The position numbers were made by a program, and so were the translations under genes. 64,000 nucleotides of DNA from Roseomonas indoligenes. Its GTDB lineage: Bacteria > Pseudomonadota > Alphaproteobacteria > Acetobacterales > Acetobacteraceae. The stretch is from assembly GCF_017813365.1 (NCBI RefSeq), contig NZ_JAGIZA010000006.1, positions 186,001-250,000 on the forward strand. Reading direction: 5' to 3'. Below the pieces are notes generated by a model, which was given only the letters and a program-made list of their open reading frames with translations, made no database searches and was not told where the DNA came from. Shown one piece after another: positions 1 through 64,000 of the stretch (positions are counted from its first letter, which is position 1; each line of letters begins with the position of its first letter).

Positions 1-1
1 C

Positions 2-1150
2 GACATGATGCAGTCGCTCGTCCCGGCCCTCTATCCCATCCTCAAGGCCAACTACGCGCTGGATTTCGGGCAGATCGGCCTGATCACCCTGGCCTTCCAG
101 TTCACTGCCTCGCTCCTGCAGCCCCTGGTCGGCGCTTACACCGACCGCCATCCCATGCCCTATTCCCTCACCATCGGCATGGGCTCCACCCTCGTCGGGC
201 TCCTCGTGCTCTCACAGGCCTCAAGCTACCCCGTGATCCTGCTCGCGGCGGCCCTCATCGGCATGGGATCCTCGGTTTTCCACCCGGAATCCTCGCGGGT
301 CGCGCGCCTCGCCTCGGGCGGGCGCTACGGGCTCGCCCAGTCGCTGTTCCAGATGGGCGGGAATTTCGGCCAGGCGATCGGCCCGCTCCTCGCCGCCTTC
401 ATCGTGGCCCCCCGCGGCCAGGGCAGCATCGCCTGGTTCTCCGGGGCGGCGCTCCTTGGCATGCTCGTCCTGTTCCGGATCGGTGCCTGGTACGTGCGGA
501 ACCGGCAGAGGGCCATGCCGCGCGGGCGGCGCTCCGGCGGCAATGCGCCGGCCGCCCTCGGGCGCAACCGCGTGCTCTTCGCCATCGGCGTGCTGGTGAT
601 GCTGCTCTTCTCAAAGAACGTCTACACGGCCAGCCTCAGCTCCTACTACACCTTCTACCTGATCCACCGCTTCGATCTCTCGGTGCAGACGGCGCAGGTG
701 CTCCTCTTCGTCTACCTGGCCTCGGTCGTGGTCGGCGGGCTGGCCGGCGGCGCCATTGGGGACCGGATCGGTCGCTTGCCGGTGATCTGGTTCTCCATCC
801 TCGGCGCGCTGCCCTTCACCCTCGCGCTCCCCTATGTCGGGCTGGTGCCGACGGTGGTGCTGACGGTGCTGATCGGCCTGATCATGTCCTCCTCCTTCTC
901 GGCCATCCTCGTCTACGCGCAGGACCTGATGCCGGGGAAGGTTGGCCTCGTGGCCGGGCTGTTCTTCGGCCTGTCCTTCGGCCTGGGCGGGCTCGGGGCG
1001 GCCGGGCTGGGGGAACTGGCCGACATGGTCGGCATCGACGCGGTCTACCGCATCTGTTCCTTCCTGCCCTTCCTGGGCCTGCTCACCGCCCTTCTTCCCA
1101 ACATTGAGGGCGGGCGGCTTCCCGGCTGGCTCCTGCGGCGGCGGGCGTAG
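2..1150 (+). CDS. MFS transporter, fosmidomycin-resistance (Fsr) type, 5'-truncated
   Basis: Major facilitator superfamily efflux protein of the inner membrane. The visible 381+ residues hold about ten hydrophobic segments. The MMQSLVPALYP opening is normally an internal stretch of the Fsr family, shortly after the first helix, so the true start lies before the window. Other family marks are the LVGAYTDR loop, GMGSSVFHPESSR near residue 95 and a second GAIGDRIGR loop near residue 250. The substrate cannot be read from sequence; Fsr relatives export drug-like compounds. It is followed 45 bases later by an unrelated DUF2236 gene on the same strand. Confidence 0.8.
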   Translation, partial: DMMQSLVPALYPILKANYALDFGQIGLITLAFQFTASLLQPLVGAYTDRHPMPYSLTIGMGSTLVGLLVLSQASSYPVILLAAALIGMGSSVFHPESSRVARLASGGRYGLAQSLFQMGGNFGQAIGPLLAAFIVAPRGQGSIAWFSGAALLGMLVLFRIGAWYVRNRQRAMPRGRRSGGNAPAALGRNRVLFAIGVLVMLLFSKNVYTASLSSYYTFYLIHRFDLSVQTAQVLLFVYLASVVVGGLAGGAIGDRIGRLPVIWFSILGALPFTLALPYVGLVPTVVLTVLIGLIMSSSFSAILVYAQDLMPGKVGLVAGLFFGLSFGLGGLGAAGLGELADMVGIDAVYRICSFLPFLGLLTALLPNIEGGRLPGWLLRRRA

Positions 1151-1195
1151 CGGGCGCCCGCCGCAACGCCCCTCCGTTCCGCCCGTTCAAACAGG

Positions 1196-2044
1196 ATGCC
1201 CCCCGCCACCAGTCCCGCCCATCCGCTGAAGCAGGCCATCGCCGCCCAAGTCACTGCCTTGTTCAACGACCGCGCGCGGGGCGAAAAGCCCGTGCAGCGC
1301 CGCCCGGACGGGCTTTTCGGCCCGCGTGCCGTGGCCTGGCGCGTGCACGGGGACGTGGCATCCATGATGGTTGGCGGCATCGCCGGCCTGCTGCTGCAGA
1401 TGCTCCACCCCGCCGTTCTTGCAGGGGTCTGGGACCATTCGAACTTCCGCAGCGACATGCGCGGCCGCCTGCGCCGCACGGCCCGCTTCATCGCCCTGAC
1501 CACCTATGGCGGGCGGGAGGAGGCGGAAGCCGCCATGGCCCGCGTGCGGGGTATCCACGACCGGCTGGGCGGCACCCTGCCGGACGGCACGCCTTATGCG
1601 GTGAGTGACCCCGCCCTGCTCGCCTGGGTGCATGTCACGGAGACAACCAGCTTTCTGGATGCCTGGATCCGCTACGCCGAGCCGCGCATGTCCATGGCCG
1701 ACCAGGACCGCTACTTCGCGGAGATGGTGCAGATCGGCACCGCCCTGGGGGCCGATCCCGTGCCCCGCAGCCGTGCCGAAGCGCAAGCGCTGATCCGCGC
1801 CACCCGCCCGCAGCTTCGGGTGAACGCCCGCACGCGGGAGGTGGCGCAGCTTGTCCTCACCCAGCCCGCCCCGCATCGGCTGGCCGAGCCGGTGCAGCGC
1901 CTGACGATGGGGGCGGCCGTGGACCTGCTGCCAGGCTGGGCCCGCGCCATGCACGGCCTGCCCGCCCCCGTCCTCGCCCGCCCACTGGTCCGCGCCGGCA
2001 CCTTCGGCGTGGCGCAGACCCTGCGCTGGGCCTTCGCGCGGTAG
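1196..2044 (+). CDS. Oxygenase MpaB-like / DUF2236 family protein
   Basis: A 282-residue protein of the DUF2236 (MpaB/latex-clearing-protein-related) family. The N-terminal part has the family's HGD then LLLQMLHPAV segment (about residues 48-70). Next come the R-F...TTYG block near 95-105 and the central WVHVTETTSFLDAW segment near 145-158, whose His is a candidate haem or metal ligand. Members are haem-dependent oxygenases or proteins of unknown function; the substrate here is unknown. It ends 3 bases before the convergent stop of a Bug-family gene, with no terminator between them. Confidence 0.75.
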   Translation: MPPATSPAHPLKQAIAAQVTALFNDRARGEKPVQRRPDGLFGPRAVAWRVHGDVASMMVGGIAGLLLQMLHPAVLAGVWDHSNFRSDMRGRLRRTARFIALTTYGGREEAEAAMARVRGIHDRLGGTLPDGTPYAVSDPALLAWVHVTETTSFLDAWIRYAEPRMSMADQDRYFAEMVQIGTALGADPVPRSRAEAQALIRATRPQLRVNARTREVAQLVLTQPAPHRLAEPVQRLTMGAAVDLLPGWARAMHGLPAPVLARPLVRAGTFGVAQTLRWAFAR

Positions 2045-2047
2045 TTC

Positions 2048-2992
2048 TTACTCGGGCTGGACGCCCAGTTCCTTCAGGATGCGGCCATAGCTCGCATACT
2101 CGTCGCGCAGCATCTGGTTCAGCGCCGCCCGCGGCATGAAGGCCCCGGGTGCGCGGGTGGTCGCCAGCACCTGCTTCACGGCCGGGGTTTCCAGCGCCGT
2201 GCGGCAGGCCTCCTCAAGCCGGTCCAGCACGGGGGCCGGCGTGCCGCGCGGCGCGTAGATGCCCACCTGGCTCAGCTGCAGCGCGTCGACGCCCTGCTCC
2301 CGCGCGGTCGGCACGTCCGGGAAGTCCGGGTGCCGGCGGTTGGAGAACACGGTAATCAGCCGCATCCGGCCGGACTGCACCATCTCCGCGGCCGAGGAAA
2401 CGACCGCCGCCGAGAAGTCCAGCCGGCCACCGAGCGTGTCGTTCAGGTGCTGCGCCTCGCCGCGATAGGGAACGTGGTTGAACTCCACCCCAGTCGCCTT
2501 CTGCACGCGCCAGACGCCGAGCTGCGGCAGGGAGTTCGGCCCGGGGCTGCCGAAGCTCATCGTGCGCTTCCGCCCCTCGGCGATCAGGTCCGCCAGGTTG
2601 TGGATCGGGCTATCCGTCCGCACGACGATGCCGAGGATGTTCTCGTTCGTCCCGCAGACCGCCTCGAAGTTCGCCGGCTCGGTGCCGGCGGTGCGGACCA
2701 TGTGCGGCTGCACCACGATCGCCGTCATCGGCGTCTGGCCCAGCGTGTAGCCGTCCGGCTGGCTCGTCGCGACGACGCGCATGCCCACCACGCCGGAACC
2801 GCCGTCCCGCGTGATCAGCACCAGCGGCTGGCCCAGCACGCGCTGGAAATGCTCGCTCATCGCCCGGATCAGCACGTCCGCCGTGCCGGGGGAGTAGGGC
2901 ATGATCATCGTGATGGGCTTGTCCGGGTATTCCGCCCGCGCGGGCAGCGCGGCCCCCAGCGCCAGCACGGCGGAGAGTAGAAGACGACGCAT
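2048..2992 (-). CDS. Bug-family (TTT) periplasmic substrate-binding protein, copy 1
   Basis: A 314-residue secreted protein of the Bug/TctC family, which binds small carboxylates or aromatics in the periplasm. It opens with a Sec signal peptide (RRLLLSAV..., cleavage near ARA/EYPDKP). Next come the family's P-I-T-M-I-MPYSPG segment, the DGYTLGQTPMTA loop, and the GSPGPNS ligand loop near residue 165. I chose the ATG at 2992 over the one at 3004 because a GAGGTG Shine-Dalgarno sits between them. It is the last gene of the GntR-linked operon and is very similar to its upstream neighbour, so the pair is a tandem duplication. No TctA/TctB membrane partner is nearby. Confidence 0.88.
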   Translation of the reverse strand: MRRLLLSAVLALGAALPARAEYPDKPITMIMPYSPGTADVLIRAMSEHFQRVLGQPLVLITRDGGSGVVGMRVVATSQPDGYTLGQTPMTAIVVQPHMVRTAGTEPANFEAVCGTNENILGIVVRTDSPIHNLADLIAEGRKRTMSFGSPGPNSLPQLGVWRVQKATGVEFNHVPYRGEAQHLNDTLGGRLDFSAAVVSSAAEMVQSGRMRLITVFSNRRHPDFPDVPTAREQGVDALQLSQVGIYAPRGTPAPVLDRLEEACRTALETPAVKQVLATTRAPGAFMPRAALNQMLRDEYASYGRILKELGVQPE

Positions 2993-3057
2993 GGTGCACC
3001 TCATTCCTGGACGGCGCCGCCGGTTCTTGCCGTGTCGGCGCCCTGCTTCCCTGCCGG

Positions 3058-4017
3058 TCAGTCCGGCGTGACGCCCAAGGCCCGCATCATCGGGCCGTAA
3101 ACCTCGTACTCGCTGCGGATCAGCCGGGTGAAATCCGCCCGGCTCTTGTAATCCACCACCAGCCGCAGCTGCTTCGCCACGCGCAGGAAGCCTTCCTCCT
3201 GCACGCCGCTGCGGCAGGCCTCCTCAAGCTGCGCCAGCACCGGCTCCGGCGTGCCCGCCGGCGCGTAGAGGCCAACCGGGCTGTATTGAAGCGCGTCGAT
3301 CCCCTGCTCCCGCGCCGTCGGCACGTCCGGATAGTCCGGGTGCCGCCTGTCGGAGAAGACGGCCAGCAGCCGCAGCCGCCCGGAATCCAGCAGCCCCGAG
3401 GCGGAGGACACCACCACCGCCGAGAAATCCAGCCGCCCCGCCAGAACCTCGTTCAGATGTGGCGGGTCCCCGCGGAAGGGGATGTGGTTGAACTCCACCC
3501 CCGTGGCGCGCTGCACGCGGAACATCGCCAGCTGCGGCAGGGAATTCGGCCCGGGGCTGCCGAAGCTCATCGCCCGCCGCTTGCCCTCCGCCACCAACCC
3601 CGTCAGGTCACGGATGGGGTTGTCGGCGCGCACGACCACGCCAAGCACGTTCTCGTTCGTGCCACAGATTGGCGCAAAATTTGCGGGCTCCGTGCCGGTG
3701 TTCCGCACGAGATGCGGCTGCACCACGATCGCCGTCATCGGCGTCAGCCCCAGCGTGTGCCCATCGGGCGGGCTGGTCGCGACGAAGCGCATCCCGACCA
3801 CGCCCGATCCGCCATCGCGGTTCACGATCACCACGCTCTGTCCCAGCACGCGCGTGAAATGCTCGCCGAGCGCGCGGCCGTAGGAATCGGCCGCGCTTCC
3901 CGGGGAATAGGGCAGCACGATCGTGATCGGCCGGTCCGGGAAGGCCCGCGCCCCGCCCGCAAGGACGAGGCAGCCCAGCAGAGCCGCGCCGAGGATCCGG
4001 GCCGCCCGCACGCTCAT
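3058..4017 (-). CDS. Bug-family (TTT) periplasmic substrate-binding protein, copy 2
   Basis: A 319-residue Bug/TctC protein with an N-terminal signal peptide (MSVRAARILGAALLG..., cleavage near ARA/FPDRP). It shares long blocks with the 2048-2992 gene, including MTAIVVQPH, GTEPANF, MSFGSPGPNSLPQL and PDVPTAREQG, so the two are recent paralogues. The start codon at 4017 overlaps the stop of the upstream cyclase gene (ATGA, bases 4014-4017), which points to translational coupling. An open frame continues upstream to 4497 but runs antiparallel in style to the cyclase coding sequence and is not part of the protein. Ligand unknown; the operon suggests an acid produced or used in aromatic or amino-acid breakdown. 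Confidence 0.88.
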   Translation of the reverse strand: MSVRAARILGAALLGCLVLAGGARAFPDRPITIVLPYSPGSAADSYGRALGEHFTRVLGQSVVIVNRDGGSGVVGMRFVATSPPDGHTLGLTPMTAIVVQPHLVRNTGTEPANFAPICGTNENVLGVVVRADNPIRDLTGLVAEGKRRAMSFGSPGPNSLPQLAMFRVQRATGVEFNHIPFRGDPPHLNEVLAGRLDFSAVVVSSASGLLDSGRLRLLAVFSDRRHPDYPDVPTAREQGIDALQYSPVGLYAPAGTPEPVLAQLEEACRSGVQEEGFLRVAKQLRLVVDYKSRADFTRLIRSEYEVYGPMMRALGVTPD

Positions 4018-4802
4018 CCCTCCAGGATCGCCACGGCCCGCGTCCAGCCGGCGGAAGCACCGTGGATCTTCACGGGGAAGCAGGACACCGTGAACCCGTC
4101 CGGCGGCAGCTGGTCCAGGTTGGAGAGCTTCTCCATCTGGCAGTAGCCGATCTCCCGCCCGGCCCGGTGTCCCTCCCAGATCAGGGAAACGTCGCCCGTC
4201 TCCTGCACGCGCTTCTTCGTGAAGCTGAAGGGCGCGTCCCACGACCAGCCGTCCGTTCCCACCACGCGCACGCCGCGCTCCGCCAGCCACAGCGTCGCCG
4301 CGCGGCCCATGCCGCAGCCGCTCTCCACGAAGTCGTCCTGGCCGTAGCGGCTGCCGGCGCGGGTGTTCACCAGCACGATCTCCAGCGGCTTCAGCTCGTG
4401 CCCGATGCGACGCAGCTCCGCCTCCACCTCCTCCGCCGTCACCACGTGCCCATCCGGCTTCTCGCGGAAGTCCAGCTTCACGCCGGGCTGGAAGCACCAG
4501 TCCAGGGGCACCTCGTCGATCCGCATGGAAGGCCGCCCGCCCGGCACCAGCTTCTCATCCATGCGGGAGAAGAAGTGGTAGGGCGCGTCCATATGCGTGC
4601 CGTTATGGGTGGAGATGTTCACCTGCTCCACCGCCGCGTACTCGCCGTTCGGCAGCGCATCCACGGGCACGGCCATGAACTCGGCCATGGATGGCGCGGT
4701 CATGTGGTGGTCGCGGTAGTCGATCTGCGGCAGCATGTGCGGCGGGTCGCTCTTGATGCCCGCCGTCAGCGCGACCGAGATGTCGATGATCTTCCTTGGC
4801 AT
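4014..4802 (-). CDS. Cyclase family protein (kynurenine formamidase-like metal hydrolase)
   Basis: A 262-residue protein of the putative cyclase family, which includes bacterial kynurenine formamidase and isatin hydrolase. The metal-site signature is NISTHNGTHMDAPYHF near residues 75-90, where the two His and the Asp bind the divalent metal. A later ...SGCGMGRAATLWL segment and the TDGWSWD block near 185 are also typical. The start at 4802 gives MPRKIIDISV, which matches the family's usual N-terminus. It sits 26 bases downstream of a fumarylacetoacetase and overlaps the next Bug gene by four bases, so it is a middle gene of a catabolic operon. It probably opens a lactam, lactone or formamide; the substrate is not known. 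Confidence 0.82.
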   Translation of the reverse strand: MPRKIIDISVALTAGIKSDPPHMLPQIDYRDHHMTAPSMAEFMAVPVDALPNGEYAAVEQVNISTHNGTHMDAPYHFFSRMDEKLVPGGRPSMRIDEVPLDWCFQPGVKLDFREKPDGHVVTAEEVEAELRRIGHELKPLEIVLVNTRAGSRYGQDDFVESGCGMGRAATLWLAERGVRVVGTDGWSWDAPFSFTKKRVQETGDVSLIWEGHRAGREIGYCQMEKLSNLDQLPPDGFTVSCFPVKIHGASAGWTRAVAILEG

Positions 4803-4828
4803 GTCTCTCTCGTTTCCTTCCCGCCCGT

Positions 4829-6127
4829 TCATTCGGCGGGCCAGGGGATCGCCGGCAGGATCTCCGCCCGGCACTCCCCGAAGCCGATGGAGACGGCGCC
4901 CTCCGCATGGGCGCGCCCGCGGAAGATCACCTCGTCCCCGTCCTCCAGGAAGCGCCTGACCTCGCCGCCGGGCAACTGAATCGGCCCGCGCAGGACGATC
5001 TCCGCCATGCAGGCCTCCGACCCCGCCTCCGGGCCGGAGCAGGTGCCACTGCCGAAGAGGTCGCCAGGCAGCAGGTTGCACCCGTTGCTCGCGTGGTGCG
5101 TCACCATCTGCGCCGGCGTCCAGGCCATGTGCGCGAAATCCGTCGCCGTCAGCCGTGCCGGCTCATGCCCGGCCGCCCGCATGGGCGGCGTCAGCAGGAA
5201 GACCTCCAGCGCGATCGAGAGCCCACCCCGCGCCCGGTCTTCCGGATGATCGAGATAGGGAAGGAGGGGCTCCGCCTCCGCCACCCGCCGTCCCGCGATG
5301 GCGAAGGGGATCATCGCCTCCGCCGTGACGATCCAGGGCGAGACGCTGGTGGACAGGCTTTTCGCGAGGAAAGGCCCGAGCGGCGGCATCTCCCACATCT
5401 GCATGTCGCGCGCCGACCAGTCGTTCAGCAGCCCGTAGCCGAAGAGCCGATCCTGCGCGCGGGAGAGGGGGACGGGCGCGCCCAGCGCGTTCTCGCCCGC
5501 CAGCCACACCGCCAGTTCCAGTTCGTAGTCCAGCGCCTCGGTCGGGCCGAAATGCATGCCCTCCTTCTTCCGCCACTGCCCGTTCGGCCGAACCACCGCC
5601 TCGCCGCTCACTCGCACGGAGGAGGCGCGGGAGTGGTAGGCCACGGGTAGGCTGTCGAATGCCGGCGGCAGCGGGGATTGCGGGTTCTTCAGCGCGCCCA
5701 GCCGCCAGGAATGGTCGCGGGAGACCATGAAGTCCGAAAAGTTCGCGATCGCGCTCGGCAACTGCATCCGCGCCGATGCCATGGAAACGAGGATGTCCTC
5801 CCGCCCCGCCGCCCCGCTTCCCTCGGCCAGGAGCTCCGATACCGCCACCCGCAATTCGCGCGAGGCTGCGCGCCCCATGGCCATCAGCGGGTTCAGCGTG
5901 GGGCCTGCCGCGGCCTCGGCCGCTGCGCCGGAGAGCAGGCCGGCATCCAGCGCCGCCCGCAGGTCCAGCACTTGATCGCCAATGGCCACGCCACCGCGCG
6001 GCGCCTCACCATCGCGGGAAAAGACCCCGAGCGGCAGGTTCTGAATGGGAAAGTCGCAACCTGCGACGTTGGCGGAGGCGACCCAGGCCCGGCGTTCCGG
6101 GTCATGGGTGAAGTCAGGGACGTTCAT
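4829..6127 (-). CDS. fahA: Fumarylacetoacetase (FahA family)
   Basis: Full-length (432 aa) fumarylacetoacetase-type hydrolase, which cleaves a beta-diketone to fumarate and acetoacetate in tyrosine/homogentisate breakdown. An N-terminal SH3-like part is followed by the catalytic domain. The catalytic His is in SRDHS (about residue 139), preceded by the metal-binding Asp in SDF (132). The ELE metal ligands are in LDYELELAVW (about 202-204), and NDWSARDMQMWE carries the further metal Asp. In animal FAH the stretch around the catalytic His reads SSRxHATNVG; here it is VSRDHSWRLG, so the preferred substrate may differ. It is first in the leftward operon and diverges from a GntR regulator. No homogentisate dioxygenase is present in the window. 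Confidence 0.85.
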   Translation of the reverse strand: MNVPDFTHDPERRAWVASANVAGCDFPIQNLPLGVFSRDGEAPRGGVAIGDQVLDLRAALDAGLLSGAAAEAAAGPTLNPLMAMGRAASRELRVAVSELLAEGSGAAGREDILVSMASARMQLPSAIANFSDFMVSRDHSWRLGALKNPQSPLPPAFDSLPVAYHSRASSVRVSGEAVVRPNGQWRKKEGMHFGPTEALDYELELAVWLAGENALGAPVPLSRAQDRLFGYGLLNDWSARDMQMWEMPPLGPFLAKSLSTSVSPWIVTAEAMIPFAIAGRRVAEAEPLLPYLDHPEDRARGGLSIALEVFLLTPPMRAAGHEPARLTATDFAHMAWTPAQMVTHHASNGCNLLPGDLFGSGTCSGPEAGSEACMAEIVLRGPIQLPGGEVRRFLEDGDEVIFRGRAHAEGAVSIGFGECRAEILPAIPWPAE

Positions 6128-6165
6128 GCGCCCATCCTGTCGCGCTTGCGGAAGGCTGCCAAGAG

Positions 6166-6179
6166 GAAATATATATTTC
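6166..6179. promoter_or_regulatory. Perfect 14-bp palindrome, candidate GntR operator
   Basis: GAAATATATATTTC is a perfect inverted repeat in the 56-base gap between the divergent fahA-type and GntR genes. It is an AT-only core in very GC-rich DNA. It lies 39-52 bases before the fumarylacetoacetase start and just before the GntR start, where an autoregulating FCD-type GntR protein would bind. That the GntR neighbour binds it is inference. Confidence 0.55.
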
Positions 6180-6183
6180 AGTC

Positions 6184-6876
6184 TTGATCGATAATCCGCC
6201 CGGACCCGACGCCCTGACCCTTTCCGAAACCGCCGCGAGGCGGCTGCGGCAGGACATTGTTGGCGGCGGCTTGCCGCCCGCGACGAAGCTGCGCCTGCGT
6301 GATCTCTCGGCCCGCTACGGCCTGGGGGCCACGCCGCTGCGCGAGGCCCTGGCCCGCCTGGCCGCGGAGGGCTTCGTCGTGCTGGAGGGCCAGAAGGGCT
6401 TCTCCGTTCCGCCCGTTACCCGCGCCCACCTCCTCGACGTCACCCGCTCTCGCCAGGTGGTGGAACCGGAGGCGCTGCGCCTCGCCATGTCCGGGGGCGG
6501 CGCGGCCTGGGAGGACGGGGTCGTCACCTCCCTCTCCCTGCTGCGGCACGAGATCGGCCGGCGCGACCCGGCCAGCGAAGCTTGGCTGGACGCCTATGAG
6601 GTTCGCCACCACCGCTTCCACCGCGCCCTGATCGCCGCCTGCCCGTTGCCATCGCTGCTGCGCTTCTGCGACGACCTCTACCTGCAGAAGACCCGCTACC
6701 GCCGCCTGATGGAAACTGCCCACCAGGACTGGCCGCGCATGCTGGCCGTGCACGAGGCACTCGCCGAGGCCGTTCTCGCCCGGAGCGAGAACGCCCCCTC
6801 CATGCTCGCCGCCCATATCGGTACGACCGCCGAACACGTCCTGGCCCTCCTGGGCGAGGCACCACCGGGCCCCTGA
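6184..6876 (+). CDS. GntR family transcriptional regulator (FCD domain)
   Basis: A 230-residue DNA-binding regulator. Residues about 10-75 form the winged helix (L-R-x-D-I-V, then LRDLSARYGLGATPLREALARLAAEGFV), the usual GntR signature. The rest is an all-helical FCD effector domain with a likely metal or ligand site formed by the ...VRHHRFHRALI... segment (about residues 139-149) and the later His residues. The start is taken as TTG at 6184 because no ATG fits; no clear Shine-Dalgarno stands at the right distance, so the exact start is uncertain. It is divergent from the fumarylacetoacetase operon and probably represses it until an acid inducer binds. Confidence 0.85.
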   Translation: MIDNPPGPDALTLSETAARRLRQDIVGGGLPPATKLRLRDLSARYGLGATPLREALARLAAEGFVVLEGQKGFSVPPVTRAHLLDVTRSRQVVEPEALRLAMSGGGAAWEDGVVTSLSLLRHEIGRRDPASEAWLDAYEVRHHRFHRALIAACPLPSLLRFCDDLYLQKTRYRRLMETAHQDWPRMLAVHEALAEAVLARSENAPSMLAAHIGTTAEHVLALLGEAPPGP

Positions 6877-6894
6877 ACGCGCCCCTGAACGCGG

Positions 6895-6924
6895 AAAGGG
6901 CATCGCTCGGAGACGATGCCCTTT
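6895..6924. terminator. Bidirectional stem-loop terminator
   Basis: AAAGGGCATCG and CGATGCCCTTT form a perfect 11-bp stem with an 8-base loop, 18 bases after the GntR stop. It lies between convergent genes and has A/T ends on both arms, so it can serve both strands. The run of T is short (TTT). Confidence 0.75.
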
Positions 6925-6964
6925 CACGTCGCGGGAATCGGAGGGGCCGGGAAGCCCCGCCCGA

Positions 6965-7180
6965 TTAGTCGCCGGAACCGGCCACCGGTGTCTCGGCGCT
7001 GAAGTGGCCGCACCAGTCCTCGCGGGAAACCACCGGCCAAAGGCCATGGGCCTCCGGGCTCGGTTGGGTCACCGGCGGGTTGTAGCGGCACAGGCCCTCC
7101 GCGGCGGCCTGGGCCTGGGCATGGTCGTCGAAGAACTTGCAGCGGGTGCAGGCAACGTCGGGGGAGTGGGTCATGGACAT
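6965..7180 (-). CDS. Small conserved cysteine-containing protein
   Basis: A 71-residue cytoplasmic protein of unknown function. The visible pattern is CTRCKFF (C-x2-C), then a third Cys in GLCRYNPP, then WCGHF with a fourth Cys. Four Cys spread over about 50 residues look like a metal site (Zn or a small Fe-S centre), but no named family can be assigned with certainty. The W-P-V-V-S-R-E-D-W stretch before the last Cys is characteristic of a widespread group of short proteobacterial hypotheticals. It is a single gene, convergent with the GntR gene and divergent from gabD. Confidence 0.7.
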   Translation of the reverse strand: MSMTHSPDVACTRCKFFDDHAQAQAAAEGLCRYNPPVTQPSPEAHGLWPVVSREDWCGHFSAETPVAGSGD

Positions 7181-7448
7181 GGGGTCTGCTCCTCGGGGGT
7201 GCTGGTGGAGGGGGCAGGCGAGGCGCCCCGCTCAAAACGATCTCAGCATCAGAACACCGCCGCGGCAGTGAAGTTCATGGTCCGGATGCAAGACGACATT
7301 CAACTATACTTGGGAAGCGCGATGCATTCTCATTTCCGCCATGTATTCGAACTGATATTTACTCGCACCCTCATTCCGCCCTGCCGCGCCGGGTGACATC
7401 GGCCGCCGACCGGCCCATCTTCCCGCCGTCCGCCAGAGGAGGCCCGCC

Positions 7449-8921
7449 ATGCTCGACACCGCCGCCAAGATCGTCCTGAAGGACCCCAACCTCTTCCGGC
7501 AGGCGAACCGCGTCGGCGGCGCCTGGGTCCAGGCCGCCTCCGGCAAGACGATCGCCGTGAGGAACCCCGCCACCGGCGAGGTGATCGGCCAGGTCCCCTC
7601 CCTCTCGCAGGAGGAGGTGCGCGGCGCCATCCAGGCCGCCTACGACGCCCAGCCCGCCTGGCGCGCCCTCCTGGCGAAGGAGCGGGCCGCCATCCTGCGC
7701 CGCCTTTTCAACCTCATGCTCGAGAACGTGGACGACCTCGCGGCCATCATGACGGCCGAGCAGGGCAAGCCGCTGGCCGAGAGCAAGGGCGAGATCGCCT
7801 ACGCCGCCTCCTTCATCGAATGGTTCGCGGAGGAGGGGAAGCGCGTCTACGGCGACATGATCCCCACCTTCAAGCAGGGCAGCCGCATCCTCGTGATGAA
7901 GGAGCCGATCGGCGTCTTCGCGGCAATCACGCCCTGGAACTTCCCGGCCGCCATGATCACCCGCAAGGCCGGCCCCGGCTGGGCCGCGGGCTGCACCGGC
8001 GTCATCCGCCCCGCCTCCCAGACGCCCTTCTCCGCCCTCGCCATCGCCGTCCTTGCTGAGCGCGCGGGCATGCCGGCCGGCGTCTGCAACGTCGTCACCG
8101 GCAGCGCGCGTGAGCAGGGGGAGGAGCTCTCGACCAACCCGCTGGTCCGCAAGCTCTCCTTCACCGGCAGCACGGAGGTCGGCCGCACCCTGCTCGCCCA
8201 GTGCGCCGGGACCATCAAGAAGACGAGCATGGAGCTCGGCGGCAACGCCGCGTTCATCGTCTTCGACGACGCGGACCTGGACGCGGCCGTGACCGGCGCC
8301 ATGGCCTCCAAGTTCCGCAACACCGGGCAGACCTGCGTCTGCGCCAACCGCATCTTCGTGCAGGAGGGCGTTTACGACGCCTTCGCCGCGAAGCTGAAGA
8401 CGGCGGTGGAGAACCTGAAGGTCGGCAACGGCATGGAGCCGGGCGTCACCCAGGGCCCCCTCATCAACGCCGACGCCGTGGCCAAGATCGAGGACCACAT
8501 TCAGGACGCCACCGCGCATGGCGCGAAGGTGCTGACCGGCGGCCACCGCCATTCCCTCGGTGGCAACTTCTTCGAGCCGACGATCCTGACCGACGTGCCG
8601 GTGACGGCGAAGGTGTTGAAGGAGGAGACCTTCGGCCCCATGGCCCCGCTGATCCGCTTCAAGGACGAGGCGGAGGGCATCCGCCTGGCCAACGACACGG
8701 AGTTCGGCCTCGCCGCCTATTTCTACGCCCGCGACGTCGGCCGCATCTTCCGCGTGGCCGAGGGGCTGGAGAGCGGCATCATCGGCATCAACGAGGGCAT
8801 CATCTCCACCGAGGTCGCCCCCTTCGGCGGCGTGAAGGAGAGCGGCCTGGGCCGGGAAGGCAGCAAGTACGGGATCGAGGACTACCTGGAGATCAAGTAC
8901 TGCCTCATCGGCGGCGTCTGA
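7449..8921 (+). CDS. gabD: Succinate-semialdehyde dehydrogenase (NAD(P)+)
   Basis: A 490-residue aldehyde dehydrogenase that oxidises succinate semialdehyde to succinate in GABA or related breakdown. Catalytic residues are visible: oxyanion Asn in PWNFP (164), general base Glu in MELGGN (262) and nucleophile Cys in NTGQTCVCANR (296). The cofactor loop is SFTGSTEVG (about 237-245). The usual KPA motif that binds the cofactor ribose/phosphate reads RPA here (Arg187), an uncommon change. A strong AGAGGAGG ribosome site precedes the ATG. The 268 bases upstream are relatively AT-rich, with a TATACT at 7315-7320 that could be a -10 box. Confidence 0.9.
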   Translation: MLDTAAKIVLKDPNLFRQANRVGGAWVQAASGKTIAVRNPATGEVIGQVPSLSQEEVRGAIQAAYDAQPAWRALLAKERAAILRRLFNLMLENVDDLAAIMTAEQGKPLAESKGEIAYAASFIEWFAEEGKRVYGDMIPTFKQGSRILVMKEPIGVFAAITPWNFPAAMITRKAGPGWAAGCTGVIRPASQTPFSALAIAVLAERAGMPAGVCNVVTGSAREQGEELSTNPLVRKLSFTGSTEVGRTLLAQCAGTIKKTSMELGGNAAFIVFDDADLDAAVTGAMASKFRNTGQTCVCANRIFVQEGVYDAFAAKLKTAVENLKVGNGMEPGVTQGPLINADAVAKIEDHIQDATAHGAKVLTGGHRHSLGGNFFEPTILTDVPVTAKVLKEETFGPMAPLIRFKDEAEGIRLANDTEFGLAAYFYARDVGRIFRVAEGLESGIIGINEGIISTEVAPFGGVKESGLGREGSKYGIEDYLEIKYCLIGGV

Positions 8922-8943
8922 TCCGGACGGGAAGGGGGGCGGA

Positions 8944-9801
8944 TCAGCCCCCCGACCCCGGCCCATCCATCCCCAACATCGCCCGCGCCGCTTCCGGCGC
9001 CAGCCCCGTGGAGCTCTGCAGCACCACGAACCCCCCGCGCCCCTTGAGCGCCAGGTCCAGCGACCACCCCTCGATCTGCGGCGCCCGCCACAGGCTCCGC
9101 ATCACGAAGATCCGGTACCCCTCCGGTATGGCGTGGAGCTTCTCCAGCAGCCCGGCATCCCTCAGGTGGTGCCAGTACAGCGTGTACTCCGTCCATTTCA
9201 GCCCGCCGGCATGCCGGTCCGCCAGGGCCCGCTGCCAGTCCCCGTGCCGGGCCTCCAGCGCCTCCAGCAAGTCCCGCATCCCCTCCGCCGAGATCAGGGC
9301 GGGGGTCACGTCCATCGTCTCCGGGTAATCGAAGGGCGTCCCCAGCAGCTCCGCGGCCGCCGAGCACCAGGTGTCCCCCTCCCGCACCGCCTTCCGCTGC
9401 ACCCCGGCCCGGCCATCGGGCATCGCGTCGGCGACCCCCCACTCCCGGATCAGCGCCACATCCGCGTCCAGCGTCAGGTAGAAGGGCGCGGGGCAATGCC
9501 GGGCGAAGCCCATCTTCACCAGCATCTGCCGCACGGTGCCGCGCACGGTCGCATCACCCGCCACGCTCTCCGCCAGCACCGCGGAATCCGGCATGAACTG
9601 CAGCGCCACCTTCCCGCCTCCGGAACCGGCATGGGCTGCCCGCACGGTCTCCATCGCGGAGTCCGGCGCCACGATGAAAAGGGTGATCGGCTCCCGCAGG
9701 AATCGCTCCAACGAGGCGAGCAGGATCCGGGCCCGCTCGATGTCGTTGTGGCGTGCCGAAAGGGTGAGCATGGCCACGAACGGCGCTTCGGCCCTCTCCA
9801 T
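8944..9801 (-). CDS. DUF6492 family protein (glycosyltransferase-like)
   Basis: A 285-residue protein with a GT-A glycosyltransferase-like plan. An N-terminal nucleotide-sugar-type segment (FVAMLTLSARHNDIERARILLASL) leads to a LTLDADV motif near residue 113, resembling the DxD metal site. The later GGLKWTEYTLYWHHL block is typical of DUF6492. There is no signal peptide or membrane segment. It is monocistronic and convergent with gabD. Members are often found near cell-surface polysaccharide genes, but nothing of that kind is beside it here, so the acceptor is unknown. Confidence 0.7.
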   Translation of the reverse strand: MERAEAPFVAMLTLSARHNDIERARILLASLERFLREPITLFIVAPDSAMETVRAAHAGSGGGKVALQFMPDSAVLAESVAGDATVRGTVRQMLVKMGFARHCPAPFYLTLDADVALIREWGVADAMPDGRAGVQRKAVREGDTWCSAAAELLGTPFDYPETMDVTPALISAEGMRDLLEALEARHGDWQRALADRHAGGLKWTEYTLYWHHLRDAGLLEKLHAIPEGYRIFVMRSLWRAPQIEGWSLDLALKGRGGFVVLQSSTGLAPEAARAMLGMDGPGSGG

Positions 9802-9920
9802 TCACCGCTCCTTCATACCCCGCCCCCTCCATCCCACGCCCGCCCCTGCGCGGGAACCCGGGCCGACCCGCACCGGCGACACCCTTGCGCCACCGCGCCC
9901 GACCCCCGATTTTTATGGGC

Positions 9921-11312
9921 ATGAGCGCCCCCCATCCCCACGACTTCGACCTTTTCGTCATCGGCGGCGGCAGCGCCGGCGTGCGCCTGGCCCGCATCGC
10001 CGCCGGCCACGGCGCGAAGGTCGGCATCGCCGAGGGCCGCTTCTGGGGCGGCACCTGCGTGAACGTGGGCTGCGTGCCCAAGAAGCTGATGGTTCAGGCC
10101 GCCGAGTACGGCGAATGGGCGAAGGACGCCGCCGCCTTCGGCTGGCACCTGGGCGAGGCCACCCATGACTGGCCCACCCTCGTCCGCGCCCGGGACATGG
10201 AAGTGGCGCGCCTCTCCGGCATCTACGGCCGGATGCTGGGTGGCGTCGGCGTGCAGACCTTCGAGTGCTACGCCCACTTCACCGGCCCGCACGAGCTGAA
10301 GGTCGGAGACCGCACGGTCACCGCCAACCGCATCGTCATCGCCGTCGGCGGCAGCCCCATCCGCCCCGACATCCCGGGTGCCGAGCACGCCCTGATCTCC
10401 GACGACCTCTTCACCCTGCAGGAGCGCCCACGGCGGGTGCTGATGATCGGCGGCGGCTATATCGGCCTGGAATTCGCCAATATGCTGCACAACCTCGGCT
10501 CCGAGGTGACGCTCGCCTATCGCCAGCAGCTCCCCCTCCGCGGCTTCGACCACGAGCTGCGGGAGGTGGCCGCCGAATCCCTGGCGGCCAGCGGCCTTAC
10601 CATCCTGCCCGGCGAGTCCCCGGTGGAGATCACCCTTTCCGGCGAGACCCGGATCGTCCGCATGGCCAGCGGCAAGGTCGTGGAGGCCGACGCGGTCTTC
10701 TTCGCCACCGGTCGCAAGCCCGCCACCAAGGGGCTGGGCCTGGACGCCGCCGGCGTGAACTGCCGCGAAGGCGCCGCCATCGCCGTGGACGACGACCACG
10801 CGACCAACGTGCCGCACATCTACGCCATCGGCGACGTGACGGACCGGGTGAACCTCACCCCCATGGCCATCGCCGTCGGCCACGCCCTGGCCGACACTCT
10901 CTTCGGCTCCCGCCCGCGCCACGCGAGCTACGAGAACGTGCCCAAGGCGGTCTTCATCTCCCCGCCCATGGCCAGCGTCGGCCTGACGGAGGAGGAGGCC
11001 GCCCTGCGCGGCCCGGTGGAGATCTACACCAGCCGCTTCACCCCCATGCGCCACACCATCACCCGCCGCACGGACCGCAAGACCCTGATGAAGCTGGTGG
11101 TGGAGGCCGAGACCGGCTGCCTTCTGGGCGCCCACATGCTGGGCGAGGAGGCGCCGGAGATTATGCAGGGCATTGCGGTGGCCGTGGTGAACCGGCTGAC
11201 CAAGGCGCAGCTGGACGCCACCATCGGCATCCACCCGACGGCGGCGGAGGAGTTCGTGACTATGCGGGTGGCGACCCGGCGCGTGGGGGAGGGGGCGGCG
11301 AAGGCCGCCTGA
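9921..11312 (+). CDS. gor: Glutathione-disulfide reductase
   Basis: A 463-residue FAD/NADPH enzyme that reduces oxidised glutathione. An N-terminal FAD Rossmann motif (VIGGGSAGVRLAR) leads to the redox-active disulfide GGTCVNVGCVPKK near residues 42-54. The NADPH Rossmann motif is MIGGGYIGLEFA near 175. The GDVTDRVNLTPMA FAD segment and the C-terminal HPTAAEE with the active-site His complete the fold. The Tyr-rich NADPH loop leads into AYRQQLPLRGFD, where an Arg fits NADPH preference. The ATG at 9921 follows another ATG at 9915; neither has a strong ribosome site. Confidence 0.92.
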   Translation: MSAPHPHDFDLFVIGGGSAGVRLARIAAGHGAKVGIAEGRFWGGTCVNVGCVPKKLMVQAAEYGEWAKDAAAFGWHLGEATHDWPTLVRARDMEVARLSGIYGRMLGGVGVQTFECYAHFTGPHELKVGDRTVTANRIVIAVGGSPIRPDIPGAEHALISDDLFTLQERPRRVLMIGGGYIGLEFANMLHNLGSEVTLAYRQQLPLRGFDHELREVAAESLAASGLTILPGESPVEITLSGETRIVRMASGKVVEADAVFFATGRKPATKGLGLDAAGVNCREGAAIAVDDDHATNVPHIYAIGDVTDRVNLTPMAIAVGHALADTLFGSRPRHASYENVPKAVFISPPMASVGLTEEEAALRGPVEIYTSRFTPMRHTITRRTDRKTLMKLVVEAETGCLLGAHMLGEEAPEIMQGIAVAVVNRLTKAQLDATIGIHPTAAEEFVTMRVATRRVGEGAAKAA

Positions 11313-11405
11313 GCGCGGCGGGCGGCATTCCGCCTTGCGTTACGACACGTCTGTTCCCGCCCTCCGCCCTTGGTCTTTTTCCCGGTTGGCGGCGTTGCAT
11401 TCCCG

Positions 11406-12074
11406 ATGACCCAGCCCTCAAACCTCTGGTTTGTTGCCATGGGCGCCTCCGGTGCGGAGGGGCTCGACGACCTGAAAGAGGTTCTGCGCGAGTTTCCGGC
11501 AAACTTCCGGGCGGTGGTGCTGATCGTGCTGCACCGCCCCTGGGGCCTCCCGACCCATCTCCGCTCCATTCTCTCGCGGGCTTCCAGCCTGCCGGTTCTC
11601 GTCGCCGAGGAGGGGGAGCTGTTCGAGACCGGACACGTCTATATCGGCGAGCCGGAGGAGCACCTGACCCTCGCCGCCCGCAGCTTCGGCGCGGTGACCC
11701 CCGATCCCGCGAGGCTGCACCGCAACCGCACCGTGGACCTCCTCTTCCGCTCCGTGGCCGAGTTCGCGGCCGGGCGCGCCATCGGCGTCGTCCTCTCCGG
11801 CTCCCTGGATGATGGCTCCCGCGGGCTGGCGGCCATCCACGCGGCCGGCGGGTTGACCATGGTCCTCACCCCCCGGCTCTTTCCCCGCCACGGCATGCCG
11901 GAGAACGCGATCGGCTATGACGGCCCGGTGGACGTGATCGGCAGCCCGGCGCGCATAGCCGCGGCGATCCGCGCGGCGATCGGGACTGGCGGACGGGATC
12001 CGGCAGGCCTCAGGCGCGGGCGAGCGCCGGACCACCCTGCCCGGGAAGAGCCCGTCGGGAGCGGTTTCCCGTAG
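11406..12074 (+). CDS. Stand-alone CheB-type protein-glutamate methylesterase domain
   Basis: A 222-residue protein carrying only the CheB C-terminal methylesterase fold. The catalytic triad can be read: Ser in GASGAEGL (15), His in VLHRPWG (43) and Asp in [11 protein letters not shown] (about 136). [11 protein letters not shown] and [14 protein letters not shown] are the usual CheB blocks. There is no receiver domain, and no chemotaxis gene is nearby. Such single-domain esterases often work with CheR-like methyltransferases or PAS kinases in non-chemotaxis signalling, which is inference here. The frame opens at 11370, but the start at 11406 fits the family. Confidence 0.82.
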
Positions 12075-12199
12075 GCTGCGCCCGGAACGGCTGCCTGAAC
12101 GACCGGCGACTGAACGCTTGCTCCCTGATCCTCCCTCGCTATGGTGCCCGACCGCCGCGCGAGACGGCCCACGCCCGCCCACACCGGACAGATCACCTC

Positions 12200-13579
12200 A
12201 TGGCCCACCCCTGGCACCCCGCCTCCTGGCGCGACATGCCCATCCGCCAGGTCCCGTCCTACCCCGACGCCGCGGCCCTCAGCGCCATGGAGGCGAAGCT
12301 CACCCGCTTTCCGCCCCTGGTCTTCGCCGGCGAGGCCGACCGCCTGACGGCCCTGCTCGCCCAGGCCGGTGAAGGGAAGGCCTTCGTCCTCCAGGGCGGC
12401 GACTGCGCCGAGAGCTTCGCGGACTTCCACGCCAACACCATCCGCGACACTTTCCGAGTGCTGCTCCAGATGGCCGTGGTCCTCACCTTCGGCGGCGGCC
12501 TGCCCGTGGTGAAGCTCGGCCGCATGGCCGGCCAGTTCGCCAAGCCCCGCAGCAGCGATACGGAGACGGTCGAGGGCCAGAGCCTCCCCTCCTACCGCGG
12601 CGACATCATCAACGCCCCGGAGTTCACGGAAGGCGCCCGCACCCCGGACCCGAGCCGGATGGAGTTCGCCTACCTCCAATCCGCCGCCACGCTGAACCTG
12701 CTGCGCGCCTTCGCCACCGGCGGCTTCGCGGACCTGCACCAGGTCCACCAGTGGAACCTCGGCTTCGTCGCCCGCTCCCCGCTCGCGGAACGCTACGCCG
12801 ACATCGCCCAGCGCATCGACGAGACCCTGCGCTTCATGGCCGCCTGCGGCATGAACAGCATTACCGCCCCGCAGATCCGGGAGACGGAGTTCTACACCTC
12901 CCACGAATCCCTCCTCCTCCCCTTCGAGGAGGCGATGACGCGGGAGCCCTCCACCCACCAGGGCCGCCACTACGCCTGCTCCGCCCACTTCCTGTGGATC
13001 GGAGACCGCACCCGCCAGCCCGATGGCGCGCATGTCGAGTTCCTGCGCGGCGTGGCGAACCCCATCGGCCTGAAGGTCGGCCCGACGACGGCCGTGGAGG
13101 ACCTCCTCCGCCTCAGCGAGATCCTGAACCCGAACAACACCCCGGGCCGCCTGACCTTCATCACCCGCATGGGCGCGGCGAAGCTGGAATCCAACCTTCC
13201 GCCTCTCCTGCGCGCCATCAAGAAGGAAGGCCGCAAGGTCACCTGGCTGTCCGATCCCATGCACGGGAACACGCACAGCGCAGGCGGCTACAAGACCCGC
13301 TCCTTCGACGCCATCCTGCAGGAGGTGCGCGGCTTCTTCGACATGCACGAGGCCGAGGGCACGATCCCCGGCGGCGTGCACGTGGAGATGACGGGCCAGG
13401 ACGTCACCGAATGCCTCGGCGGCGCCCACCGGCTGACGGAGGCGAACCTGAGCGAGAACTACGCCACCTTCTGCGACCCCCGGCTGAACGCCGAGCAGTC
13501 GCTGGAACTCGCCTTCCTCGTGGCGGAGGAACTGAAGTCCCGCCGCGCCGCCACCCTCCACCTCCGCGCGGCCCAGTAG
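12200..13579 (+). CDS. 3-deoxy-7-phosphoheptulonate synthase, class II (plant type)
   Basis: A 459-residue DAHP synthase joining phosphoenolpyruvate and erythrose 4-phosphate, the first step of the shikimate pathway. It is the class II type: W-x-P-x-S-W-R near the N-terminus, [10 protein letters not shown] near residue 75 with the metal Cys, and [16 protein letters not shown] near 110. Later come the [12 protein letters not shown] block, SDPMHGNT near 355 with a metal His, and the metal Glu in the [15 protein letters not shown] region. The next gene (nicotinate phosphoribosyltransferase) begins 16 bases downstream, so they are probably co-transcribed although metabolically unlinked. Confidence 0.93.
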
Positions 13580-13595
13580 GCGAGGGACGGCATCC

Positions 13596-14747
13596 ATGGA
13601 CGCGATTCCCCAGAACCCGCCCGGCAACCCGCTCGAGGCGGACATCGCCGCGCGCACGGATGTCTACTTCAAGCGCACGAAGGCCGTGGTGCAGCGCTTC
13701 GGCGATGCCCGCGTCACCTACGCCCTCTTCCTGCGCCGCCCCGTCGTCTCCGCACCGCGGCTGATGCTGGACTGGCTCAACGCCGTCGCCGCCGAACGCG
13801 GCCTCGATCTCGACGTGAAGCTGATGCATGAGGAAGGCACCTGGGTCGGCGCGGGCGACCCCATCCTCTACATCACCGGCTCCTTCGCCGGCCTGGCGGA
13901 CCTTGAGACCCTCCTCCTCCAGAAGCTCGGCGCCGCCTGCGTCGCGGCCCACAACGCCTACCAGATGTGCCTGGAGCTGCCGCAAGTCGAATTCCTGGCC
14001 ATGGAGGCCCGCCACTGCGCCGGCGCCGAGATGCAGGAGATCATGGCCTACGCCTCCAGCATCGGCGGCAAGGCCGCGAAGGCGGAGGGCGCGCGCGGCT
14101 TCGTCGGCAACGCGAACGACGCCACGGCCCACTACTACGGCGCGCTGCGCGGCCTCGGCACCATGCCGCATGCCCTGATCGGCTATGCCGGCTCCACCCT
14201 CCGCGCCGCGGAGATGTTCCACGAGACCTTCCCGGATTCCAACCTCACCGTCCTGACGGACTACTTCGGCCGGGAGGTGACCGACGGGCTGGAAGTCTGC
14301 CGCCGCTTCCCCGAGATCGCGGCCGAGGGCCGCCTCGCCGTCCGCCTGGACACGCATGGCGGCCGCTTCCTCGAGGGGCTGGACCCGCAGACCTCCTACG
14401 CAGTGATCGAGCGCCACGCGCCCGGCGCCATCCGCCGCTATCGCAGCGAGAGCGAGCTGCGCCACCTCGTCGGCACCGGCGTCTCGGCCGCCGCCATCTG
14501 GCGCATGCGCGACGCGCTGGACGAGGCCGGCTTCCCGAAGGTGCGGATCATCGCCTCCTCCGGCTTCGGCGTCTCCAAGTGCCGCGTGATGGCGGAGGCC
14601 CGCGCCCCCATCGACACGATCGGCACCGGCAGCTTCATCCCCGACAGCTGGGGCGAGACCTACGCCACCGCAGACATCGTGGCCTATGACGGGGAACCGC
14701 GCGTGAAGGTCGGCCGCGAGTTCCTGCTGCGCGGCGCCCAGGGATAG
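13596..14747 (+). CDS. Nicotinate phosphoribosyltransferase
   Basis: A 383-residue enzyme of the type II phosphoribosyltransferase fold, converting nicotinate and PRPP to nicotinate mononucleotide in NAD salvage. The N-terminal TDVYFKRT opening, the EARHCAGAEMQEIMAYASS catalytic segment around residues 140-160, FVGNANDATA and the phosphate-binding IASSGFG plus GTGSFIP loops near the C-terminus support the call. It resembles the short archaeal-type NAPRTases more than E. coli PncB. An NAD synthetase-like gene lies 3 kb further on but appears catalytically dead. Confidence 0.82.
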   Translation: MDAIPQNPPGNPLEADIAARTDVYFKRTKAVVQRFGDARVTYALFLRRPVVSAPRLMLDWLNAVAAERGLDLDVKLMHEEGTWVGAGDPILYITGSFAGLADLETLLLQKLGAACVAAHNAYQMCLELPQVEFLAMEARHCAGAEMQEIMAYASSIGGKAAKAEGARGFVGNANDATAHYYGALRGLGTMPHALIGYAGSTLRAAEMFHETFPDSNLTVLTDYFGREVTDGLEVCRRFPEIAAEGRLAVRLDTHGGRFLEGLDPQTSYAVIERHAPGAIRRYRSESELRHLVGTGVSAAAIWRMRDALDEAGFPKVRIIASSGFGVSKCRVMAEARAPIDTIGTGSFIPDSWGETYATADIVAYDGEPRVKVGREFLLRGAQG

Positions 14748-14767
14748 GGGATCGGGGTAGGGCGGCG

Positions 14768-15205
14768 CTACAGCGCCACCCGCCGCACCCCGGCGTCCCG
14801 CATCCGCCGCACCTCGCCACCATCTAACGGATCGAGCACGAGGATGGTGATGCCCTGCTGCATCCCCTCCGCCCTCACGCGATACACCCAGTCCATCGCG
14901 AAGGCGCCGTTGCGCAGCGTGTAGCCGCCGGTCAGGCTCACCTGCATCTTCTCGGGCCGGTCCATGTTCACCAGCAGCAGCGGCGCCTGGAGCGAGACCG
15001 AGAAGCTCCGCCCCTCCACCGGCGCCGCCGTCAGCTTGAGCGAGACGGGCTTGCCCTCATTGGCGCTCACGAAGCGTCCGAAGGCCGCTGCGTTGCGCGC
15101 GGTCAGCACGCCCTGCAGTTCCGGCGTCCCGGATTGCGCCATGGCGGCCGAGGGCAGCAGCACCAGCCCGCCCAGCATCCCCCGCCGCGTCAACGCACCG
15201 ACCAT
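14768..15205 (-). CDS. Exported hypothetical protein with twin-arginine-like signal
   Basis: A 145-residue protein of unknown function. From the ATG at 15205 it reads TRRGMLGGLVLLPSAAMAQ, a Tat-like signal with cleavage near AMA/Q. The mature part is a compact alpha/beta sequence ending LDPLDGGEVRRMRDAGVRRVAL, without Cys or an obvious active site. A longer frame (to 15271) would place the signal internally and is unlikely. It is convergent with the NAPRTase gene and lies 79 bases downstream of the 2OG-oxygenase gene on the same strand. Confidence 0.6.
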   Translation of the reverse strand: MVGALTRRGMLGGLVLLPSAAMAQSGTPELQGVLTARNAAAFGRFVSANEGKPVSLKLTAAPVEGRSFSVSLQAPLLLVNMDRPEKMQVSLTGGYTLRNGAFAMDWVYRVRAEGMQQGITILVLDPLDGGEVRRMRDAGVRRVAL

Positions 15206-15284
15206 CCAGCCATCCTCCGTACTGTTTCCGCCATCGGCGCCCGCCAATATGGCGCGGGCATGGCACCTCAAGAGGAGGTGACCC

Positions 15285-16328
15285 CTATCGCATCTGGATG
15301 CCCTGCTGCCCGGCCGCGGCGCGCTGCCGGATCAGCGCCTGCTCCTGCTTCGCCCCCTCCGCATCGGTGAAGAAGGTGAAGATCGCGAAGCGCCGGCCGC
15401 GGGTCACGGGCAGGGCCTCGTGCAGCATGTCGCAGCCGAAGATCGCCGCCCCGCCGGCCTCCGGCTCATGCAGGTCCGGCCCGAACTCCGGGAAGCGCAG
15501 CGTCCCGCCCTCGTACTCGCCCGTGTTGAGGTTCAGGCTCATCGCGAAGCGCCGATGGGCGGTGAAGGGCGTGCGGTTGTCGCGGTGCGCCTCGAAGGCC
15601 CCGGCATCGGCGGCATCGTAGCACCCGATCCGCGGCACCTCGTAAGAGACGGGCTGGAAGCGGTAGGCCCGCATCATCTCCGGCAGCACCCGGCGCATCA
15701 GCCGGGCGTGAAAGGTCTCGTAGAGCCCCCGGTCGTCCAGGAACACGTCCGCCCGGCGCTTGATCCGGTGCGCCCCGGCCGCCTCGGCGGCACCGGCCAC
15801 CCGGTCCTTCTGCTTCTCGCCCCGCTCCCAATGCGCCAGCAATGCCGCCACCAGTTCCGGCTCCAGGATGTCCGGCACCAGCAGCACCGGCGCGCCGCCG
15901 CGCCGCACCGGCGGCGCCGGGGCAGGGGAGGGAAGGGCTGCCAGCGCCGCCCGCACGGCGCTCGCCATTCCCGCCGGCCCGGCAGGCGCGGCGAATTCCA
16001 GCCGCCCACGCGGCGAGACCACCGCCACCCCACCCCCAGCCAGCCCAAGGGCCCGGAAGGCACCACCCCCCGCGTCGAAGACCCGCTGCGGCCCCGGCCG
16101 CACCGTTCCGTCGGGCGCGCCGGCCAAAACCTCCACCAACACCGTTCCCGCCGCGCGCGCCGCGCTCTCCAGCGCCGGTGCCTCCTCCTCCGGCAGCCCG
16201 CCCAGCGCCAGCACCCGTGGCCGTCCGGCGATGACCTGTCCCATCACGTCGAAGCCCTGGCCGGAGGCGTCGGGCAGCACGATCCCCGGCAGGTGATCGC
16301 CCACAAGGAAGACGGAACGGTCGCTCAT
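15285..16328 (-). CDS. Peroxiredoxin-like domain fused to 2OG-Fe(II) oxygenase
   Basis: A 347-residue two-domain protein. Residues about 1-135 follow a thioredoxin/AhpC-like plan (GDHLPGIVLPD..., then V-V-S-P-R-G-R-L) but contain no cysteine at all, so this part cannot be a working peroxidase. Residues about 145-320 form a 2-oxoglutarate/Fe(II) dioxygenase. The iron ligands are His248 and Asp250 (EAHRDN) and His303 (MLHEALPV), and the 2-oxoglutarate Arg is in RGRRFAIF (312/313). It resembles prolyl-4-hydroxylase-type enzymes; the target is unknown. It is transcribed away from the SDR gene, with which it shares a 144-base intergenic region. Confidence 0.8.
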   Translation of the reverse strand: MSDRSVFLVGDHLPGIVLPDASGQGFDVMGQVIAGRPRVLALGGLPEEEAPALESAARAAGTVLVEVLAGAPDGTVRPGPQRVFDAGGGAFRALGLAGGGVAVVSPRGRLEFAAPAGPAGMASAVRAALAALPSPAPAPPVRRGGAPVLLVPDILEPELVAALLAHWERGEKQKDRVAGAAEAAGAHRIKRRADVFLDDRGLYETFHARLMRRVLPEMMRAYRFQPVSYEVPRIGCYDAADAGAFEAHRDNRTPFTAHRRFAMSLNLNTGEYEGGTLRFPEFGPDLHEPEAGGAAIFGCDMLHEALPVTRGRRFAIFTFFTDAEGAKQEQALIRQRAAAGQQGIQMR

Positions 16329-16472
16329 GGCGTCCTTTCTCGCGCGCCGCGCCGCGCCCCGCTACCCCGGCCGCACCCGATTCTGATCGCCCGGAGCAGC
16401 CCGATCCCGGCCGCCGAGCGTTAGCCAACTGCCCGCCCCAGGCGCGGCGCGGACGACAGGGAAGACAGGATT

Positions 16473-17474
16473 ATGGACGAAACGAGGATGTCGCGGCGCG
16501 GCATGGTCGGGGCCGCCGCCGGCGTCGGCATGGTGGTCGCGGCGGCCAGCCCCGGCGATGCGCAGGCACAGGCCCAGCCCGGGGCGGCCCCGGCCGCGCT
16601 GCCCGACCCCCGCAGCCGCTACCCCCGCCCGCCCTTCCAGGAGCAGACCCAGCCCTTCCCCGGCCTGGCCGGCCGCATGAACCCGCGCCCCGACCATGGG
16701 GAGGAGAGCTACAAGGGCTCCGGCCGCCTCGCCGGCCGCAAGGCGCTGGTCACCGGCGGCGATTCCGGCATGGGCCGCGCCGCCGCCATCGCCTTCGCGC
16801 GGGAGGGGGCCGATGTCGCCATCAGCTACCTGCCGGACGAGGAGCCCGACGCGCGGGAGGTGATCGACCTCATCCAGAAGGCCGGCCGCACCGCCCTGGC
16901 CTTGCCCGGCGACATCCGGGACGAGGCGCATTGCCGCCAGATGGTCGCCACCGCCGTGGAACGGCTGGGCGGCCTCGACATCCTCGTCAACAACGCCAGC
17001 CGCCAACAGCAGCGCCAGGCCCTCGGCGACATCAGCTCCGAGGATTTCGACGCGACGATAAAGACGAACATCTACGCGATGTTCTGGATCACCAAGGCCG
17101 CGCTGCCGCATCTCAAGCCCGGCGCCGCCATCATCCAGACCACCTCGGAACAGGCCTACGACCCGTCGGAGAACCTGGTGGACTACGCCATGACGAAGGC
17201 GGCGATGATGAACTTCACCAAGTCCCTCGCGAAGCAGCTTGGCCCGAAGGGGATCCGCGTGAACGGCGTGGCTCCCGGCCCGATCTGGACCCCGCTCCAA
17301 GTCTCCGGCGGCGCGACGATGGAGAAGCTGAAGACCTTCGGCGGCAATACCCCGCTCGGCCGCCCCGGCCAGCCGGCGGAGCTGGCCTCCATCTACGTCC
17401 AGCTCGCCGCGGCCGATGCCAGCTACGCCACCGGGCAGGTCTATGGCGCCGCCGGGGGCAGCGGCCAGCCCTGA
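16473..17474 (+). CDS. SDR-family oxidoreductase with Tat signal (YhdF/YdaD-like)
   Basis: A 333-residue short-chain dehydrogenase. The first 30 residues contain MSRRGMVGAAAGVG, a twin-arginine signal. A Pro-rich linker and the PGLAGRMNPRPDHGEESYKGSGRL segment follow, as in the long glucose-1-dehydrogenase-like group. The Rossmann motif is TGGDSGMGRA near residue 93. The catalytic residues are Ser in TTSEQAY and Tyr/Lys in YAMTKAA. NNAS near 172 replaces the usual NNAG. Tat export would fit a folded NAD(P)-containing enzyme. The substrate is unknown; relatives are often stress-induced. Confidence 0.82.
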   Translation: MDETRMSRRGMVGAAAGVGMVVAAASPGDAQAQAQPGAAPAALPDPRSRYPRPPFQEQTQPFPGLAGRMNPRPDHGEESYKGSGRLAGRKALVTGGDSGMGRAAAIAFAREGADVAISYLPDEEPDAREVIDLIQKAGRTALALPGDIRDEAHCRQMVATAVERLGGLDILVNNASRQQQRQALGDISSEDFDATIKTNIYAMFWITKAALPHLKPGAAIIQTTSEQAYDPSENLVDYAMTKAAMMNFTKSLAKQLGPKGIRVNGVAPGPIWTPLQVSGGATMEKLKTFGGNTPLGRPGQPAELASIYVQLAAADASYATGQVYGAAGGSGQP

Positions 17475-17585
17475 CCGCTCCATGCGGGGGTCGGTGCACC
17501 GCGCCGATCCCCGTATTCGATGCGAAAACACCGGGAAAACAGGTATTTCCGCGCGCGGGGGAACTACCCTAGGTTCGTGCGATCC

Positions 17586-18995
17586 ATGCACGACCCACTC
17601 CGTATCGCCCTGGCCAGCTTCAACCCGCGCATGGCCGCGCCCGAGGCCAACGCGGCGGAGCTCGCCGCGCTGCGCGCCCGCGCGGCCGATGCCGGCGCGG
17701 ACCTCCTCCTCACCCCCGTCCACTCCCTTTCCGGCGCTGTTCCTCCGGCCGTCGCGGGTGATGCTGCCTTCGCCGCGGCCTGCGAGACCGCGCTAGCCCC
17801 GCTTGCCACCGCGGATGGCCCCGCCATGACGGTCGGCCTGCCCTGGCGGGAGCATGGACGCCTGCACGAGTCGGTCGTCGTTCTCGCCGAGGGGGGCCTC
17901 CGCGGCCGCCGCACCGCCCACCACCCGCGCCCGGGCTTCGACCCAGGCCCCGTGCCCGGCCCGCTCGCCCTGGGCGACCTCCGCCTCGGCCTCATGCCCG
18001 GCGCGGACTGGCGCAACCCCGCAATCCCCGAGACCCTGGCCGAGACCGGCGCCGAGATCCTCGTCGCCTTGGACTCCCTTCCCGAGGAGACGGACAGCCC
18101 GGAGCGGATCCTCCAGGCCGCCCTGTCCCGCGTGGTGGAGAACGGCCTGCCCCTGGTCCTCCTCAACCGTCTCGGCGCGGAGGAGGAGAGCGCGCATGAC
18201 GGCGCCGCCCTGGTCCTGAACGCCGACCGCTCCCCCGCCCTCAGGACCCCTTCCTTCGCCGAATCCTTCACCGTCACGGAGTGGCGGCAGGAGGGAGGTG
18301 CCTGGCGCTGCGCCTCATCCCCGCTCTCCGCCCCGATGGAGTGGGAGGAGCGCCTCTGGCGGGCCCTTCTCCTCGCGCTGCGCGACCACGCCCTGCGCTT
18401 CGCCCCGGCCCCCATCCTGATCGCGCTGGACGACGACCCGGCCACCGCGCTGACCGCCGCCCTGGCCGTGGACGCCTTCGGCACGGATTCCATCCGGGTC
18501 CGCGCCTTCCTGCTGCAGGAAGCCGCCGCCCCGCTGGCCAGCCGCCTCGGCCTGGCCTCCTCGATCCTGGACCTGGGGCCCGCCCTGGAGTGCCTGGGCA
18601 ATGCCCTCCCGCCTGCCGCCCCCTTCCTGCGGAACCCGCTGCGCCGCCTTGCCATGGATGTGCTGTCCCAGGCAGGGCAGGGGGTGCAGCCCGTCAACGG
18701 CTTCAGCGCCTGCTCCGCCGCGTTTTTCCCGCTCCGATACCTTTCCCCGGCCCAGTGCCGCCGGTTGGCCGAGTGGCGCAATGCCGCCCGCCCGCCCGAC
18801 GCCCTGGGCCCGGAATACCCCTTCCTGCCCCTGCCGGCGGAGGAGCCCGCGCCCGCCGAACGGCATGAGTCCGGCCTGACCCTCTGGCAAAGCCTGGTGC
18901 GCGCGGACTACAAGCGCCGCCTGCTCCCGCCCGGCCTGAACATCGCCCCCCGCGCCTTCGGCCACGCAGAGAAAGACAGGGCCCAGGCACCATGA
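17586..18995 (+). CDS. Degenerate NAD+ synthetase homologue (both active sites lost)
   Basis: A 469-residue protein laid out like glutamine-dependent NAD+ synthetase: N-terminal nitrilase-type domain (about 1-250) then a synthetase domain (about 255-460). The scaffold is clear: RIALASFNP, LVLNADRSPAL, ALTAALAVDAFG, and the C-terminal DYKRRLLPPGLNIAPRAFG. The catalytic parts are missing. The glutaminase Glu region reads TPVHSLSG, the Lys region RTAHHPRPGFD, and the Cys region MPGADW with no Cys. The ATP loop SGGxDS is replaced by LDDDPAT (282-287), and the usual SAELxPxQxDED block is absent. The reading frame is intact throughout, so this is probably a maintained pseudoenzyme. The start at 17586 fits the family N-terminus. 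It overlaps the next gene by ATGA. Confidence 0.8.
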   Translation: MHDPLRIALASFNPRMAAPEANAAELAALRARAADAGADLLLTPVHSLSGAVPPAVAGDAAFAAACETALAPLATADGPAMTVGLPWREHGRLHESVVVLAEGGLRGRRTAHHPRPGFDPGPVPGPLALGDLRLGLMPGADWRNPAIPETLAETGAEILVALDSLPEETDSPERILQAALSRVVENGLPLVLLNRLGAEEESAHDGAALVLNADRSPALRTPSFAESFTVTEWRQEGGAWRCASSPLSAPMEWEERLWRALLLALRDHALRFAPAPILIALDDDPATALTAALAVDAFGTDSIRVRAFLLQEAAAPLASRLGLASSILDLGPALECLGNALPPAAPFLRNPLRRLAMDVLSQAGQGVQPVNGFSACSAAFFPLRYLSPAQCRRLAEWRNAARPPDALGPEYPFLPLPAEEPAPAERHESGLTLWQSLVRADYKRRLLPPGLNIAPRAFGHAEKDRAQAP

Positions 18996-19393
18996 GCGAC
19001 CACCACTCCCCCAAGCCCGCCCCGACGGGCCCCTTCGTCCGGATCAAGGACCTCTCCGGCGGGAACGGCGACGAGCCTGTGGAGGACATCCGCGGCTTCG
19101 CCACCGCCGCGGATGCCGCCACCTTCGCCCGCCGCTACGTGCGCGACAGCGTCGAGCGCTGTCGCACCCCCGGCGCCGACGCGGATGCCGTGCTGGCCGC
19201 TTGGTTCGCCTTCGGCGAGGACGCCGAGGCCCTGGACCTGGACGGGGAGCACTGGACCAGCGCCGCCGAGGTTCGCGGCTTCGCCGAGAAGCCCCCGCGC
19301 ACCCGGACGGAGCGCGATTGGCGCGCCCTCGACCCCCGCCGCCACCTGCCGAACGAGGACGACGACAGCGCCGGGGAGGAGGAGGGCGAGTGA
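18992..19393 (+). CDS. Hypothetical acidic protein between nadE-like gene and gltX
   Basis: A 133-residue cytoplasmic protein that I do not recognise. It begins with a Pro-rich tail, has a helical core (IRGFATAADAATFARRYVRDSVERC, then ADAVLAAWFAFGEDAEAL) and ends with a very acidic tail (NEDDDSAGEEEGE). There are no membrane segments, and one Cys. The start overlaps the stop of the NAD synthetase-like gene (ATGA, 18992-18995) and its stop overlaps the gltX GTG start (GTGA, 19390-19393), so all three are probably translated in coupling. A role tied to the pseudoenzyme or to GltX is possible but unsupported. Confidence 0.75.
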   Translation: MSDHHSPKPAPTGPFVRIKDLSGGNGDEPVEDIRGFATAADAATFARRYVRDSVERCRTPGADADAVLAAWFAFGEDAEALDLDGEHWTSAAEVRGFAEKPPRTRTERDWRALDPRRHLPNEDDDSAGEEEGE

Positions 19394-20721
19394 AGGTCCG
19401 CTTCGCCCCCAGCCCCACCGGCTGGCTCCATGTCGGCAATGCCCGCCCCGCCCTCGCCAACTGGCTGGAGGCCCGCAAGCGCGGCGGCACCTTCCTCCTC
19501 CGCCTGGACGACACGGATACCGGCCGCAGCAAGCCCGAATACGCCCAGGGCATCGAGGAGGACCTGCGCTGGCTCGGCCTCGACTGGGACGATTTTCTCC
19601 GCCAGTCCGACCGTACCGCCGCCTATGAGGCCGCGGCCGAGAAGCTGAAGAAGGCCGGCCTGCTCTATCCCTGCTTCGAGAGCGAGGAGGAGCTGAACTT
19701 CAAGCGCGAGCAGCGCCGCAAGCAGGGCCGCGCGCCCATTTACGACCGCGCCGCCCTGAAGATGACGAAAGACCAGTACGAGCGGGCGCTGGCCAACAAC
19801 AAGACCCCTTACTGGCGCTTCAAGCTCAACACCCGCACCGTCGCCTGGCGCGACGGCGTGCTGGGCGAGCGCAGCGTGAAGCTGCCCAGCCTGTCGGACC
19901 CCGTGCTGATCCGCGCGGACGGGTCCTTCCTCTATACCTTCACCTCCGTCGTGGACGACCTGGAGACGGGCATCACCCACATCATCCGGGGCGAGGACCA
20001 CGTCACCAACACCGGCATCCAGATCGACATCATCGAGGCGCTGTCCGGCCGCCCCAACCGCATCTACTTCGCCCACATGCCCCTGCTGCTGGACGCGGAG
20101 GGCGGCCCGCTGTCCAAGCGCCTCGGCAGCATTTCCCTCCGCCAGTTCCGGCGCGATGGGATCGAGCCGGCCGCGATGACCGGCTACCTCGCCGCCCTCG
20201 GCAGCTCGCGCGATCCCGTGGCGGCATCCCCGCGCGACCTGGTCGCGGACTGGGACATCACCCGGATCTCCCATTCCCCCGCGCGCTTCGACACGAAGCA
20301 GCTTCTCGCGCTCAACCGCAAGCACCTGCACGCCCTGAGCTTCGAGGCCGTGAAGGACCGCCTGCCCGAAGGTGCCGACGAGGCCTTCTGGCTCGCCGTG
20401 CGCGGCAACCTCGACCTGCTGAACGAGGCCCGGGACTGGCACGAGGTCGCGCGCGGAGAGATCACCGTGCCCGAGCAGCCGGACCAGGCCGATCTGCTGC
20501 GCGCCGCGACCGACGCGCTCCCCGCCGAGCCCTGGGACGAGGCCACCTGGCCCGCCTGGACCGCCGCGATCGGCGCTGCGACGGGCAAGAAGGGCAAGCC
20601 CCTCTTCCTCCCCCTCCGCCGCGCCCTGACGGGCGAGGACCACGGCCCCGACCTCAAGACCTTCCTGCCGCTGATCGGCCGCGACCGCGCCGCGATCCGC
20701 CTGCGGCGATCGATCGGCTGA
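19390..20721 (+). CDS. gltX: Glutamyl-tRNA synthetase
   Basis: A 443-residue class I aminoacyl-tRNA synthetase that charges tRNA with glutamate. The start is GTG at 19390, overlapping the preceding stop, giving KVRFAPSPTGWLHVGNARPAL; the HIGH-type motif is HVGN (residues 14-17). The LRLDDTDTGRS segment binds Glu. The KMSKS-type loop reads GPLSKRLGS near residue 238. The longer open frame upstream of the GTG belongs to the neighbouring gene. The length (443) is slightly short for GluRS, with a compact anticodon-binding C-terminus. Alphaproteobacteria often carry two GltX copies; this could be either. Confidence 0.92.
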   Translation: MKVRFAPSPTGWLHVGNARPALANWLEARKRGGTFLLRLDDTDTGRSKPEYAQGIEEDLRWLGLDWDDFLRQSDRTAAYEAAAEKLKKAGLLYPCFESEEELNFKREQRRKQGRAPIYDRAALKMTKDQYERALANNKTPYWRFKLNTRTVAWRDGVLGERSVKLPSLSDPVLIRADGSFLYTFTSVVDDLETGITHIIRGEDHVTNTGIQIDIIEALSGRPNRIYFAHMPLLLDAEGGPLSKRLGSISLRQFRRDGIEPAAMTGYLAALGSSRDPVAASPRDLVADWDITRISHSPARFDTKQLLALNRKHLHALSFEAVKDRLPEGADEAFWLAVRGNLDLLNEARDWHEVARGEITVPEQPDQADLLRAATDALPAEPWDEATWPAWTAAIGAATGKKGKPLFLPLRRALTGEDHGPDLKTFLPLIGRDRAAIRLRRSIG

Positions 20722-20726
20722 ACACG

Positions 20727-22169
20727 ATGCACCTCCACTTCCACGACAGCGCCCGCCGCGAGAGGGTCGAGTTCCGCCCGATCGACCCGGAGCACATCCG
20801 CCTCTACGTCTGCGGCCCGACCGTCTATGACCTCGCGCATCTCGGCAATGCGCGCCCCGTCGTCGTCTTCGACGTGCTGGCCCGCCTGCTGCGCCGCGTC
20901 TATCCGCGCGTCACCTATGTCCGGAACATCACGGACGTGGATGACAAGATCAACGCTCGCTCCCGCGAGAGCGGCGAAAGCATCGCCGCCATCACTGCCC
21001 GCACGACCGCCGACTTCCACGCGGACATGCAGGCCCTGAACTGCCTGCCGCCCGACGTGGAGCCGCGCGCGACCGCCAGCATCCCCGAGATGATCGAGAT
21101 CATCGGGAAGCTGATCGCCAACGGCAACGCCTACGAGGCGGAAGGGCACGTGCTCTTCTCCGTCGCTTCCTACCCCGAATACGGCCGCCTCTCCGGCCGC
21201 ACGCCGGACGAGATGCTCGCCGGCGCCCGCATCGAGGTCGCGCCCTACAAGCGCGATCCCGGCGATTTCGTCCTCTGGAAGCCCAGCGACGCGGAAACAC
21301 CGGGCTGGGACTCCCCCTGGGGCCGCGGCCGCCCGGGCTGGCACATCGAGTGCTCCGCCATGGCCTGGCGCAATCTTGGTGAGGAGATCGACATCCATGG
21401 CGGCGGCGCCGACCTGATCTTCCCCCACCACGAGAACGAGGTGGCGCAGTCCTGCTGCGCCTTCCCCGGCAGCCGCTTCGCGCATCTCTGGATGCACAAC
21501 GGCATGCTGCTCGTGGACGGCGAGAAGATGTCGAAGTCCGTCGGCAATTTCCTGACGGTGCGGGGCATCCTCGCGCGCGGAGCCTGGGCCGGCGAAGCCT
21601 TCCGCCTGCTGCTGCTGAAGACCCATTACCGCGCCGCCCTGGACTACACCGCCGAGCGCCTGGACGAGGCCCGCGCCGAGCTGGACGACCACTACGCCCT
21701 CCTCGTCCGCAACCTGCCGAAGCCCGAGGCCGACGACGCGACGGTGGCCGACATGGTTGCCTGGGCGCTGGAACCCCTGGCCGACGACCTGAACACCCCC
21801 CTCGTCATCGCCCGCCTGCGCGACCTGCGCGCGCTGGAGAACGTGATGCAGGTCGGCGGCTCCATGGCCACGGTCCTCGCCCGCGCCGACCGCGGCTGGA
21901 ACCCGAAGCCCGGCCAGGCCGGCGCCGCCCTGCGCGAGGCCGCCGCCGCCATCGGCCTGCTCCCCTCCCAGCCCAAGGCCTGGCGCCAGGGACGGACGAC
22001 GAGCGGGGAAGGGCAGGATGACGCGGCGATCGAGGCCGCCATCCAGGCCCGCCTGGACGCCCGCGCCCGCAAGGACTGGGCGGAGGCGGACCGCATCCGC
22101 GCCGACCTCGCCGACCGCGGCATCGTGCTGGAGGACGGGAAGGGCGCGACCACGTGGCGCCGGGCATAG
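20727..22169 (+). CDS. cysS: Cysteinyl-tRNA synthetase
   Basis: A 480-residue class I synthetase. The zinc and active-site opening LYVCGPTVYDLAHLGNAR carries the HLGN motif and the first zinc Cys. GWHIECSAMA supplies the second Cys, and HGGGADLIFPHHENE the remaining zinc His and Glu. The KMSKS loop is EKMSKSVGN near residue 270. The C-terminal DALR-type anticodon domain ends with RADLADRGIVLEDGKGATTWRR, the standard end. It starts 5 bases after gltX and its last codons overlap the next gene, continuing the same operon. Confidence 0.95.
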   Translation: MHLHFHDSARRERVEFRPIDPEHIRLYVCGPTVYDLAHLGNARPVVVFDVLARLLRRVYPRVTYVRNITDVDDKINARSRESGESIAAITARTTADFHADMQALNCLPPDVEPRATASIPEMIEIIGKLIANGNAYEAEGHVLFSVASYPEYGRLSGRTPDEMLAGARIEVAPYKRDPGDFVLWKPSDAETPGWDSPWGRGRPGWHIECSAMAWRNLGEEIDIHGGGADLIFPHHENEVAQSCCAFPGSRFAHLWMHNGMLLVDGEKMSKSVGNFLTVRGILARGAWAGEAFRLLLLKTHYRAALDYTAERLDEARAELDDHYALLVRNLPKPEADDATVADMVAWALEPLADDLNTPLVIARLRDLRALENVMQVGGSMATVLARADRGWNPKPGQAGAALREAAAAIGLLPSQPKAWRQGRTTSGEGQDDAAIEAAIQARLDARARKDWAEADRIRADLADRGIVLEDGKGATTWRRA

Positions 22170-22660
22170 GCCTGCGCCGCGCGACCGCGGCCGACCTCCC
22201 CTATGTCATGGCCGTGGAGGCGACCCCCGGCCACGACGCCTTCATCAATCACCAGAGCCGGGAGGAGCACGAGGCCCAGCTCGCCTCCCCCGCCTTCGCC
22301 TACTTCGTGGCCGAGGCAGGTGGCGCGCAGGTCGGTTTCGCGATCCTCTCGGAGATGACGGAGGCGCGCGGGAACCGCTGCCTCAAGCGCCTCGCCCTGG
22401 CGCGGCCCGGCGGCGGCCTCGGCCGGCCCCTCTTCCGCGTCATCACCGACTGGGCCTTCGCCAACACGCCCGCGCACCGCTTCTGGCTGCACGCCCTGCA
22501 CACCAATGCCCGCGCCATCCACCTCTACGCGTCCGAGGGCTTCACCGAGGAGGGTCGCCTGCGCGAGGCCCGCCCGCGCGAGGATGGCACCCGCGCGGAC
22601 CTCGTCGTCATGTCGATGCTGCGCCCGGAATGGCAGGCGCGCCGCACCGGGCCCGGCTGA
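22154..22660 (+). CDS. GNAT family N-acetyltransferase
   Basis: A 168-residue acetyltransferase of the RimI-like GNAT fold. LRRATAADLPYVMAVE is the N-terminal strand-helix. The acetyl-CoA loop is in the ALARPGGGLGRPLFRVI stretch, and NARAIHLYASEGFTEEGRLRE is the C-terminal GNAT signature. It begins at GTG 22154, inside the last codons of cysS (16-base overlap), so it is expressed with the tRNA synthetases. The acceptor is unknown: it could be a small molecule or a protein N-terminus. Confidence 0.82.
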   Translation: MAPGIGLRRATAADLPYVMAVEATPGHDAFINHQSREEHEAQLASPAFAYFVAEAGGAQVGFAILSEMTEARGNRCLKRLALARPGGGLGRPLFRVITDWAFANTPAHRFWLHALHTNARAIHLYASEGFTEEGRLREARPREDGTRADLVVMSMLRPEWQARRTGPG

Positions 22661-22733
22661 TTCCCGCAAAGGGCAGGGCAGGGGCACCGCCATTCCCCTT
22701 GCCCAACCCGGCCCGCAGCGGCATCCCCCCGAT

Positions 22734-23567
22734 ATGACCGGCAAAGAGGGCGGCGCCGCCCTGACACCCCCGCCCAGCGAGAGCCCCATCGTGGTCCTCG
22801 TCCGCCCGCAGATGGCGCAGAACATCGGCACCGTGGCCCGCGCCATGGCAAATGGCGGCCTCTTCCACTTACGAATCGTGGCCCCGCGCGACGGCTGGCC
22901 GCAGGAGGTCGCCTGGCGCGCCGCATCCGGCGCGGACCGCATCCTGGACGCCGCCACGATCCATGAGACGGTGGACGATGCCGTGGCGGACTGCCATCGC
23001 GTCTTCGCAACCTGCCCCCGCCCGCGCCACATCATCATTCCCGTGCGCACGGCCCGCAGCGCCGCGGAGGACCTGCGCGCCATCAACGCGGAGGGGAAGC
23101 GCGCCGCCATCCTCTTCGGGCCGGAGCGCGCGGGGCTGGAGAACGAGGACATGGCCCGCGCCGATACTCTTGTCCGCTACCCCCTCAACCCCGTGCATAT
23201 GAGCCTGAATCTCGCCCAGGCCGTGATGATCCTCTCCTACGAGTGGTGGATGGCCGAGGAGCCCACCCCGCCCCGCGCCCTGATGACGAACGAGACCCGC
23301 GTCGCCACCAAGGGCGAGCTGGAGGGCTTCCTGGGCCGCCTGACCCGCGAACTGGACGCCTGCGGCTTCCTCGACAACATCCCCAAGCGCCCGGGCATGG
23401 TCCGCAACATCCGCCACCTCTTCGAGCGCGGGGAGGTGACGGAGCAGGAGCTTCGCACCCTGCACGGCGTGGTGACGGAACTCTCCCGTGGCCGCGTCGC
23501 CCGCGGCGGCCCGGCCGCGCCGGAGCCGCCGTCAATGCCCACGGTGGATCCGCAGATCGACGGCTAG
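22734..23567 (+). CDS. trmJ: tRNA (cytidine/uridine-2'-O-)-methyltransferase TrmJ
   Basis: A 277-residue SPOUT-class RNA methyltransferase that methylates the ribose at position 32 of certain tRNAs. IVVLVRPQMAQNIGTVARAMAN is the RNA-binding opening. The knotted SAM-binding end is visible as AILFGPERAGLENED (motif 2) and YPLNPVHMSLNLAQAVMILSYEW (motif 3). The ATG at 22734 begins just before the conserved opening; the frame is open for 76 codons upstream but overlaps the GNAT gene. It follows the synthetase operon by 73 bases and fits its tRNA theme. Confidence 0.9.
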   Translation: MTGKEGGAALTPPPSESPIVVLVRPQMAQNIGTVARAMANGGLFHLRIVAPRDGWPQEVAWRAASGADRILDAATIHETVDDAVADCHRVFATCPRPRHIIIPVRTARSAAEDLRAINAEGKRAAILFGPERAGLENEDMARADTLVRYPLNPVHMSLNLAQAVMILSYEWWMAEEPTPPRALMTNETRVATKGELEGFLGRLTRELDACGFLDNIPKRPGMVRNIRHLFERGEVTEQELRTLHGVVTELSRGRVARGGPAAPEPPSMPTVDPQIDG

Positions 23568-23621
23568 GCGCTGGACAGCGGCGCGCCCTGCCGCCAGCCT
23601 GCCGCGTCCCCGAAGGCGCCG

Positions 23622-24368
23622 ATGGATTTCTCCGACCTGCCTGCCGCCGGCACCATGGCCGTCACGGTCGTCATCGCGGCCGTCGCGGGGCTGGCGCGCG
23701 GCTTCTCCGGCTTCGGCGCCGCCCTCATCTTCATCCCGCTCGCCAGCGCCACTCTCGGGCCCCGTATCGCCGTGCCGCTCCTCCTGGTGGTGGACACGGT
23801 CACCGCCTTTCCTCTCATCCCCGCCGCCTGGCGCGGGGCGGAGCGGCGGGAGGTCGGCTCCCTCCTTCTCGGCGCCCTGGCGGGAACCCCGGCCGGCACC
23901 TGGCTCCTCCTGCACCTGGATCCCACCGCGCTCCGCTGGGGCATGTGCGCCCTTGCGCTGGCCATGCTCGCCCTGCTCGCCTCGGGATGGCGCTATCACG
24001 GCCGCCCGGCGCTGCCTCTCTCCATCGGCGTCGGCGCCGCCTCCGGCATCCTTTCCGGCGCGGCCCAGATGGGCGGACCGCCCGTGGTCGCCTATTGGCT
24101 CGGCGGCGCCATTCCTGCCGCGCGGGTGCGGGCCAACATCGTCCTTTTCTTCGCCGCCTCCGGCCTCATCAGCGCCGCGGTCTACCTCGCCGGAGGCCTT
24201 CTCACGGCAGAGGTCCTGCTCCTCTCCGCCCTCGTCGCCCCCGGCTACGCCCTCGGCCTCTGGTGCGGCGCCCGCCTCTTCGGCCGGGCCAGCGAGAAGG
24301 CCTTCCGCCACGCCTGCTTCGCCCTCATCGCCCTCGCCGCGATCCTCGGCCTGCCGCTCCGGGGCTGA
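23622..24368 (+). CDS. Sulfite exporter TauE/SafE family membrane protein
   Basis: A 248-residue inner-membrane protein with seven or eight hydrophobic segments. The two family repeats are visible: GLARGFSGFGAALIFIPLA near residue 20 and SGILSGAAQMGGPPVVAYWLGG near 145. The family moves organic anions or sulfur compounds such as sulfite, sulfoacetate or taurine products out of the cell; nothing here fixes the substrate. Its stop abuts that of the convergent Bug gene at 24369, with no spacer and no terminator. Confidence 0.82.
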   Translation: MDFSDLPAAGTMAVTVVIAAVAGLARGFSGFGAALIFIPLASATLGPRIAVPLLLVVDTVTAFPLIPAAWRGAERREVGSLLLGALAGTPAGTWLLLHLDPTALRWGMCALALAMLALLASGWRYHGRPALPLSIGVGAASGILSGAAQMGGPPVVAYWLGGAIPAARVRANIVLFFAASGLISAAVYLAGGLLTAEVLLLSALVAPGYALGLWCGARLFGRASEKAFRHACFALIALAAILGLPLRG

Positions 24369-25337
24369 CTACTCCCGCGCGATCCCCAGATCGCGCAGCA
24401 CCTGCCGGTTGCTCTCGCTTTCCGCCGCGAAGCGCGTCCGGAACTCCGCGCCCTCAAGGTAACTCGGCACGGAGTTCAGCCGCCCGGCCGCCGTCGCGAA
24501 GCTCTCGCTGCCCACGGCCTCCTTGCAGGCACGCTGGATCGCCTCAGCGATGGAATCCGGCAGCCCCGCCGGCGCTACCAGCCCGCCCGCCGAGCTGCCG
24601 ACGATCGGGTACCCCGCCTCCGTCATCGTCGGCGCCTCCGGCAGCGCCGCGATCCGCCCGGCGCTGAACACCCCGGCCACCGGCAGCCCGGAGGAGACGG
24701 GGATGGAGGGGCTTTCCACGAACCCCATGATCTGCCCGCCCATCGCCGCCTGCGCCATCGGCCCCGCCCCGGTGAAGGGCACGTGCAGCGCCTCCACCCC
24801 CGCGGCCCGCAGCAGTCGCGCGATCAGGATGTGCTGCGTGCTGCCCTGCCCGGGCGAGCCATAGACCAGCGCCTCCTTCCCGCGCCGCCCATAGGCCACC
24901 ATCCCCGCGATGTCGCGGAACGGTGCGTCCTTCGCCAGGATCAGCACCTGCGGGTTGTCGTAGACGAGGCAGAGATAGCGGAAGCTGTCCAGCGAGTAGC
25001 TCAGCGGCACCAGGTGCGGCTGCGCGGTCAGCGGCGTGTTGGGGGAGAGCCCGATCGTGTATCCGTCCGGCCGCGCCCGTGCGATCTCCGCATCGCCGAT
25101 CGAGCCGGATGCGCCGCCGCGATTCACGATCACCACGCTCTGCCCCAGCGCGCGGGAGAGGGCGGGCTGCAGGGCGCGGGCCATCAGGTCCGTGTTCCCG
25201 CCGGGCGGATAGGGCACGATCAGCTGCACGGGGCGGGATGGATAGCTCTCCTGCGCCTCCGCCATCACCGGCACCGCCAGCGCCATCAGCGCCCCCGCGC
25301 ACCACCGCCTCGCGAGCGCCCAGGCCGTAACGGACAT
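24369..25337 (-). CDS. Bug-family (TTT) periplasmic substrate-binding protein, copy 3
   Basis: A 322-residue Bug/TctC protein. A basic start and signal peptide end near AEAQ/ESYPSRP. Family blocks are PVQLIVPYPPGGNTD, RPDGYTIGLSPNTPLTA, VYGSPGQGSTQH (the ligand loop) and ALHVPFTGAGPM. It is less like the tandem pair at 2-4 kb, so it probably has a different ligand. It stands alone, divergent from the CDP-alcohol phosphatidyltransferase gene, without TctA/TctB. Confidence 0.88.
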   Translation of the reverse strand: MSVTAWALARRWCAGALMALAVPVMAEAQESYPSRPVQLIVPYPPGGNTDLMARALQPALSRALGQSVVIVNRGGASGSIGDAEIARARPDGYTIGLSPNTPLTAQPHLVPLSYSLDSFRYLCLVYDNPQVLILAKDAPFRDIAGMVAYGRRGKEALVYGSPGQGSTQHILIARLLRAAGVEALHVPFTGAGPMAQAAMGGQIMGFVESPSIPVSSGLPVAGVFSAGRIAALPEAPTMTEAGYPIVGSSAGGLVAPAGLPDSIAEAIQRACKEAVGSESFATAAGRLNSVPSYLEGAEFRTRFAAESESNRQVLRDLGIARE

Positions 25338-25440
25338 CGGATTCCCTCCCGTGATTGCGCGGAAGCCTATCGGCGCGGGTGCGATGGCTCAATCGCGGCT
25401 CGGTTGGCCTTTCCGCCCTGGGCCTGCCACTCTCCCCGCC

Positions 25441-26115
25441 ATGGAAACGACAGGACAGGGCGTGGCAGGCCAGGGGGCAGGGCAAGGGGGCGCGGACCGC
25501 CGCCCTATCGCCGCCCGCGACACGGGCTTCGCCAATCGCTTCGCGGGCTGGCTGATCGCCCGCCGCGCCTCGCCCAACGGCATCTCGGGTGCCGGCATGG
25601 TGGCGGGGATTCTCGCCGGCCTTGCCCTGGCCGGCACGGCCTGGTGGCCGGAAGCCGCCCGCCCCCTCTGGATTCTCGGCGCCCTCTTCGTCCAGCTCCG
25701 CCTTCTCGCGAACCTGATGGACGGCATGGTCGCCATCGGCCGCGGCGTAGCCTCCCCGGTGGGTGAGCTGTGGAACGAGATCCCCGACCGCGTCTCCGAC
25801 ACTGCCACCCTGCTCGGCCTCGGCGTGGCGGCGGGCAGTCCGGCCTGGGGACTTGCCACCGCGCTCGCGGCCATGGCCACCGCCTATGTCCGCGCCACCG
25901 GCAAGGCCGCCGGGACGCCCAGCGACTTCCGCGGCCCCATGGCGAAGCAGCAGCGCATGGCGCTCGTCACCGTCCTCGCCGTGTTCTGCGCCGTCACACC
26001 GGTCGCCTGGAACGCCCCGCTGCCCTTCTGGGCCCTCGTCATCATCACCGTGCTCGCCTCCGTGACGGCGCTGCGCCGCCTCCACGGCATCGCCGGAAAG
26101 CTTCGCGCCCGATGA
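25441..26115 (+). CDS. CDP-alcohol phosphatidyltransferase family protein
   Basis: A 224-residue membrane enzyme of phospholipid synthesis with about five hydrophobic segments. The family active site is normally DGxxARx8Gx3Dx3D. Here the corresponding stretch is NLMDGMVAIGRGVASPVGE followed by LWNEIPDRVSD, so the first Asp-Gly and the last two Asp are kept but the spacing and the AR pair are changed. That places it in a side branch whose alcohol acceptor is not known. The ATG at 25441 is chosen over an upstream one at 25351. Its stop overlaps the cdsA start (ATGA, 26112-26115). Confidence 0.78.
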   Translation: METTGQGVAGQGAGQGGADRRPIAARDTGFANRFAGWLIARRASPNGISGAGMVAGILAGLALAGTAWWPEAARPLWILGALFVQLRLLANLMDGMVAIGRGVASPVGELWNEIPDRVSDTATLLGLGVAAGSPAWGLATALAAMATAYVRATGKAAGTPSDFRGPMAKQQRMALVTVLAVFCAVTPVAWNAPLPFWALVIITVLASVTALRRLHGIAGKLRAR

Positions 26116-27098
26116 TCCCGAATCCCGAAGGCGGCGTCTTCGCCCACCCCGTCACCACCGGCATCATCGTCGCCACCCTCGCGGTCCTGGCGGTCTCCGG
26201 CCTCGCCATCCTCTGGCTCTCGAAATCCGGCCGCGCGAAGCCGGAATTCCGGCGGGAGCTCTGGCTGCGCTGGGCCTCCTGGTGCGTGCTGCTCCCGCTG
26301 ATGCTCGGCCCCGTCCTGCTCGGCCGCGCCTGGACCATCGGCGCCGTCACGGTCCTCTCCCTGCTTTGCTACCGGGAATACGCGCGCGCCACCGGCCTGT
26401 TCCGGGAACGCGTGCTCAGCGCCACGGTGGTCATCGGCATCCTCGCCGTGAACTTCGCGGCGCTGGACCACTGGTACGGCTTCTTCGTCGCCCTCTGGCC
26501 CCTCATGGCCTGCCTGCTGGCCGTGGCGACCATCCCGCTGGACCGCCCGGCCGGCTACATCCAGCGCGTCGCCCTCGCCATCCTCGCCTTCATGCTCTTC
26601 GGGGCGGGCCTGTCCCATCTCGGCTACATGGCGAACGACCCGGGCTACCGCCCGCTCGTCCTGCTGCTCCTCACCGCCGTCGCGCTGAACGATGTGGCCG
26701 CCTTCACGTCAGGCAAGCTCATCGGCGGCGCGAAGCTCGTGCCGGCCACCAGCCCGAACAAGACCGTCTCCGGCTCCCTCGGCGCCGTGATCGTCACGAC
26801 AACCCTCGTGGCCTTCGTCGGCGGCGCCATCTTCCGCGGCACGCCGCTCGCCAACCCCGTCTGGCTCGTCGCCATGGGGGCGCTGGTCAGCATCGCCGGC
26901 CAGATGGGCGACCTCCTCCTCTCCTCCATCAAGCGCGACCTCGGCATCAAGGATATGGGCACCGTCCTGCCCGGCCATGGCGGCGTGCTGGATCGCTTCA
27001 ACTCCCTCCTCCTCGTTGCCCCCGCGATTTTCCACCTCGTCGGCTATTTCGTGGGCTTCGGCCTCGCCGTGCCCGCGCGCGTCATCACGGGACCATGA
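26112..27098 (+). CDS. cdsA: Phosphatidate cytidylyltransferase
   Basis: A 328-residue membrane enzyme making CDP-diacylglycerol from phosphatidate and CTP. About eight hydrophobic segments precede the C-terminal signature SSIKRDLGIKDMGTVLPGHGG followed by VLDRFNS. The last catalytic-site Asp of the usual LDRxDS reads Asn here. It sits in the middle of a lipid operon and overlaps both neighbours by ATGA, so the three proteins are probably made together: PlsC makes phosphatidate, CdsA activates it and the CDP-alcohol enzyme uses the product. Confidence 0.85.
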   Translation: MIPNPEGGVFAHPVTTGIIVATLAVLAVSGLAILWLSKSGRAKPEFRRELWLRWASWCVLLPLMLGPVLLGRAWTIGAVTVLSLLCYREYARATGLFRERVLSATVVIGILAVNFAALDHWYGFFVALWPLMACLLAVATIPLDRPAGYIQRVALAILAFMLFGAGLSHLGYMANDPGYRPLVLLLLTAVALNDVAAFTSGKLIGGAKLVPATSPNKTVSGSLGAVIVTTTLVAFVGGAIFRGTPLANPVWLVAMGALVSIAGQMGDLLLSSIKRDLGIKDMGTVLPGHGGVLDRFNSLLLVAPAIFHLVGYFVGFGLAVPARVITGP

Positions 27099-27814
27099 TG
27101 GACGACTGGAACCTTCGCCCTGCCCGAGACCTCGGCCTTTCCCCGGCCGATCGCCTGAAGAGCCTTTCGCGCGAACAGGGCCTCGTCGGCCTTGCCCTCA
27201 ACGCCGCCTGGCGCCGAAGCGTGCGCGGCTACCTCGCCGCCGCCCACCGCTTCCGCGTCATGGGGCGGGAGAACCTGCCGGCCGAGCCGCCCTTCGTCCT
27301 CGTCGCCAACCACGCCAGCCACCTGGATGCCCTGGCCCTGGCCGCCGCCCTGCGCGGCCCCGCCGCCCGCCGCGCCCATGCCATGGCCGCCGGTGATCTC
27401 TTCTTCGCCGGGCCAGCCGTCTCGGCCTTCGCCGCCTACGCCATCAACGCCCTGCCGGTGTGGCGCGGCCGCTCCCGCCGCGGTGACCTCGACACCATGC
27501 GCGCGCGGCTGGTCGAGGATCGCCTCGCCTACATTCTCTTTCCCGAGGGAACCCGCAGCCGCGACGGCGCCATGGCCCCATTCCAGCCCGGCCTTGGCAT
27601 GCTCGTCGCCGGAACCGACATCCCCGTCGTGCCCTGCTGGCTGGAGGGTGCACGGGACGCCTGGCCCGCCCAGTCCGCCACCCCGCGCCCCTTCTGCCCC
27701 CTCTCCCTCACCATCGGCCCGCCGCACCGGTTCCCTGATGCGGCGAACGACAAGGCCGGCTGGCAATCCGTCGCCACCACCATGCAGGCCGCCGTCCGTC
27801 GCCTCGCGCCCTGA
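27095..27814 (+). CDS. plsC: 1-acyl-sn-glycerol-3-phosphate acyltransferase family (PlsC)
   Basis: A 239-residue acyltransferase. Motif I is NHASHLD (His and Asp catalytic, about residue 73), motif II is near VWRGRSRRGD, and motif III FPEGTRSRDG binds the acceptor phosphate (about 149-158). Motif IV is in DIPVVPCWLEGA. It lacks long membrane segments apart from the hydrophobic stretch near FFAGPAVSAFAAYAINAL. It starts ATGATG at 27095 inside the cdsA stop. It ends 8 bases before the stop of a convergent flavin monooxygenase gene. Confidence 0.85.
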   Translation: MMDDWNLRPARDLGLSPADRLKSLSREQGLVGLALNAAWRRSVRGYLAAAHRFRVMGRENLPAEPPFVLVANHASHLDALALAAALRGPAARRAHAMAAGDLFFAGPAVSAFAAYAINALPVWRGRSRRGDLDTMRARLVEDRLAYILFPEGTRSRDGAMAPFQPGLGMLVAGTDIPVVPCWLEGARDAWPAQSATPRPFCPLSLTIGPPHRFPDAANDKAGWQSVATTMQAAVRRLAP

Positions 27815-27822
27815 AGGCCCGC

Positions 27823-29088
27823 TCAGGCCCGTGCCGCCTCGTCCAGCCGCGCGGAAAGGCTGGGCCGCGCGTTCAGCAGGACCGGATCGAACCCAGCCTT
27901 CCTCTTGTAGCCGCGCGAGATCTCCTCCAACTCCGAGAAGGGCAGCACCGCCTCGCGCCCGCCAACGGCCTCGAAGCCATCCGGTGCCCGCTGCTCCGCC
28001 AAGTCCAGGACCAGGTCCGGCCCCTGTCCCCGCGCCGCCTGCACCAGCGCCGAGGTCGCCGGCCGCCGTGCCGCCTCGTAGGCCCGCAGCCCCGCCAAAG
28101 CATCGCCCTCCACCGCCAGGTGATAGGCCAGCGTCCGCGCATCCAGCACGCCCTGCGACGCCCCGTTGGACCCGATCGGGTACATCGGGTGCGCCGCATC
28201 CCCCAGCAGCGTCACCCGCCCGCGCGTCCATTCCGGCAGGGGATCGCGGTCCACCATCGGAAACTCGTAGACCTCCTCCGTCGCCCGGATCAGCGAGGGC
28301 ACGGACAGCCACGGCCACTCCCACCCCTCGAAATCCGGCAGGAAGTCCTCGATCCGCCCGGCACGGTTCCAGTCCTCCCGTGCCCAGTGCATGTCGGCCG
28401 GCATCCGCTTCTCGGCGATCCAGTTGATCAGCGCCGGGCGATCCGCCGTCGCCTCCCGGATGGGGTAGCAGACGAACTTCAGGTCGTTCGTCCCCGCCTG
28501 CACCATGGTGCGGCCCGTGAGATAGCCCGGGTGTTCGGACACGGCCCGCCACATCAGGTTCGCATTCCAGCGCGGCGCCCCCTCATGCGGGTGCCAGGCC
28601 GCGCGGATGGCGCTGTGGATGCCGTCCGCGGCCACCACCACGTCCCCGCGCGCGGCGCCGCCGCCGTCCAGCCGCAGCGTCGCGCCATCGCCATCCGATT
28701 CCGCCCCGACCCCGCGCGAGCCGAGATGGATCGCATCCCCAAGCCGCTCCCGCGCCGCCTCCAGCAGAAGCATGAACAGCACGCCGCGATGAATGCTCAC
28801 CTGCGGCCAGCGGTAGCCCGCCGCCAGCCCGCGATCCTCACGCCAAACCTCCTCGCCGCGCTTCGTGGCGTAGAGCAGCTCCCGCGTCGGCACGCCCGCG
28901 GCCAGCACGCGCTCGCCCAGCCCCAGTTCCGTCAGTTCGCGCACGGCATGAGGCAGCAGGTTGATGCCGACGCCGAGCGCCCGCGGCGCCGCCACCGCCT
29001 CGTGCACCTCGACCCCGATACCCGCCTGGTGCAGGGCCATCGCGAGCGTGAGCCCGCCGATTCCGCCGCCGGAAATGACAACGTGCAT
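27823..29088 (-). CDS. FAD-dependent monooxygenase (salicylate-hydroxylase-like)
   Basis: A 421-residue class A flavoprotein hydroxylase. The FAD Rossmann motif VVISGGGIGGLTLAMAL is at the N-terminus. The DG motif is VVVAADGIHSAIR near residue 155. The GD motif RVTLLGDAAHPMYPIGSNGASQ near residue 290 completes the FAD site. Such enzymes hydroxylate aromatic acids or heterocycles with NAD(P)H and oxygen. It is divergent from a MarR regulator with a 56-base gap that holds a palindrome, so it is probably repressed by that regulator until an aromatic inducer is present. Confidence 0.87.
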   Translation of the reverse strand: MHVVISGGGIGGLTLAMALHQAGIGVEVHEAVAAPRALGVGINLLPHAVRELTELGLGERVLAAGVPTRELLYATKRGEEVWREDRGLAAGYRWPQVSIHRGVLFMLLLEAARERLGDAIHLGSRGVGAESDGDGATLRLDGGGAARGDVVVAADGIHSAIRAAWHPHEGAPRWNANLMWRAVSEHPGYLTGRTMVQAGTNDLKFVCYPIREATADRPALINWIAEKRMPADMHWAREDWNRAGRIEDFLPDFEGWEWPWLSVPSLIRATEEVYEFPMVDRDPLPEWTRGRVTLLGDAAHPMYPIGSNGASQGVLDARTLAYHLAVEGDALAGLRAYEAARRPATSALVQAARGQGPDLVLDLAEQRAPDGFEAVGGREAVLPFSELEEISRGYKRKAGFDPVLLNARPSLSARLDEAARA

Positions 29089-29135
29089 TGGCCGTTCCTC
29101 CTCTTGCCGGGCAGGATGGCAGTCCGAGAGGAAAG

Positions 29136-29150
29136 GTTCAACGATTGAAC
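29136..29150. promoter_or_regulatory. Palindrome overlapping the MarR start, candidate MarR operator
   Basis: GTTCAA-CGA-TTGAAC is a perfect 6-3-6 inverted repeat. Its right half contains the TTG start codon of the MarR gene, and it lies about 50 bases before the divergent monooxygenase start. TTCAA...TTGAA half-sites are common for MarR proteins. Binding there would block MarR translation or transcription and the divergent promoter; this is inference. Confidence 0.6.
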
Positions 29151-29621
29151 GATCTGGATGACGAAATCCCGGAACCCGCCGATTTTGGCCCGCTGTCCGG
29201 CACCGTCTCCTACGGCATCAAGCGCGCCTACCTCCGCGTGATCCGCGATCTGGAGGCGTCGCTATCCCCGCTCGGCTTCACGCCGCCGCTGCTCGCCGCC
29301 CTGTCCATCGTCGCCGCCACCCCTGGGATCGCGCCCGCCCGGCTGGCCGCCGCCATGGGCCATGGCCGTTCGCGCGCCGCGCCGCTGCTGGACCACCTGG
29401 AAGGACAGGGCCTTTTGGAACGCCGCGCCGGGCCGGACCGCCGCAGCATCGGCCTCCACGCCACCGCCCAGGGCCGCACGGCCCTGCGCCGCCTCAAGCC
29501 GGTGGTCGCCGAGCACGAGGCCCGCATCACCGCCAGTCTTTCTCCCGCGGAGGCCGGGGCTCTGCCCGTTCTGCTGGAGCGCCTAGCGCCGGACAACTGG
29601 GCGGGCCGCGAATCCTCTTAA
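29145..29621 (+). CDS. MarR family transcriptional regulator
   Basis: A 158-residue winged-helix repressor. The N-terminal helix YGIKRAYLRVIRDLEASLSPLG dimerises. The recognition part is APARLAAAMGHGRSRAAPLLDHLEGQGLL, followed by the wing RRAGPDRRSIGLHATAQG. The start is taken as TTG at 29145 because an AGGAAAGG ribosome site lies about 8 bases upstream; an in-frame ATG at 29088 lacks one and would lie on the divergent gene's start. It probably controls the divergent flavin monooxygenase and itself. Confidence 0.82.
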   Translation: MNDLDDEIPEPADFGPLSGTVSYGIKRAYLRVIRDLEASLSPLGFTPPLLAALSIVAATPGIAPARLAAAMGHGRSRAAPLLDHLEGQGLLERRAGPDRRSIGLHATAQGRTALRRLKPVVAEHEARITASLSPAEAGALPVLLERLAPDNWAGRESS

Positions 29622-29691
29622 GGGTGTCCTGCCGCCCTCGGCGGGCCTAGCCTCCGCCATCCGCCCAGCAAGGGCGGAACGGAGGAAATCA

Positions 29692-30639
29692 GTGAACACC
29701 CCCCATCACGGCCGGCGAACCGTCCTCGCCGGCGCAGCCGCCCTTTCCGCCGCCGCCATCGCGCGCCCCGCCCTGGCCCAGCAACCCGTCCCCTTCTCGG
29801 TCGGCACGGAAGCCCCGCGGTTCCGCGCCCCGCCGAACGCCTGCGACTGCCACTTCCACATCTACGACAACCGCACCCCGCCCGCCCCCGGCGGCCTCGC
29901 CGCGCCCGACGCCTCGCCGGACGACTACCGCAAACTCCAGCAGCGCATCGGCACCACGCGCGGCGTCGTCATCCAGCCCTCGCTCTACGGCACGGACAAC
30001 ACGCCCACGCTGCGGGGCATGGCCGCCCTGGGCCCCAACTTCCGCGGCGTCGCCGTGGTGAACACCTCCGTCACCGATGCCGAGCTGCAGCGCCTGCACG
30101 CCGCCGGCATCCGCGGCATCCGCTTCAACCTCGCCCAGTTCGGCGCCACCACGCTGGAGATGCTGGAACCCCTCTCGCAGCGCGTGGACGCCCTGGGCTG
30201 GCACTGCCAGATCAACATGCCCGGCGAGAAGATCGTGGAGGCCGGCGACACCTTCCGCCGCGTCCGCGGCAAGCTCGTCTTCGATCACCTCGCCCATTGC
30301 CCGCAGCCCGCGGGCGTAGAGAGCGAAACCTTCAAGGTGATCCGCGCCCTCATCGACAAGGGCAACACCTGGGTGAAGCTGTCCGGCGCCTATGCCGACA
30401 CAAAGTCCGGCCCGCCCGCCTACGCGGATTCCAGCGCCGTTGCCCGCGCCTTCGCCGCCGCCGCGCCCCAGCGCATGGTCTGGGGCAGCGACTGGCCCCA
30501 CCCGACCGAGGCGATGGACAAGAAGCCCGACGACGCCGTGCTCTTCGACCTCCTCACGAACTGGGTGCCGGACGAGGCCGCGCGCAAGCGCATCCTCGTG
30601 GACAACCCTGCCGAGCTCTACGACTTCCCGAAGAGCTGA
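29692..30639 (+). CDS. Amidohydrolase family protein (PDC lactonase-like), Tat-exported
   Basis: A 315-residue TIM-barrel hydrolase of the amidohydrolase-2 family, related to 2-pyrone-4,6-dicarboxylate lactonase (LigI). A twin-arginine signal (HGRRTVLAGAAALSAAAIARPALAQ) precedes the enzyme. CDCHFHIYD near residue 57 gives the first metal-site His pair. GWHCQINMPG, FDHLAHCP and WGSDWPHPT supply the later catalytic His and Asp residues. It starts at GTG 29692 behind a clear GGAGGA. A Bug-family gene follows 134 bases downstream, so an uptake-plus-hydrolysis pair is likely. The substrate is probably a lactone or cyclic acid. Confidence 0.8.
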   Translation: MNTPHHGRRTVLAGAAALSAAAIARPALAQQPVPFSVGTEAPRFRAPPNACDCHFHIYDNRTPPAPGGLAAPDASPDDYRKLQQRIGTTRGVVIQPSLYGTDNTPTLRGMAALGPNFRGVAVVNTSVTDAELQRLHAAGIRGIRFNLAQFGATTLEMLEPLSQRVDALGWHCQINMPGEKIVEAGDTFRRVRGKLVFDHLAHCPQPAGVESETFKVIRALIDKGNTWVKLSGAYADTKSGPPAYADSSAVARAFAAAAPQRMVWGSDWPHPTEAMDKKPDDAVLFDLLTNWVPDEAARKRILVDNPAELYDFPKS

Positions 30640-30773
30640 GCCGGGGAAGGGGAGGGGGCGTGGCCCCCTTCCCACCCGTTGACCGCAACAATCCCGCCAT
30701 GCACGAGATCGCCGCAGACACGCCGCCGCCCCTGTCGGGCAGGACAAGGCGAGAGACGGGACAGGAAACCTCC

Positions 30774-31754
30774 ATGACGCCTTCCGGCATCGGCCGCCGC
30801 GCCGCGCTCGCACTCCTGCCGGCGCCCCTCCTTCTGACCCGCGCCCGCGCCGCCCTGCCGGACCGCCCGCTCCGCCTCGTCCTCGGCTTCCCGCCCGGCA
30901 GCGGCCCGGACGTGGTGGGCCGCATTCTGGCCGAGGGCCTTCGCGAGGCCGTTCCCGCCGGCGTGGTGGTGGACAACAAGCCGGGCGCCGCCGGCGCCAT
31001 CGCCGCGCAGGAGGTCGCCCGCGCCGCCCCGGCGGACGGCACCGCCCTGCTCTTCGGGGAGGTCGGCCAGCTCGCCATGGCCCCCAGCACCTATGCCCGC
31101 CTGCCCTATGACCCCGCGCGGGACTTCGCGCCCGTCGCCCAGGTCGCGGCCGCCGACTTCGCCTTCGTCGTCCCCACCACCGTCGCCGCCAACAACCTCG
31201 CGGACTACGTCACCTGGGCGAAAGCCGCGCCGCAGGTCTTCATGGGCACCTTCGGCGCCGGCACCCCCGGCCATTTCGGCGCCGCCATCCTGGCGAACGA
31301 GGCCGGCTTCCCGATCGAGGCCGTCCATTTCCGCGCCACCGGCGACGCGATGACGGCCATCCTCAACGGCAATGTCCAGGGCATGTTCGGCACCGTCGCC
31401 CTCGTCGCCCCGCATGTGAAGGCCGGCAAGCTGAAGGCCCTGGCCGTCACCGGCCCTGCCCGTTCCCCCCTGTTGCCGGAGGTGCCCACCACCACGGAAC
31501 TTGGCCGCCCGTCGCTGGCCTTTGACGCATGGTTCGGCCTCGTCGCCCCCGCCGCGACGCCTGCCCCCACCCTGTCCTCGCTCGACGAGGCCGTGGGCCG
31601 CGCCCTGGCCGCCCCGGCGCTGCGGAGCAAGATGGAGGAGGCCGGTTTCCGCGCCGCCCCCCGGAACCGCGAGGCCTTCGGCGCCCATATGCGCGCCGAG
31701 ACCACCCGCTGGGCCGATGTGGTCAAGAAGACCGGCTTCCGCGCGATCGAGTAG
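30774..31754 (+). CDS. Bug-family (TTT) periplasmic substrate-binding protein, copy 4
   Basis: A 326-residue Bug/TctC protein with a Tat-like signal (GIGRRAALALLPAPLLLTRARA). Family blocks are PLRLVLGFPPGSGPDVVGR, VVVDNKPGAAGAIAAQEVA, TFGAGTPGHFG and the C-terminal SLDEAVGRALAAP. It starts at 30774; an open frame extends further upstream but overlaps the amidohydrolase gene. Position after the lactonase-like enzyme suggests that its ligand is linked to that enzyme's substrate. Confidence 0.87.
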   Translation: MTPSGIGRRAALALLPAPLLLTRARAALPDRPLRLVLGFPPGSGPDVVGRILAEGLREAVPAGVVVDNKPGAAGAIAAQEVARAAPADGTALLFGEVGQLAMAPSTYARLPYDPARDFAPVAQVAAADFAFVVPTTVAANNLADYVTWAKAAPQVFMGTFGAGTPGHFGAAILANEAGFPIEAVHFRATGDAMTAILNGNVQGMFGTVALVAPHVKAGKLKALAVTGPARSPLLPEVPTTTELGRPSLAFDAWFGLVAPAATPAPTLSSLDEAVGRALAAPALRSKMEEAGFRAAPRNREAFGAHMRAETTRWADVVKKTGFRAIE

Positions 31755-31794
31755 ATCCCACCACTGACGTCAGGCACCACGGGAGGACTCAAAC

Positions 31795-32259
31795 TTGGCG
31801 CTTCGCGGCTGGGCGAGCCTCGCGTGGCAGTCCGATTACGGCCAGTTCTACCTTGTTGACCCCGGGGATTCCGCCTTCCGCCCACCGGAAGAGATCACGC
31901 CGGAGATGATGAACCGGAGCCTCTTCGTCCCTGCCAACGGCCTCGTCGTCTACACCGAGGGGTGCCTGCAGCAGCGCATCGACATTGCCATCCACGACAC
32001 GGAGCCGGACCACCCCACGGCCGAGCCGATGGGCGGCAATCCCTGGGCCCGGGTGGGGACCGTCGGCCTCCTCTTCCCGTCGCGCCGCTTCGCGCTCTCC
32101 AGCCCGTCAAGCCCGTCCCCGCTGCCTTGCGGTCCCTTCTTCCTCCTGGATTCCGCGACCGTCATGGCACGGATCAGCTGGATGGAATTCCAGGGCAGCC
32201 GGGACGACAGCGTTCCCGTGGAGCCGGACGTCATCGCCATCGCGCTCTGGCCGGCCTGA
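31795..32259 (+). CDS. Hypothetical protein
   Basis: A 154-residue cytoplasmic protein that I do not recognise. It starts at TTG 31795 behind a clean GGGAGGACT ribosome site. Visible marks are WQSDYGQFYLVDPGD near the N-terminus, an LFVPANGLVVYTEG strand and a C-terminal PDVIAIALWPA. It has no signal peptide, no membrane segment and two Cys. It follows the Bug gene by 40 bases on the same strand and is convergent with the DUF3237 gene. Confidence 0.65.
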   Translation: MALRGWASLAWQSDYGQFYLVDPGDSAFRPPEEITPEMMNRSLFVPANGLVVYTEGCLQQRIDIAIHDTEPDHPTAEPMGGNPWARVGTVGLLFPSRRFALSSPSSPSPLPCGPFFLLDSATVMARISWMEFQGSRDDSVPVEPDVIAIALWPA

Positions 32260-32277
32260 ACCTCGGCGCCAGCGTGC

Positions 32278-32733
32278 CTAGACGGCGTAGACCCGGATCC
32301 GCACGCTCTCCGGCCGCCGCTCCCCGAAGCCGACGAACAGGCTGCGCCCCAGCCAGGCATGCTGCCCCGCCGCCGTCTCGAACACCGGGTTGGTGCGGAA
32401 ATATACCCGCTCCGGCAGCACCGGTTCCCCGCGCATCAGCCGCGCCATGTCCTCCGGCGCGGCCGTTCGCAGACCCCGGTTCACGACATAGACCAGCGCG
32501 CCGTCCGAGAGCCGCAGCGAGTAGCGCGCCTCGATCTCCGCCACCCCGTCCGGCCGGATCAGCTGGAAGTCCGCCCCACCGGGCAGGATCTCCCCCTCCA
32601 TCCGGGGCCCGAAGACCCGCCCGCCATGGATCGGGATGATCCGCCGTTCCCCCAGCGGCGTGGCACCGACCAGGACGGGCGGCCCCACTGCCACGTCCAG
32701 CTCCCCGACGAACTCCCCCAGCGCCTCGGCCAT
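32278..32733 (-). CDS. DUF3237 family protein
   Basis: A 151-residue beta-barrel-type protein of the DUF3237 family. Blocks typical of the family are VGATPLGERRIIPIHGG, GEILPGGADFQLIRPDG, ARYSLRLSDGALVYVVNRG and YFRTNPVFETAAGQHAWLGRS. The biochemical role is not established; members are often near catabolic genes. The start at 32733 follows a small membrane-protein gene by 11 bases, so the two are probably co-transcribed. The frame is open much further upstream, but that part overlaps other genes. Confidence 0.82.
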   Translation of the reverse strand: MAEALGEFVGELDVAVGPPVLVGATPLGERRIIPIHGGRVFGPRMEGEILPGGADFQLIRPDGVAEIEARYSLRLSDGALVYVVNRGLRTAAPEDMARLMRGEPVLPERVYFRTNPVFETAAGQHAWLGRSLFVGFGERRPESVRIRVYAV

Positions 32734-32744
32734 CGTCCCGCCCT

Positions 32745-32963
32745 TCAGATCCGCTTCTCGGCGTCCAGCCGCTTCACGAGCTTCTTGGCCAGGATCTTCC
32801 CGATCCACCCCGCCAAGGGTGCGGCCGGGATCACCAGCACCCAGCCGGCATGCGCGCCCTGCGTCACCATGCCCAGACCCAGGGCGAGCATCAGCCCGCC
32901 CACCAGCGCCCCCATCACCCCGGCGGTGAGCCCAAGGACGAGGATGTCTTCGCGGATTCCCAT
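32745..32963 (-). CDS. Small two-helix membrane protein
   Basis: A 72-residue protein with two hydrophobic segments (LVLGLTAGVMGALVGGLMLAL and GWVLVIPAAPLAGWIG) and a basic C-terminus (KILAKKLVKRLDAEKR). It resembles DUF2798-type two-helix proteins of unknown function, but the match is not certain. It lies directly upstream of the DUF3237 gene on the same strand and divergent from rpsD. Confidence 0.65.
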   Translation of the reverse strand: MGIREDILVLGLTAGVMGALVGGLMLALGLGMVTQGAHAGWVLVIPAAPLAGWIGKILAKKLVKRLDAEKRI

Positions 32964-32988
32964 CCGCGCCCGTTACGGACCCCCCCTG

Positions 32989-33014
32989 GGTTTGACAAGG
33001 CTTGGTTTGACAAG
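32989..33014 (+). repeat. Tandem direct repeat GGTTTGACAAG
   Basis: GGTTTGACAAG occurs at 32989-32999 and again at 33004-33014, a 15-bp period. Each copy contains a perfect -35 hexamer TTGACA. Only the second has a matching -10 box at a normal distance. Confidence 0.8.
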
Positions 33015-33035
33015 CGCCCCCCAATCCCCTATCGG
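33007..33035 (+). promoter_or_regulatory. Sigma70-type promoter of rpsD
   Basis: -35 TTGACA at 33007-33012, a 17-bp spacer, and -10 TATCGG at 33030-33035. This predicts transcription from about 33042 and a leader of about 160 bases before the rpsD ATG. In many bacteria S4 represses its own operon through such leaders; whether this one does is unknown. Confidence 0.65.
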
Positions 33036-33204
33036 CCGCCGCTCTTCCCGGGAACGTGGACGTGCCCAGGGGCCTTTGGCCTCCTGCCCGGCGCGCGCCC
33101 GCCCCGGCCCCGCAGTTCCGCGGGCGCCGAGGGACTACCGGGACAACACCACGGGCAACGAGCTGAACAGCCGCCAGCCCGGACTGCGATGAAGGAGCCG
33201 GCGC

Positions 33205-33822
33205 ATGACCAAGCGCGCGGAAAGCAAGTACAAGATCAACCGCCGCCTCGGCGTGAACCTCTGGGGCCGCGCGAAGTCCCCGATCGCCAAGCGCGAGTAC
33301 GGCCCCGGCCAGCACGGCCAGCGCCGCAAGAACAAGCCGACCGACTTCGGCATCCAGCTGATGGCGAAGCAGAAGCTGAAGGGCTACTACGGCAACATCG
33401 GCGAGAAGCAGTTCCGCAAGTACTACGACGAGGCCGTGCGCCGTAAGGGCGACACCTCGGAGAACCTGATCGAGCTGCTGGAGCGCCGCCTGGACTGCGT
33501 GGTGTACCGCATGAAGTTCGTGGTCACGCCCTTCGCCGCCCGCCAGTTCGTCAACCACGGCCATGTCACCGTGAACGGCCAGCGCGTGAACATCTCCTCC
33601 TACCTCGTGAAGGACGGCGACGTCATCGAGGTGAAGGAGAAGTCGAAGGGCCTCACCGCCGTGCTCGACGCTGCCCAGTCCGGCGAGCGCGACGTGCCGG
33701 AATACATCCAGGTGGACCACCGCCAGATGAAGGGCTCCTTCGTCCGCGCCCCGAAGCTGTCCGACGTGCCCTATCCCGTGCAGATGGAACCGAACCTCGT
33801 CGTCGAGTTCTACTCGCGCTGA
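33205..33822 (+). CDS. rpsD: 30S ribosomal protein S4
   Basis: A 205-residue primary 16S rRNA-binding protein of the small subunit. [20 protein letters not shown] is the standard alphaproteobacterial start, and [13 protein letters not shown] follows. The S4 RNA-binding domain is [15 protein letters not shown]... (about residues 92-155), with [22 protein letters not shown]. The end VEFYSR is canonical. Length is normal. It is a single-gene unit here, with a consensus promoter 170-198 bases upstream and a strong hairpin 31 bases after the stop. Confidence 0.97.
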
Positions 33823-33853
33823 TCAAACCCAGCCCTTAGGTTGGCGTTGCCCG

Positions 33854-33884
33854 GACGGCCGGAGGGGATCACCCTCCGGCCGTC
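33854..33884 (+). terminator. Rho-independent-type terminator of rpsD
   Basis: GACGGCCGGAGGG and CCCTCCGGCCGTC form a perfect 13-bp stem around a 5-base loop, starting 31 bases after the rpsD stop. TCTGTTTCC follows as a weak U-tract. Confidence 0.85.
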
Positions 33885-33907
33885 TCTGTTTCCGGGGATC
33901 GCCGACC

Positions 33908-34684
33908 ATGCCGCAGGACCAGCTCCGCCGCCTCCTCTGCCTCATCCTGCCCTGGGTGCAGATCGCCACCGCCTTCCTTCCGGCCCTCGGCCTCGGCACC
34001 TCCATGGCCGTCGTCTCCGCCGCCGCCCGTACGCCCGTCGTGCCCGCCGGCTACGCCTTCTCCATCTGGAGCATCATCTTCGCCCTCGCGGCCGCCTACG
34101 GCATCTGGCAGTTCCTGCCCGCCAACCGCGATAGTGCCCTGGCCCGTCGCACCGGCTGGCCGCTGGCCGGGGCCTTTGCCCTCAACACGCTCTGGCAGGT
34201 CACCTCCCAGCTCACCGGCTCCGTCGGCTTCGGGCTCTTCCTTATCATCCTCGCCAGCCTTGCCTGCGCGCTCTGGGCCCTCTTCGTCGCCCGCAGCACG
34301 CCGGAGGCCGGCCTCGGCGCCCGCTGGATCGTCGCCCCGCTCACCGGTCTCCTCGCGGGCTGGCTCACCGCCGCCAGCTTCGTGAACCTCTCCTCCGCCG
34401 CCCGCTTCGCGAATGTCCTGCCGGAACACGGGATCGCGGCGACGCTCGCCGCCGTCATCATTCTCCTCGCCGCCGGGGGTGCGGCGGCCGCCCTCGTCTG
34501 GCTGCTGCGGCGGGATTCCACCTGGTTTGCCGCCGCCATTCTCTGGGCCTTCGTCGGCGTCGTCGCCGCCAACCTCGGCGTCAACCAGGTGAACATTCCC
34601 GCCGCCCTCGCCGCCGCCGTGATGCTGGCCCTCGTCTTCGCAGTCACCTGGCAGCGCCGCCGGGTGGCCCCGCTGCCGGCCTGA
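33908..34684 (+). CDS. TspO/MBR-related multi-pass membrane protein
   Basis: A 258-residue inner-membrane protein with seven or eight hydrophobic segments. VVPAGYAFSIWSIIFALAAAYGIWQ near residue 43 is the hallmark of the TspO/tryptophan-rich sensory protein superfamily, but this is the longer form (typical TspO is about 160 residues). There is no close functional precedent; TspO binds porphyrins and cholesterol. It begins 23 bases after the rpsD terminator and is probably transcribed separately. Confidence 0.7.
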   Translation: MPQDQLRRLLCLILPWVQIATAFLPALGLGTSMAVVSAAARTPVVPAGYAFSIWSIIFALAAAYGIWQFLPANRDSALARRTGWPLAGAFALNTLWQVTSQLTGSVGFGLFLIILASLACALWALFVARSTPEAGLGARWIVAPLTGLLAGWLTAASFVNLSSAARFANVLPEHGIAATLAAVIILLAAGGAAAALVWLLRRDSTWFAAAILWAFVGVVAANLGVNQVNIPAALAAAVMLALVFAVTWQRRRVAPLPA

Positions 34685-34838
34685 AGCTGAAAGTCACTGG
34701 TCCGGGCAGTCACCCCGGCGGCTGCTCGCGGCCTGTGCAGCGCGCCGGTTCGGCCCTTTCATTAACCGCCCGCAGCGTGTTGACGGCACCCGTCCGCGCT
34801 TCGCACGCTTCCCTCACGAATCAGGGAAGGCAATAACC

Positions 34839-35867
34839 ATGTTGAGACGCGCAATCCTGGCGACGATGACCGCCGCCGCCGCCCTTCTCGGGGCCCAGCG
34901 CGCCGCCGAGGCCGGCCCTCAGTACGATGCCATTAAGGCCCGCGGCACGCTGAACTGCGGGATCCACACGGGCATCGCGGGTTTCGCGTTGCCGGATTCC
35001 CGCGGCGTCTGGCAGGGCTTCGACGTCGATTTCTGCCGCGGCCTCGCCGTCGCGCTCTTCAACGACCCCAACAAGGTCCGTTACACCCCGCTCTCCTCTT
35101 CCACCCGCTTCACCGCCCTCTCCTCGGGCGAGGTCGACGTGCTGTTCCGCACGAGCACGGGGACGATGCTGCGCGATGTTGGCCTCGGCATCCGCTACGT
35201 CTCGACGGCCTTCTACGACGGGCACGGCTTCATGGTCCGCGCCAGCGCGAACATCGCCAAGGCCAGCGAGATGGGCGGCGCCACGATCTGTCTCATCCAG
35301 GGCACGACGAACGAGGGGATCACCGCGGACTACTTCCGCTCCAACAATCTCTCCTTCACTCCCGTCCTCTTCGCCCGCACCGATCAGGCGGCCGAAGCCC
35401 TGCAAGCGAATCGCTGCGACGCCTTCGGCACCGATGCCTCCCAGCTCGCCGCCATCCGCTCCTCCATGCCGAACCCGAGCGAGTGGAAGATCCTCGACGA
35501 GCGCTTCTCCAAGGAGCCCTACGGCCCCTATGTCCGCCGCGGCGACGACGAGTGGTACGACGTGGTCCGCTGGTACGTGAACGCCGTGATCCAGTCGGAG
35601 GAGAGCGGCGTCACCAGGACGAACGTGGACGAGGTGAAGCGCACCACCACCAACCCCGACACGCGCCGCCTGCTCGGCGTTACGCCGGAACTCGGCCAGG
35701 CGCTGAAGCTGGACCCGAACTGGGTGGTGAACATCGTCAAGGCTGTCGGCAACTACGGCGAGATCTACGAGCGCCACATGGGCCCGCGCACTCCCGTCGG
35801 CCTCGCCCGCGGCGCCAACGAACTTTGGACGCGCGGCGGGCTGCTCTACGCGCTTCCCATGCGCTGA
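34839..35867 (+). CDS. Amino-acid ABC transporter substrate-binding protein (AapJ-like), copy 1
   Basis: A 342-residue periplasmic binding protein of the general L-amino-acid type (SBP family 3). A signal peptide (LRRAILATMTAAAALLGAQRAAEA) precedes GTLNCGIHTGIAGFALPD, FDVDFCRGLAVALF, and RFTALSSGEVDVLFR, where the Arg binds the amino-acid carboxylate. The family's usual RNTTWT after that Arg reads RTSTGT here, which may change ligand choice. No AapQMP-type permease or ATPase genes are in the window, so it is an orphan. A second copy lies at 47-48 kb. Confidence 0.88.
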   Translation: MLRRAILATMTAAAALLGAQRAAEAGPQYDAIKARGTLNCGIHTGIAGFALPDSRGVWQGFDVDFCRGLAVALFNDPNKVRYTPLSSSTRFTALSSGEVDVLFRTSTGTMLRDVGLGIRYVSTAFYDGHGFMVRASANIAKASEMGGATICLIQGTTNEGITADYFRSNNLSFTPVLFARTDQAAEALQANRCDAFGTDASQLAAIRSSMPNPSEWKILDERFSKEPYGPYVRRGDDEWYDVVRWYVNAVIQSEESGVTRTNVDEVKRTTTNPDTRRLLGVTPELGQALKLDPNWVVNIVKAVGNYGEIYERHMGPRTPVGLARGANELWTRGGLLYALPMR

Positions 35868-35877
35868 CGGGGCCGGC

Positions 35878-36837
35878 CTAGAGCCGCAGCCCCATGCGCC
35901 GGATCATGGCGGACTCATCCTCCACGGTCCGGCGCACGAAGTTCGTGTACTCCTCCGGCCCCATCGGCATCGCCGGCATGTCGTACCGGTCCAGCACCGC
36001 CGCATGGGCCGGATCGGCCACCGCCGCCCGGAACGCCGCGTCCAGCGCGCGCACCACGCCGGCATCCATTCCCTTCGGCCCCGCCACGCCGTAGGGCGAG
36101 GTGGACACGATATCCATCCCCAGTTCCTTCAGCGTCGGCACGGCGGGAAAGCGCTTCGCCCGGTCCGGTCCCCAGGTGACCAGAAGGCGGAGCCGCCCCT
36201 CCTCCACGAGCGGTCCCCATCCGGAGCTGTCCGCCGTGGCGTGGATCTGCCCGCCCAGCAGCGCCTGCATGTTCTCCGCCACGCCGCGGAAGGGGACATG
36301 GACGTAGGTGATGTCCCGCAACCCCGCGATCTGCTCCATCGTGATGTGCAGCGAGGTGCCGACACCCGGCGTGCCGTAGTTGAACTTCCCCGGATTGGCC
36401 TTCGCATCCGCCAGAAAGGCCGGGAAGTCCGCCCAGGGCGCGTCCGCCTTCACCACCACGCCGAAAAGATAGCCCGTGAGGTGACTGACGTAGGTGAAGT
36501 CGGCCAGCGGGTCGAAGGGTGGGCGCTGGCTCATGTAGGGGACGCGAAAGACGCTGATCGGTATCTGCGCCAGCGTGTAGCCGTCCGGCCTCTCGCTCAG
36601 CAGTGCCTGCGCGCCGAGGATGCCGCCCGCACCCGCCTTGTTCTCCACCACCACGGGCTGGCCGAGCCGCTTGCCCGCGGCATCGCAGAAGGCCCGCATC
36701 TGAACGTCCGTCGTGCCGCCGGGCGCCCAGGGCACGAGCATCCGGATCGCCTTGTCCGGGAAGCCCCGCTGCGCGAGGGCGGGTCGGGCCAGCGCGACGG
36801 CACCCAGGCCGAGGGCCTGGCGGCGGGTGAAAGGCAT
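35878..36837 (-). CDS. Bug-family (TTT) periplasmic substrate-binding protein, copy 5
   Basis: A 319-residue Bug/TctC protein. It begins with a Tat-type signal (FTRRQALGLGAVALARPALAQ). Family blocks are AIRMLVPWAPGGTTD, VVVENKAGAGGILGAQALL, NYGTPGVGTSLHIT and YVHVPFRGVAENMQALLGG. The ATG at 36837 places the signal correctly; the frame is open further upstream. It is convergent with the AapJ-like gene (10 bases between stops) and stands alone. The strand-composition switch of this window lies directly upstream of it. Confidence 0.87.
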   Translation of the reverse strand: MPFTRRQALGLGAVALARPALAQRGFPDKAIRMLVPWAPGGTTDVQMRAFCDAAGKRLGQPVVVENKAGAGGILGAQALLSERPDGYTLAQIPISVFRVPYMSQRPPFDPLADFTYVSHLTGYLFGVVVKADAPWADFPAFLADAKANPGKFNYGTPGVGTSLHITMEQIAGLRDITYVHVPFRGVAENMQALLGGQIHATADSSGWGPLVEEGRLRLLVTWGPDRAKRFPAVPTLKELGMDIVSTSPYGVAGPKGMDAGVVRALDAAFRAAVADPAHAAVLDRYDMPAMPMGPEEYTNFVRRTVEDESAMIRRMGLRL

Positions 36838-36911
36838 GGGATTTTTCCCGTTTCGTTTCCTCCCTGTGAGTATCGGCGGTGTTTCGAGCCGAGGGGAAGC
36901 GGAATCGCCTC

Positions 36912-38186
36912 TCACGCCCGCCGGCGCAGCCTGGGCAGCACCAGCAGCGCCACCAGCACGACCTGACCGGCCGTCAGCAGCTGGGGCAGGAGCCAGCTTC
37001 CGGTCGCGCTGACCAGGGCGGCGAAGATGGTGGGCGGGATGAGGTAGCCGAGGAAGGACAGAGTCGAGGATCCTGCCGTGGCCTCCGCGATCCGGCCCGG
37101 CGGGGCGAGGCGGGCGACCTCGGACTGGTAGATCCCGTTCCAGCTCGCCGCCAGCGATCCTGCGAGGGCACCGAGGATGAGGGTGGGCCAGAACCCCATT
37201 GGCGGCAGCAGCACGAAGAGGGCGACCAGCACGGCCGCGCCCAGGCCTTGCCCGACGAGGTTCATGGGCCCGTTCGCCATGCGGTCCGCCACCCAGCCGA
37301 GGACGATGCGTGCGATGATGCCGCCCCCCTGCATGGCGGCGAAGACCGCGCCCGCTTGGGTCAGGCTCAGCCCGCGCGTCGTGGTCAGCCAGGTGACGGC
37401 GAAGGTGGTGAGGCAGCCCTGGAGCGTGGCGAGGGAGCAGGCGAGCACCGTCAGCGGCGGCAGGAGAGGATGAAGGCCAAGCGCGGTGAAGGGGCCGGTG
37501 ACGTTGCGTCGGGAGAGGAGGGCGAGGGGATGGATAGGGCGATCCGGCTCCCGCTCCACGTCCAGCATGGGGCGGCTGCGCTGGATGAGGGCGGCGGAGA
37601 CGAGGGCGATGGCGATGGCGAGGCCCAGGCCGAAGGGCCAGCCGGCGGAGGCGGCCACGGGCGCGATCACCAGCCCCGCGACCACGCCGCCCAGCGGGGC
37701 GCCGGCCTGCTTGATGGAGAAGATGAGGGTGCGGTGCCTAGGCGGGGCGGTTGCGGCCAGGATGCGGCTGCCGGCGGGCGGCGTGGGGCCGTAGCCGACG
37801 CCGATGAGGAGGGCGGCGACGGCAAGGGCGAAGGTGTTGCCGAGGGCCGCGACCGCCATGCCGCCCGCCGCGATCGCTGCCCCCGCCTGGAGGGTGCGGA
37901 CTGGGCCGAGCCGGGCGAGCACGGGCATGCCGACGAGGAGGAAGAGGAGGGTGCCGGTGGTGGACAGGGCCGCAAGATGGCCGGCGGCCTCCGGCGGGAG
38001 GCCGGCGCTGCCCGTGAGGAGGGGGGCGAGCACCGGGACGCACTGGTTCAGGAAGGCCGCCACCGTCTGCATCAGCAGGGTGACGGCGAGGGCGATCTTC
38101 CAGGAGGCGCCGGCGAGGCCTTTCGGACCTTCGCCGGGAGAAAGGGGCCCGGGGGCCTGCGGAAAGGCGGGGCCGCCGTCCCTCAC
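36912..38186 (-). CDS. MFS transporter
   Basis: A 424-residue major facilitator with twelve hydrophobic segments, of the CynX/YycB-like group. After a soluble N-terminal tail of about 28 residues come LAVTLLMQTVAAFLNQCVPVLAPLL and the first loop GMPVLARLGPVRTLQAG. IFSIKQAGAPLGGVVAGL is the classic fifth-helix motif (SxKQxGxPxG), and IVLGWVADRM is the loop between halves. The exported compound is unknown. It starts 19 bases after the grxD stop on the same strand and may be the last gene of the purL-bolA-grxD transcript. Confidence 0.82.
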   Translation of the reverse strand: MRDGGPAFPQAPGPLSPGEGPKGLAGASWKIALAVTLLMQTVAAFLNQCVPVLAPLLTGSAGLPPEAAGHLAALSTTGTLLFLLVGMPVLARLGPVRTLQAGAAIAAGGMAVAALGNTFALAVAALLIGVGYGPTPPAGSRILAATAPPRHRTLIFSIKQAGAPLGGVVAGLVIAPVAASAGWPFGLGLAIAIALVSAALIQRSRPMLDVEREPDRPIHPLALLSRRNVTGPFTALGLHPLLPPLTVLACSLATLQGCLTTFAVTWLTTTRGLSLTQAGAVFAAMQGGGIIARIVLGWVADRMANGPMNLVGQGLGAAVLVALFVLLPPMGFWPTLILGALAGSLAASWNGIYQSEVARLAPPGRIAEATAGSSTLSFLGYLIPPTIFAALVSATGSWLLPQLLTAGQVVLVALLVLPRLRRRA

Positions 38187-38205
38187 GCTGCCCGGGCTCT
38201 CCGGT

Positions 38206-38547
38206 TCAGGCGGCCTGGGTGTGGGGGATGCCGTTCTCGGTGAGGAGGGTGCCGAGCTCGCCGCTCTGGAACATCTCGGTGACGATGTCGCAGCCGCCGA
38301 CGAACTCGCCCTTCACGTAGAGCTGGGGAATGGTCGGCCAGTTGGAGAAGGCCTTGATGCCCTCGCGCACTTCCGGATCGGCGAGGACGTTCACGCCGTG
38401 GAAGGGGACGCCCATGTGGGACAGGATCTGCACCACGCGGGCGGAGAAGCCGCATTGCGGGAAGACCGGGGTGCCCTTCATGAAGAGGGTGACCGGGTTG
38501 GCTTCGATCTCGCCCTTGATCTGGGCGAAGGCGGGGTTGTCGGACAT
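38206..38547 (-). CDS. grxD: Monothiol glutaredoxin, Grx4 family
   Basis: A 113-residue iron-sulfur-handling glutaredoxin. The active site is FPQCGFS near residues 29-35, with one catalytic Cys that can hold a [2Fe-2S] cluster with glutathione. [27 protein letters not shown] is the glutathione-binding end. It directly follows bolA (23 bases), and Grx4-BolA heterodimers are known iron-sulfur sensors and carriers. The pair downstream of purL is a common alphaproteobacterial arrangement. Confidence 0.94.
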
Positions 38548-38570
38548 GGGGTCTCTTTCACTCCGTTCTC

Positions 38571-38804
38571 TTATTCGGGGGTGGAGGTCTGGAGGGCGAG
38601 GGCGTGGAGTTCGCCGCCCATGCGGCCCTGCAGGGCCGCATAGACGATCTGATGCTGCTTCACGCGGGGGATGCCGCGGAAGGATTCCGAGATGACGGTG
38701 GCGGCGTAATGGTCGCCGTCGCCGGCCAGGTCCTCGATCGTGACCTTGGCGTCGGGAAGTGCGGCGCGGATCAGGGCCTCGATCTCGGCGGCGGGCATGG
38801 CCAT
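38571..38804 (-). CDS. bolA: BolA family protein
   Basis: A 77-residue BolA/YrbA-type protein. [33 protein letters not shown] and the conserved [15 protein letters not shown] helix with the invariant His are visible; the HYAATV and KQHQ His residues are candidate cluster ligands with Grx4. It begins 14 bases after purL and precedes grxD. Confidence 0.93.
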
Positions 38805-38818
38805 CGTCGTCGTCCTCC

Positions 38819-41062
<2,244 letters not shown>

Positions 41063-41170
41063 TTGCGGGTTTTGGGGAGAGGGGGGGCGCTTGTCGAGGG
41101 GCCTTTCCGGGGTGGGGGTGGGCGGTTGTTGCATGGGTGGGGCCATCAGGGGCGCGCGGGTGGGGCGGGA

Positions 41171-41258
41171 CAACGCTTCGCGTTGCCCTGGTGGGGCCTC
41201 GGCAATGCCGTTGGGCGATGACGCTTTGCGTCCCGCGCTGAGACGATGCTTTGCATCG
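41171..41258. repeat. Cluster of three mini-hairpins upstream of purL
   Basis: Three short perfect stem-loops of the same design: CAACGC-TTC-GCGTTG (41171-41185), GACGC-TTT-GCGTC (41220-41232) and CGATGC-TTT-GCATCG (41244-41258). Stems differ in sequence, but each keeps a three-base TTC/TTT loop closed by C-G. They fill the 197-base gap between the DUF4096-type gene and purL. Confidence 0.6.
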
Positions 41259-41259
41259 C

Positions 41260-41862
41260 TCAGGACCAAGCCAAGCGGACGGTGCGGGGGATGCGGCGGC
41301 GGCCCTCGGCGGCCTTGAAGAGGTATTTCAGGCTTTTCAGGCGGGTTTTCAGGGCGGCGAGGCCGGCGCGGGTTTTGGGCGCGGCGGTTGGGAGGGCGCG
41401 GGTGAGCATTTCGGACAAATCGGGATCGGGCAGGAGCCAGGGCGGGGCGGGGAGGGCGCTGCGGAGGCCGATTCGGCGGATGAGGACGAGGAAGGGCAGG
41501 CCGAGGAGGCGGTGGGCGCGGCGGCAGGCGCGGACGATGAGGTGTTCGATCCCGCGCAGGGGGTGGTTGGGGGCGGCATCGGCCAGGGCGATGAGAAGGC
41601 GTTCCCATAGGCCGGCGCGGGTGAGGCGGCGGTAGTGGCGGGCGACCGTGTCCGGAGTGCCGGCGCCGGGCGGGGCTTCGCGCCAGGGGGCGTGGGTGTT
41701 GGCGACGTGGAAGATGGCGTTCATGCGGGCGCGGAGGTCGGAAATGCGGCGGCCGGCGGGGGAACGGGGGAGGATGTAGGGGAGTAGGGCGTGGAACTGG
41801 AGGTCGGTGAGCGGGGACCAGGGGGCGGGGGTGGTCAGGCGAGGGGTGTGGGGGAGGGGCAT
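41260..41862 (-). CDS. DUF4096-like insertion-element protein without DDE domain
   Basis: A 200-residue basic protein. The first about 95 residues ([47 protein letters not shown], then [20 protein letters not shown]) match the helix-turn-helix part (DUF4096) that begins IS5-type transposases. The remaining residues are helical and basic ([21 protein letters not shown]) and carry no DDE catalytic core. No terminal inverted repeats were seen. It is either a transposase remnant or a domesticated DNA-binding protein; related full-length copies are common in Roseomonas. The upstream gap to the histidine kinase is only 18 bases and AT-rich. Confidence 0.6.
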
Positions 41863-41880
41863 AGCGGAACGTAGTAATAT

Positions 41881-43329
41881 TTACCTATAAATGTCAAGGC
41901 TGGCGGGGGCTGCCGTCGTGGGACGACTGCAGGGAACCTTCCCGTGGCGAGCCTCCGCTGCTTGCCGGTCCCGCATCTTGGCTGGGCGCGCGAGCGGCAG
42001 GCAGATTCGGCACTCCACGCCCGGTGGCGGGAAGCTGAGCGAGACCTCGGCACCGGACTGATAGGGCAGGGCGCGTTCCAGCATCCGCGAGCCGAAGCCG
42101 CGCCGTTCCGGCGGCCGCACCGGCGGACCCCCGCGCTCGCGCCAGGAGATCACGACGGCAGGCGTCTCGGCCCCGGTTCGCGCCTCCAGTTCCCAGACCA
42201 CCTCCACATGGCCATCCGGGGCCGAGAGCGCGCCGTATTTCGCGGCATTCGTCGCCAGCTCGTGCAGCGCCAGGTTGAGAATGACCGTGGTATCCGAGGA
42301 AAGCCGGACCGGCGGTCCTTCCGCCGAGTAGCGCACCGCCCCGGCGTTCCCGGCGTGAGGCTCGAGGGTCTCCGCGAGCACCTCGCCCAGCAGGGCTCCC
42401 TTCCAGCCGGACCGCACCAGCATGTCGTGCGCACGCCCCAGCGCCTTGAGCCGCTCGACCAGGGTTGCCTGCAAGGTGGCCGATATCTCTGTCTCGCGCA
42501 GGGTCTGGGCTGCGACTGACTGCACCGAGGCCAGCGTGTTCTTGACCCGGTGGAGCAGCTCGTCAGTGAGCAGCACGCGGCGCTGCTCCTCAAGGCGGCG
42601 TTCCGTGTGGTCGCGCAGGATCTTCAGGAAGCCCTGCAGGCCGCCATCCCGATCCAGCAGCGGCATCAGAACGCCGGCGGCCCAGAAGCGGGATTCATCG
42701 GCCCGCATATGCCAGCGCTCGTCCACGGCGCGGCCGTCCTCCACCGCCCGGCTCATCTCGACTTCGGGCTGCCTCTCGGCGCGCTCCTCCGGCGTGAAGA
42801 TGACGGCGGCGGGCTGCCCGAGGATCTCGTCCTCCGCATAGCCGAAGATGCGCTGCGCGCCGGGGTTCCAGGTCGTGACACGCCCCTGGGTATCGAGGGT
42901 GAAGATCGCGTATTCGGTCGCGCTCTCGAAGATGAGCTGCAGGTGCTGCTCATCCCGGCGCAGGGCCTCATTGGCGATGCCCAGCTCGGCGGTGCGTTCC
43001 GCGAGGCTGTCATCGAGCGTGCTGTTCCGGCCGGAGAGCTCGGCATTGGCTGCCTCCAGGCCTCTGGTCAGGATGTGGGCCTCCGCGAGCGACAGCCGCA
43101 GCTCGTCCCCGGCAGTCGTCAGCTCCTTCTCATGGGTGCGGGATCGCGCCTCGGCTTCGGCGTGCGCCTGACGCAGTGCGTCCATCCCCTCGCGGTGGGA
43201 GGCGGCATCGGCCCGGAGTGCCCGGTTCTCGGCCGCCAGCGCGTCGCGCTCCTTGGACACGGAGGCGGGGTGTTCGGCATCATGTCCGGGCAGGGGCGAT
43301 GCCTCCTCGGATCTTCTGCCAGGCGGCAT
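41881..43329 (-). CDS. PAS-domain sensor histidine kinase, HWE family
   Basis: A 482-residue soluble kinase. Residues about 25-125 are coiled coil, followed by one PAS domain (about 130-240: [31 protein letters not shown]) and the HWE kinase core. The phospho-acceptor is His260 in [14 protein letters not shown], the N-box is [16 protein letters not shown] near 355-370, the WxE motif is ISWRERGGP (Trp396, Glu398) and the G-box is RRGFGSRML. It lacks membrane segments, so it senses a cytoplasmic cue such as light or redox. A CCTCCTG ribosome site precedes the start. No response regulator is adjacent. The last about 30 residues look like an unstructured tail ending at an AT-rich junction. Confidence 0.88.
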
Positions 43330-43836
43330 GGTTCCTCCTGCTGTGGCCGGGGCCAGCCTCGCCCGGAATGATCGCCCAACCCGAATGGACGTCCATCATT
43401 GGCTTGGGCATCGGTTGAGGATGGGCGAGTGCTGAATTCGGAGGTGCCGGATCAGGCTGCACGTTCGGGCTCTTGTAAGGCCGCCCACGATCTCCGCGCC
43501 ATAATCCGGGATAATGCCCTCCGCCTGCCAGGTGCCTAGGGTGGCGAGGCCGGGCGATCGGAACGGCGAGACGGAGCCTGCCAGCGCTGATGCCGGTCCG
43601 CGATGCCCTGGAACGGGGCGAGCAGATCCGGATGCGTCCGGCCGTGTATCAGCGGCGCCCATGCTGATCGTTGCTGTCGATTCCACAGTCCATGAAGTAC
43701 CGATGGAGGGGTAATATTACGCGGACATGATGTAGGGCGAGTAATCGTGCGTCGACTGCAGAAACCAGGTTATGGGACTTTGCGTTCTTCTTCGCAGAAC
43801 AATGCAGCCGGAATGGCTGTGCGGAGGAGAGACCCG
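43330..43836. other. 507-base gene-poor region between kinase and HigA
   Basis: No convincing gene. The only sizeable frame (43396-43686, minus) has no ribosome site and no recognisable protein. A perfect 10-bp palindrome GTAATATTAC lies at 43711-43720 in an AT-richer stretch. The final 100 bases lead to the HigA ribosome site GCGGAGGAGA. The region probably carries the divergent promoters of the kinase and the HigA gene. Confidence 0.6.
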
Positions 43837-44157
43837 ATGCTGCCCAAACTTGCTTTCCTTCCTCCGAGCCATCCCGGTGTTCTACTGGCGGAGTTCTTGC
43901 GGCAGGCCGATGTGTCGCGTGCGGATTTCGCCTGTGCGATCCGGGTCTGCCTCGTTCGCCTGGACCAGATCGTGGACGGGCAGCGGAGTGTGACGGCCGA
44001 AATGGCGCTTCGCCTCGCCAAGGCGACCGGCATCGGCGCGGAGACTTGGCTGGCGGCGCAGCAGCAATGGGACCTCTACGACACCGAGGACCTGATCTGC
44101 GACGAGCTGGCGAAGATCCAGCCGGTGTCCAGGGGGCGGGTGCGTCTTGCCGCGTGA
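43837..44157 (+). CDS. higA: HigA-type antitoxin (XRE family), no toxin partner
   Basis: A 106-residue helix-turn-helix protein of the HigA/VapI addiction-module family. PSHPGVLLAEFLRQADVSRADFA begins the fold, IDQ-type recognition ([25 protein letters not shown]) follows, and ETWLAAQQQWDLYD is the family's dimer end. The normal N-x-x-x-L-x-A helix is altered to CAIRVCLVRL. The ATG at 43837 has GGAGGAGA upstream. A RelE-like HigB toxin usually precedes higA; none is found on either side. It may be an orphan antitoxin or a domesticated regulator. Confidence 0.78.
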   Translation: MLPKLAFLPPSHPGVLLAEFLRQADVSRADFACAIRVCLVRLDQIVDGQRSVTAEMALRLAKATGIGAETWLAAQQQWDLYDTEDLICDELAKIQPVSRGRVRLAA

Positions 44158-44383
44158 CGGGTGCGGGCGGGCGCACAAGCCCTGGGCCGTGAAGGGCCTG
44201 CCTTCGGGGAGGCGCCTGCACGGGTGATGGTCCGGCGCGTCCCGGTCCGTGTCATGCCCGTCGAGTCATGCCGCCGGAGTGATCTGTCGGAGTATCCTTC
44301 GACAATGCCTGCCCGCTGACTTCGTGACACCTCTCCGGACCGGCCGCCGCACTGAAGGGCGCTGATCAGGGAAACCATCCAAC

Positions 44384-45451
44384 ATGCGGGACGAATCCCT
44401 CCGTTTCCTGGCGGAGCTGATCAAGGCTCCGTCCCCGAGCGGGTATGAGGGCGAGGTGGCGCGGCTGTACCGGGACTATGCCCGGCCCTATGCCGACGAC
44501 ATCACCACGGACGTGCATGGCAATGTGACGGTGATCCTTAACCCCGATGCGCCGGTGAAGATCATGCTGGCCGGGCACATGGATGAGATCGGCTTCATCA
44601 TCCACGACATCGGCGAGGAAGGGCTGCTCCACTTCATGGCGATCGGCGGGCACGACGCCTCCGTGCCGCTGGGGCAGACGGTGTGGGTGCATGGGAAGCG
44701 GCGCGTGGTGGGCGCGGTGGGGCGGAAGGCGATTCATTTGCTCGGGCCGGGGGAGATGAACGACAAGCCGAAGATGGGAGAGATGTGGATCGATATCGGC
44801 GCGACCTCTCGTGCCGAGGCGGAGGAGGTTGTGCGTCTCGGGGATATCGTGACCTTCCAGCGGGACTTTCAGCCGCTGCTGGGCGATCGCGCGGTGGCGC
44901 GGGCCTTCGACAACAAGGCGGGGCTGTTCGTGGTGGCGGAGGCGATCCGGCTGCTGAAGGAGGAGGGCGGGCTTTCGCCTGAGGTGGGCGTCTATGCGCT
45001 CGGCACCGTGCAGGAGGAGATTGGGTCCCGCGGGGCGGAGACGGCGGCGAACCAGTTGAAGCCGCTGACGGGGGTGGCGGTGGATATGGAGCACGCCATC
45101 GATTACCCGGGCGTGACGGCGGCGCAGTTCGGCAAGCTGGACATGGGGAAGGGGCCGAGCCTGCTGCGGGGGGCGAATGCCAATCCGAAGGTGTTCGAGC
45201 TGCTGTGCCGGGCGGGGGATGAGGAGGGGATTCCGTACCAGGTGCGGATTGCGCCGAGCAGCACGCCGACGGACGCCAACAAGATGCAGACCGCGGGGCA
45301 CGGGATGGCCTCCGGGCTGGTGGGGGTTCCGCTGCGGTACATGCACACGCCTTGCGAGGTGGTGAGTCTCACGGATCTGGAGAACACGGCGCGGCTGCTG
45401 GCGGCCTATTGCCGGCGGGTGACGGCGGAGACGAACTTCGTTCCGTGGTGA
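44384..45451 (+). CDS. M42 family metallopeptidase (tetrahedral aminopeptidase type)
   Basis: A 355-residue cytosolic dizinc aminopeptidase. Metal ligands are visible in order: His-x-Asp in LAGHMDEIGF (about residue 65), Asp in AFDNKAG (about 180), Glu-Glu in TVQEEIGSRGA (about 212), Asp in VDMEHA (about 236) and His in YMHTPCE (about 322). The family forms large complexes that trim peptides. Length is standard. It stands alone, with 226 bases before it. Confidence 0.9.
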   Translation: MRDESLRFLAELIKAPSPSGYEGEVARLYRDYARPYADDITTDVHGNVTVILNPDAPVKIMLAGHMDEIGFIIHDIGEEGLLHFMAIGGHDASVPLGQTVWVHGKRRVVGAVGRKAIHLLGPGEMNDKPKMGEMWIDIGATSRAEAEEVVRLGDIVTFQRDFQPLLGDRAVARAFDNKAGLFVVAEAIRLLKEEGGLSPEVGVYALGTVQEEIGSRGAETAANQLKPLTGVAVDMEHAIDYPGVTAAQFGKLDMGKGPSLLRGANANPKVFELLCRAGDEEGIPYQVRIAPSSTPTDANKMQTAGHGMASGLVGVPLRYMHTPCEVVSLTDLENTARLLAAYCRRVTAETNFVPW

Positions 45452-45485
45452 GTGCGGCTTCGCGTCGTCGTCGGCCGGGGGTTTC

Positions 45486-46157
45486 TCAGCCCGCGGCGAG
45501 GTGCAGGACGACGGTGAAGTGGCAGGCGGCGGCGGCCAGGACGAAGGCGTGCCAGATGGCGGTGCTGTAGGGGATGCGCTCCGCGACGTGGAAGGCGGTG
45601 CCGGCGGTGTAGAGCAGGCCGCCGGCGGCGATGGCCGCGGTCTGCCAGGGTGGCATGGTCTGGAGCATCGTGGGGAGGGCGAGGACGCCCAGCCAGCCGA
45701 GGGCTAGGTAGGCGGCGAGGGCCGCGCGCTCATACCGGCCGGGGGCGATGAGCTTCAGGGCCATGCCGGGGAGGGCGCCGGCCCAGACGGCGGCGCAGAG
45801 GGTTGTGCCCCAGGTGCCGCCGATGCCGAGCAGGGCGACGGGGGTGTAGGTGCCGGCGATCATCAGGAAGATGGCCGCGTGGTCCAGGCGGCGGAGGATG
45901 TTCTTGCGCGGGCCTTCGGGCGCCGTGTTGTAGGCGGCGGAGCAGGCGAAGGTGGCGACCAGGCCGAGGATGTAGAGGCCGGTGGCGAGGGACGCGCCGG
46001 GGCTCGGGGCCGTGAGGAGGGTGTGGAGGAGCAGGATGGTGCCGGCGAGCACGGCGAGGAGGCCGAGCGCGTGGACGGCGGCGTCCGCGCGGCGTTCGGC
46101 CGGTGATACGGTTCGCGGGAGGGCCGGGATGGCCTCGGCGGTTGCCCCGGGCGTCAC
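45486..46157 (-). CDS. Hemolysin III / PAQR family membrane protein
   Basis: A 223-residue seven-helix inner-membrane protein. LDHAAIFLMIAGTYTPVALL carries the metal-binding His-Asp-His-type motif of PAQR receptors. The C-terminal STAIWHAFVLAAAACHFTVVLH supplies the remaining His residues. The start is set at GTG 46157 because the longer frame (to 46262) would run through the end of the upstream gene. Family members may be hydrolases acting on lipids; the role in bacteria is unclear. Confidence 0.82.
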   Translation of the reverse strand: MTPGATAEAIPALPRTVSPAERRADAAVHALGLLAVLAGTILLLHTLLTAPSPGASLATGLYILGLVATFACSAAYNTAPEGPRKNILRRLDHAAIFLMIAGTYTPVALLGIGGTWGTTLCAAVWAGALPGMALKLIAPGRYERAALAAYLALGWLGVLALPTMLQTMPPWQTAAIAAGGLLYTAGTAFHVAERIPYSTAIWHAFVLAAAACHFTVVLHLAAG

Positions 46158-46173
46158 GGCAGCGGCGGTGGGC

Positions 46174-46410
46174 TCAGCTCTCGCTCGGCCAAGTGCGGCT
46201 GGCGAGGGTGGTGGCGCTGGCGCGCATCTCGCTCTCACGGACGACGCGCTCGTGGCCGTCATGGCCGCTCTTCACGCGGTACTCGCGGTCCATGGAATCG
46301 TTCGGGAGGAGGCGGGTGATCGTGTAGCGACCGTGGGCTTCACGCGGGGAGAAGTGGCGGGGGATGAGCTCGACGTCCTCGCCGATGCGGAACCTGTGCT
46401 GCTGCTGCAT
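46174..46410 (-). CDS. Small conserved hypothetical protein
   Basis: A 78-residue cytoplasmic protein common in alphaproteobacteria. It begins QQQHRFRIGEDVELIPRHFSP, then GRYTITRLLPND and EYRVKSGHDGHERVVRES, the pattern of a short beta-rich domain of unknown function. A poorly conserved tail follows. It lies between the cold-shock gene and the PAQR gene, all on the minus strand. Confidence 0.7.
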   Translation of the reverse strand: MQQQHRFRIGEDVELIPRHFSPREAHGRYTITRLLPNDSMDREYRVKSGHDGHERVVRESEMRASATTLASRTWPSES

Positions 46411-46504
46411 GGGGTGGTTCCTTGCCGGGCCCCTGCAGACCTCGATCGGGGCCGGCGCGTGTTGGCCGGCGGCTCGGGGGCGGGGAACCGGTGAACGGGG
46501 TGAG

Positions 46505-46526
46505 GGGCGGCCGGGGTTGGCCGCCC
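46505..46526 (-). terminator. Hairpin downstream of the cold-shock gene (distal)
   Basis: GGGCGGCC and GGCCGCCC pair over a 6-base loop. It is the second of two hairpins after the cold-shock gene on the minus strand. Confidence 0.5.
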
Positions 46527-46557
46527 TTCCTTCCGGCGGGCCGTGGCCCTGCCGATG

Positions 46558-46581
46558 CGCCCGGGGTCTGTGCCCCGGGCG
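46558..46581 (-). terminator. Terminator hairpin of the cold-shock gene
   Basis: CGCCCGGGG and CCCCGGGCG form a perfect 9-bp stem around a 6-base loop, 10 bases after the cold-shock stop on the minus strand. No U-tract follows. Confidence 0.65.
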
Positions 46582-46591
46582 GAGCCTCAGC

Positions 46592-46798
46592 TCAGGCGAC
46601 CTTCAGGTTGCCGGCAGAGACCTTGCCCTGCTGCCCTCGCTGCAGGTCGTACTCGAGCTTGTCGCCCTCGCGCGGCTCGGCGATGCCGGCGGCCTGGACG
46701 TCGGAGATGTGGAGGAAGACGTCCTTGGAGCCGTCATCCGGCTGGATGAAGCCGTAGCCCTTGGTCGCGTTGAACCACTTGATGGTGCCTGTGGCCAT
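46592..46798 (-). CDS. Cold-shock protein (CspA family)
   Basis: A 68-residue single cold-shock domain that binds single-stranded RNA and DNA. RNP1 is KGYGFIQPDDG and RNP2 is KDVFLHIS; the opening ATGTIKWFNATKGYGF is standard. The ATG at 46798 begins the domain directly; the frame is open upstream but unconserved. Two hairpins follow the gene, so it is a single-gene unit. The 294 bases upstream separate it from the divergent binding-protein gene. Confidence 0.93.
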   Translation of the reverse strand: MATGTIKWFNATKGYGFIQPDDGSKDVFLHISDVQAAGIAEPREGDKLEYDLQRGQQGKVSAGNLKVA

Positions 46799-47092
46799 GG
46801 TAGGTGTTCCGTTCATGCTAAAACACCGGTGGGCAACGTGCACACCGGATCGAGCTTCGAGAGAGACGGACACCGAGCTCGGCGCTCGGAAGAGCAAGGA
46901 GAGCAGGCCGGCACGACGAGACTGACCCAGCCAAGATGGGCTGCGCGGCCACGAGTTGCAAGGTCTTACCGGATTTTCGCTTCTGTTCGCTTCACGGCAC
47001 GGGCTTCGCTAGCCTTTTGCACAGGGCCAGGAACATGGCCGCGGGAAGGCTGGGCGCACGCATCCGAACAACGGGACAGGGATGCTGCTGCG

Positions 47093-48118
47093 ATGATGCG
47101 TGGAGTTCGGGCCGCCCTTGGGGCGGCGGTTCTGGGGCTGGCGATGGGCGGCGCGGCCTGGGCGCAGCCGGCAGCGGATACGATGGGCGCCATCCGCGCG
47201 CGCGGCACTGTGATCTGCGGCGTGGCCGGGGGTGTTGCGGGATTCAGCCTGCCGGACAGCCAGGGGGTGATGCGTGGGCTGGACGCGGATGGCTGTCGCA
47301 TCGTGGCGGCGGCGATCCTGGGGGATGCGAGCAAGGTCCGGTTCATCAACACGACGACACAGAGCCGGTTCACGGCGTTGCAGAGCGGCGAGGTGGACAT
47401 GCTCGTGCGGAACACGACCTGGACGCTGGGGCGGGAGGCGGCGCTCGGGCTCGAGTTCGCGAGCATCAATTTCTATGACGGCACCGGCTTCATGGTGAAG
47501 AAGGCGTCAGGCGTGACCTCGGTGAAGGGGTTGGACGGGGCGACGGTCTGCGTGCAGCCCGGGAGCACGACGGAGCTGAACCTGACGGATTATTTCCGGG
47601 CCAACGGGCTGCGGTTCTCACCGCTGGTGATCGAGAATCTTGAGGAACTGCGGGCAGCGTTCATCAACGGGCGGTGCGACGCTTTCACGACGGATGCATC
47701 CTCCCTCGCATCCTTCCGCTTCGCGCAGGGGGCGAATGCCGATCAGTACCTGCTGCTGCCGGAGATCATCTCCAAGGAGCCGCTGGGGACGATGGTGCGG
47801 AAGGGGGACTGGAAGTTCTTCGACATCGTGCGCTGGGCGCATTTCGCGCAGCTGACGGCGGAGGAGCTGGGGATCGACAGCCGGAACATCGAGAGCTTCC
47901 GGGGCAGCGCCAATCCGGAGATCCAGCGCTTCATGGGCGCGACGGGGGATCTGGGGAAGGCGCTGGGGGTGAATCCGGACTGGGCGGTGCAGATCATCCG
48001 GCAGGTCGGGAATTTTGCGGAGATGTGGGACCGCAACATCACGCCGATGGGGGTGCAGCGCGGGATCAACAATCTCTGGACCCGTGGCGGGCTGCAATAC
48101 GCGCCGCCGATGCGGTGA
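47093..48118 (+). CDS. Amino-acid ABC transporter substrate-binding protein (AapJ-like), copy 2
   Basis: A 341-residue periplasmic binding protein. Signal peptide MMRGVRAALGAAVLGLAMGGAAWAQ, then GTVICGVAGGVAGFSLPD, RFTALQSGEVDMLVRNTTWTLGRE (the full ligand signature, with Arg for the carboxylate) and GINNLWTRGGLQYAPPMR at the end, as in AapJ. Compared with copy 1 (34.8-35.9 kb) it keeps the canonical RNTTWT. No permease or ATPase genes are adjacent, so it too is an orphan. The start is at 47093; an upstream open frame overlaps other genes. Confidence 0.9.
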   Translation: MMRGVRAALGAAVLGLAMGGAAWAQPAADTMGAIRARGTVICGVAGGVAGFSLPDSQGVMRGLDADGCRIVAAAILGDASKVRFINTTTQSRFTALQSGEVDMLVRNTTWTLGREAALGLEFASINFYDGTGFMVKKASGVTSVKGLDGATVCVQPGSTTELNLTDYFRANGLRFSPLVIENLEELRAAFINGRCDAFTTDASSLASFRFAQGANADQYLLLPEIISKEPLGTMVRKGDWKFFDIVRWAHFAQLTAEELGIDSRNIESFRGSANPEIQRFMGATGDLGKALGVNPDWAVQIIRQVGNFAEMWDRNITPMGVQRGINNLWTRGGLQYAPPMR

Positions 48119-48126
48119 TGGGTTAT

Positions 48127-48153
48127 GGGGGAAGGCGACTGGCGCCTTCCCCC
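48127..48153 (+). terminator. Stem-loop terminator after the AapJ-like gene
   Basis: GGGGGAAGGCG and CGCCTTCCCCC form a perfect 11-bp stem with a 5-base loop, 8 bases after the stop. There is no T-tract. Confidence 0.7.
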
Positions 48154-48211
48154 ACGGAGCGGAGGGCGGTCCCTTCCGCTCGGGGAGGCCTGGCCGCGTG
48201 GGGGCGCGGTG

Positions 48212-49240
48212 TCAGGCTTCCCACTCGCTGTGCCGCCGCAGGGCGGTGGTGAGGAGGATGGCGGCGAGGCCGAGGATGGCGGCCGTTGCCGCGGGGCGCT
48301 TCGTGGCCTTCACGTAGAGGCTGCTGCTGCGGAGCAGGTGCGGCTCGTGCGTGCCGCGTTCATGGCCGCCATAGCCGGCCTGGAAGAGGGCACGGGCGGG
48401 ATCGCCGGAGGAGCGGCGGGTTCGGGACTGGTGGGAGGTGTACATCAGCCGCTTCATCAGCCAGTCCGTGAAATGAGGGAACAGGAAGCCGATGAGGGCG
48501 GCGGCCTTCGCCTGCGAGCCGACATACATGTCGCGCTTGGGGTGGGCGGCGCACCAGAGGATGGCTTCCGCCACGGCTTCCGGCGGATAGATCATGCCGC
48601 GGTGGACGGGCTGCATCGGCATGTAGTTGCCGGCGTGCTCGTTGTAGGGCGTGTCGATGCGGCCGGGATGGATGAGGGAGACGGAGACGGGCCAGCCGTG
48701 GTGCTCGATCTCGGTCCGCATCGCTTCGGTGAAGCCGTGCACGGCGAACTTGGCGGATGAGTAGGTGGACTGCACCGCGGGCGCGCGGTCCCCGAAGAAG
48801 CTGCCGGTCTGGATGATGGCGCCCGGGCTGCCGCGTTCCCGGTAATGGCGCAGGGCGGCAAGGGAGCCGTAGACGAGGCCCCAGTAGACCGTGTCGAACA
48901 TGCGGTGCCAGGCGTCCATGGGGACGTTCCAGGTCTCGCCGAAGATCGAGATGCCGGCGTTGTTCACCCAGGTGTCGAAGTGGCCGAACTCACGGATCGT
49001 GGTTTCCGCGAGGTTGCGGATGTCGTCCTCCTTGCCGACGTCGCAGACGACGTGGAGCGCGCGGCCGCCCTGCGCGCGGATCTCCTGCGCGAGGTTGCGC
49101 AGCGCCTCCTCATTCCGGGCGGCGACGACGACGGTGGCGCCTTCCCTTGCCGCCATGCGTGCCGTGGCGAGGCCGATGCCGCTGCTGGCGCCGGTGATGA
49201 CGACGACCTGTTCGGACAGAGGCTTGAGTCGGGGCTGCAT
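48212..49240 (-). CDS. SDR-family oxidoreductase with C-terminal membrane segment
   Basis: A 342-residue short-chain dehydrogenase. The cofactor motif is TGASSGIGLATA near residue 18, NNAG near 95, the catalytic Ser is in QTGSFFGD and Tyr-Lys are in YSSAKFA. The C-terminus has a hydrophobic segment (AATAAILGLAAILLTTAL), so it is probably anchored to the inner membrane from the cytoplasm. HPGRIDTPYNEHAGNY near residue 195 is shared with the divergent lipoprotein SDR at 49421, showing that the two are paralogues. GGAGAGAGCGC precedes the ATG at 49240. The substrate is unknown. Confidence 0.85.
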   Translation of the reverse strand: MQPRLKPLSEQVVVITGASSGIGLATARMAAREGATVVVAARNEEALRNLAQEIRAQGGRALHVVCDVGKEDDIRNLAETTIREFGHFDTWVNNAGISIFGETWNVPMDAWHRMFDTVYWGLVYGSLAALRHYRERGSPGAIIQTGSFFGDRAPAVQSTYSSAKFAVHGFTEAMRTEIEHHGWPVSVSLIHPGRIDTPYNEHAGNYMPMQPVHRGMIYPPEAVAEAILWCAAHPKRDMYVGSQAKAAALIGFLFPHFTDWLMKRLMYTSHQSRTRRSSGDPARALFQAGYGGHERGTHEPHLLRSSSLYVKATKRPAATAAILGLAAILLTTALRRHSEWEA

Positions 49241-49311
49241 GCGCTCTCTCCGTTGCAGGGGGGCATGTAAGCCGTGGCGGCGGAGCGGCGCCTTGGCGCA
49301 TGTGAATCGCG

Positions 49312-49358
49312 CACGCATGCGTGTTCGGATCGCGCGGGCATGCGTGCCGCGATGCGTG
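49312..49358. promoter_or_regulatory. ATGCGTG repeats and palindrome between divergent SDR genes
   Basis: CACGCATGCGTG (49312-49323) is a perfect 12-bp palindrome. ATGCGTG is repeated at 49317, 49340 and 49352. They lie in the 180-base gap between two divergent SDR genes, a good place for a shared operator. No candidate regulator gene is adjacent. Confidence 0.45.
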
Positions 49359-49420
49359 CACTCGGTGGAACGAATGTCGCGCTGGGATGTTCTTCGTGCC
49401 GACTAGCCGAGGAGCGGCGC

Positions 49421-50431
49421 ATGTTCCCTTTTCATATGTTGCCCGCAGCAATGATCGCGGTGGCCGGGGCGGTGCTGGGAGGGTGCTCGGCACCCGCCGA
49501 ACTCGGGAGCCGGGACCGCGCGATGGTGGCCGGGCGGACCTATGTCGTGACGGGGGCTTCCAGCGGGTTCGGGCGCGGCACGGCGGAGCGGCTGGGAACC
49601 TATGGCGCGAATGTCGTGCTGGCGGCGCGGCGCGGGGCGGTGCTGGAGCAGGTGGCGGCGCAGGTGCGCGCCAATGGCGGGCAGGCGCTGGTGGTGCCGA
49701 CCGATGTGAGCGACCCGGCGCAGGTGGAGGCGCTGGCGCAGGCGGCGCTGGGCGGGTTCGGGGCGATCGACGTGTGGATCAACGACGCGGCGGTGGCCTC
49801 CATCGGGCGGTTCGAGGAGATCCCGATTGCGGACCATGCGCGGATGGTGGACGTGAACCTGAAGGGGGCGATCTACGGCTCCCACGTCGCGCTGCGGCAG
49901 TTCCGGCGGCAGGGGCACGGGGTGCTGGTGAACATTTCCTCCGTCGAGGGAGATGTGCCGCTGGCCTATCACGCGACCTATGCGGCGACGAAGCACGCGA
50001 TGCTCGGGCTGGATGGCGCGATCCGGCAGGAACTGCGGCTGGGCGGGCTGGACCGGGCGATCCGGGTGGCGACGATCCAGCCCTGGGCGGTGGACACGCC
50101 CTACTGGGTGCATGCCGGGAACTACACGGGGCGGCAGGCGCAGGCGGGGTTGATGGACGATCCGGCCCAGGTGGTGGACGCGATCGTGTGGAATTCGGTC
50201 CACCCCAACGGGCCGTACCAGGTGGGGTGGAAGTCCCAGGCGGCGGTGCTGGGGGACCGGATCGCGCCGAGGCTGACGGAGCGGATCGCCGGGGGGTTCA
50301 TCCAGCGCACGCAGATGGAGGATGCGCCGCCGGGGCCGATCACCTCGGGGAACCTGCACCAGCCGATGGCGGAGGGGACGGGGGTCGAGGGCGGCATCCG
50401 CGCGCGGATGGACGCGCAGGAGCGGCGGTAG
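49421..50431 (+). CDS. SDR-family oxidoreductase with lipoprotein signal
   Basis: A 336-residue short-chain dehydrogenase whose first 22 residues are a lipoprotein signal ending in the lipobox L-G-G-C (Cys22, AVLGGCSAP). The Rossmann motif TGASSGFGRG follows near residue 45, the catalytic Ser is in NISSVEGD and Tyr-Lys in YAATKHA. NDAA replaces the usual NNAG. DTPYWVHAGNY matches the divergent paralogue. A membrane-anchored, exported SDR would need NAD(P) outside the cytoplasm, so either it stays inside with an uncleaved anchor or the cofactor travels with it. AGGAGCGGCGC precedes the ATG. Confidence 0.8.
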   Translation: MFPFHMLPAAMIAVAGAVLGGCSAPAELGSRDRAMVAGRTYVVTGASSGFGRGTAERLGTYGANVVLAARRGAVLEQVAAQVRANGGQALVVPTDVSDPAQVEALAQAALGGFGAIDVWINDAAVASIGRFEEIPIADHARMVDVNLKGAIYGSHVALRQFRRQGHGVLVNISSVEGDVPLAYHATYAATKHAMLGLDGAIRQELRLGGLDRAIRVATIQPWAVDTPYWVHAGNYTGRQAQAGLMDDPAQVVDAIVWNSVHPNGPYQVGWKSQAAVLGDRIAPRLTERIAGGFIQRTQMEDAPPGPITSGNLHQPMAEGTGVEGGIRARMDAQERR

Positions 50432-50453
50432 GCTCGCGGCGGGGCCGCGAGCC
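50431..50453. terminator. Bidirectional stem-loop between SDR and SMP-30 genes
   Basis: GGCTCGCGGC and GCCGCGAGCC form a perfect 10-bp stem with a 3-base loop. It starts on the last base of the SDR stop and lies 9 bases before the convergent SMP-30 stop, so it can end both transcripts. Confidence 0.7.
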
Positions 50454-50461
50454 TTCGCCCG

Positions 50462-51562
50462 TCAGGCGGCGCCCTGGGCTTCGACGTAGAGGGCGTAGAG
50501 CGAGTGGGAACTGGTCATGTAGAGGCGGTTGCCCTTGGCGCCGCCGAAGCAGAGGTTGGGGCAGCGCTCGGGCAGGCGGATATGGGCGAGGCGCTTGCCT
50601 TCCGGGCTGAAGACCATGACGCCGTCCAACTCCTCGGGCTTGCCGCGGAGATTGTAGACGGGGCGGCCGTTCACCGTGGTGGGCTGGGCTTCGAGGTTGC
50701 CGTCGCTGCCGTAGCCGACCCAGAGGTTGCCGTCCTTGTCGACCTTGAAGCCGTCGAGCGCGGCGGAGTCGGTGGCGTCGATGAGCTTGACGCGGTTGGA
50801 GAGCGTGCCGTCCGCACCGACATCGTAGGCGAAGATGGAGCGCGCGGGGGCGGGGTTGCGGCCGACGACGTAGAGCTTCTTCTCGTCCGGCGAGAAGGCG
50901 AGGCCATTGGGCAGGACGAGGTCGGTGATGACGGCCGTGATCTTCCCGTCCGGCGCCAGGCGATAGACGTTGGTGGTGGGCTGTTCCGGCGCGGCCTTGA
51001 AGCCTTCCCAGTCGCCGAGGATGCCGAAGGTGGGGTCGGTGAACCAGATGCTGTCGTCGGACTTCACCACGATATCGTTCGGGGCGTTGAGGCGCTTGCC
51101 CTCGTACTTGTCCGCGAGGACGGTGATGGAGCCGTCCTTCTCCGTGCGGGTGACGCGGCGGGTAACGGAGTGCTCGCAGGTCACGAGGCGGCCCTGGCGG
51201 TCGCGGGTGTTGCCGTTGGAATAGTTCGCGGGGCTGCGGAAGACGGTGCAGGAGCCGTCCTTCTCGCTGAACTTCATGATGCGGTTGTTCGGGATGTCGC
51301 TGAAGAGGAGGTAGCCGCCGTCCTCCGGGAACCAGGCGGGGCCTTCGGCCCAGCGGAAGCCCGTGGCGAGTTGCTCCACCGTGCTGCTGTAGAGGCGGTA
51401 CTTCGCGAAGCTGGGGTCCAGGATCTGGACCGCCGGGTCGGGGTAGCGCTGGTTCGGGGTGAAGGGGAAGGACTGGGCGGCTGCCGCGAGGGGGGCAAGC
51501 GCCGGGGCGGCGGCCGCGGCCGTTCCGGCGGCGCGCAGCAGGGCGCGACGGGTGGTGTTCAT
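50462..51562 (-). CDS. SMP-30/gluconolactonase family protein, Tat-exported
   Basis: A 366-residue periplasmic beta-propeller lactonase. A twin-arginine signal (NTTRRALLRAAGTAAAAAPALAPLAAAAQ) precedes the enzyme. Metal-site marks of the SMP-30 fold are the Glu in ATGFRWAEGPAWFPEDG (about residue 75), Asn in LNAPNDIVV, Asn in DLVLPNGLAFSPDEKKLYV and Asp in ALDGFKVDKDGNLWVG. The family hydrolyses sugar or other lactones with calcium or zinc. The start at 51562 fits the signal; the frame is open further upstream. It is convergent with the lipoprotein SDR. Confidence 0.87.
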   Translation of the reverse strand: MNTTRRALLRAAGTAAAAAPALAPLAAAAQSFPFTPNQRYPDPAVQILDPSFAKYRLYSSTVEQLATGFRWAEGPAWFPEDGGYLLFSDIPNNRIMKFSEKDGSCTVFRSPANYSNGNTRDRQGRLVTCEHSVTRRVTRTEKDGSITVLADKYEGKRLNAPNDIVVKSDDSIWFTDPTFGILGDWEGFKAAPEQPTTNVYRLAPDGKITAVITDLVLPNGLAFSPDEKKLYVVGRNPAPARSIFAYDVGADGTLSNRVKLIDATDSAALDGFKVDKDGNLWVGYGSDGNLEAQPTTVNGRPVYNLRGKPEELDGVMVFSPEGKRLAHIRLPERCPNLCFGGAKGNRLYMTSSHSLYALYVEAQGAA

Positions 51563-51809
51563 TCCTGGGTTCCTCCTGCGCGCACCGGTGCCGGGCGCGG
51601 ACCGTTGCCATGATGGCCACGGTCCGAGCGGGGGTGGCAAGGGCGCGGGCGCGTCGGCGGATGCGAGGTCCTGGCGCCCGACGAGGTCAGGGGACCGGAG
51701 GGCCCGGCCATCGGCGACGCTGGTGACGGGCCTGTATTCGCGCCTGCTACCCGCCTCTGGATCAGTTCCGCCCATACAGCCTAAGGGGAGGGATGACAGG
51801 GCGGGCGTG

Positions 51810-52922
51810 ATGACAGCGGACACGGATTTCGAGATTTTCCTTTCGGCCCCGCCTGGGCTTGAGGACCTGCTGGCCGAGGAGGTCGGCGGGAAGGGGTTCA
51901 AGCGGCCGAAGGCGGTGCCGGGCGGCGTGGTGACCCGGGGCGGGTGGCCGGAGGTATGGCGGGCCAACCTTTGGATCCGTGGGGCCGGGCGGGTGCTGGC
52001 GCGGGTGGACGGGTTCCGCGCGGTGCATCTGGCGCAGCTGGATACGCTGGCGCGGCGGGTGCGGTGGGGCGACGTGCTGCGGCGGGACGTGCCCTTCCGC
52101 GTGGAGGCGTCCTGCGCGGGGTCGAAGATCTATCACAGCGGGGCGACGGCGGAGCGGTTCGAGCGGGCGATCCGGGAGACGCTGGGGGCGGTGCCGGGCG
52201 AGGACGGCGTGCTGGTGATGGTGCGGATCGAGAACGACTTCTGCACGGTCAGCGTCGATACCTCCGGTGAGCCGCTGCACAAGCGCGGCTACAAGGAGGC
52301 GGTGAACGCGGCGCCGATGCGGGAGACGATGGCGGCGCTGTTCCTGCGGGGATGCGGCTACGAGGGGAACGAGCCGGTGCTGGATCCGATGTGCGGGTCC
52401 GGCACCTTCGTGATCGAGGCGGCGGAGATCGCGGCGCGGCTGAATCCCGGGCGTGCCCGGGCATTTGCCTTCGAGCGGCTTGCCAGTTTCGACGCCGAGG
52501 CCTGGGAGCGGATGCGCGAGGTGAGGAGCGCGCGCGTGCCTGCTTTCCGGTTCCACGGGAGCGACCGGGATGCGGGGGCAGTGGCGATGAGCCTGGCGAA
52601 TGCGGCCCGGGCCGGGGTGGAGGGGTTCTGCGCCTTCCGGCGGGCTTCGATCAGCGAGGTGATGCCCCCGGACGGGCCGCCGGGGCTGGTGATCGTCAAT
52701 CCGCCCTATGGGTCGCGGCTGGGGGACAAGGGGAAGCTGCTACCGCTGTACCAGGCCTTCGGGCAGGTGATGCTGGAGCGCTTCGCGGGGTGGCGCGTGG
52801 GGATGGTGGCGAACGAGGCGCGGCTGGCGAGGGCCACCGGGCTGCCCTTCCTGCCGGCCGGGGCGCCGGTGCCGCATGGCGGGCTGCGGGTAACGCTGTA
52901 CCGGACGGCGGTGCTGGGGTGA
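51810..52922 (+). CDS. THUMP-domain class I RNA methyltransferase (RlmL/TrmN-like)
   Basis: A 370-residue SAM-dependent RNA guanine-N2-type methyltransferase. Residues about 1-165 hold a ferredoxin-like plus THUMP RNA-binding part (FEIFLSAPPGLEDLLAEEV, then SVDTSGEPLHKRGYK). The methyltransferase part begins with PMRETMAALFLRGCGY. SAM motif I is LDPMCGSGTFVIEAA, and the catalytic motif is NPPYGSRLG. It resembles the N-terminal half of E. coli RlmL, so 23S rRNA G2445 is a plausible target; tRNA is possible. It starts ATG 51810, 3 bases after an in-frame GTG. Confidence 0.88.
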   Translation: MTADTDFEIFLSAPPGLEDLLAEEVGGKGFKRPKAVPGGVVTRGGWPEVWRANLWIRGAGRVLARVDGFRAVHLAQLDTLARRVRWGDVLRRDVPFRVEASCAGSKIYHSGATAERFERAIRETLGAVPGEDGVLVMVRIENDFCTVSVDTSGEPLHKRGYKEAVNAAPMRETMAALFLRGCGYEGNEPVLDPMCGSGTFVIEAAEIAARLNPGRARAFAFERLASFDAEAWERMREVRSARVPAFRFHGSDRDAGAVAMSLANAARAGVEGFCAFRRASISEVMPPDGPPGLVIVNPPYGSRLGDKGKLLPLYQAFGQVMLERFAGWRVGMVANEARLARATGLPFLPAGAPVPHGGLRVTLYRTAVLG

Positions 52923-52932
52923 GGGGCGCTGC

Positions 52933-53541
52933 TCAGGACGGCGGGCAGTTGCGGGGCCAGGGGCCGGCGTAGCGGTTCAGGGTCCAGGTGGTGATCGCCT
53001 CGGCATCGGGGTGGCCCGCGCGGATGGAGGAGCGGTCGATGCCGTTCTCGTCCGTCCACATGCGCGTGGTGACGGGGCCGGGGGCGAAGAGGCGGCCTTG
53101 CAGGCGGAGGGTGTCGCCGGTGCGGCTGCCGGTGAGGGGGCCGAGATGGACCTCCTGTGCGACCTCGGGCGGTGGGGTCGGGCTGAAGCGGATCCGGGAC
53201 TCGTCGTTGTCCGGGACCGAGGCGGTGATGCGGTAGAGGCGGAGGGTGCCGCGCTCGTCGCAGGTGGCGGCCTGGCCGGTGGGGTAGGGGCCGCAGCCCG
53301 TGCCGCTGCGGCAGCCGCTGTTGCGCGTGCTCATCCGCAGTTGGAGCCAGATGCGGAGGGGGCGGCCGGTGGGGGTGGTGGCGGTGCCGGCCCAATCGCC
53401 GGTGAGGGTGCCTTCCGCCGAGAAGGGGTTGCCCCAGGGATGGGTCAGGCGGTCCAGGTACCAGGGCAGGCCGGCGATGAGGATGACGGCGAGGACGGCG
53501 AGTAGGCGGACGGGGAGGGGGTAGCGGCGGGGGGCGGGCAT
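52933..53541 (-). CDS. Membrane-anchored hypothetical protein
   Basis: A 202-residue protein that I do not recognise. One N-terminal hydrophobic segment (LPVRLLAVLAVILIAGLPWYL) anchors a periplasmic beta-rich part. That part has four closely spaced Cys (NSGCRSGTGCGPY, ATCDERG and a terminal NCPP), which may form disulfides. GDWAGTATTPTGRPLRIWLQL looks like a beta-barrel or lipocalin-like strand pair. It lies downstream of purQ on the same strand, 36 bases after it in transcription order. Confidence 0.6.
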   Translation of the reverse strand: MPAPRRYPLPVRLLAVLAVILIAGLPWYLDRLTHPWGNPFSAEGTLTGDWAGTATTPTGRPLRIWLQLRMSTRNSGCRSGTGCGPYPTGQAATCDERGTLRLYRITASVPDNDESRIRFSPTPPPEVAQEVHLGPLTGSRTGDTLRLQGRLFAPGPVTTRMWTDENGIDRSSIRAGHPDAEAITTWTLNRYAGPWPRNCPPS

Positions 53542-53577
53542 GGCGCTCTCCTTCCGGAGGGCACCATGCCAGCGTGT

Positions 53578-54252
53578 TCAGGCCGAAACGAGGGTTTCGG
53601 CGAGGGAGGTGAAGAGGGGGAGGCCGTCCTCGCCGCCCATGAGGGGGTCCACCAGGTCCTCGGGGTGCGGCATCAGGCCGAGGATGCGGAGGTTGGGGGA
53701 GAGGATGCCGGCGATGTCGCGGGCGGCGCCGTTGCGGTTCCGGTCGGCGTAGCGGAAGGCGACGAGGCCCTCGCCCTCCAGGCGGTCCAGGGTCTCGTCC
53801 TCGGCGAAGTAGTTGCCGTCTCCGTGTGCCATGGGGGCGCGGAAGGTGGCGCCCTTCTGCCAGCGGGCGGTGAAGGGGGTGCCGGCGCGCTCCACCCGGA
53901 GGACGCAGTCCATGGAGAGGAAGCGGAGGCCGGCGTTGCGCAGCAGGGCGCCGGGGAGGAGGCCGGCCTCGCAGAGGATCTGGAAGCCGTTGCAGACGCC
54001 GAGGACGTGGCCGCCCTTGGCCGCGAAGTCGCGCACGGCGGGCATGATGGGGGACTGGGCGGCCATGGCGCCGCAGCGCAGGTAGTCGCCGTGGGAGAAG
54101 CCGCCGGGGAGGACGACGAGGTCCGTGCCGGTCGGCAGCTCGGTCTCCCGGTGGAAGGTGATGGAGGGCTTGCGGCCGGTCGCCTTCTGCAGGGCGATGG
54201 CCATGTCGCGCTCCCGGTTCGTGCCGGGGAAGAGGAGGATGGTGGCGTTCAT
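53578..54252 (-). CDS. purQ: Phosphoribosylformylglycinamidine synthase, glutaminase subunit
   Basis: A 224-residue class I glutamine amidotransferase supplying ammonia to Pur[14 protein letters not shown] opens the protein. The nucleophile Cys is in GVCNGFQIL (about residue 86), the oxyanion part is [14 protein letters not shown], and the His-Glu pair of the triad is in [11 protein letters not shown] near 196-200. Its start overlaps the stop of the small membrane gene by ATGA. In relatives purL follows directly; here an unrelated gene follows instead. Confidence 0.95.
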
Positions 54253-54509
54253 GGTTCGTGGAGGACCCTGAGCCAGTGGAGGCCGCCGAGGACGGCGATG
54301 GTGAGGAGGGCCGCGATGGCGGCGGCGGTGACCCAGCGGTCCAGGCCCACCTTGGCGCGGGCCATGAGGCCCAGGCGGGCGGGGGCGCGCCTGCCGCGGG
54401 GGAGAGGGGCCGCGGGGCGGGCGAGGGCCTTGCGGCGCTCCCGCCATGAGAGGAGCATCGAGATCAGGACCGTCAGGACGGTCATGATGAGGAGGCTGGC
54501 CTTGATCAT
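54249..54509 (-). CDS. Small two-helix membrane protein between purS and purQ
   Basis: An 86-residue protein with an N-terminal hydrophobic segment ([18 protein letters not shown]), a strongly basic Arg/Pro loop and a second segment ([19 protein letters not shown]). The pattern of Arg suggests the loop is cytoplasmic. It starts 19 bases after purS and its stop overlaps the purQ start (ATGA). It is not a known purine enzyme; translational coupling to purQ suggests at least co-expression. Confidence 0.72.
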
Positions 54510-54528
54510 GGCGCGGAGCCCGGGCGCC

Positions 54529-54768
54529 TCAGGCCAGTTCGACGCGGAAGGATTCGATGACCGTGTTGGCGAGGAGCTTGCGGGCCATGGCCTCGGCGGC
54601 GGCCTTCGCGGCCTCCGGGTCGGTCTCGGCGAGCTCCAGTTCGATCACCTTGCCCGTGCGGACTTCGCCGATACCCTCGAAGCCGAGGGTGCCGAGGGCG
54701 TGGGCGATGGCCTTGCCCTGGGGGTCGAGGACGCCGTTCTTCGGCATCACGTAGACCTTTGCCTTCAT
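54529..54768 (-). CDS. purS: Phosphoribosylformylglycinamidine synthase subunit PurS
   Basis: A 79-residue bridging subunit of the PurLQS complex. KAKVYVMPKNGVLDPQGKAIAHALGTLGF is the standard N-terminus and VIELELAE...ANTVIESFRVEL the end. Its start overlaps the purC stop by one base (TGATG). Confidence 0.94.
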   Translation of the reverse strand: MKAKVYVMPKNGVLDPQGKAIAHALGTLGFEGIGEVRTGKVIELELAETDPEAAKAAAEAMARKLLANTVIESFRVELA

Positions 54769-55532
54769 CACTGCATGAGCTCCGGGCCCTTGAGGTCGCG
54801 CACGCCGGCTTCGGGGAGGATGCCAAGACGGCGGGCGACCTCCTGGTAGCCCTCCTCGACCTTGCCGAGGTCGCGGCGGAAGCGGTCCTTGTCCATCTTC
54901 TCGCCGGTCTTGGTGTCCCAGAGGCGGCAATTGTCGGGGGAGATCTCGTCGGCGAGGACGATGCGCATCTCGTCGTTCTCGTAGAGGCGGCCGAACTCGA
55001 GCTTGAAGTCCACGAGGGAGATGCCGACGCCGAGAAAGAGGCCGGTGAGGAAGTCGTTCACGCGCAGCGCGAGGGCGACGATGTCGTCCAGGTCCTGGGT
55101 GGAGGCCCAGCCGAAGCAGGTGATGTGCTCCTCGGACACCATCGGGTCCTGCAGCTCGTCGTTCTTGTAGTAGTACTCGACGATGCTGCGGGGGAGGCGG
55201 GTGCCTTCCTGGATGCCCAGGCGCTTGGCGAGGCTGCCGGCGGCGATGTTCCGGATCACCACCTCCAGCGGGATGATCTCCACCTCGCGGATCAGCTGTT
55301 CCCGCATGTTCAGGCGGCGGATGAAGTGGGTGGGGACGCCAATCTCGGCGAGGCGCGTCATCAGGTGCTCGCTGATGCGGTTGTTCAGCACGCCCTTGCC
55401 GGTGATGACGCCCTTCTTCGCGCCGTTGCCGGCGGTGGCGTCGTCCTTGAAGTACTGGACCAGGGTGCCGGGCTCGGGGCCCTCGAAGAGGACCTTGGCT
55501 TTGCCTTCGTAGAGCTGCCGCCTGCGGGCCAT
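54768..55532 (-). CDS. purC: Phosphoribosylaminoimidazole-succinocarboxamide synthase
   Basis: A 254-residue SAICAR synthetase joining CAIR and aspartate with [35 protein letters not shown] opens it, [16 protein letters not shown] and the SAICAR signature (VDFKLEFGR, then [15 protein letters not shown]) follow. It starts at ATG 55532. It heads the unit purC-purS-orf86-purQ; the gene upstream (55800) is divergent, so a promoter lies in the 267-base gap. Confidence 0.96.
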
Positions 55533-55799
55533 GGTGGGGTTCCCGGAATCTCGTATGGCCGCCGGAATCGGCCTGTCGGCGGGCCCGCGGCGGCGAATGA
55601 GGGCTGCGTATAGCAGGGGGTGTGGGGCAGGGCCACCGCCGCGGGCGCATGGCCGGGGCGGGCTGTCCGGGGGTGTGGATGGCGGGCAACCCACGATTGC
55701 GTGACCGGAGCGGGTCAACGCCTGGCCTTCACCCGCGTTAAGCCCGGGCACGGCACGGCAAGAGACCGTGACGCATCAGAACTTCAGGGAGATTTCGCT

Positions 55800-56348
55800 A
55801 TGCGCACGCGTATCGCCATCATCGCCGCGGCTCTGGCCACCACCGCCCTGGCCCCCCTCGCCATGGCCCAGAGCACCAGCAATCCGTCTTCCCCCAGCAA
55901 TCCGCCGATGAGCATGGCGCCGGCCACGCAGCCCCCCGGCACCACCGCCGCGCCCGGCACCACCTCCGGCCCCGCCGCTTCCCAGTCCCGCGCCGGCACG
56001 GCCACGCAGGGCGCGCCGCTGGGCAGCACCGCCGGCACCACCCACACCCAGACGGGCGGGACCGCCGGCAACACGACGGGCCGGACCGATAACGGCCAGT
56101 CCGCCGTCCGGACGGACAATCACGGCAATGCGCCCGCGACCACGGCCACCCCGGCATCCGGCGCCAATTCCTTCACCGAGGGCCAGGCGCGCAGCCGGAT
56201 CGAGGCCGCCGGCTTCACGGGCGTGCAGGACCTGAAGAAGGACGAGGCCGGCGTGTGGCGTGGCCGCGCGATGCGCGGTGGCCAGTCCGCCGATGTGGGC
56301 CTGGACTTCCAGGGGAATGTCGTGACCGGCGCAGCGCCGGCGCGCTGA
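55800..56348 (+). CDS. Secreted protein with Thr/Gly/Pro-rich linker and PepSY-like end
   Basis: A 182-residue exported protein. The Sec signal (RTRIAIIAAALATTALAPLAMAQ) is followed by about 85 residues of Ser/Thr/Gly/Pro-rich low complexity. A compact C-terminal domain then reads FTEGQARSRIEAAGFTGVQDLKKDEAGVWRGRAM...VGLDFQGNVV, like the PepSY/periplasmic inhibitor fold. The function is unknown; similar proteins are frequent in Acetobacteraceae and Methylobacterium. Its base use is C-ended and unlike the G-ended neighbours, typical of strongly expressed genes. It is 49 bases upstream of the stress-protein gene. Confidence 0.7.
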   Translation: MRTRIAIIAAALATTALAPLAMAQSTSNPSSPSNPPMSMAPATQPPGTTAAPGTTSGPAASQSRAGTATQGAPLGSTAGTTHTQTGGTAGNTTGRTDNGQSAVRTDNHGNAPATTATPASGANSFTEGQARSRIEAAGFTGVQDLKKDEAGVWRGRAMRGGQSADVGLDFQGNVVTGAAPAR

Positions 56349-56397
56349 GCGAACGCATCCGACTAAGCCCGACGACAACGACCAAAAGGAGAGTTCT

Positions 56398-57321
56398 ATG
56401 ACGATGCGGACCATTGCCCGACTTTACGACACCTATGCCGACGCGAGCTCCGCCGTGAACGCGCTTGAGGCCGCCGGCTTCTCCCGCGACGACGTCAGCA
56501 TCGTGGCGCGGAACGGCGACAACGCCGCGACGACGGGCACGACCACTGACGCCGTGGACACCGATGACGCGGCGACCGGCGCTGGCACCGGCGCCACGAT
56601 CGGCACCGTCCTCGGCGGCGGCGCGGGCGTGCTGGCGGGCATCGGCGCTTTGGCGATCCCGGGCGTCGGCCCGATCGTCGCGGCCGGCTGGCTGGTGGCG
56701 GCGCTGACGGGTGCGGGCGCGGGTGCCGCGACCGGCGGCCTGCTGGGCAGCCTGGTGGGCGCTGGCGTCGAGGAGCGCGACGCGCACGTGTATTCCGAGG
56801 GCCTGAACCGGGGCGGCAGCCTCGTGACAGTTCGCGCGGATGAGATGCGCGCCAGCGAGGCCGAGGCGATCCTGGCCCGCTACAACCCCGTGGACACGGC
56901 GGGCCGCGAGGCCGACTACCGCGCGGGTGGCTGGACGGGCTACGACCGCGGCATCGTGGCGGACTCGCCGGACGGCACGCCGGGCAACCCCCCGGGCACG
57001 ATGCTGAGCCGCGGCGTGGACCAGGTGGCCGGCACCAACATCTCCGGCGCGCACCCGGAGAACGAGACGAGCCGCGCCGACAGCACGGCTTTCCCGAAGT
57101 CCTCCAGCTACGCGGCCGGGACGACCTCCGGCACGAACCCGCCGGGCACCGAGGCTACCCGCGCCTTCGACCGTGCGGCGGGGACCAACACCTCCGGCGC
57201 CTTCCCGTCCCAGTCGGACGGCACGCCCGCCAACCCGCCGGGCACGGCGGCCGGGCGCGCGGTGGACAAGACGCTGGGGACCAACACGACCGGCGCGAAC
57301 CCGACGCACAAGAGCATCTGA
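56398..57321 (+). CDS. General-stress-type protein (YflT domain) with Gly-zipper core and C-terminal repeats
   Basis: A 307-residue protein. Residues about 4-40 (RTIARLYDTYADASSAVNALEAAGFSRDDVSIVAR) match the YflT/GSP17M heat-induced stress domain. Residues 61-123 are a Gly/Ala-rich hydrophobic stretch like a glycine zipper, probably inserting in the membrane. The domain resumes with HVYSEGLNRGGSLVTVRAD. The C-terminal third is three 28-residue repeats (193-220, 243-270, 275-302) sharing NPPGT...GTN.SGA.P. A good AAAGGAGAG site precedes the ATG and a strong terminator follows, so it probably forms one unit with the gene before it. Confidence 0.78.
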   Translation: MTMRTIARLYDTYADASSAVNALEAAGFSRDDVSIVARNGDNAATTGTTTDAVDTDDAATGAGTGATIGTVLGGGAGVLAGIGALAIPGVGPIVAAGWLVAALTGAGAGAATGGLLGSLVGAGVEERDAHVYSEGLNRGGSLVTVRADEMRASEAEAILARYNPVDTAGREADYRAGGWTGYDRGIVADSPDGTPGNPPGTMLSRGVDQVAGTNISGAHPENETSRADSTAFPKSSSYAAGTTSGTNPPGTEATRAFDRAAGTNTSGAFPSQSDGTPANPPGTAAGRAVDKTLGTNTTGANPTHKSI

Positions 57322-57349
57322 TCGCGGCTTCCGCGCTCGGGTGAGGATG

Positions 57350-57381
57350 GGGCGGCTCCTTCGGGGGCCGCCCTTTTCTTT
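57350..57381 (+). terminator. Rho-independent terminator
   Basis: GGGCGGC and GCCGCCC pair over a 10-base loop, followed by TTTTCTTT. It lies 28 bases after the stress-protein stop and is the best U-tract terminator in the window. Confidence 0.9.
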
Positions 57382-57406
57382 CGTCGCGGTCCCCGCCCGT
57401 CAGGGG

Positions 57407-57437
57407 TTGAGCTTCCCACGGTGGGAAGCGGGAGAAT
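57407..57437 (+). promoter_or_regulatory. CueR/HmrR-like copper promoter upstream of the DUF305 gene
   Basis: -35-like TTGAGC at 57407-57412, then GAGAAT at 57432-57437 as -10, with the long 19-bp spacer typical of MerR-family promoters. The spacer is covered by a perfect palindrome GCTTCCCACGGTGGGAAGC (57411-57429, 9-1-9), which matches the TTCCC...GGGAA box of CueR/HmrR copper sensors. The predicted start point is about 20 bases before the gene. No cueR-type gene is in the window. Confidence 0.7.
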
Positions 57438-57461
57438 GCCCGGGATGGATCGGGAGTTGGG

Positions 57462-58340
57462 GTGATGGCCGGACGCGCGGGTGTGGCGGGATGGCGGGCG
57501 GCGGGAATGCTCGGCCTTCTTCTCGCGGGGCCGGTTTCGAACGCGGCCCTGGCCATGGTTGGTGAGGGAGCGGACGAGGGCGTGGAGCCCGTGCTCTCTA
57601 CCGATTACGCGGTAATGCCGGCGGGCGCTCTGGCGGCGCGGCTGAAGGCCGACCGCGACTACGTGGCGGGGATGAGGGCGCATCACGCGGGGGCGCTGAC
57701 CATGTCGGAGGAATATCTGGCGGACCCGGCCGCGCGCAGCCCGGCGCTGCGCGTGCTGGCGCGGTCCATCATGCACAACCAGCGCTACGAGATCGCGCTG
57801 ATGGACGAGGTGGCGCGGCGGTTGGCGGAGCCGGCGATGGTCGTGGGCGGGCTGGCCGTGCAGCCTTCCGCGACGGAAGGGCTGGCGATGCCGTTGCGGT
57901 ACCAGCGCTACCCCGTTCCGGGTTTCCTGGAGCCGTTCAACCCGTCGGGCGGGGCGATGACGGTGCGGGACGTGCAGTTCGCCAAGGCTATGACGATCCA
58001 CCACCAGGGCGCGCTGGACATGGCCCGCGCCTACCAGGCGGATCCGGCGGGGCGGAACACCTTCCTCGGCCTGCTCAACGTGGACATCATCACGGACCAG
58101 ACGCAGGAGATTGCCCTGATGAACCGGGCTGTGGCCGCCTATCCCGGCGACGCGGCGGCGGTGGTCGTGCCGGCCTCCATGGTGCACGGGATGGATGGGA
58201 TGGCGCATGGCGGGCATGGCGGGGCCGAGCAGGGCGGCGCGCATGCGGGGCATGGTGGCAGTTCGGGAATGGCGGCGCCGGCCGTTGCGGCGCCTCCTGT
58301 CGGGCGCGGGGCGCGCCATTCCGGGCATCACGCTCATTGA
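57462..58340 (+). CDS. DUF305 family protein, tandem domain, His-rich tail
   Basis: A 292-residue exported protein. A signal peptide (GVAGWRAAGMLGLLLAGPVSNAALA) precedes two ferritin-like DUF305 halves. The first has MRAHHAGALTMSEEYL and IMHNQRYEIALMDE; the second has MTIHHQGALDMARAY and IITDQTQEIALMNR. The paired His and later acidic residues are candidate metal ligands. The C-terminal 60 residues are rich in His, Met and Gly (GMDGMAHGGHGG...), suiting copper binding. GTG 57462 or ATG 57465 is the start. The preceding CueR-like promoter supports a role in copper handling; this is inference. Confidence 0.82.
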   Translation: MMAGRAGVAGWRAAGMLGLLLAGPVSNAALAMVGEGADEGVEPVLSTDYAVMPAGALAARLKADRDYVAGMRAHHAGALTMSEEYLADPAARSPALRVLARSIMHNQRYEIALMDEVARRLAEPAMVVGGLAVQPSATEGLAMPLRYQRYPVPGFLEPFNPSGGAMTVRDVQFAKAMTIHHQGALDMARAYQADPAGRNTFLGLLNVDIITDQTQEIALMNRAVAAYPGDAAAVVVPASMVHGMDGMAHGGHGGAEQGGAHAGHGGSSGMAAPAVAAPPVGRGARHSGHHAH

Positions 58341-58783
58341 GGGTGGGTGCGGCTTGATCGCGAGCCGGGAGAGATCCTTCCGCTACCCGGACCGAGTGGG
58401 GCAGGGCGCCGATAGCAACGAGGCTTGCCGGCGCGGCTGGCTGCCGCCTTTTCTCTCCGCAGCGATCTGCGACGGGGAAAGAGCAGGGCAACCACCATGC
58501 TGCGCCGCAGTTGGGACCACTCCAGACCTGGGAGTACCGACTTGCCGATTGCGCGCATCGCGAAGGCCCTGATCCAGGGTGCAATCCGGCGCCAGCAGTA
58601 CCGGGCGCTGGGCGCGATCGGCTTGCGCGGCTGGAAAATGGACCTCTTCCGGGCCGTGCGGGGCATGATAAAGGCCCGGAGGCGTGATGGTGGGCGTGAT
58701 GCTGGGCGTGGCGCCAGGGCGGATCGGCCGAGAGGTCGGCGGGACACGGCCTGACGGCCATGCCGGCTTTCGGCACCGCAGGG
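58341..58783. other. 443-base region with no firmly supported gene
   Basis: Lower GC than its surroundings in parts. One basic open frame (58497-58754) is listed separately with low confidence. No palindromes, terminator or tRNA were noticed. The region may be an old insertion scar between the DUF305 and lipoprotein genes. Confidence 0.4.
58497..58754 (+). CDS. Possible small basic protein
   Basis: An 85-residue frame from ATG 58497. Its core, ARIAKALIQGAIRRQQYRALGAIG, could be an amphipathic basic helix, followed by an Arg/Gly-rich end. There is only a weak GGGCA ribosome site and no recognised family. The Arg-rich tail is typical of chance frames in GC-rich DNA, so the call is weak. Confidence 0.25.
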   Translation: MLRRSWDHSRPGSTDLPIARIAKALIQGAIRRQQYRALGAIGLRGWKMDLFRAVRGMIKARRRDGGRDAGRGARADRPRGRRDTA

Positions 58784-59026
58784 ATGTACGGAGTGAGCCC
58801 GCTGACCCGTCCTCTGACCCTGGCCATGGCTTTCCTCGCCCTTTCCGTCGGGGCCTGCACCGCGCCATCGCCGGATGTCGACGCGGCCGGCAAGTATCCC
58901 GACGAGCTCTATGCGGATGACGCCCGGGCCTCCGCCGATGCCATCGCGGCGGGCATGGAGAGGGCGCGGCGTGATCTGGCCCGGCGCGCGATCATGCGGA
59001 TGTTCCGGGACGAGATGTCGCGGTAG
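58784..59026 (+). CDS. Small lipoprotein
   Basis: An 80-residue protein with a signal ending in the lipobox V-G-A-C (Cys25 from the ATG at 58784; LTLAMAFLALSVGACTAP). The mature part is short, helical and charged (DDARASADAIAAGMERARRDLARRAIMRMFRDEMSR). The start could also be the ATG at 58760 or GTG 58793, and the latter has the best ribosome-site spacing. No known family. It probably sits on the outer or inner membrane as a small anchored helix. Confidence 0.6.
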   Translation: MYGVSPLTRPLTLAMAFLALSVGACTAPSPDVDAAGKYPDELYADDARASADAIAAGMERARRDLARRAIMRMFRDEMSR

Positions 59027-59151
59027 CAGGGGCATTGTCCCGCTTCGTCTCGCCGGCCGCCCGTTGCCCTCATGGCCGCGGTCCACTGGAAGCATGCCGT
59101 CCTCTCCGGCATGGCCGGTCTCGTCGGCATCCTCCTGGGCCAGGCGCCCGA

Positions 59152-60261
59152 TCAGGCCGGGAAAGGCGCGTAGGGCGCAAGGTCCAGGGATGGCGGGCGG
59201 CCGAGGACGAGGTCGGCCAGTAGCGCGCCTGCGAGGGGGCCCAGGGTGAGGCCGCTGGGGCCGAGGGCGTTGCCGATCGTCAGGCCTTCCCAGCCCGGGG
59301 CGCGGCCGAGCTGGGGGGCGAGGTCGGGGCCGGCGGGGCGGAGGCCGATGCGGAACTCCAGCAGGGTGGCGTTGGCGAGGCCGGGGGCGAGGGCGAGGGC
59401 GTTGTCCAGCACCTCCTTCGCGCCGGCGGCCGTGAGGCGGGGGTCGAAGCCGGAGCCGGTCTCGCGCGTGGCGCCGGCGACGATGCGGGAGCCCTCGAAG
59501 GCCAGCATGTAGTGGCCGGACTGGGGGAGGAGGACGGGCCAGGCGGCGGTGTCCTGCCCCTGCAGGTGGAAATGGGCGATCTGGCCCCGCTGCGGCTGGA
59601 CGTTGAGGCCGAGGTTCAGGGCGGAGAGGAGCGGCGGGGCCCAGGCGCCGGCGCAGAGGAGGACCTCGTCCGCTTCCAGCCGGGCGTCGGGGGTGAGGAC
59701 GCCGGTGACGCGGCCGCCGGTGGTGACGAGGTCCAGGGCAGGGTCGGCGATGCGGCGGGCGCCGTGGCGCTCGGCGTCGCGCAGGAGGGCGGCGGCGAGG
59801 CGGCGGCCGTCCACGCGGGCGCCGCCGGTGAGATGGAGGGCCGGCAGGTCCGGGTTCAGAGCGGGGAAGAGGGCGCGGGCCTCCTGCGGGGCCAGGCGGG
59901 AGAGGGTCCCGGCCTCCGGCGCGTCGGGCAGGCGGGCGAGGATGCGGGCCTCGGCGGCTTCCAGCGTGCCGTCGGGGCCGGGGAGGACGAGGGCGCCGCT
60001 GCGGCGGTATCCGGTATCCGTCTCGCCTCCGGCCGCGAGGGCCTCGATCAGGGTGGGGTAGTGGCGCGCGGCGGCGGTGGCGAAGCCGTACCAGCCGGGA
60101 TCGGTGCGGGCGGAGGGCCAGGGGCAGACGATGCCGGCCCCGGCGGCGGTGGCCCGGCCCTCCAGGAGAGGGTCGAGCACCGTGACCTCCGCGCCGGCGC
60201 GGGCGAGGTGGAAGGCGGCGTTGGCGCCGAGGATCCCGGCCCCGATGACGATGACCCGCAT
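59152..60261 (-). CDS. FAD-dependent oxidoreductase (DadA / glycine-oxidase-like)
   Basis: A 369-residue flavoprotein of the DAO family. The FAD motif is VIVIGAGILGANAAFHLARAGAEVTVLD at the N-terminus. The family's second FAD stretch, GTATAAGAG-type SAGxG, reads ATAAGAGIVCPW. VLLCAGAWAPPLL near residue 215 and RIGLRPAGPDLAPQLG with GNALGPSGLTLGPLAG at the C-terminus complete it. It oxidises a D-amino acid, glycine derivative or related amine; specificity is not clear. It lies downstream of an LprI-like gene on the same strand (59 bases). Confidence 0.85.
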   Translation of the reverse strand: MRVIVIGAGILGANAAFHLARAGAEVTVLDPLLEGRATAAGAGIVCPWPSARTDPGWYGFATAAARHYPTLIEALAAGGETDTGYRRSGALVLPGPDGTLEAAEARILARLPDAPEAGTLSRLAPQEARALFPALNPDLPALHLTGGARVDGRRLAAALLRDAERHGARRIADPALDLVTTGGRVTGVLTPDARLEADEVLLCAGAWAPPLLSALNLGLNVQPQRGQIAHFHLQGQDTAAWPVLLPQSGHYMLAFEGSRIVAGATRETGSGFDPRLTAAGAKEVLDNALALAPGLANATLLEFRIGLRPAGPDLAPQLGRAPGWEGLTIGNALGPSGLTLGPLAGALLADLVLGRPPSLDLAPYAPFPA

Positions 60262-60320
60262 GCCGGAAGACTCCCTGCCGTTCCCCGGCAGGGTGGCCGG
60301 GGCCGCGCGGGTTGGGAAGG

Positions 60321-61307
60321 TCAGCGGCGGCGGGGGCGGGGCGCGACCTCGATCCGGACCGGCTGTTCCGCGCAGCGGCGGAGGACGGTGCCGGGGGTGA
60401 CGCCGCGGCTGGCCAGGGCAGGGGGGATGGTGCCGGAGAGGCGCATGCTGCCGTCCGTCTGGCCCTCGAGGATGCGGGCCGGGCCGCCGCCGGCGGGGAA
60501 GAGGTAGAAGCGCTGCTCGTCCGCGAAGATGGCGTAGCGGGTTTCGCCGGAGACAGGACGGTTGCCGAAGTAGAGGCCGCCGCCGATCCAGGTGGCGGTG
60601 GGGGCGCCGCAGTCCGAGACGGCGTAGCGGGCGTTCAGCGCGGCGGGGAAGCGGGGCAGCCAGACCGTGTCCGGGGGCGGCGCGGTGGGCGGTTCGGCGG
60701 GCGGGGGCTGGGTGGGTGGCGCCCCCGTGGGCTGCGGCGCGGGCGGCAGGACGAGGGCGGCGGTTCGGGCATCGAGGAAGCCGGTGGCGGGCAGGCCGGC
60801 CCCGCGCTGGAGGGTGGCGATCACCTCTCGCCGGGCCTCCGGGGCCGCGGGGAGGCGCGATTCAAGGGCGGCCTGGGCGTCCGGGTCGCGCTCCGCCTCC
60901 TCCCGCGCGGGAGGCTGGAGCCAGCGGAGGAGGTCTTCGCGCTTGGCGGCGGTGGCACGGGCGATACAGGCGGCGTCGGCGGTGCCGCCGGGGCGGCACT
61001 GGGTCTCGAGGAAGGCCTGGAAGGCGCGGGCGTCGGCCTCCAGGCCCGGGCGCTGGGCGGGGTGCAACTGGTGGCGGAGTGCCTCGTAGGCTCCGGCGCG
61101 GCGGCGGTCCGAGGCGCGGGCGGCGGGGTCCGAGCAGAGCGCGGCCGCCACCGTGCCGGCGGCGGGTGCGGGATTGCAGGTCGCGGGCGCGCCGGGCTGA
61201 GACTGGTCGGGCTGGGGCTGGGCGGGGGCCTGCGCGAGGGCGGGAGTGCATGCGGCCGCGAACGCCACCAGCGCGGCGGCGGGAAGGGAACGCGGCGGAG
61301 GGATCAC
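60321..61307 (-). CDS. Secreted protein with LprI-like and peptidoglycan-binding-like regions
   Basis: A 328-residue exported protein from GTG 61307, with a Sec signal (RSLPAAALVAFAAACTPALAQ). Residues about 45-115 (CNPAPAAGTVAAALCSDP...DRRRAGAYEALRHQL) resemble the lysozyme-inhibitor LprI domain, with paired Cys. LQRGAGLPATGFLDARTAALV near 167 looks like part of a peptidoglycan-binding repeat. A Pro-rich linker then leads to a C-terminal beta region (SDCGAPTATWIGGGLYFGNRPVSG). It is probably periplasmic and cell-wall related; this is tentative. Confidence 0.6.
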   Translation of the reverse strand: MIPPPRSLPAAALVAFAAACTPALAQAPAQPQPDQSQPGAPATCNPAPAAGTVAAALCSDPAARASDRRRAGAYEALRHQLHPAQRPGLEADARAFQAFLETQCRPGGTADAACIARATAAKREDLLRWLQPPAREEAERDPDAQAALESRLPAAPEARREVIATLQRGAGLPATGFLDARTAALVLPPAPQPTGAPPTQPPPAEPPTAPPPDTVWLPRFPAALNARYAVSDCGAPTATWIGGGLYFGNRPVSGETRYAIFADEQRFYLFPAGGGPARILEGQTDGSMRLSGTIPPALASRGVTPGTVLRRCAEQPVRIEVAPRPRRR

Positions 61308-61419
61308 GCGCGGAGTTTCCGGGCGGTGGCCTTCCGGGTCAAGCGTCTCGGTCAAGCGTGCGCGGATGCAGGCCTGGGGCGCACGGGGCCGGGCGGCCCC
61401 GTGCGGCCATGCGAGGCCC

Positions 61420-61764
61420 CTAGTAGCGGTAGTAGGCGCCCGGCGGCGGGGGCGGCGGCACGTAGTAGCGCGGCGGCGGGGGCGCGTAATAGACCGGCGG
61501 CGGCGGGTAGCCGCGCCAGCGGCGGTAGTAGCGCGGCGGGGGCGGCGGCGCGTAGTAGCGCGGCGGAGCGTAGTAGTATTGCACGGGCTGCAGCAGCGCG
61601 GCGGTGCCGGCATCGGCCACCGGGGGCGACAGGGTATTGGCCGCCTGGAGCGTCATGGCATCGGCTGCCCCTGGCGCCAGGGCCAGGGCACCCGCCACGG
61701 CCGCCGCCGCGAGGGCGGCGCGGAGCGTGCCGCGCCGGCCGGTGCTGGTGGTGGACGGGATCAT
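61420..61764 (-). CDS. Secreted Pro/Tyr-rich protein
   Basis: A 114-residue exported protein. A signal peptide (LRAALAAAAVAGALALAPGAADA) is followed by a short helical part and a C-terminal half of repeated YYAPPRYY, PPPPPRYYRRW, PPVYYAPPPPRYY units. Such Pro/Tyr repeats adopt extended structures and are found in cell-envelope proteins of Rhizobiales and Acetobacteraceae; the function is unknown. It is a single gene between the LprI-like and purB genes, on the same strand. Confidence 0.65.
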   Translation of the reverse strand: MIPSTTSTGRRGTLRAALAAAAVAGALALAPGAADAMTLQAANTLSPPVADAGTAALLQPVQYYYAPPRYYAPPPPPRYYRRWRGYPPPPVYYAPPPPRYYVPPPPPPGAYYRY

Positions 61765-61873
61765 GGCTGAGGACCTCCTCCGTTAGCCGGCGGACCGGCC
61801 GGGGACGCCCGAGAGATGGGCGCCCATGTGGGCGGAACGGAGGCGGGGCGCTGCCGCATTGCGGCAGCGCGGA

Positions 61874-63229
61874 TCAAGCTTCCGCGAACACCCGGGCGAG
61901 GGTGGCCCGGACATGGGTGAAGTCGCGCTGCGGGTCCATGACGCGGTCCAGTTCCTCCGGCACGATGAGGGCAGTGACCTGGGGGTCGGCGAGGAGGTTG
62001 TCGCGGAAGCTGCGGCCTTCCGGGGTGCCGAGCTTCTCCCAAGTGGCCATGGCGCTGCGCTGGACGGTGGCATAGGCGTCCTCGCGGCTCATGCCGGCCT
62101 GGGTGAGGGCGAGCAGCACCTTCTGGCTGTGGACCACGCCGCCGAGGCTTTCCAGGTTGGCCTCCATGCGGTCCGGGTAGATCGTCAGCTTTTCCATCAT
62201 GCCGGCGGCGCGGGCGAGGGCGAAGTCGAGCGCGATGGTGGCGTCCGGGCCGATCACGCGCTCCACGGAGGAGTGGGAGATGTCGCGCTCGTGCCAGAGG
62301 GCGACGTTCTCCAGCGCGGGGGTGGCGTAGCCGCGCACGAGGCGGGCGAGGCCGGTGAGGTTCTCGGTCAGGACGGGGTTGCGCTTGTGGGGCATGGCCG
62401 AGGACCCCTTCTGGCCGGGGTGGAAGTATTCCTCGGCCTCGCGCACTTCGCTGCGCTGGAGGTGGCGGACCTCGACGGCCAGGCGCTCGATCGCGGAGGC
62501 GGTGACGGCGAGGGCGCAGAAGAAGGCGGCGTGGCGGTCGCGCGGGATGACCTGGGTGGAGATGGGCTCAGGGCGAAGGCCGAGCTTCTCCGCGACATAG
62601 GCCTCCACCCGCGGGTCCACGCTGGCGAAGGTGCCGACGGGGCCGGAGATGGCGCAGGTGGCCACCTCGTAGCGGGCGACGGTGAGGCGGGCGCGGCAGC
62701 GGGCGAATTCCGCCCAGTGGCCGGCGAGCTTAATGCCGAAGGTGGTCGGCTCCGCGTGGATTCCGTGGGAGCGGCCGATGGTGGGGGTGAGGGCGTGCTC
62801 CTCGGCGCGGGTGCGGAGCGCCGCGAGAAGGGCGTCCAGGTCCGCGATCAGCAGGTCGGCGGCCTTGACGAGCTGGAGGTTCAGGGTGGTGTCCAGCACG
62901 TCGGAACTGGTCATGCCCTGGTGCATGAAGCGGGCGTGCTCGCCCATGCCGGAGCCGTCCTCCCGCGTCTCGCCGAGCCAAGTGAGGAAGGCGATGACGT
63001 CGTGGCGCGTCACGCGCTCGATCTCGTCGATGCGCTCCAGGTCGGCGGGGGAGAGGGCGGCGATGCGGCGGTCGCCCTCGCGCCGGATGGCCTCGGCGGA
63101 TTCGCGGGGGATGGTGCCGAGCCCGGCCATGGCCTCGGCGGCCAGGGCCTCAATCTCGAACAGGATGCGGAACCGGGTCTCGGGGGACCAGATCGCGGCC
63201 ATCTGGGGGCGGGTGTAGCGCGGGACCAT
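61874..63229 (-). CDS. purB: Adenylosuccinate lyase
   Basis: A 451-residue enzyme that releases fumarate from SAICAR and adenylosuccinate, working at two points of purine synthesis. PRYTRPQMAAIWSPETRF opens it. The catalytic His is in GRSHGIHAEPTTFG (about residue 142), TSSDVLDT binds phosphate, and the fumarase-family signature is GSSAMPHKRNPV near residue 263 with the catalytic Ser. The start at 63229 is preferred over 63283 because it gives the usual short N-terminus. It lies 6 kb from purC on the same strand. Confidence 0.96.
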   Translation of the reverse strand: MVPRYTRPQMAAIWSPETRFRILFEIEALAAEAMAGLGTIPRESAEAIRREGDRRIAALSPADLERIDEIERVTRHDVIAFLTWLGETREDGSGMGEHARFMHQGMTSSDVLDTTLNLQLVKAADLLIADLDALLAALRTRAEEHALTPTIGRSHGIHAEPTTFGIKLAGHWAEFARCRARLTVARYEVATCAISGPVGTFASVDPRVEAYVAEKLGLRPEPISTQVIPRDRHAAFFCALAVTASAIERLAVEVRHLQRSEVREAEEYFHPGQKGSSAMPHKRNPVLTENLTGLARLVRGYATPALENVALWHERDISHSSVERVIGPDATIALDFALARAAGMMEKLTIYPDRMEANLESLGGVVHSQKVLLALTQAGMSREDAYATVQRSAMATWEKLGTPEGRSFRDNLLADPQVTALIVPEELDRVMDPQRDFTHVRATLARVFAEA

Positions 63230-63326
63230 CGGTGAGCCTCCTCGGGGCAGGGGGGCGGTATCCGGGGGCGGGGATGGGGTCAAGCGCGGGATCGAGGGGC
63301 GCCGGGCCGCGCGGGTGGATCATGTG

Positions 63327-63505
63327 TTGCCGAATGATTGCCTATTCTTTATGTCCCGCGAACCGCCCCCGGGGAAACCCTGCCGGGTGTGGCAGGCCGC
63401 GAGGGCGCGGCCCGCGTGCCGCCTCCTGGGAGCCACCCTTGGGGCCGGCGCGCGATCATTCGTGGCCGGCGCCGCGCGGGCGTGCGGTGGGGAGGCGCTT
63501 CGCGC
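63327..63505 (+). promoter_or_regulatory. Putative promoter and structured leader of the terC-type gene
   Basis: TTGCCG at 63327-63332 and TATGTC at 63350-63355 (17-bp spacer) form a sigma70-like promoter in an AT-rich island. They predict a leader of about 145 bases with at least two adjacent stems: CCTGCC/GGCAGG (63379-63396) and GCCGCG/CGCGGC (63396-63411). TerC-type genes are often under the yybP-ykoY manganese riboswitch, but its conserved loop sequence is not recognisable here. Confidence 0.4.
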
Positions 63506-64000
63506 ATGGGTGCGGATTGGTTCATCGCTCTGGGGCAGGTCTTGCTGATCGACCTGGTTCTGGCGGGCGACAACGCGATCGTGGTGGGCATGGCCGCGGC
63601 CGGCCTGCCGGCCGAGCAGAAGCGCAAGGCGATCCTCTACGGCATCGGCGCGGCGACGCTGATGCGGATCGGATTTGCGGCCGTCACGACCCAGCTTCTG
63701 GCCATTGTCGGGCTGACGCTGATGGGCGGTCTGCTGCTGCTCTGGGTCTGCTGGAAGATGTTCCGCGAGCTGCGGCACTCCCACGAGCAGAACGAGGGGA
63801 CGCATGCCCTGTCCGGCGACGCGGTGGGGGCGCCGCAGAAGACGCTGCGGCAGGCGATCTGGCAGATCCTGATCGCCGACGTATCCATGAGCCTGGACAA
63901 CGTGCTGGCGGTGGCCGGCGCCGCGAAGGAGCACCTGGACGTGCTCGTCGTCGGCCTGGCCATCTCCGTGGTGCTGATGGGCGTGGCGGCCACCTTCATC
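63506..64000 (+). CDS. TerC family integral membrane protein (YjbE type), 3'-truncated
   Basis: The first 165 residues of a TerC/YjbE-type membrane protein, cut by the window end. ADWFIALGQVLLIDLVLAGDNAIVVG carries the family's conserved Asp-Asn motif in the first helix. The matching ADVSMSLDNVLAVAGAA motif follows at about residue 132. Four or five hydrophobic segments are visible. Family members are thought to export manganese or calcium. The start is ATG 63506, behind GGGGAGG. Confidence 0.85.
   Translation, partial: MGADWFIALGQVLLIDLVLAGDNAIVVGMAAAGLPAEQKRKAILYGIGAATLMRIGFAAVTTQLLAIVGLTLMGGLLLLWVCWKMFRELRHSHEQNEGTHALSGDAVGAPQKTLRQAIWQILIADVSMSLDNVLAVAGAAKEHLDVLVVGLAISVVLMGVAATFI

Follow-up and report, generated by a model that had tools for sequence, protein, structure and literature searches.

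Glutamine-dependent NAD synthetases are named NadE1 when octameric and NadE2 when dimeric (PMC7196632), and PMC6946656 gives Cys, Glu, and Lys as the glutaminase catalytic set. In Azospirillum, PII binds both NadE1 and NadE2, and the authors speculate that docking takes place at the glutaminase domain (PMC7646526). A search of one collection of openly licensed papers found no report of a dead NadE.

The locus described here lies in a 64,000-nucleotide stretch of DNA, referred to as the window, from a member of the genus Muricoccus (Roseomonas group) with a genome of 5.8 Mb in 61 contigs; 15 genomes of the genus were compared. The gene under study is best explained, in our judgment probably correctly, as an old dimeric NadE2 that lost both of its activities in lineages where NadE1 makes NAD and whose folded protein has been kept for a role other than catalysis. 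This reading is built on orthology, missing catalytic residues, an intact NadE1 in the genome, purifying selection that postdates the loss, and conserved gene order, and the retained fold would then act by binding.

Sequence of the NadE2 homologue

The features of the reading frame are as follows.
17586 to 18995, plus strand: pseudo-NadE2 of 469 aa, homologous to dimeric glutamine-dependent NAD synthetase but catalytically dead (sequence, profiles, alignment, and omega)
17718 to 17720, plus strand: codon 45 (Val, motif TPVHSLSG), column of the glutaminase catalytic Glu (alignment with intact relatives)
17916 to 17918, plus strand: codon 111 (Ala, motif RTAHHPRP), column of the glutaminase catalytic Lys (alignment with intact relatives)
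18000 to 18002, plus strand: codon 139 (Gly, motif MPGADW), column of the glutaminase nucleophile Cys (alignment with intact relatives)
18429 to 18446, plus strand: codons 282 to 287 (DDDPAT, Asp282 to Thr287), columns of the ATP loop SGGxDS, which reads SGGIDS in intact relatives (alignment)
18906 to 18935, plus strand: C-terminal block DYKRRLLPPG

The frame consists of 469 uninterrupted codons with a single stop at its end, as the first-pass annotation had placed it, and was assigned by profile match and alignment to the short-type (dimeric) glutamine-dependent NAD synthetases, NadE2. The NCBIfam model PRK13981 (NAD+ synthase) matches it at 4.7e-44, yet the score of 150.7 bits lies below the family cut-off of 479. 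CN_hydrolase is the only Pfam domain found (39.5 bits, cut-off 23.2), and no match to NAD_synthase (PF02540) was obtained anywhere between 17586 and 18995. The NadE1 model PRK02628 aligns with residues 3–107 only, at 26.9 bits, and thus falls short of its cut-off of 473. By sequence, the nearest solved relatives are the NAD synthetases 4f4h and 5kha.

All four motifs on which the first-pass annotation based its case were found in the sequence, aligned to the glutaminase Glu, Lys, and Cys columns and to the SGGxDS columns. The Cys-Glu-Lys triad is absent from the window copy, which has Val45, Ala111, and Gly139 at these positions, and so is SGGxDS, the ATP-binding loop motif of NAD synthetase. 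As an enzyme homologue without the catalytic residues, the protein is a pseudoenzyme by definition. The scaffold had also been described as intact from start to end; this does not hold, as ∼85 residues of the synthetase domain, the TTGNKSE region among them, are missing in comparison with intact relatives of 554 aa. At the C terminus, YKRR..PPG does not vary among the 12 dead copies of Muricoccus that were aligned, nor among the 20 intact ones.

A two-domain fold is predicted for the protein, with a good model when intact relatives are included in the alignment. Modelling with nothing but nine dead copies gave a poor result (pLDDT 52.4, pTM 0.48), with the glutaminase domain worst, indicating that the good model leans on the intact relatives.

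Distribution of dead, intact, and absent NadE2

Dead NadE2 was found in 14 of the 15 Muricoccus genomes, a set that includes Roseomonas rosea DSM 14916 (Muricoccus roseus in the NCBI taxonomy). Its recurrence in named strains such as this one and R. aerilata DSM 19363 makes an artefact of sequencing, assembly, or gene calling, for which no supporting point was found, practically negligible as an explanation. The copies in sister species, examined for stops, are open frames and not stop-ridden pseudogenes. In the one exception, G156, the gene body is gone and a weakly matching C-terminal stub is left directly 5′ of the gene for a 133-aa protein.

A related genus, that of G107 (17 genomes, including Pseudoroseomonas wenyumeiae), has a NadE2-type match in 13 genomes, dead in all 13; of the other four, two have C-terminal pieces of dead copies at the edges of contigs, and the remaining two showed nothing. 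Copies uncut by contig ends range here from 413 to 523 aa. In a third genus, that of G095 (15 genomes), nine genomes have NadE2 without NadE1 (eight read, all intact; one not read), one has both intact, four have NadE1 only, and G095 itself combines NadE1 with a dead NadE2. A further, isolated dead copy is that of G007. G138 represents early erosion beside NadE1, with Cys to Gly as the sole change among the residues checked. Early erosion beside NadE1 was also observed in G088, where the triad is kept, LPGCG replaces LPNYG, and CEDG replaces CEDW. One family thus displays at one locus the full series of NadE2 alone, NadE2 intact beside NadE1, the early step of G138, dead but selected, stub, and loss.

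Lys, Cys, and SGGxDS are gone in 29 of 29 dead copies, with Gly or Ala at the nucleophile position; the nucleophile Cys has become Gly in 27 of these, and likewise in G138. The glutaminase Glu is still present in 6 of 14 Muricoccus and 3 of 13 related-genus copies.

Intact NadE1 in the same genomes

A second, intact nadE, envisaged in the first-pass annotation, was located at another place in the window genome and encodes a NadE1 of the octameric type. NadE1 scores above its model cut-off in 15 of 15 Muricoccus genomes, in 85 of 150 family genomes, and in every genome that carries one of the 29 dead copies. That the dead copies are working NAD synthetases using alternative residues would be in keeping with their overall fold and retained C-terminal YKRR..PPG block; it is hardly credible given the uniform loss of Lys, Cys, and SGGxDS and the presence of NadE1 in each of these genomes.

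In the pooled set of 191 genomes, the 117 that are NadE1-positive comprise 29 with dead NadE2, six with intact, one with partial, and one with truncated NadE2, and 80 without a match; among the 74 NadE1-negative genomes 70 have intact NadE2, three have none, one was not read, and none has a dead copy. Dead copies were therefore seen only where NadE1 is present (29/117 versus 0/74). For this count G182 was entered as not read and G075 as cut by a contig end, and G167 and G172 were counted as without NadE2, yet C-terminal pieces of dead copies sit at their contig edges. In the 150 evenly drawn genomes, dead and intact copies number 7 and 5 in NadE1-positive and 0 and 62 in NadE1-negative genomes (Fisher p = 4e-7, uncorrected for relatedness).

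Three genomes (G098, G139, and G145) gave neither NadE1 above cut-off nor a NadE2 match; completeness is 94% for G098 and 72 and 66% for the others. Separately, some Muricoccus genomes contain a further NadE1-like protein that consists of a glutaminase domain and has no synthetase part, matching NadE1 model positions 12–313 at 379–386 bits; in the copy that was read (G157 contig C25, L046 1228–2427) the Glu, Lys, and Cys motifs are retained. Such glutaminase-only proteins occur as eight copies in 7 of 15 Muricoccus genomes (G157, G003, G152, G158, G160, G156, and G159, the last with two).

Gene order and upstream region

The features flanking the dead gene are as follows.
13596 to 14747, plus strand: gene resembling nicotinate phosphoribosyltransferase of NAD salvage, its best model matches scoring under the cut-offs
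17547 to 17575, plus strand: promoter-like pair TTCCGC, 17 bp, TAGGTT, with the CTAGG box ending 10 nt before the start codon
18992 to 19393, plus strand: 133-aa protein without a Pfam or NCBIfam match, with relatives in 133 of 150 family genomes
19390 to 20721, plus strand: gltX, with a GTG start, overlapping the 133-aa gene by GTGA at 19390 to 19393
20727 to 22169, plus strand: cysS, starting 5 bp after gltX (sequence)

The start of the 133-aa gene overlaps the end of the dead nadE2 in the ATGA at 18992–18995, and this start-stop overlap, like that with gltX, is as previously annotated. The order of dead nadE2, 133-aa gene, and gltX was found for 14 of 14 Muricoccus copies, the first two genes overlapping by four bases in the ten short ones, and for all 24 distinct dead loci whose downstream sequence extends for 1.4 kb or more. 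Under the same length condition there are 68 distinct intact NadE2 loci, of which 49 have the full order, six have gltX without the 133-aa gene, and eight have neither. By its gene order the dead gene is an ortholog of intact NadE2. The order, being shared with 49 of the 68 intact loci, is ancestral and is no sign of a role linked to tRNA synthetases; the functional tie to gltX that had been read from it was set aside. The 133-aa protein, an uncharacterised family gene product, is strongly conserved and often encoded directly 5′ of gltX.

Among distinct loci with at least 1.2 kb of upstream sequence (flank lengths differ), a nicotinate phosphoribosyltransferase-like gene precedes nadE2 on the same strand in 25 of the 41 intact and 10 of the 19 dead ones. 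A scan with the sigma-70 consensus gave no site, and the CTAG box was found instead by comparing upstream regions. It precedes the dead nadE2 in 10 of 14 Muricoccus genomes, with TTAG in three more, in upstream DNA that is otherwise unalignable; shortly 5′ of the start codon it is found at 44 of 74 intact loci and at 12 of the 28 dead ones that remain of 30 when G138 and the truncated G075 are set aside. CTAG, the core of the box at 17569–17575, is strongly avoided in the window as a whole, with 13 occurrences against 169 expected from base composition. An Rfam search of 14500–23500 at E up to 1 returned two matches, both below their gathering scores and outside the reading frame, and thus no RNA element.

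Selection on the dead gene

Omega was estimated with a maximum-likelihood codon model in eight overlapping Muricoccus pairs with usable dS, which share species and are not independent. The dead gene gave 0.076–0.148, and gltX, the 133-aa gene, cysS, and NadE1 gave 0.015–0.083 in the same pairs; the dN of the dead gene was 1.3–8 times that of these four. The quoted range does not cover the pairs G152/G102, for which dS is saturated, and G003/G151 and G154/G157 (dS 3.4–3.7), with omega of 0.057 and 0.092, respectively. Intact NadE2 pairs showed 0.019–0.063 in 11 of 12 cases and 0.104 in one, and related-genus dead pairs showed 0.10–0.24. Within the dead gene, the glutaminase part had the lowest omega of three parts in 5 of 6 pairs (0.05–0.10 overall). 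In an alignment of 10 Muricoccus genomes, 149 of 448 columns show no variation, yet 87% of the 108 four-fold sites within invariant residues vary; 85 columns retain the intact-NadE2 residue, and at 31 a new residue has taken its place and is the same in all 10. The dead NadE2 evolves faster than its neighbours, yet under clear purifying selection.

Composition has plainly drifted as under relaxed constraint, from intact to dead copies, with Ala rising from 12.4 to 19.8%, Lys falling from 2.8 to 0.6%, and GC1 shifting from 0.69 to 0.82 (31 dead rows, including G138 and G075, which is cut by a contig end). In a neutral simulation with substitutions only, the frame was still open in 3.5–32% of runs, depending on settings. 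At this G+C the open frame alone is therefore weak evidence, and the case rests on the substitution pattern. The first-pass annotation had concluded that selection kept the protein; the conclusion stands on omega and the substitution pattern, whereas the open frame, offered as proof, does not carry it.

The main rival explanation is a slowly dying relic, which lost its function with NadE1 present and whose frame would stay open mainly because stops between the promoter and the essential gltX would cause polarity, the protein doing little. The relaxed composition is what such a relic would show, as are the length erosion in the related genus, the loss of the gene in G156 and its absence from other NadE1-positive genomes, the overlaps of the 133-aa gene with its neighbours on either side, and the neutral survival of open frames at this G+C. 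Polarity, however, guards against stops and not against amino acid change. Codon positions 1 and 2 differ 1.8–5.3 times less often than position 3 among the eight pairs with usable dS, omega is ∼0.1 after the shared death of the enzyme, and the 31 switched positions are held invariant. We regard the relic as unlikely, although it is the strongest of the alternatives.

The old fold might instead have gained a new catalytic activity that uses residues close to where the glutaminase site was, as could be read from a new invariant cluster at approximately residues 195–209 (Arg195, Glu199, and His204 among them) in a core set of 10 Muricoccus copies. The four other Muricoccus copies and G107 do not share the full cluster, however, and neither the nucleophile nor the Lys survives in any of the 29 dead copies, which leaves this explanation very improbable.

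Taken together, the data support a selected pseudoenzyme and not a plain pseudogene: the sequence has been maintained by selection after catalysis was lost. The earlier pseudoenzyme reading is borne out in this form, for a protein of the dimeric NadE2 type with its catalytic residues lost and under purifying selection. For annotators there is a warning here, as these genes match NAD synthetase models yet lack the residues to make NAD.

Number of inactivations

In a first gltX tree, which did not include the intact members of the third genus, the dead copies formed one clade and one outlier; this arrangement was discarded when the clade broke on adding those members. The tree of gltX and the 133-aa gene contains an open polytomy, and Muricoccus falls into two parts in it, the smaller joined to the third genus at 88/81 support; parsimony on this tree requires three state changes or more. 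Revival of a dead enzyme is implausible, intact relatives surround G095 and G007, and the dead clade broke as described; on these grounds the trees suggest approximately three to five independent inactivations of NadE2. In the NadE1 tree, the sequences of the third genus branch away from those of Muricoccus and the related genus, which would fit separate arrivals of NadE1; this is a quick tree with long branches meeting, in which neither Muricoccus nor the related genus comes out as a single group.

If it happened repeatedly, the change of Cys to Gly in 27 of the 29 dead copies is striking. A likely reason, judging from nitrilase structure, is that Gly may relax the strained turn holding the nucleophile once that residue is useless, which would again mean that the fold is being kept.

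Proposed role

In the reading that we favour, NadE2 would have lost its glutaminase and synthetase activities in lineages where an octameric-type NadE1 makes NAD. Through its retained glutaminase fold the dead NadE2 would offer a dock for PII signal proteins or for a nucleotide (NAD or NaAD, for instance), and it would thereby act as a competitor or modulator of NadE1 in response to nitrogen and NAD status. Our best guess by analogy, held tentatively and with the balance against it, is that the dead NadE2 may be a regulatory partner in NAD synthesis, dependent on PII or on a metabolite. About equally doubtful, and speculative as well, is the broader idea that NadE2 has a second, non-catalytic function in the family, of which the dead form would be a dedicated PII or NAD sensor subunit tying NAD synthesis to nitrogen status; such a function would have become visible because several lineages killed its chemistry independently with NadE1 present and yet kept the protein. 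Each of the 15 Muricoccus genomes has two PII genes, which permits but does not support the PII idea, and as such genes occur almost everywhere (in 13 of 14 control genomes), they do not discriminate.

In the long run the dead nadE2 is dispensable, as G156 has lost the gene body and 80 of the 117 NadE1-positive genomes gave no NadE2 match, two of the 80 showing dead C-terminal pieces at contig edges. Should dead copies bind PII or a nucleotide, a role of NadE2 beyond chemistry would be directly testable where the chemistry is already absent.

Comparison with known systems

The dead protein resembles the dimeric NadE2-Gln enzymes (PRK13981; 4f4h, 5kha, and 3n05) in its predicted two-domain fold over ∼400 residues and has the locus, the neighbours, and the YKRR..PPG block in common with them. 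It differs in lacking the Glu, Lys, Cys, ATP loop, and TTGNKSE, in being ∼85 residues shorter, and in scoring far below the family cut-off. Within the CN-hydrolase/nitrilase superfamily (PF00795), it is set apart by the absence of the Cys-Glu-Lys triad. The PII-regulated NadE of Azospirillum brasilense is of the same enzyme type and has a known non-catalytic partner (PMC7196632, PMC7646526); its NadE2 is active, whereas the window copy is dead and would bind PII by analogy only. The octameric NadE1-Gln (PRK02628; 3dla of M. tuberculosis) is a distant homologue encoded by a separate gene and, unlike the window protein, has ∼680 aa with intact catalytic motifs; it supplies the intact activity in the same genomes.
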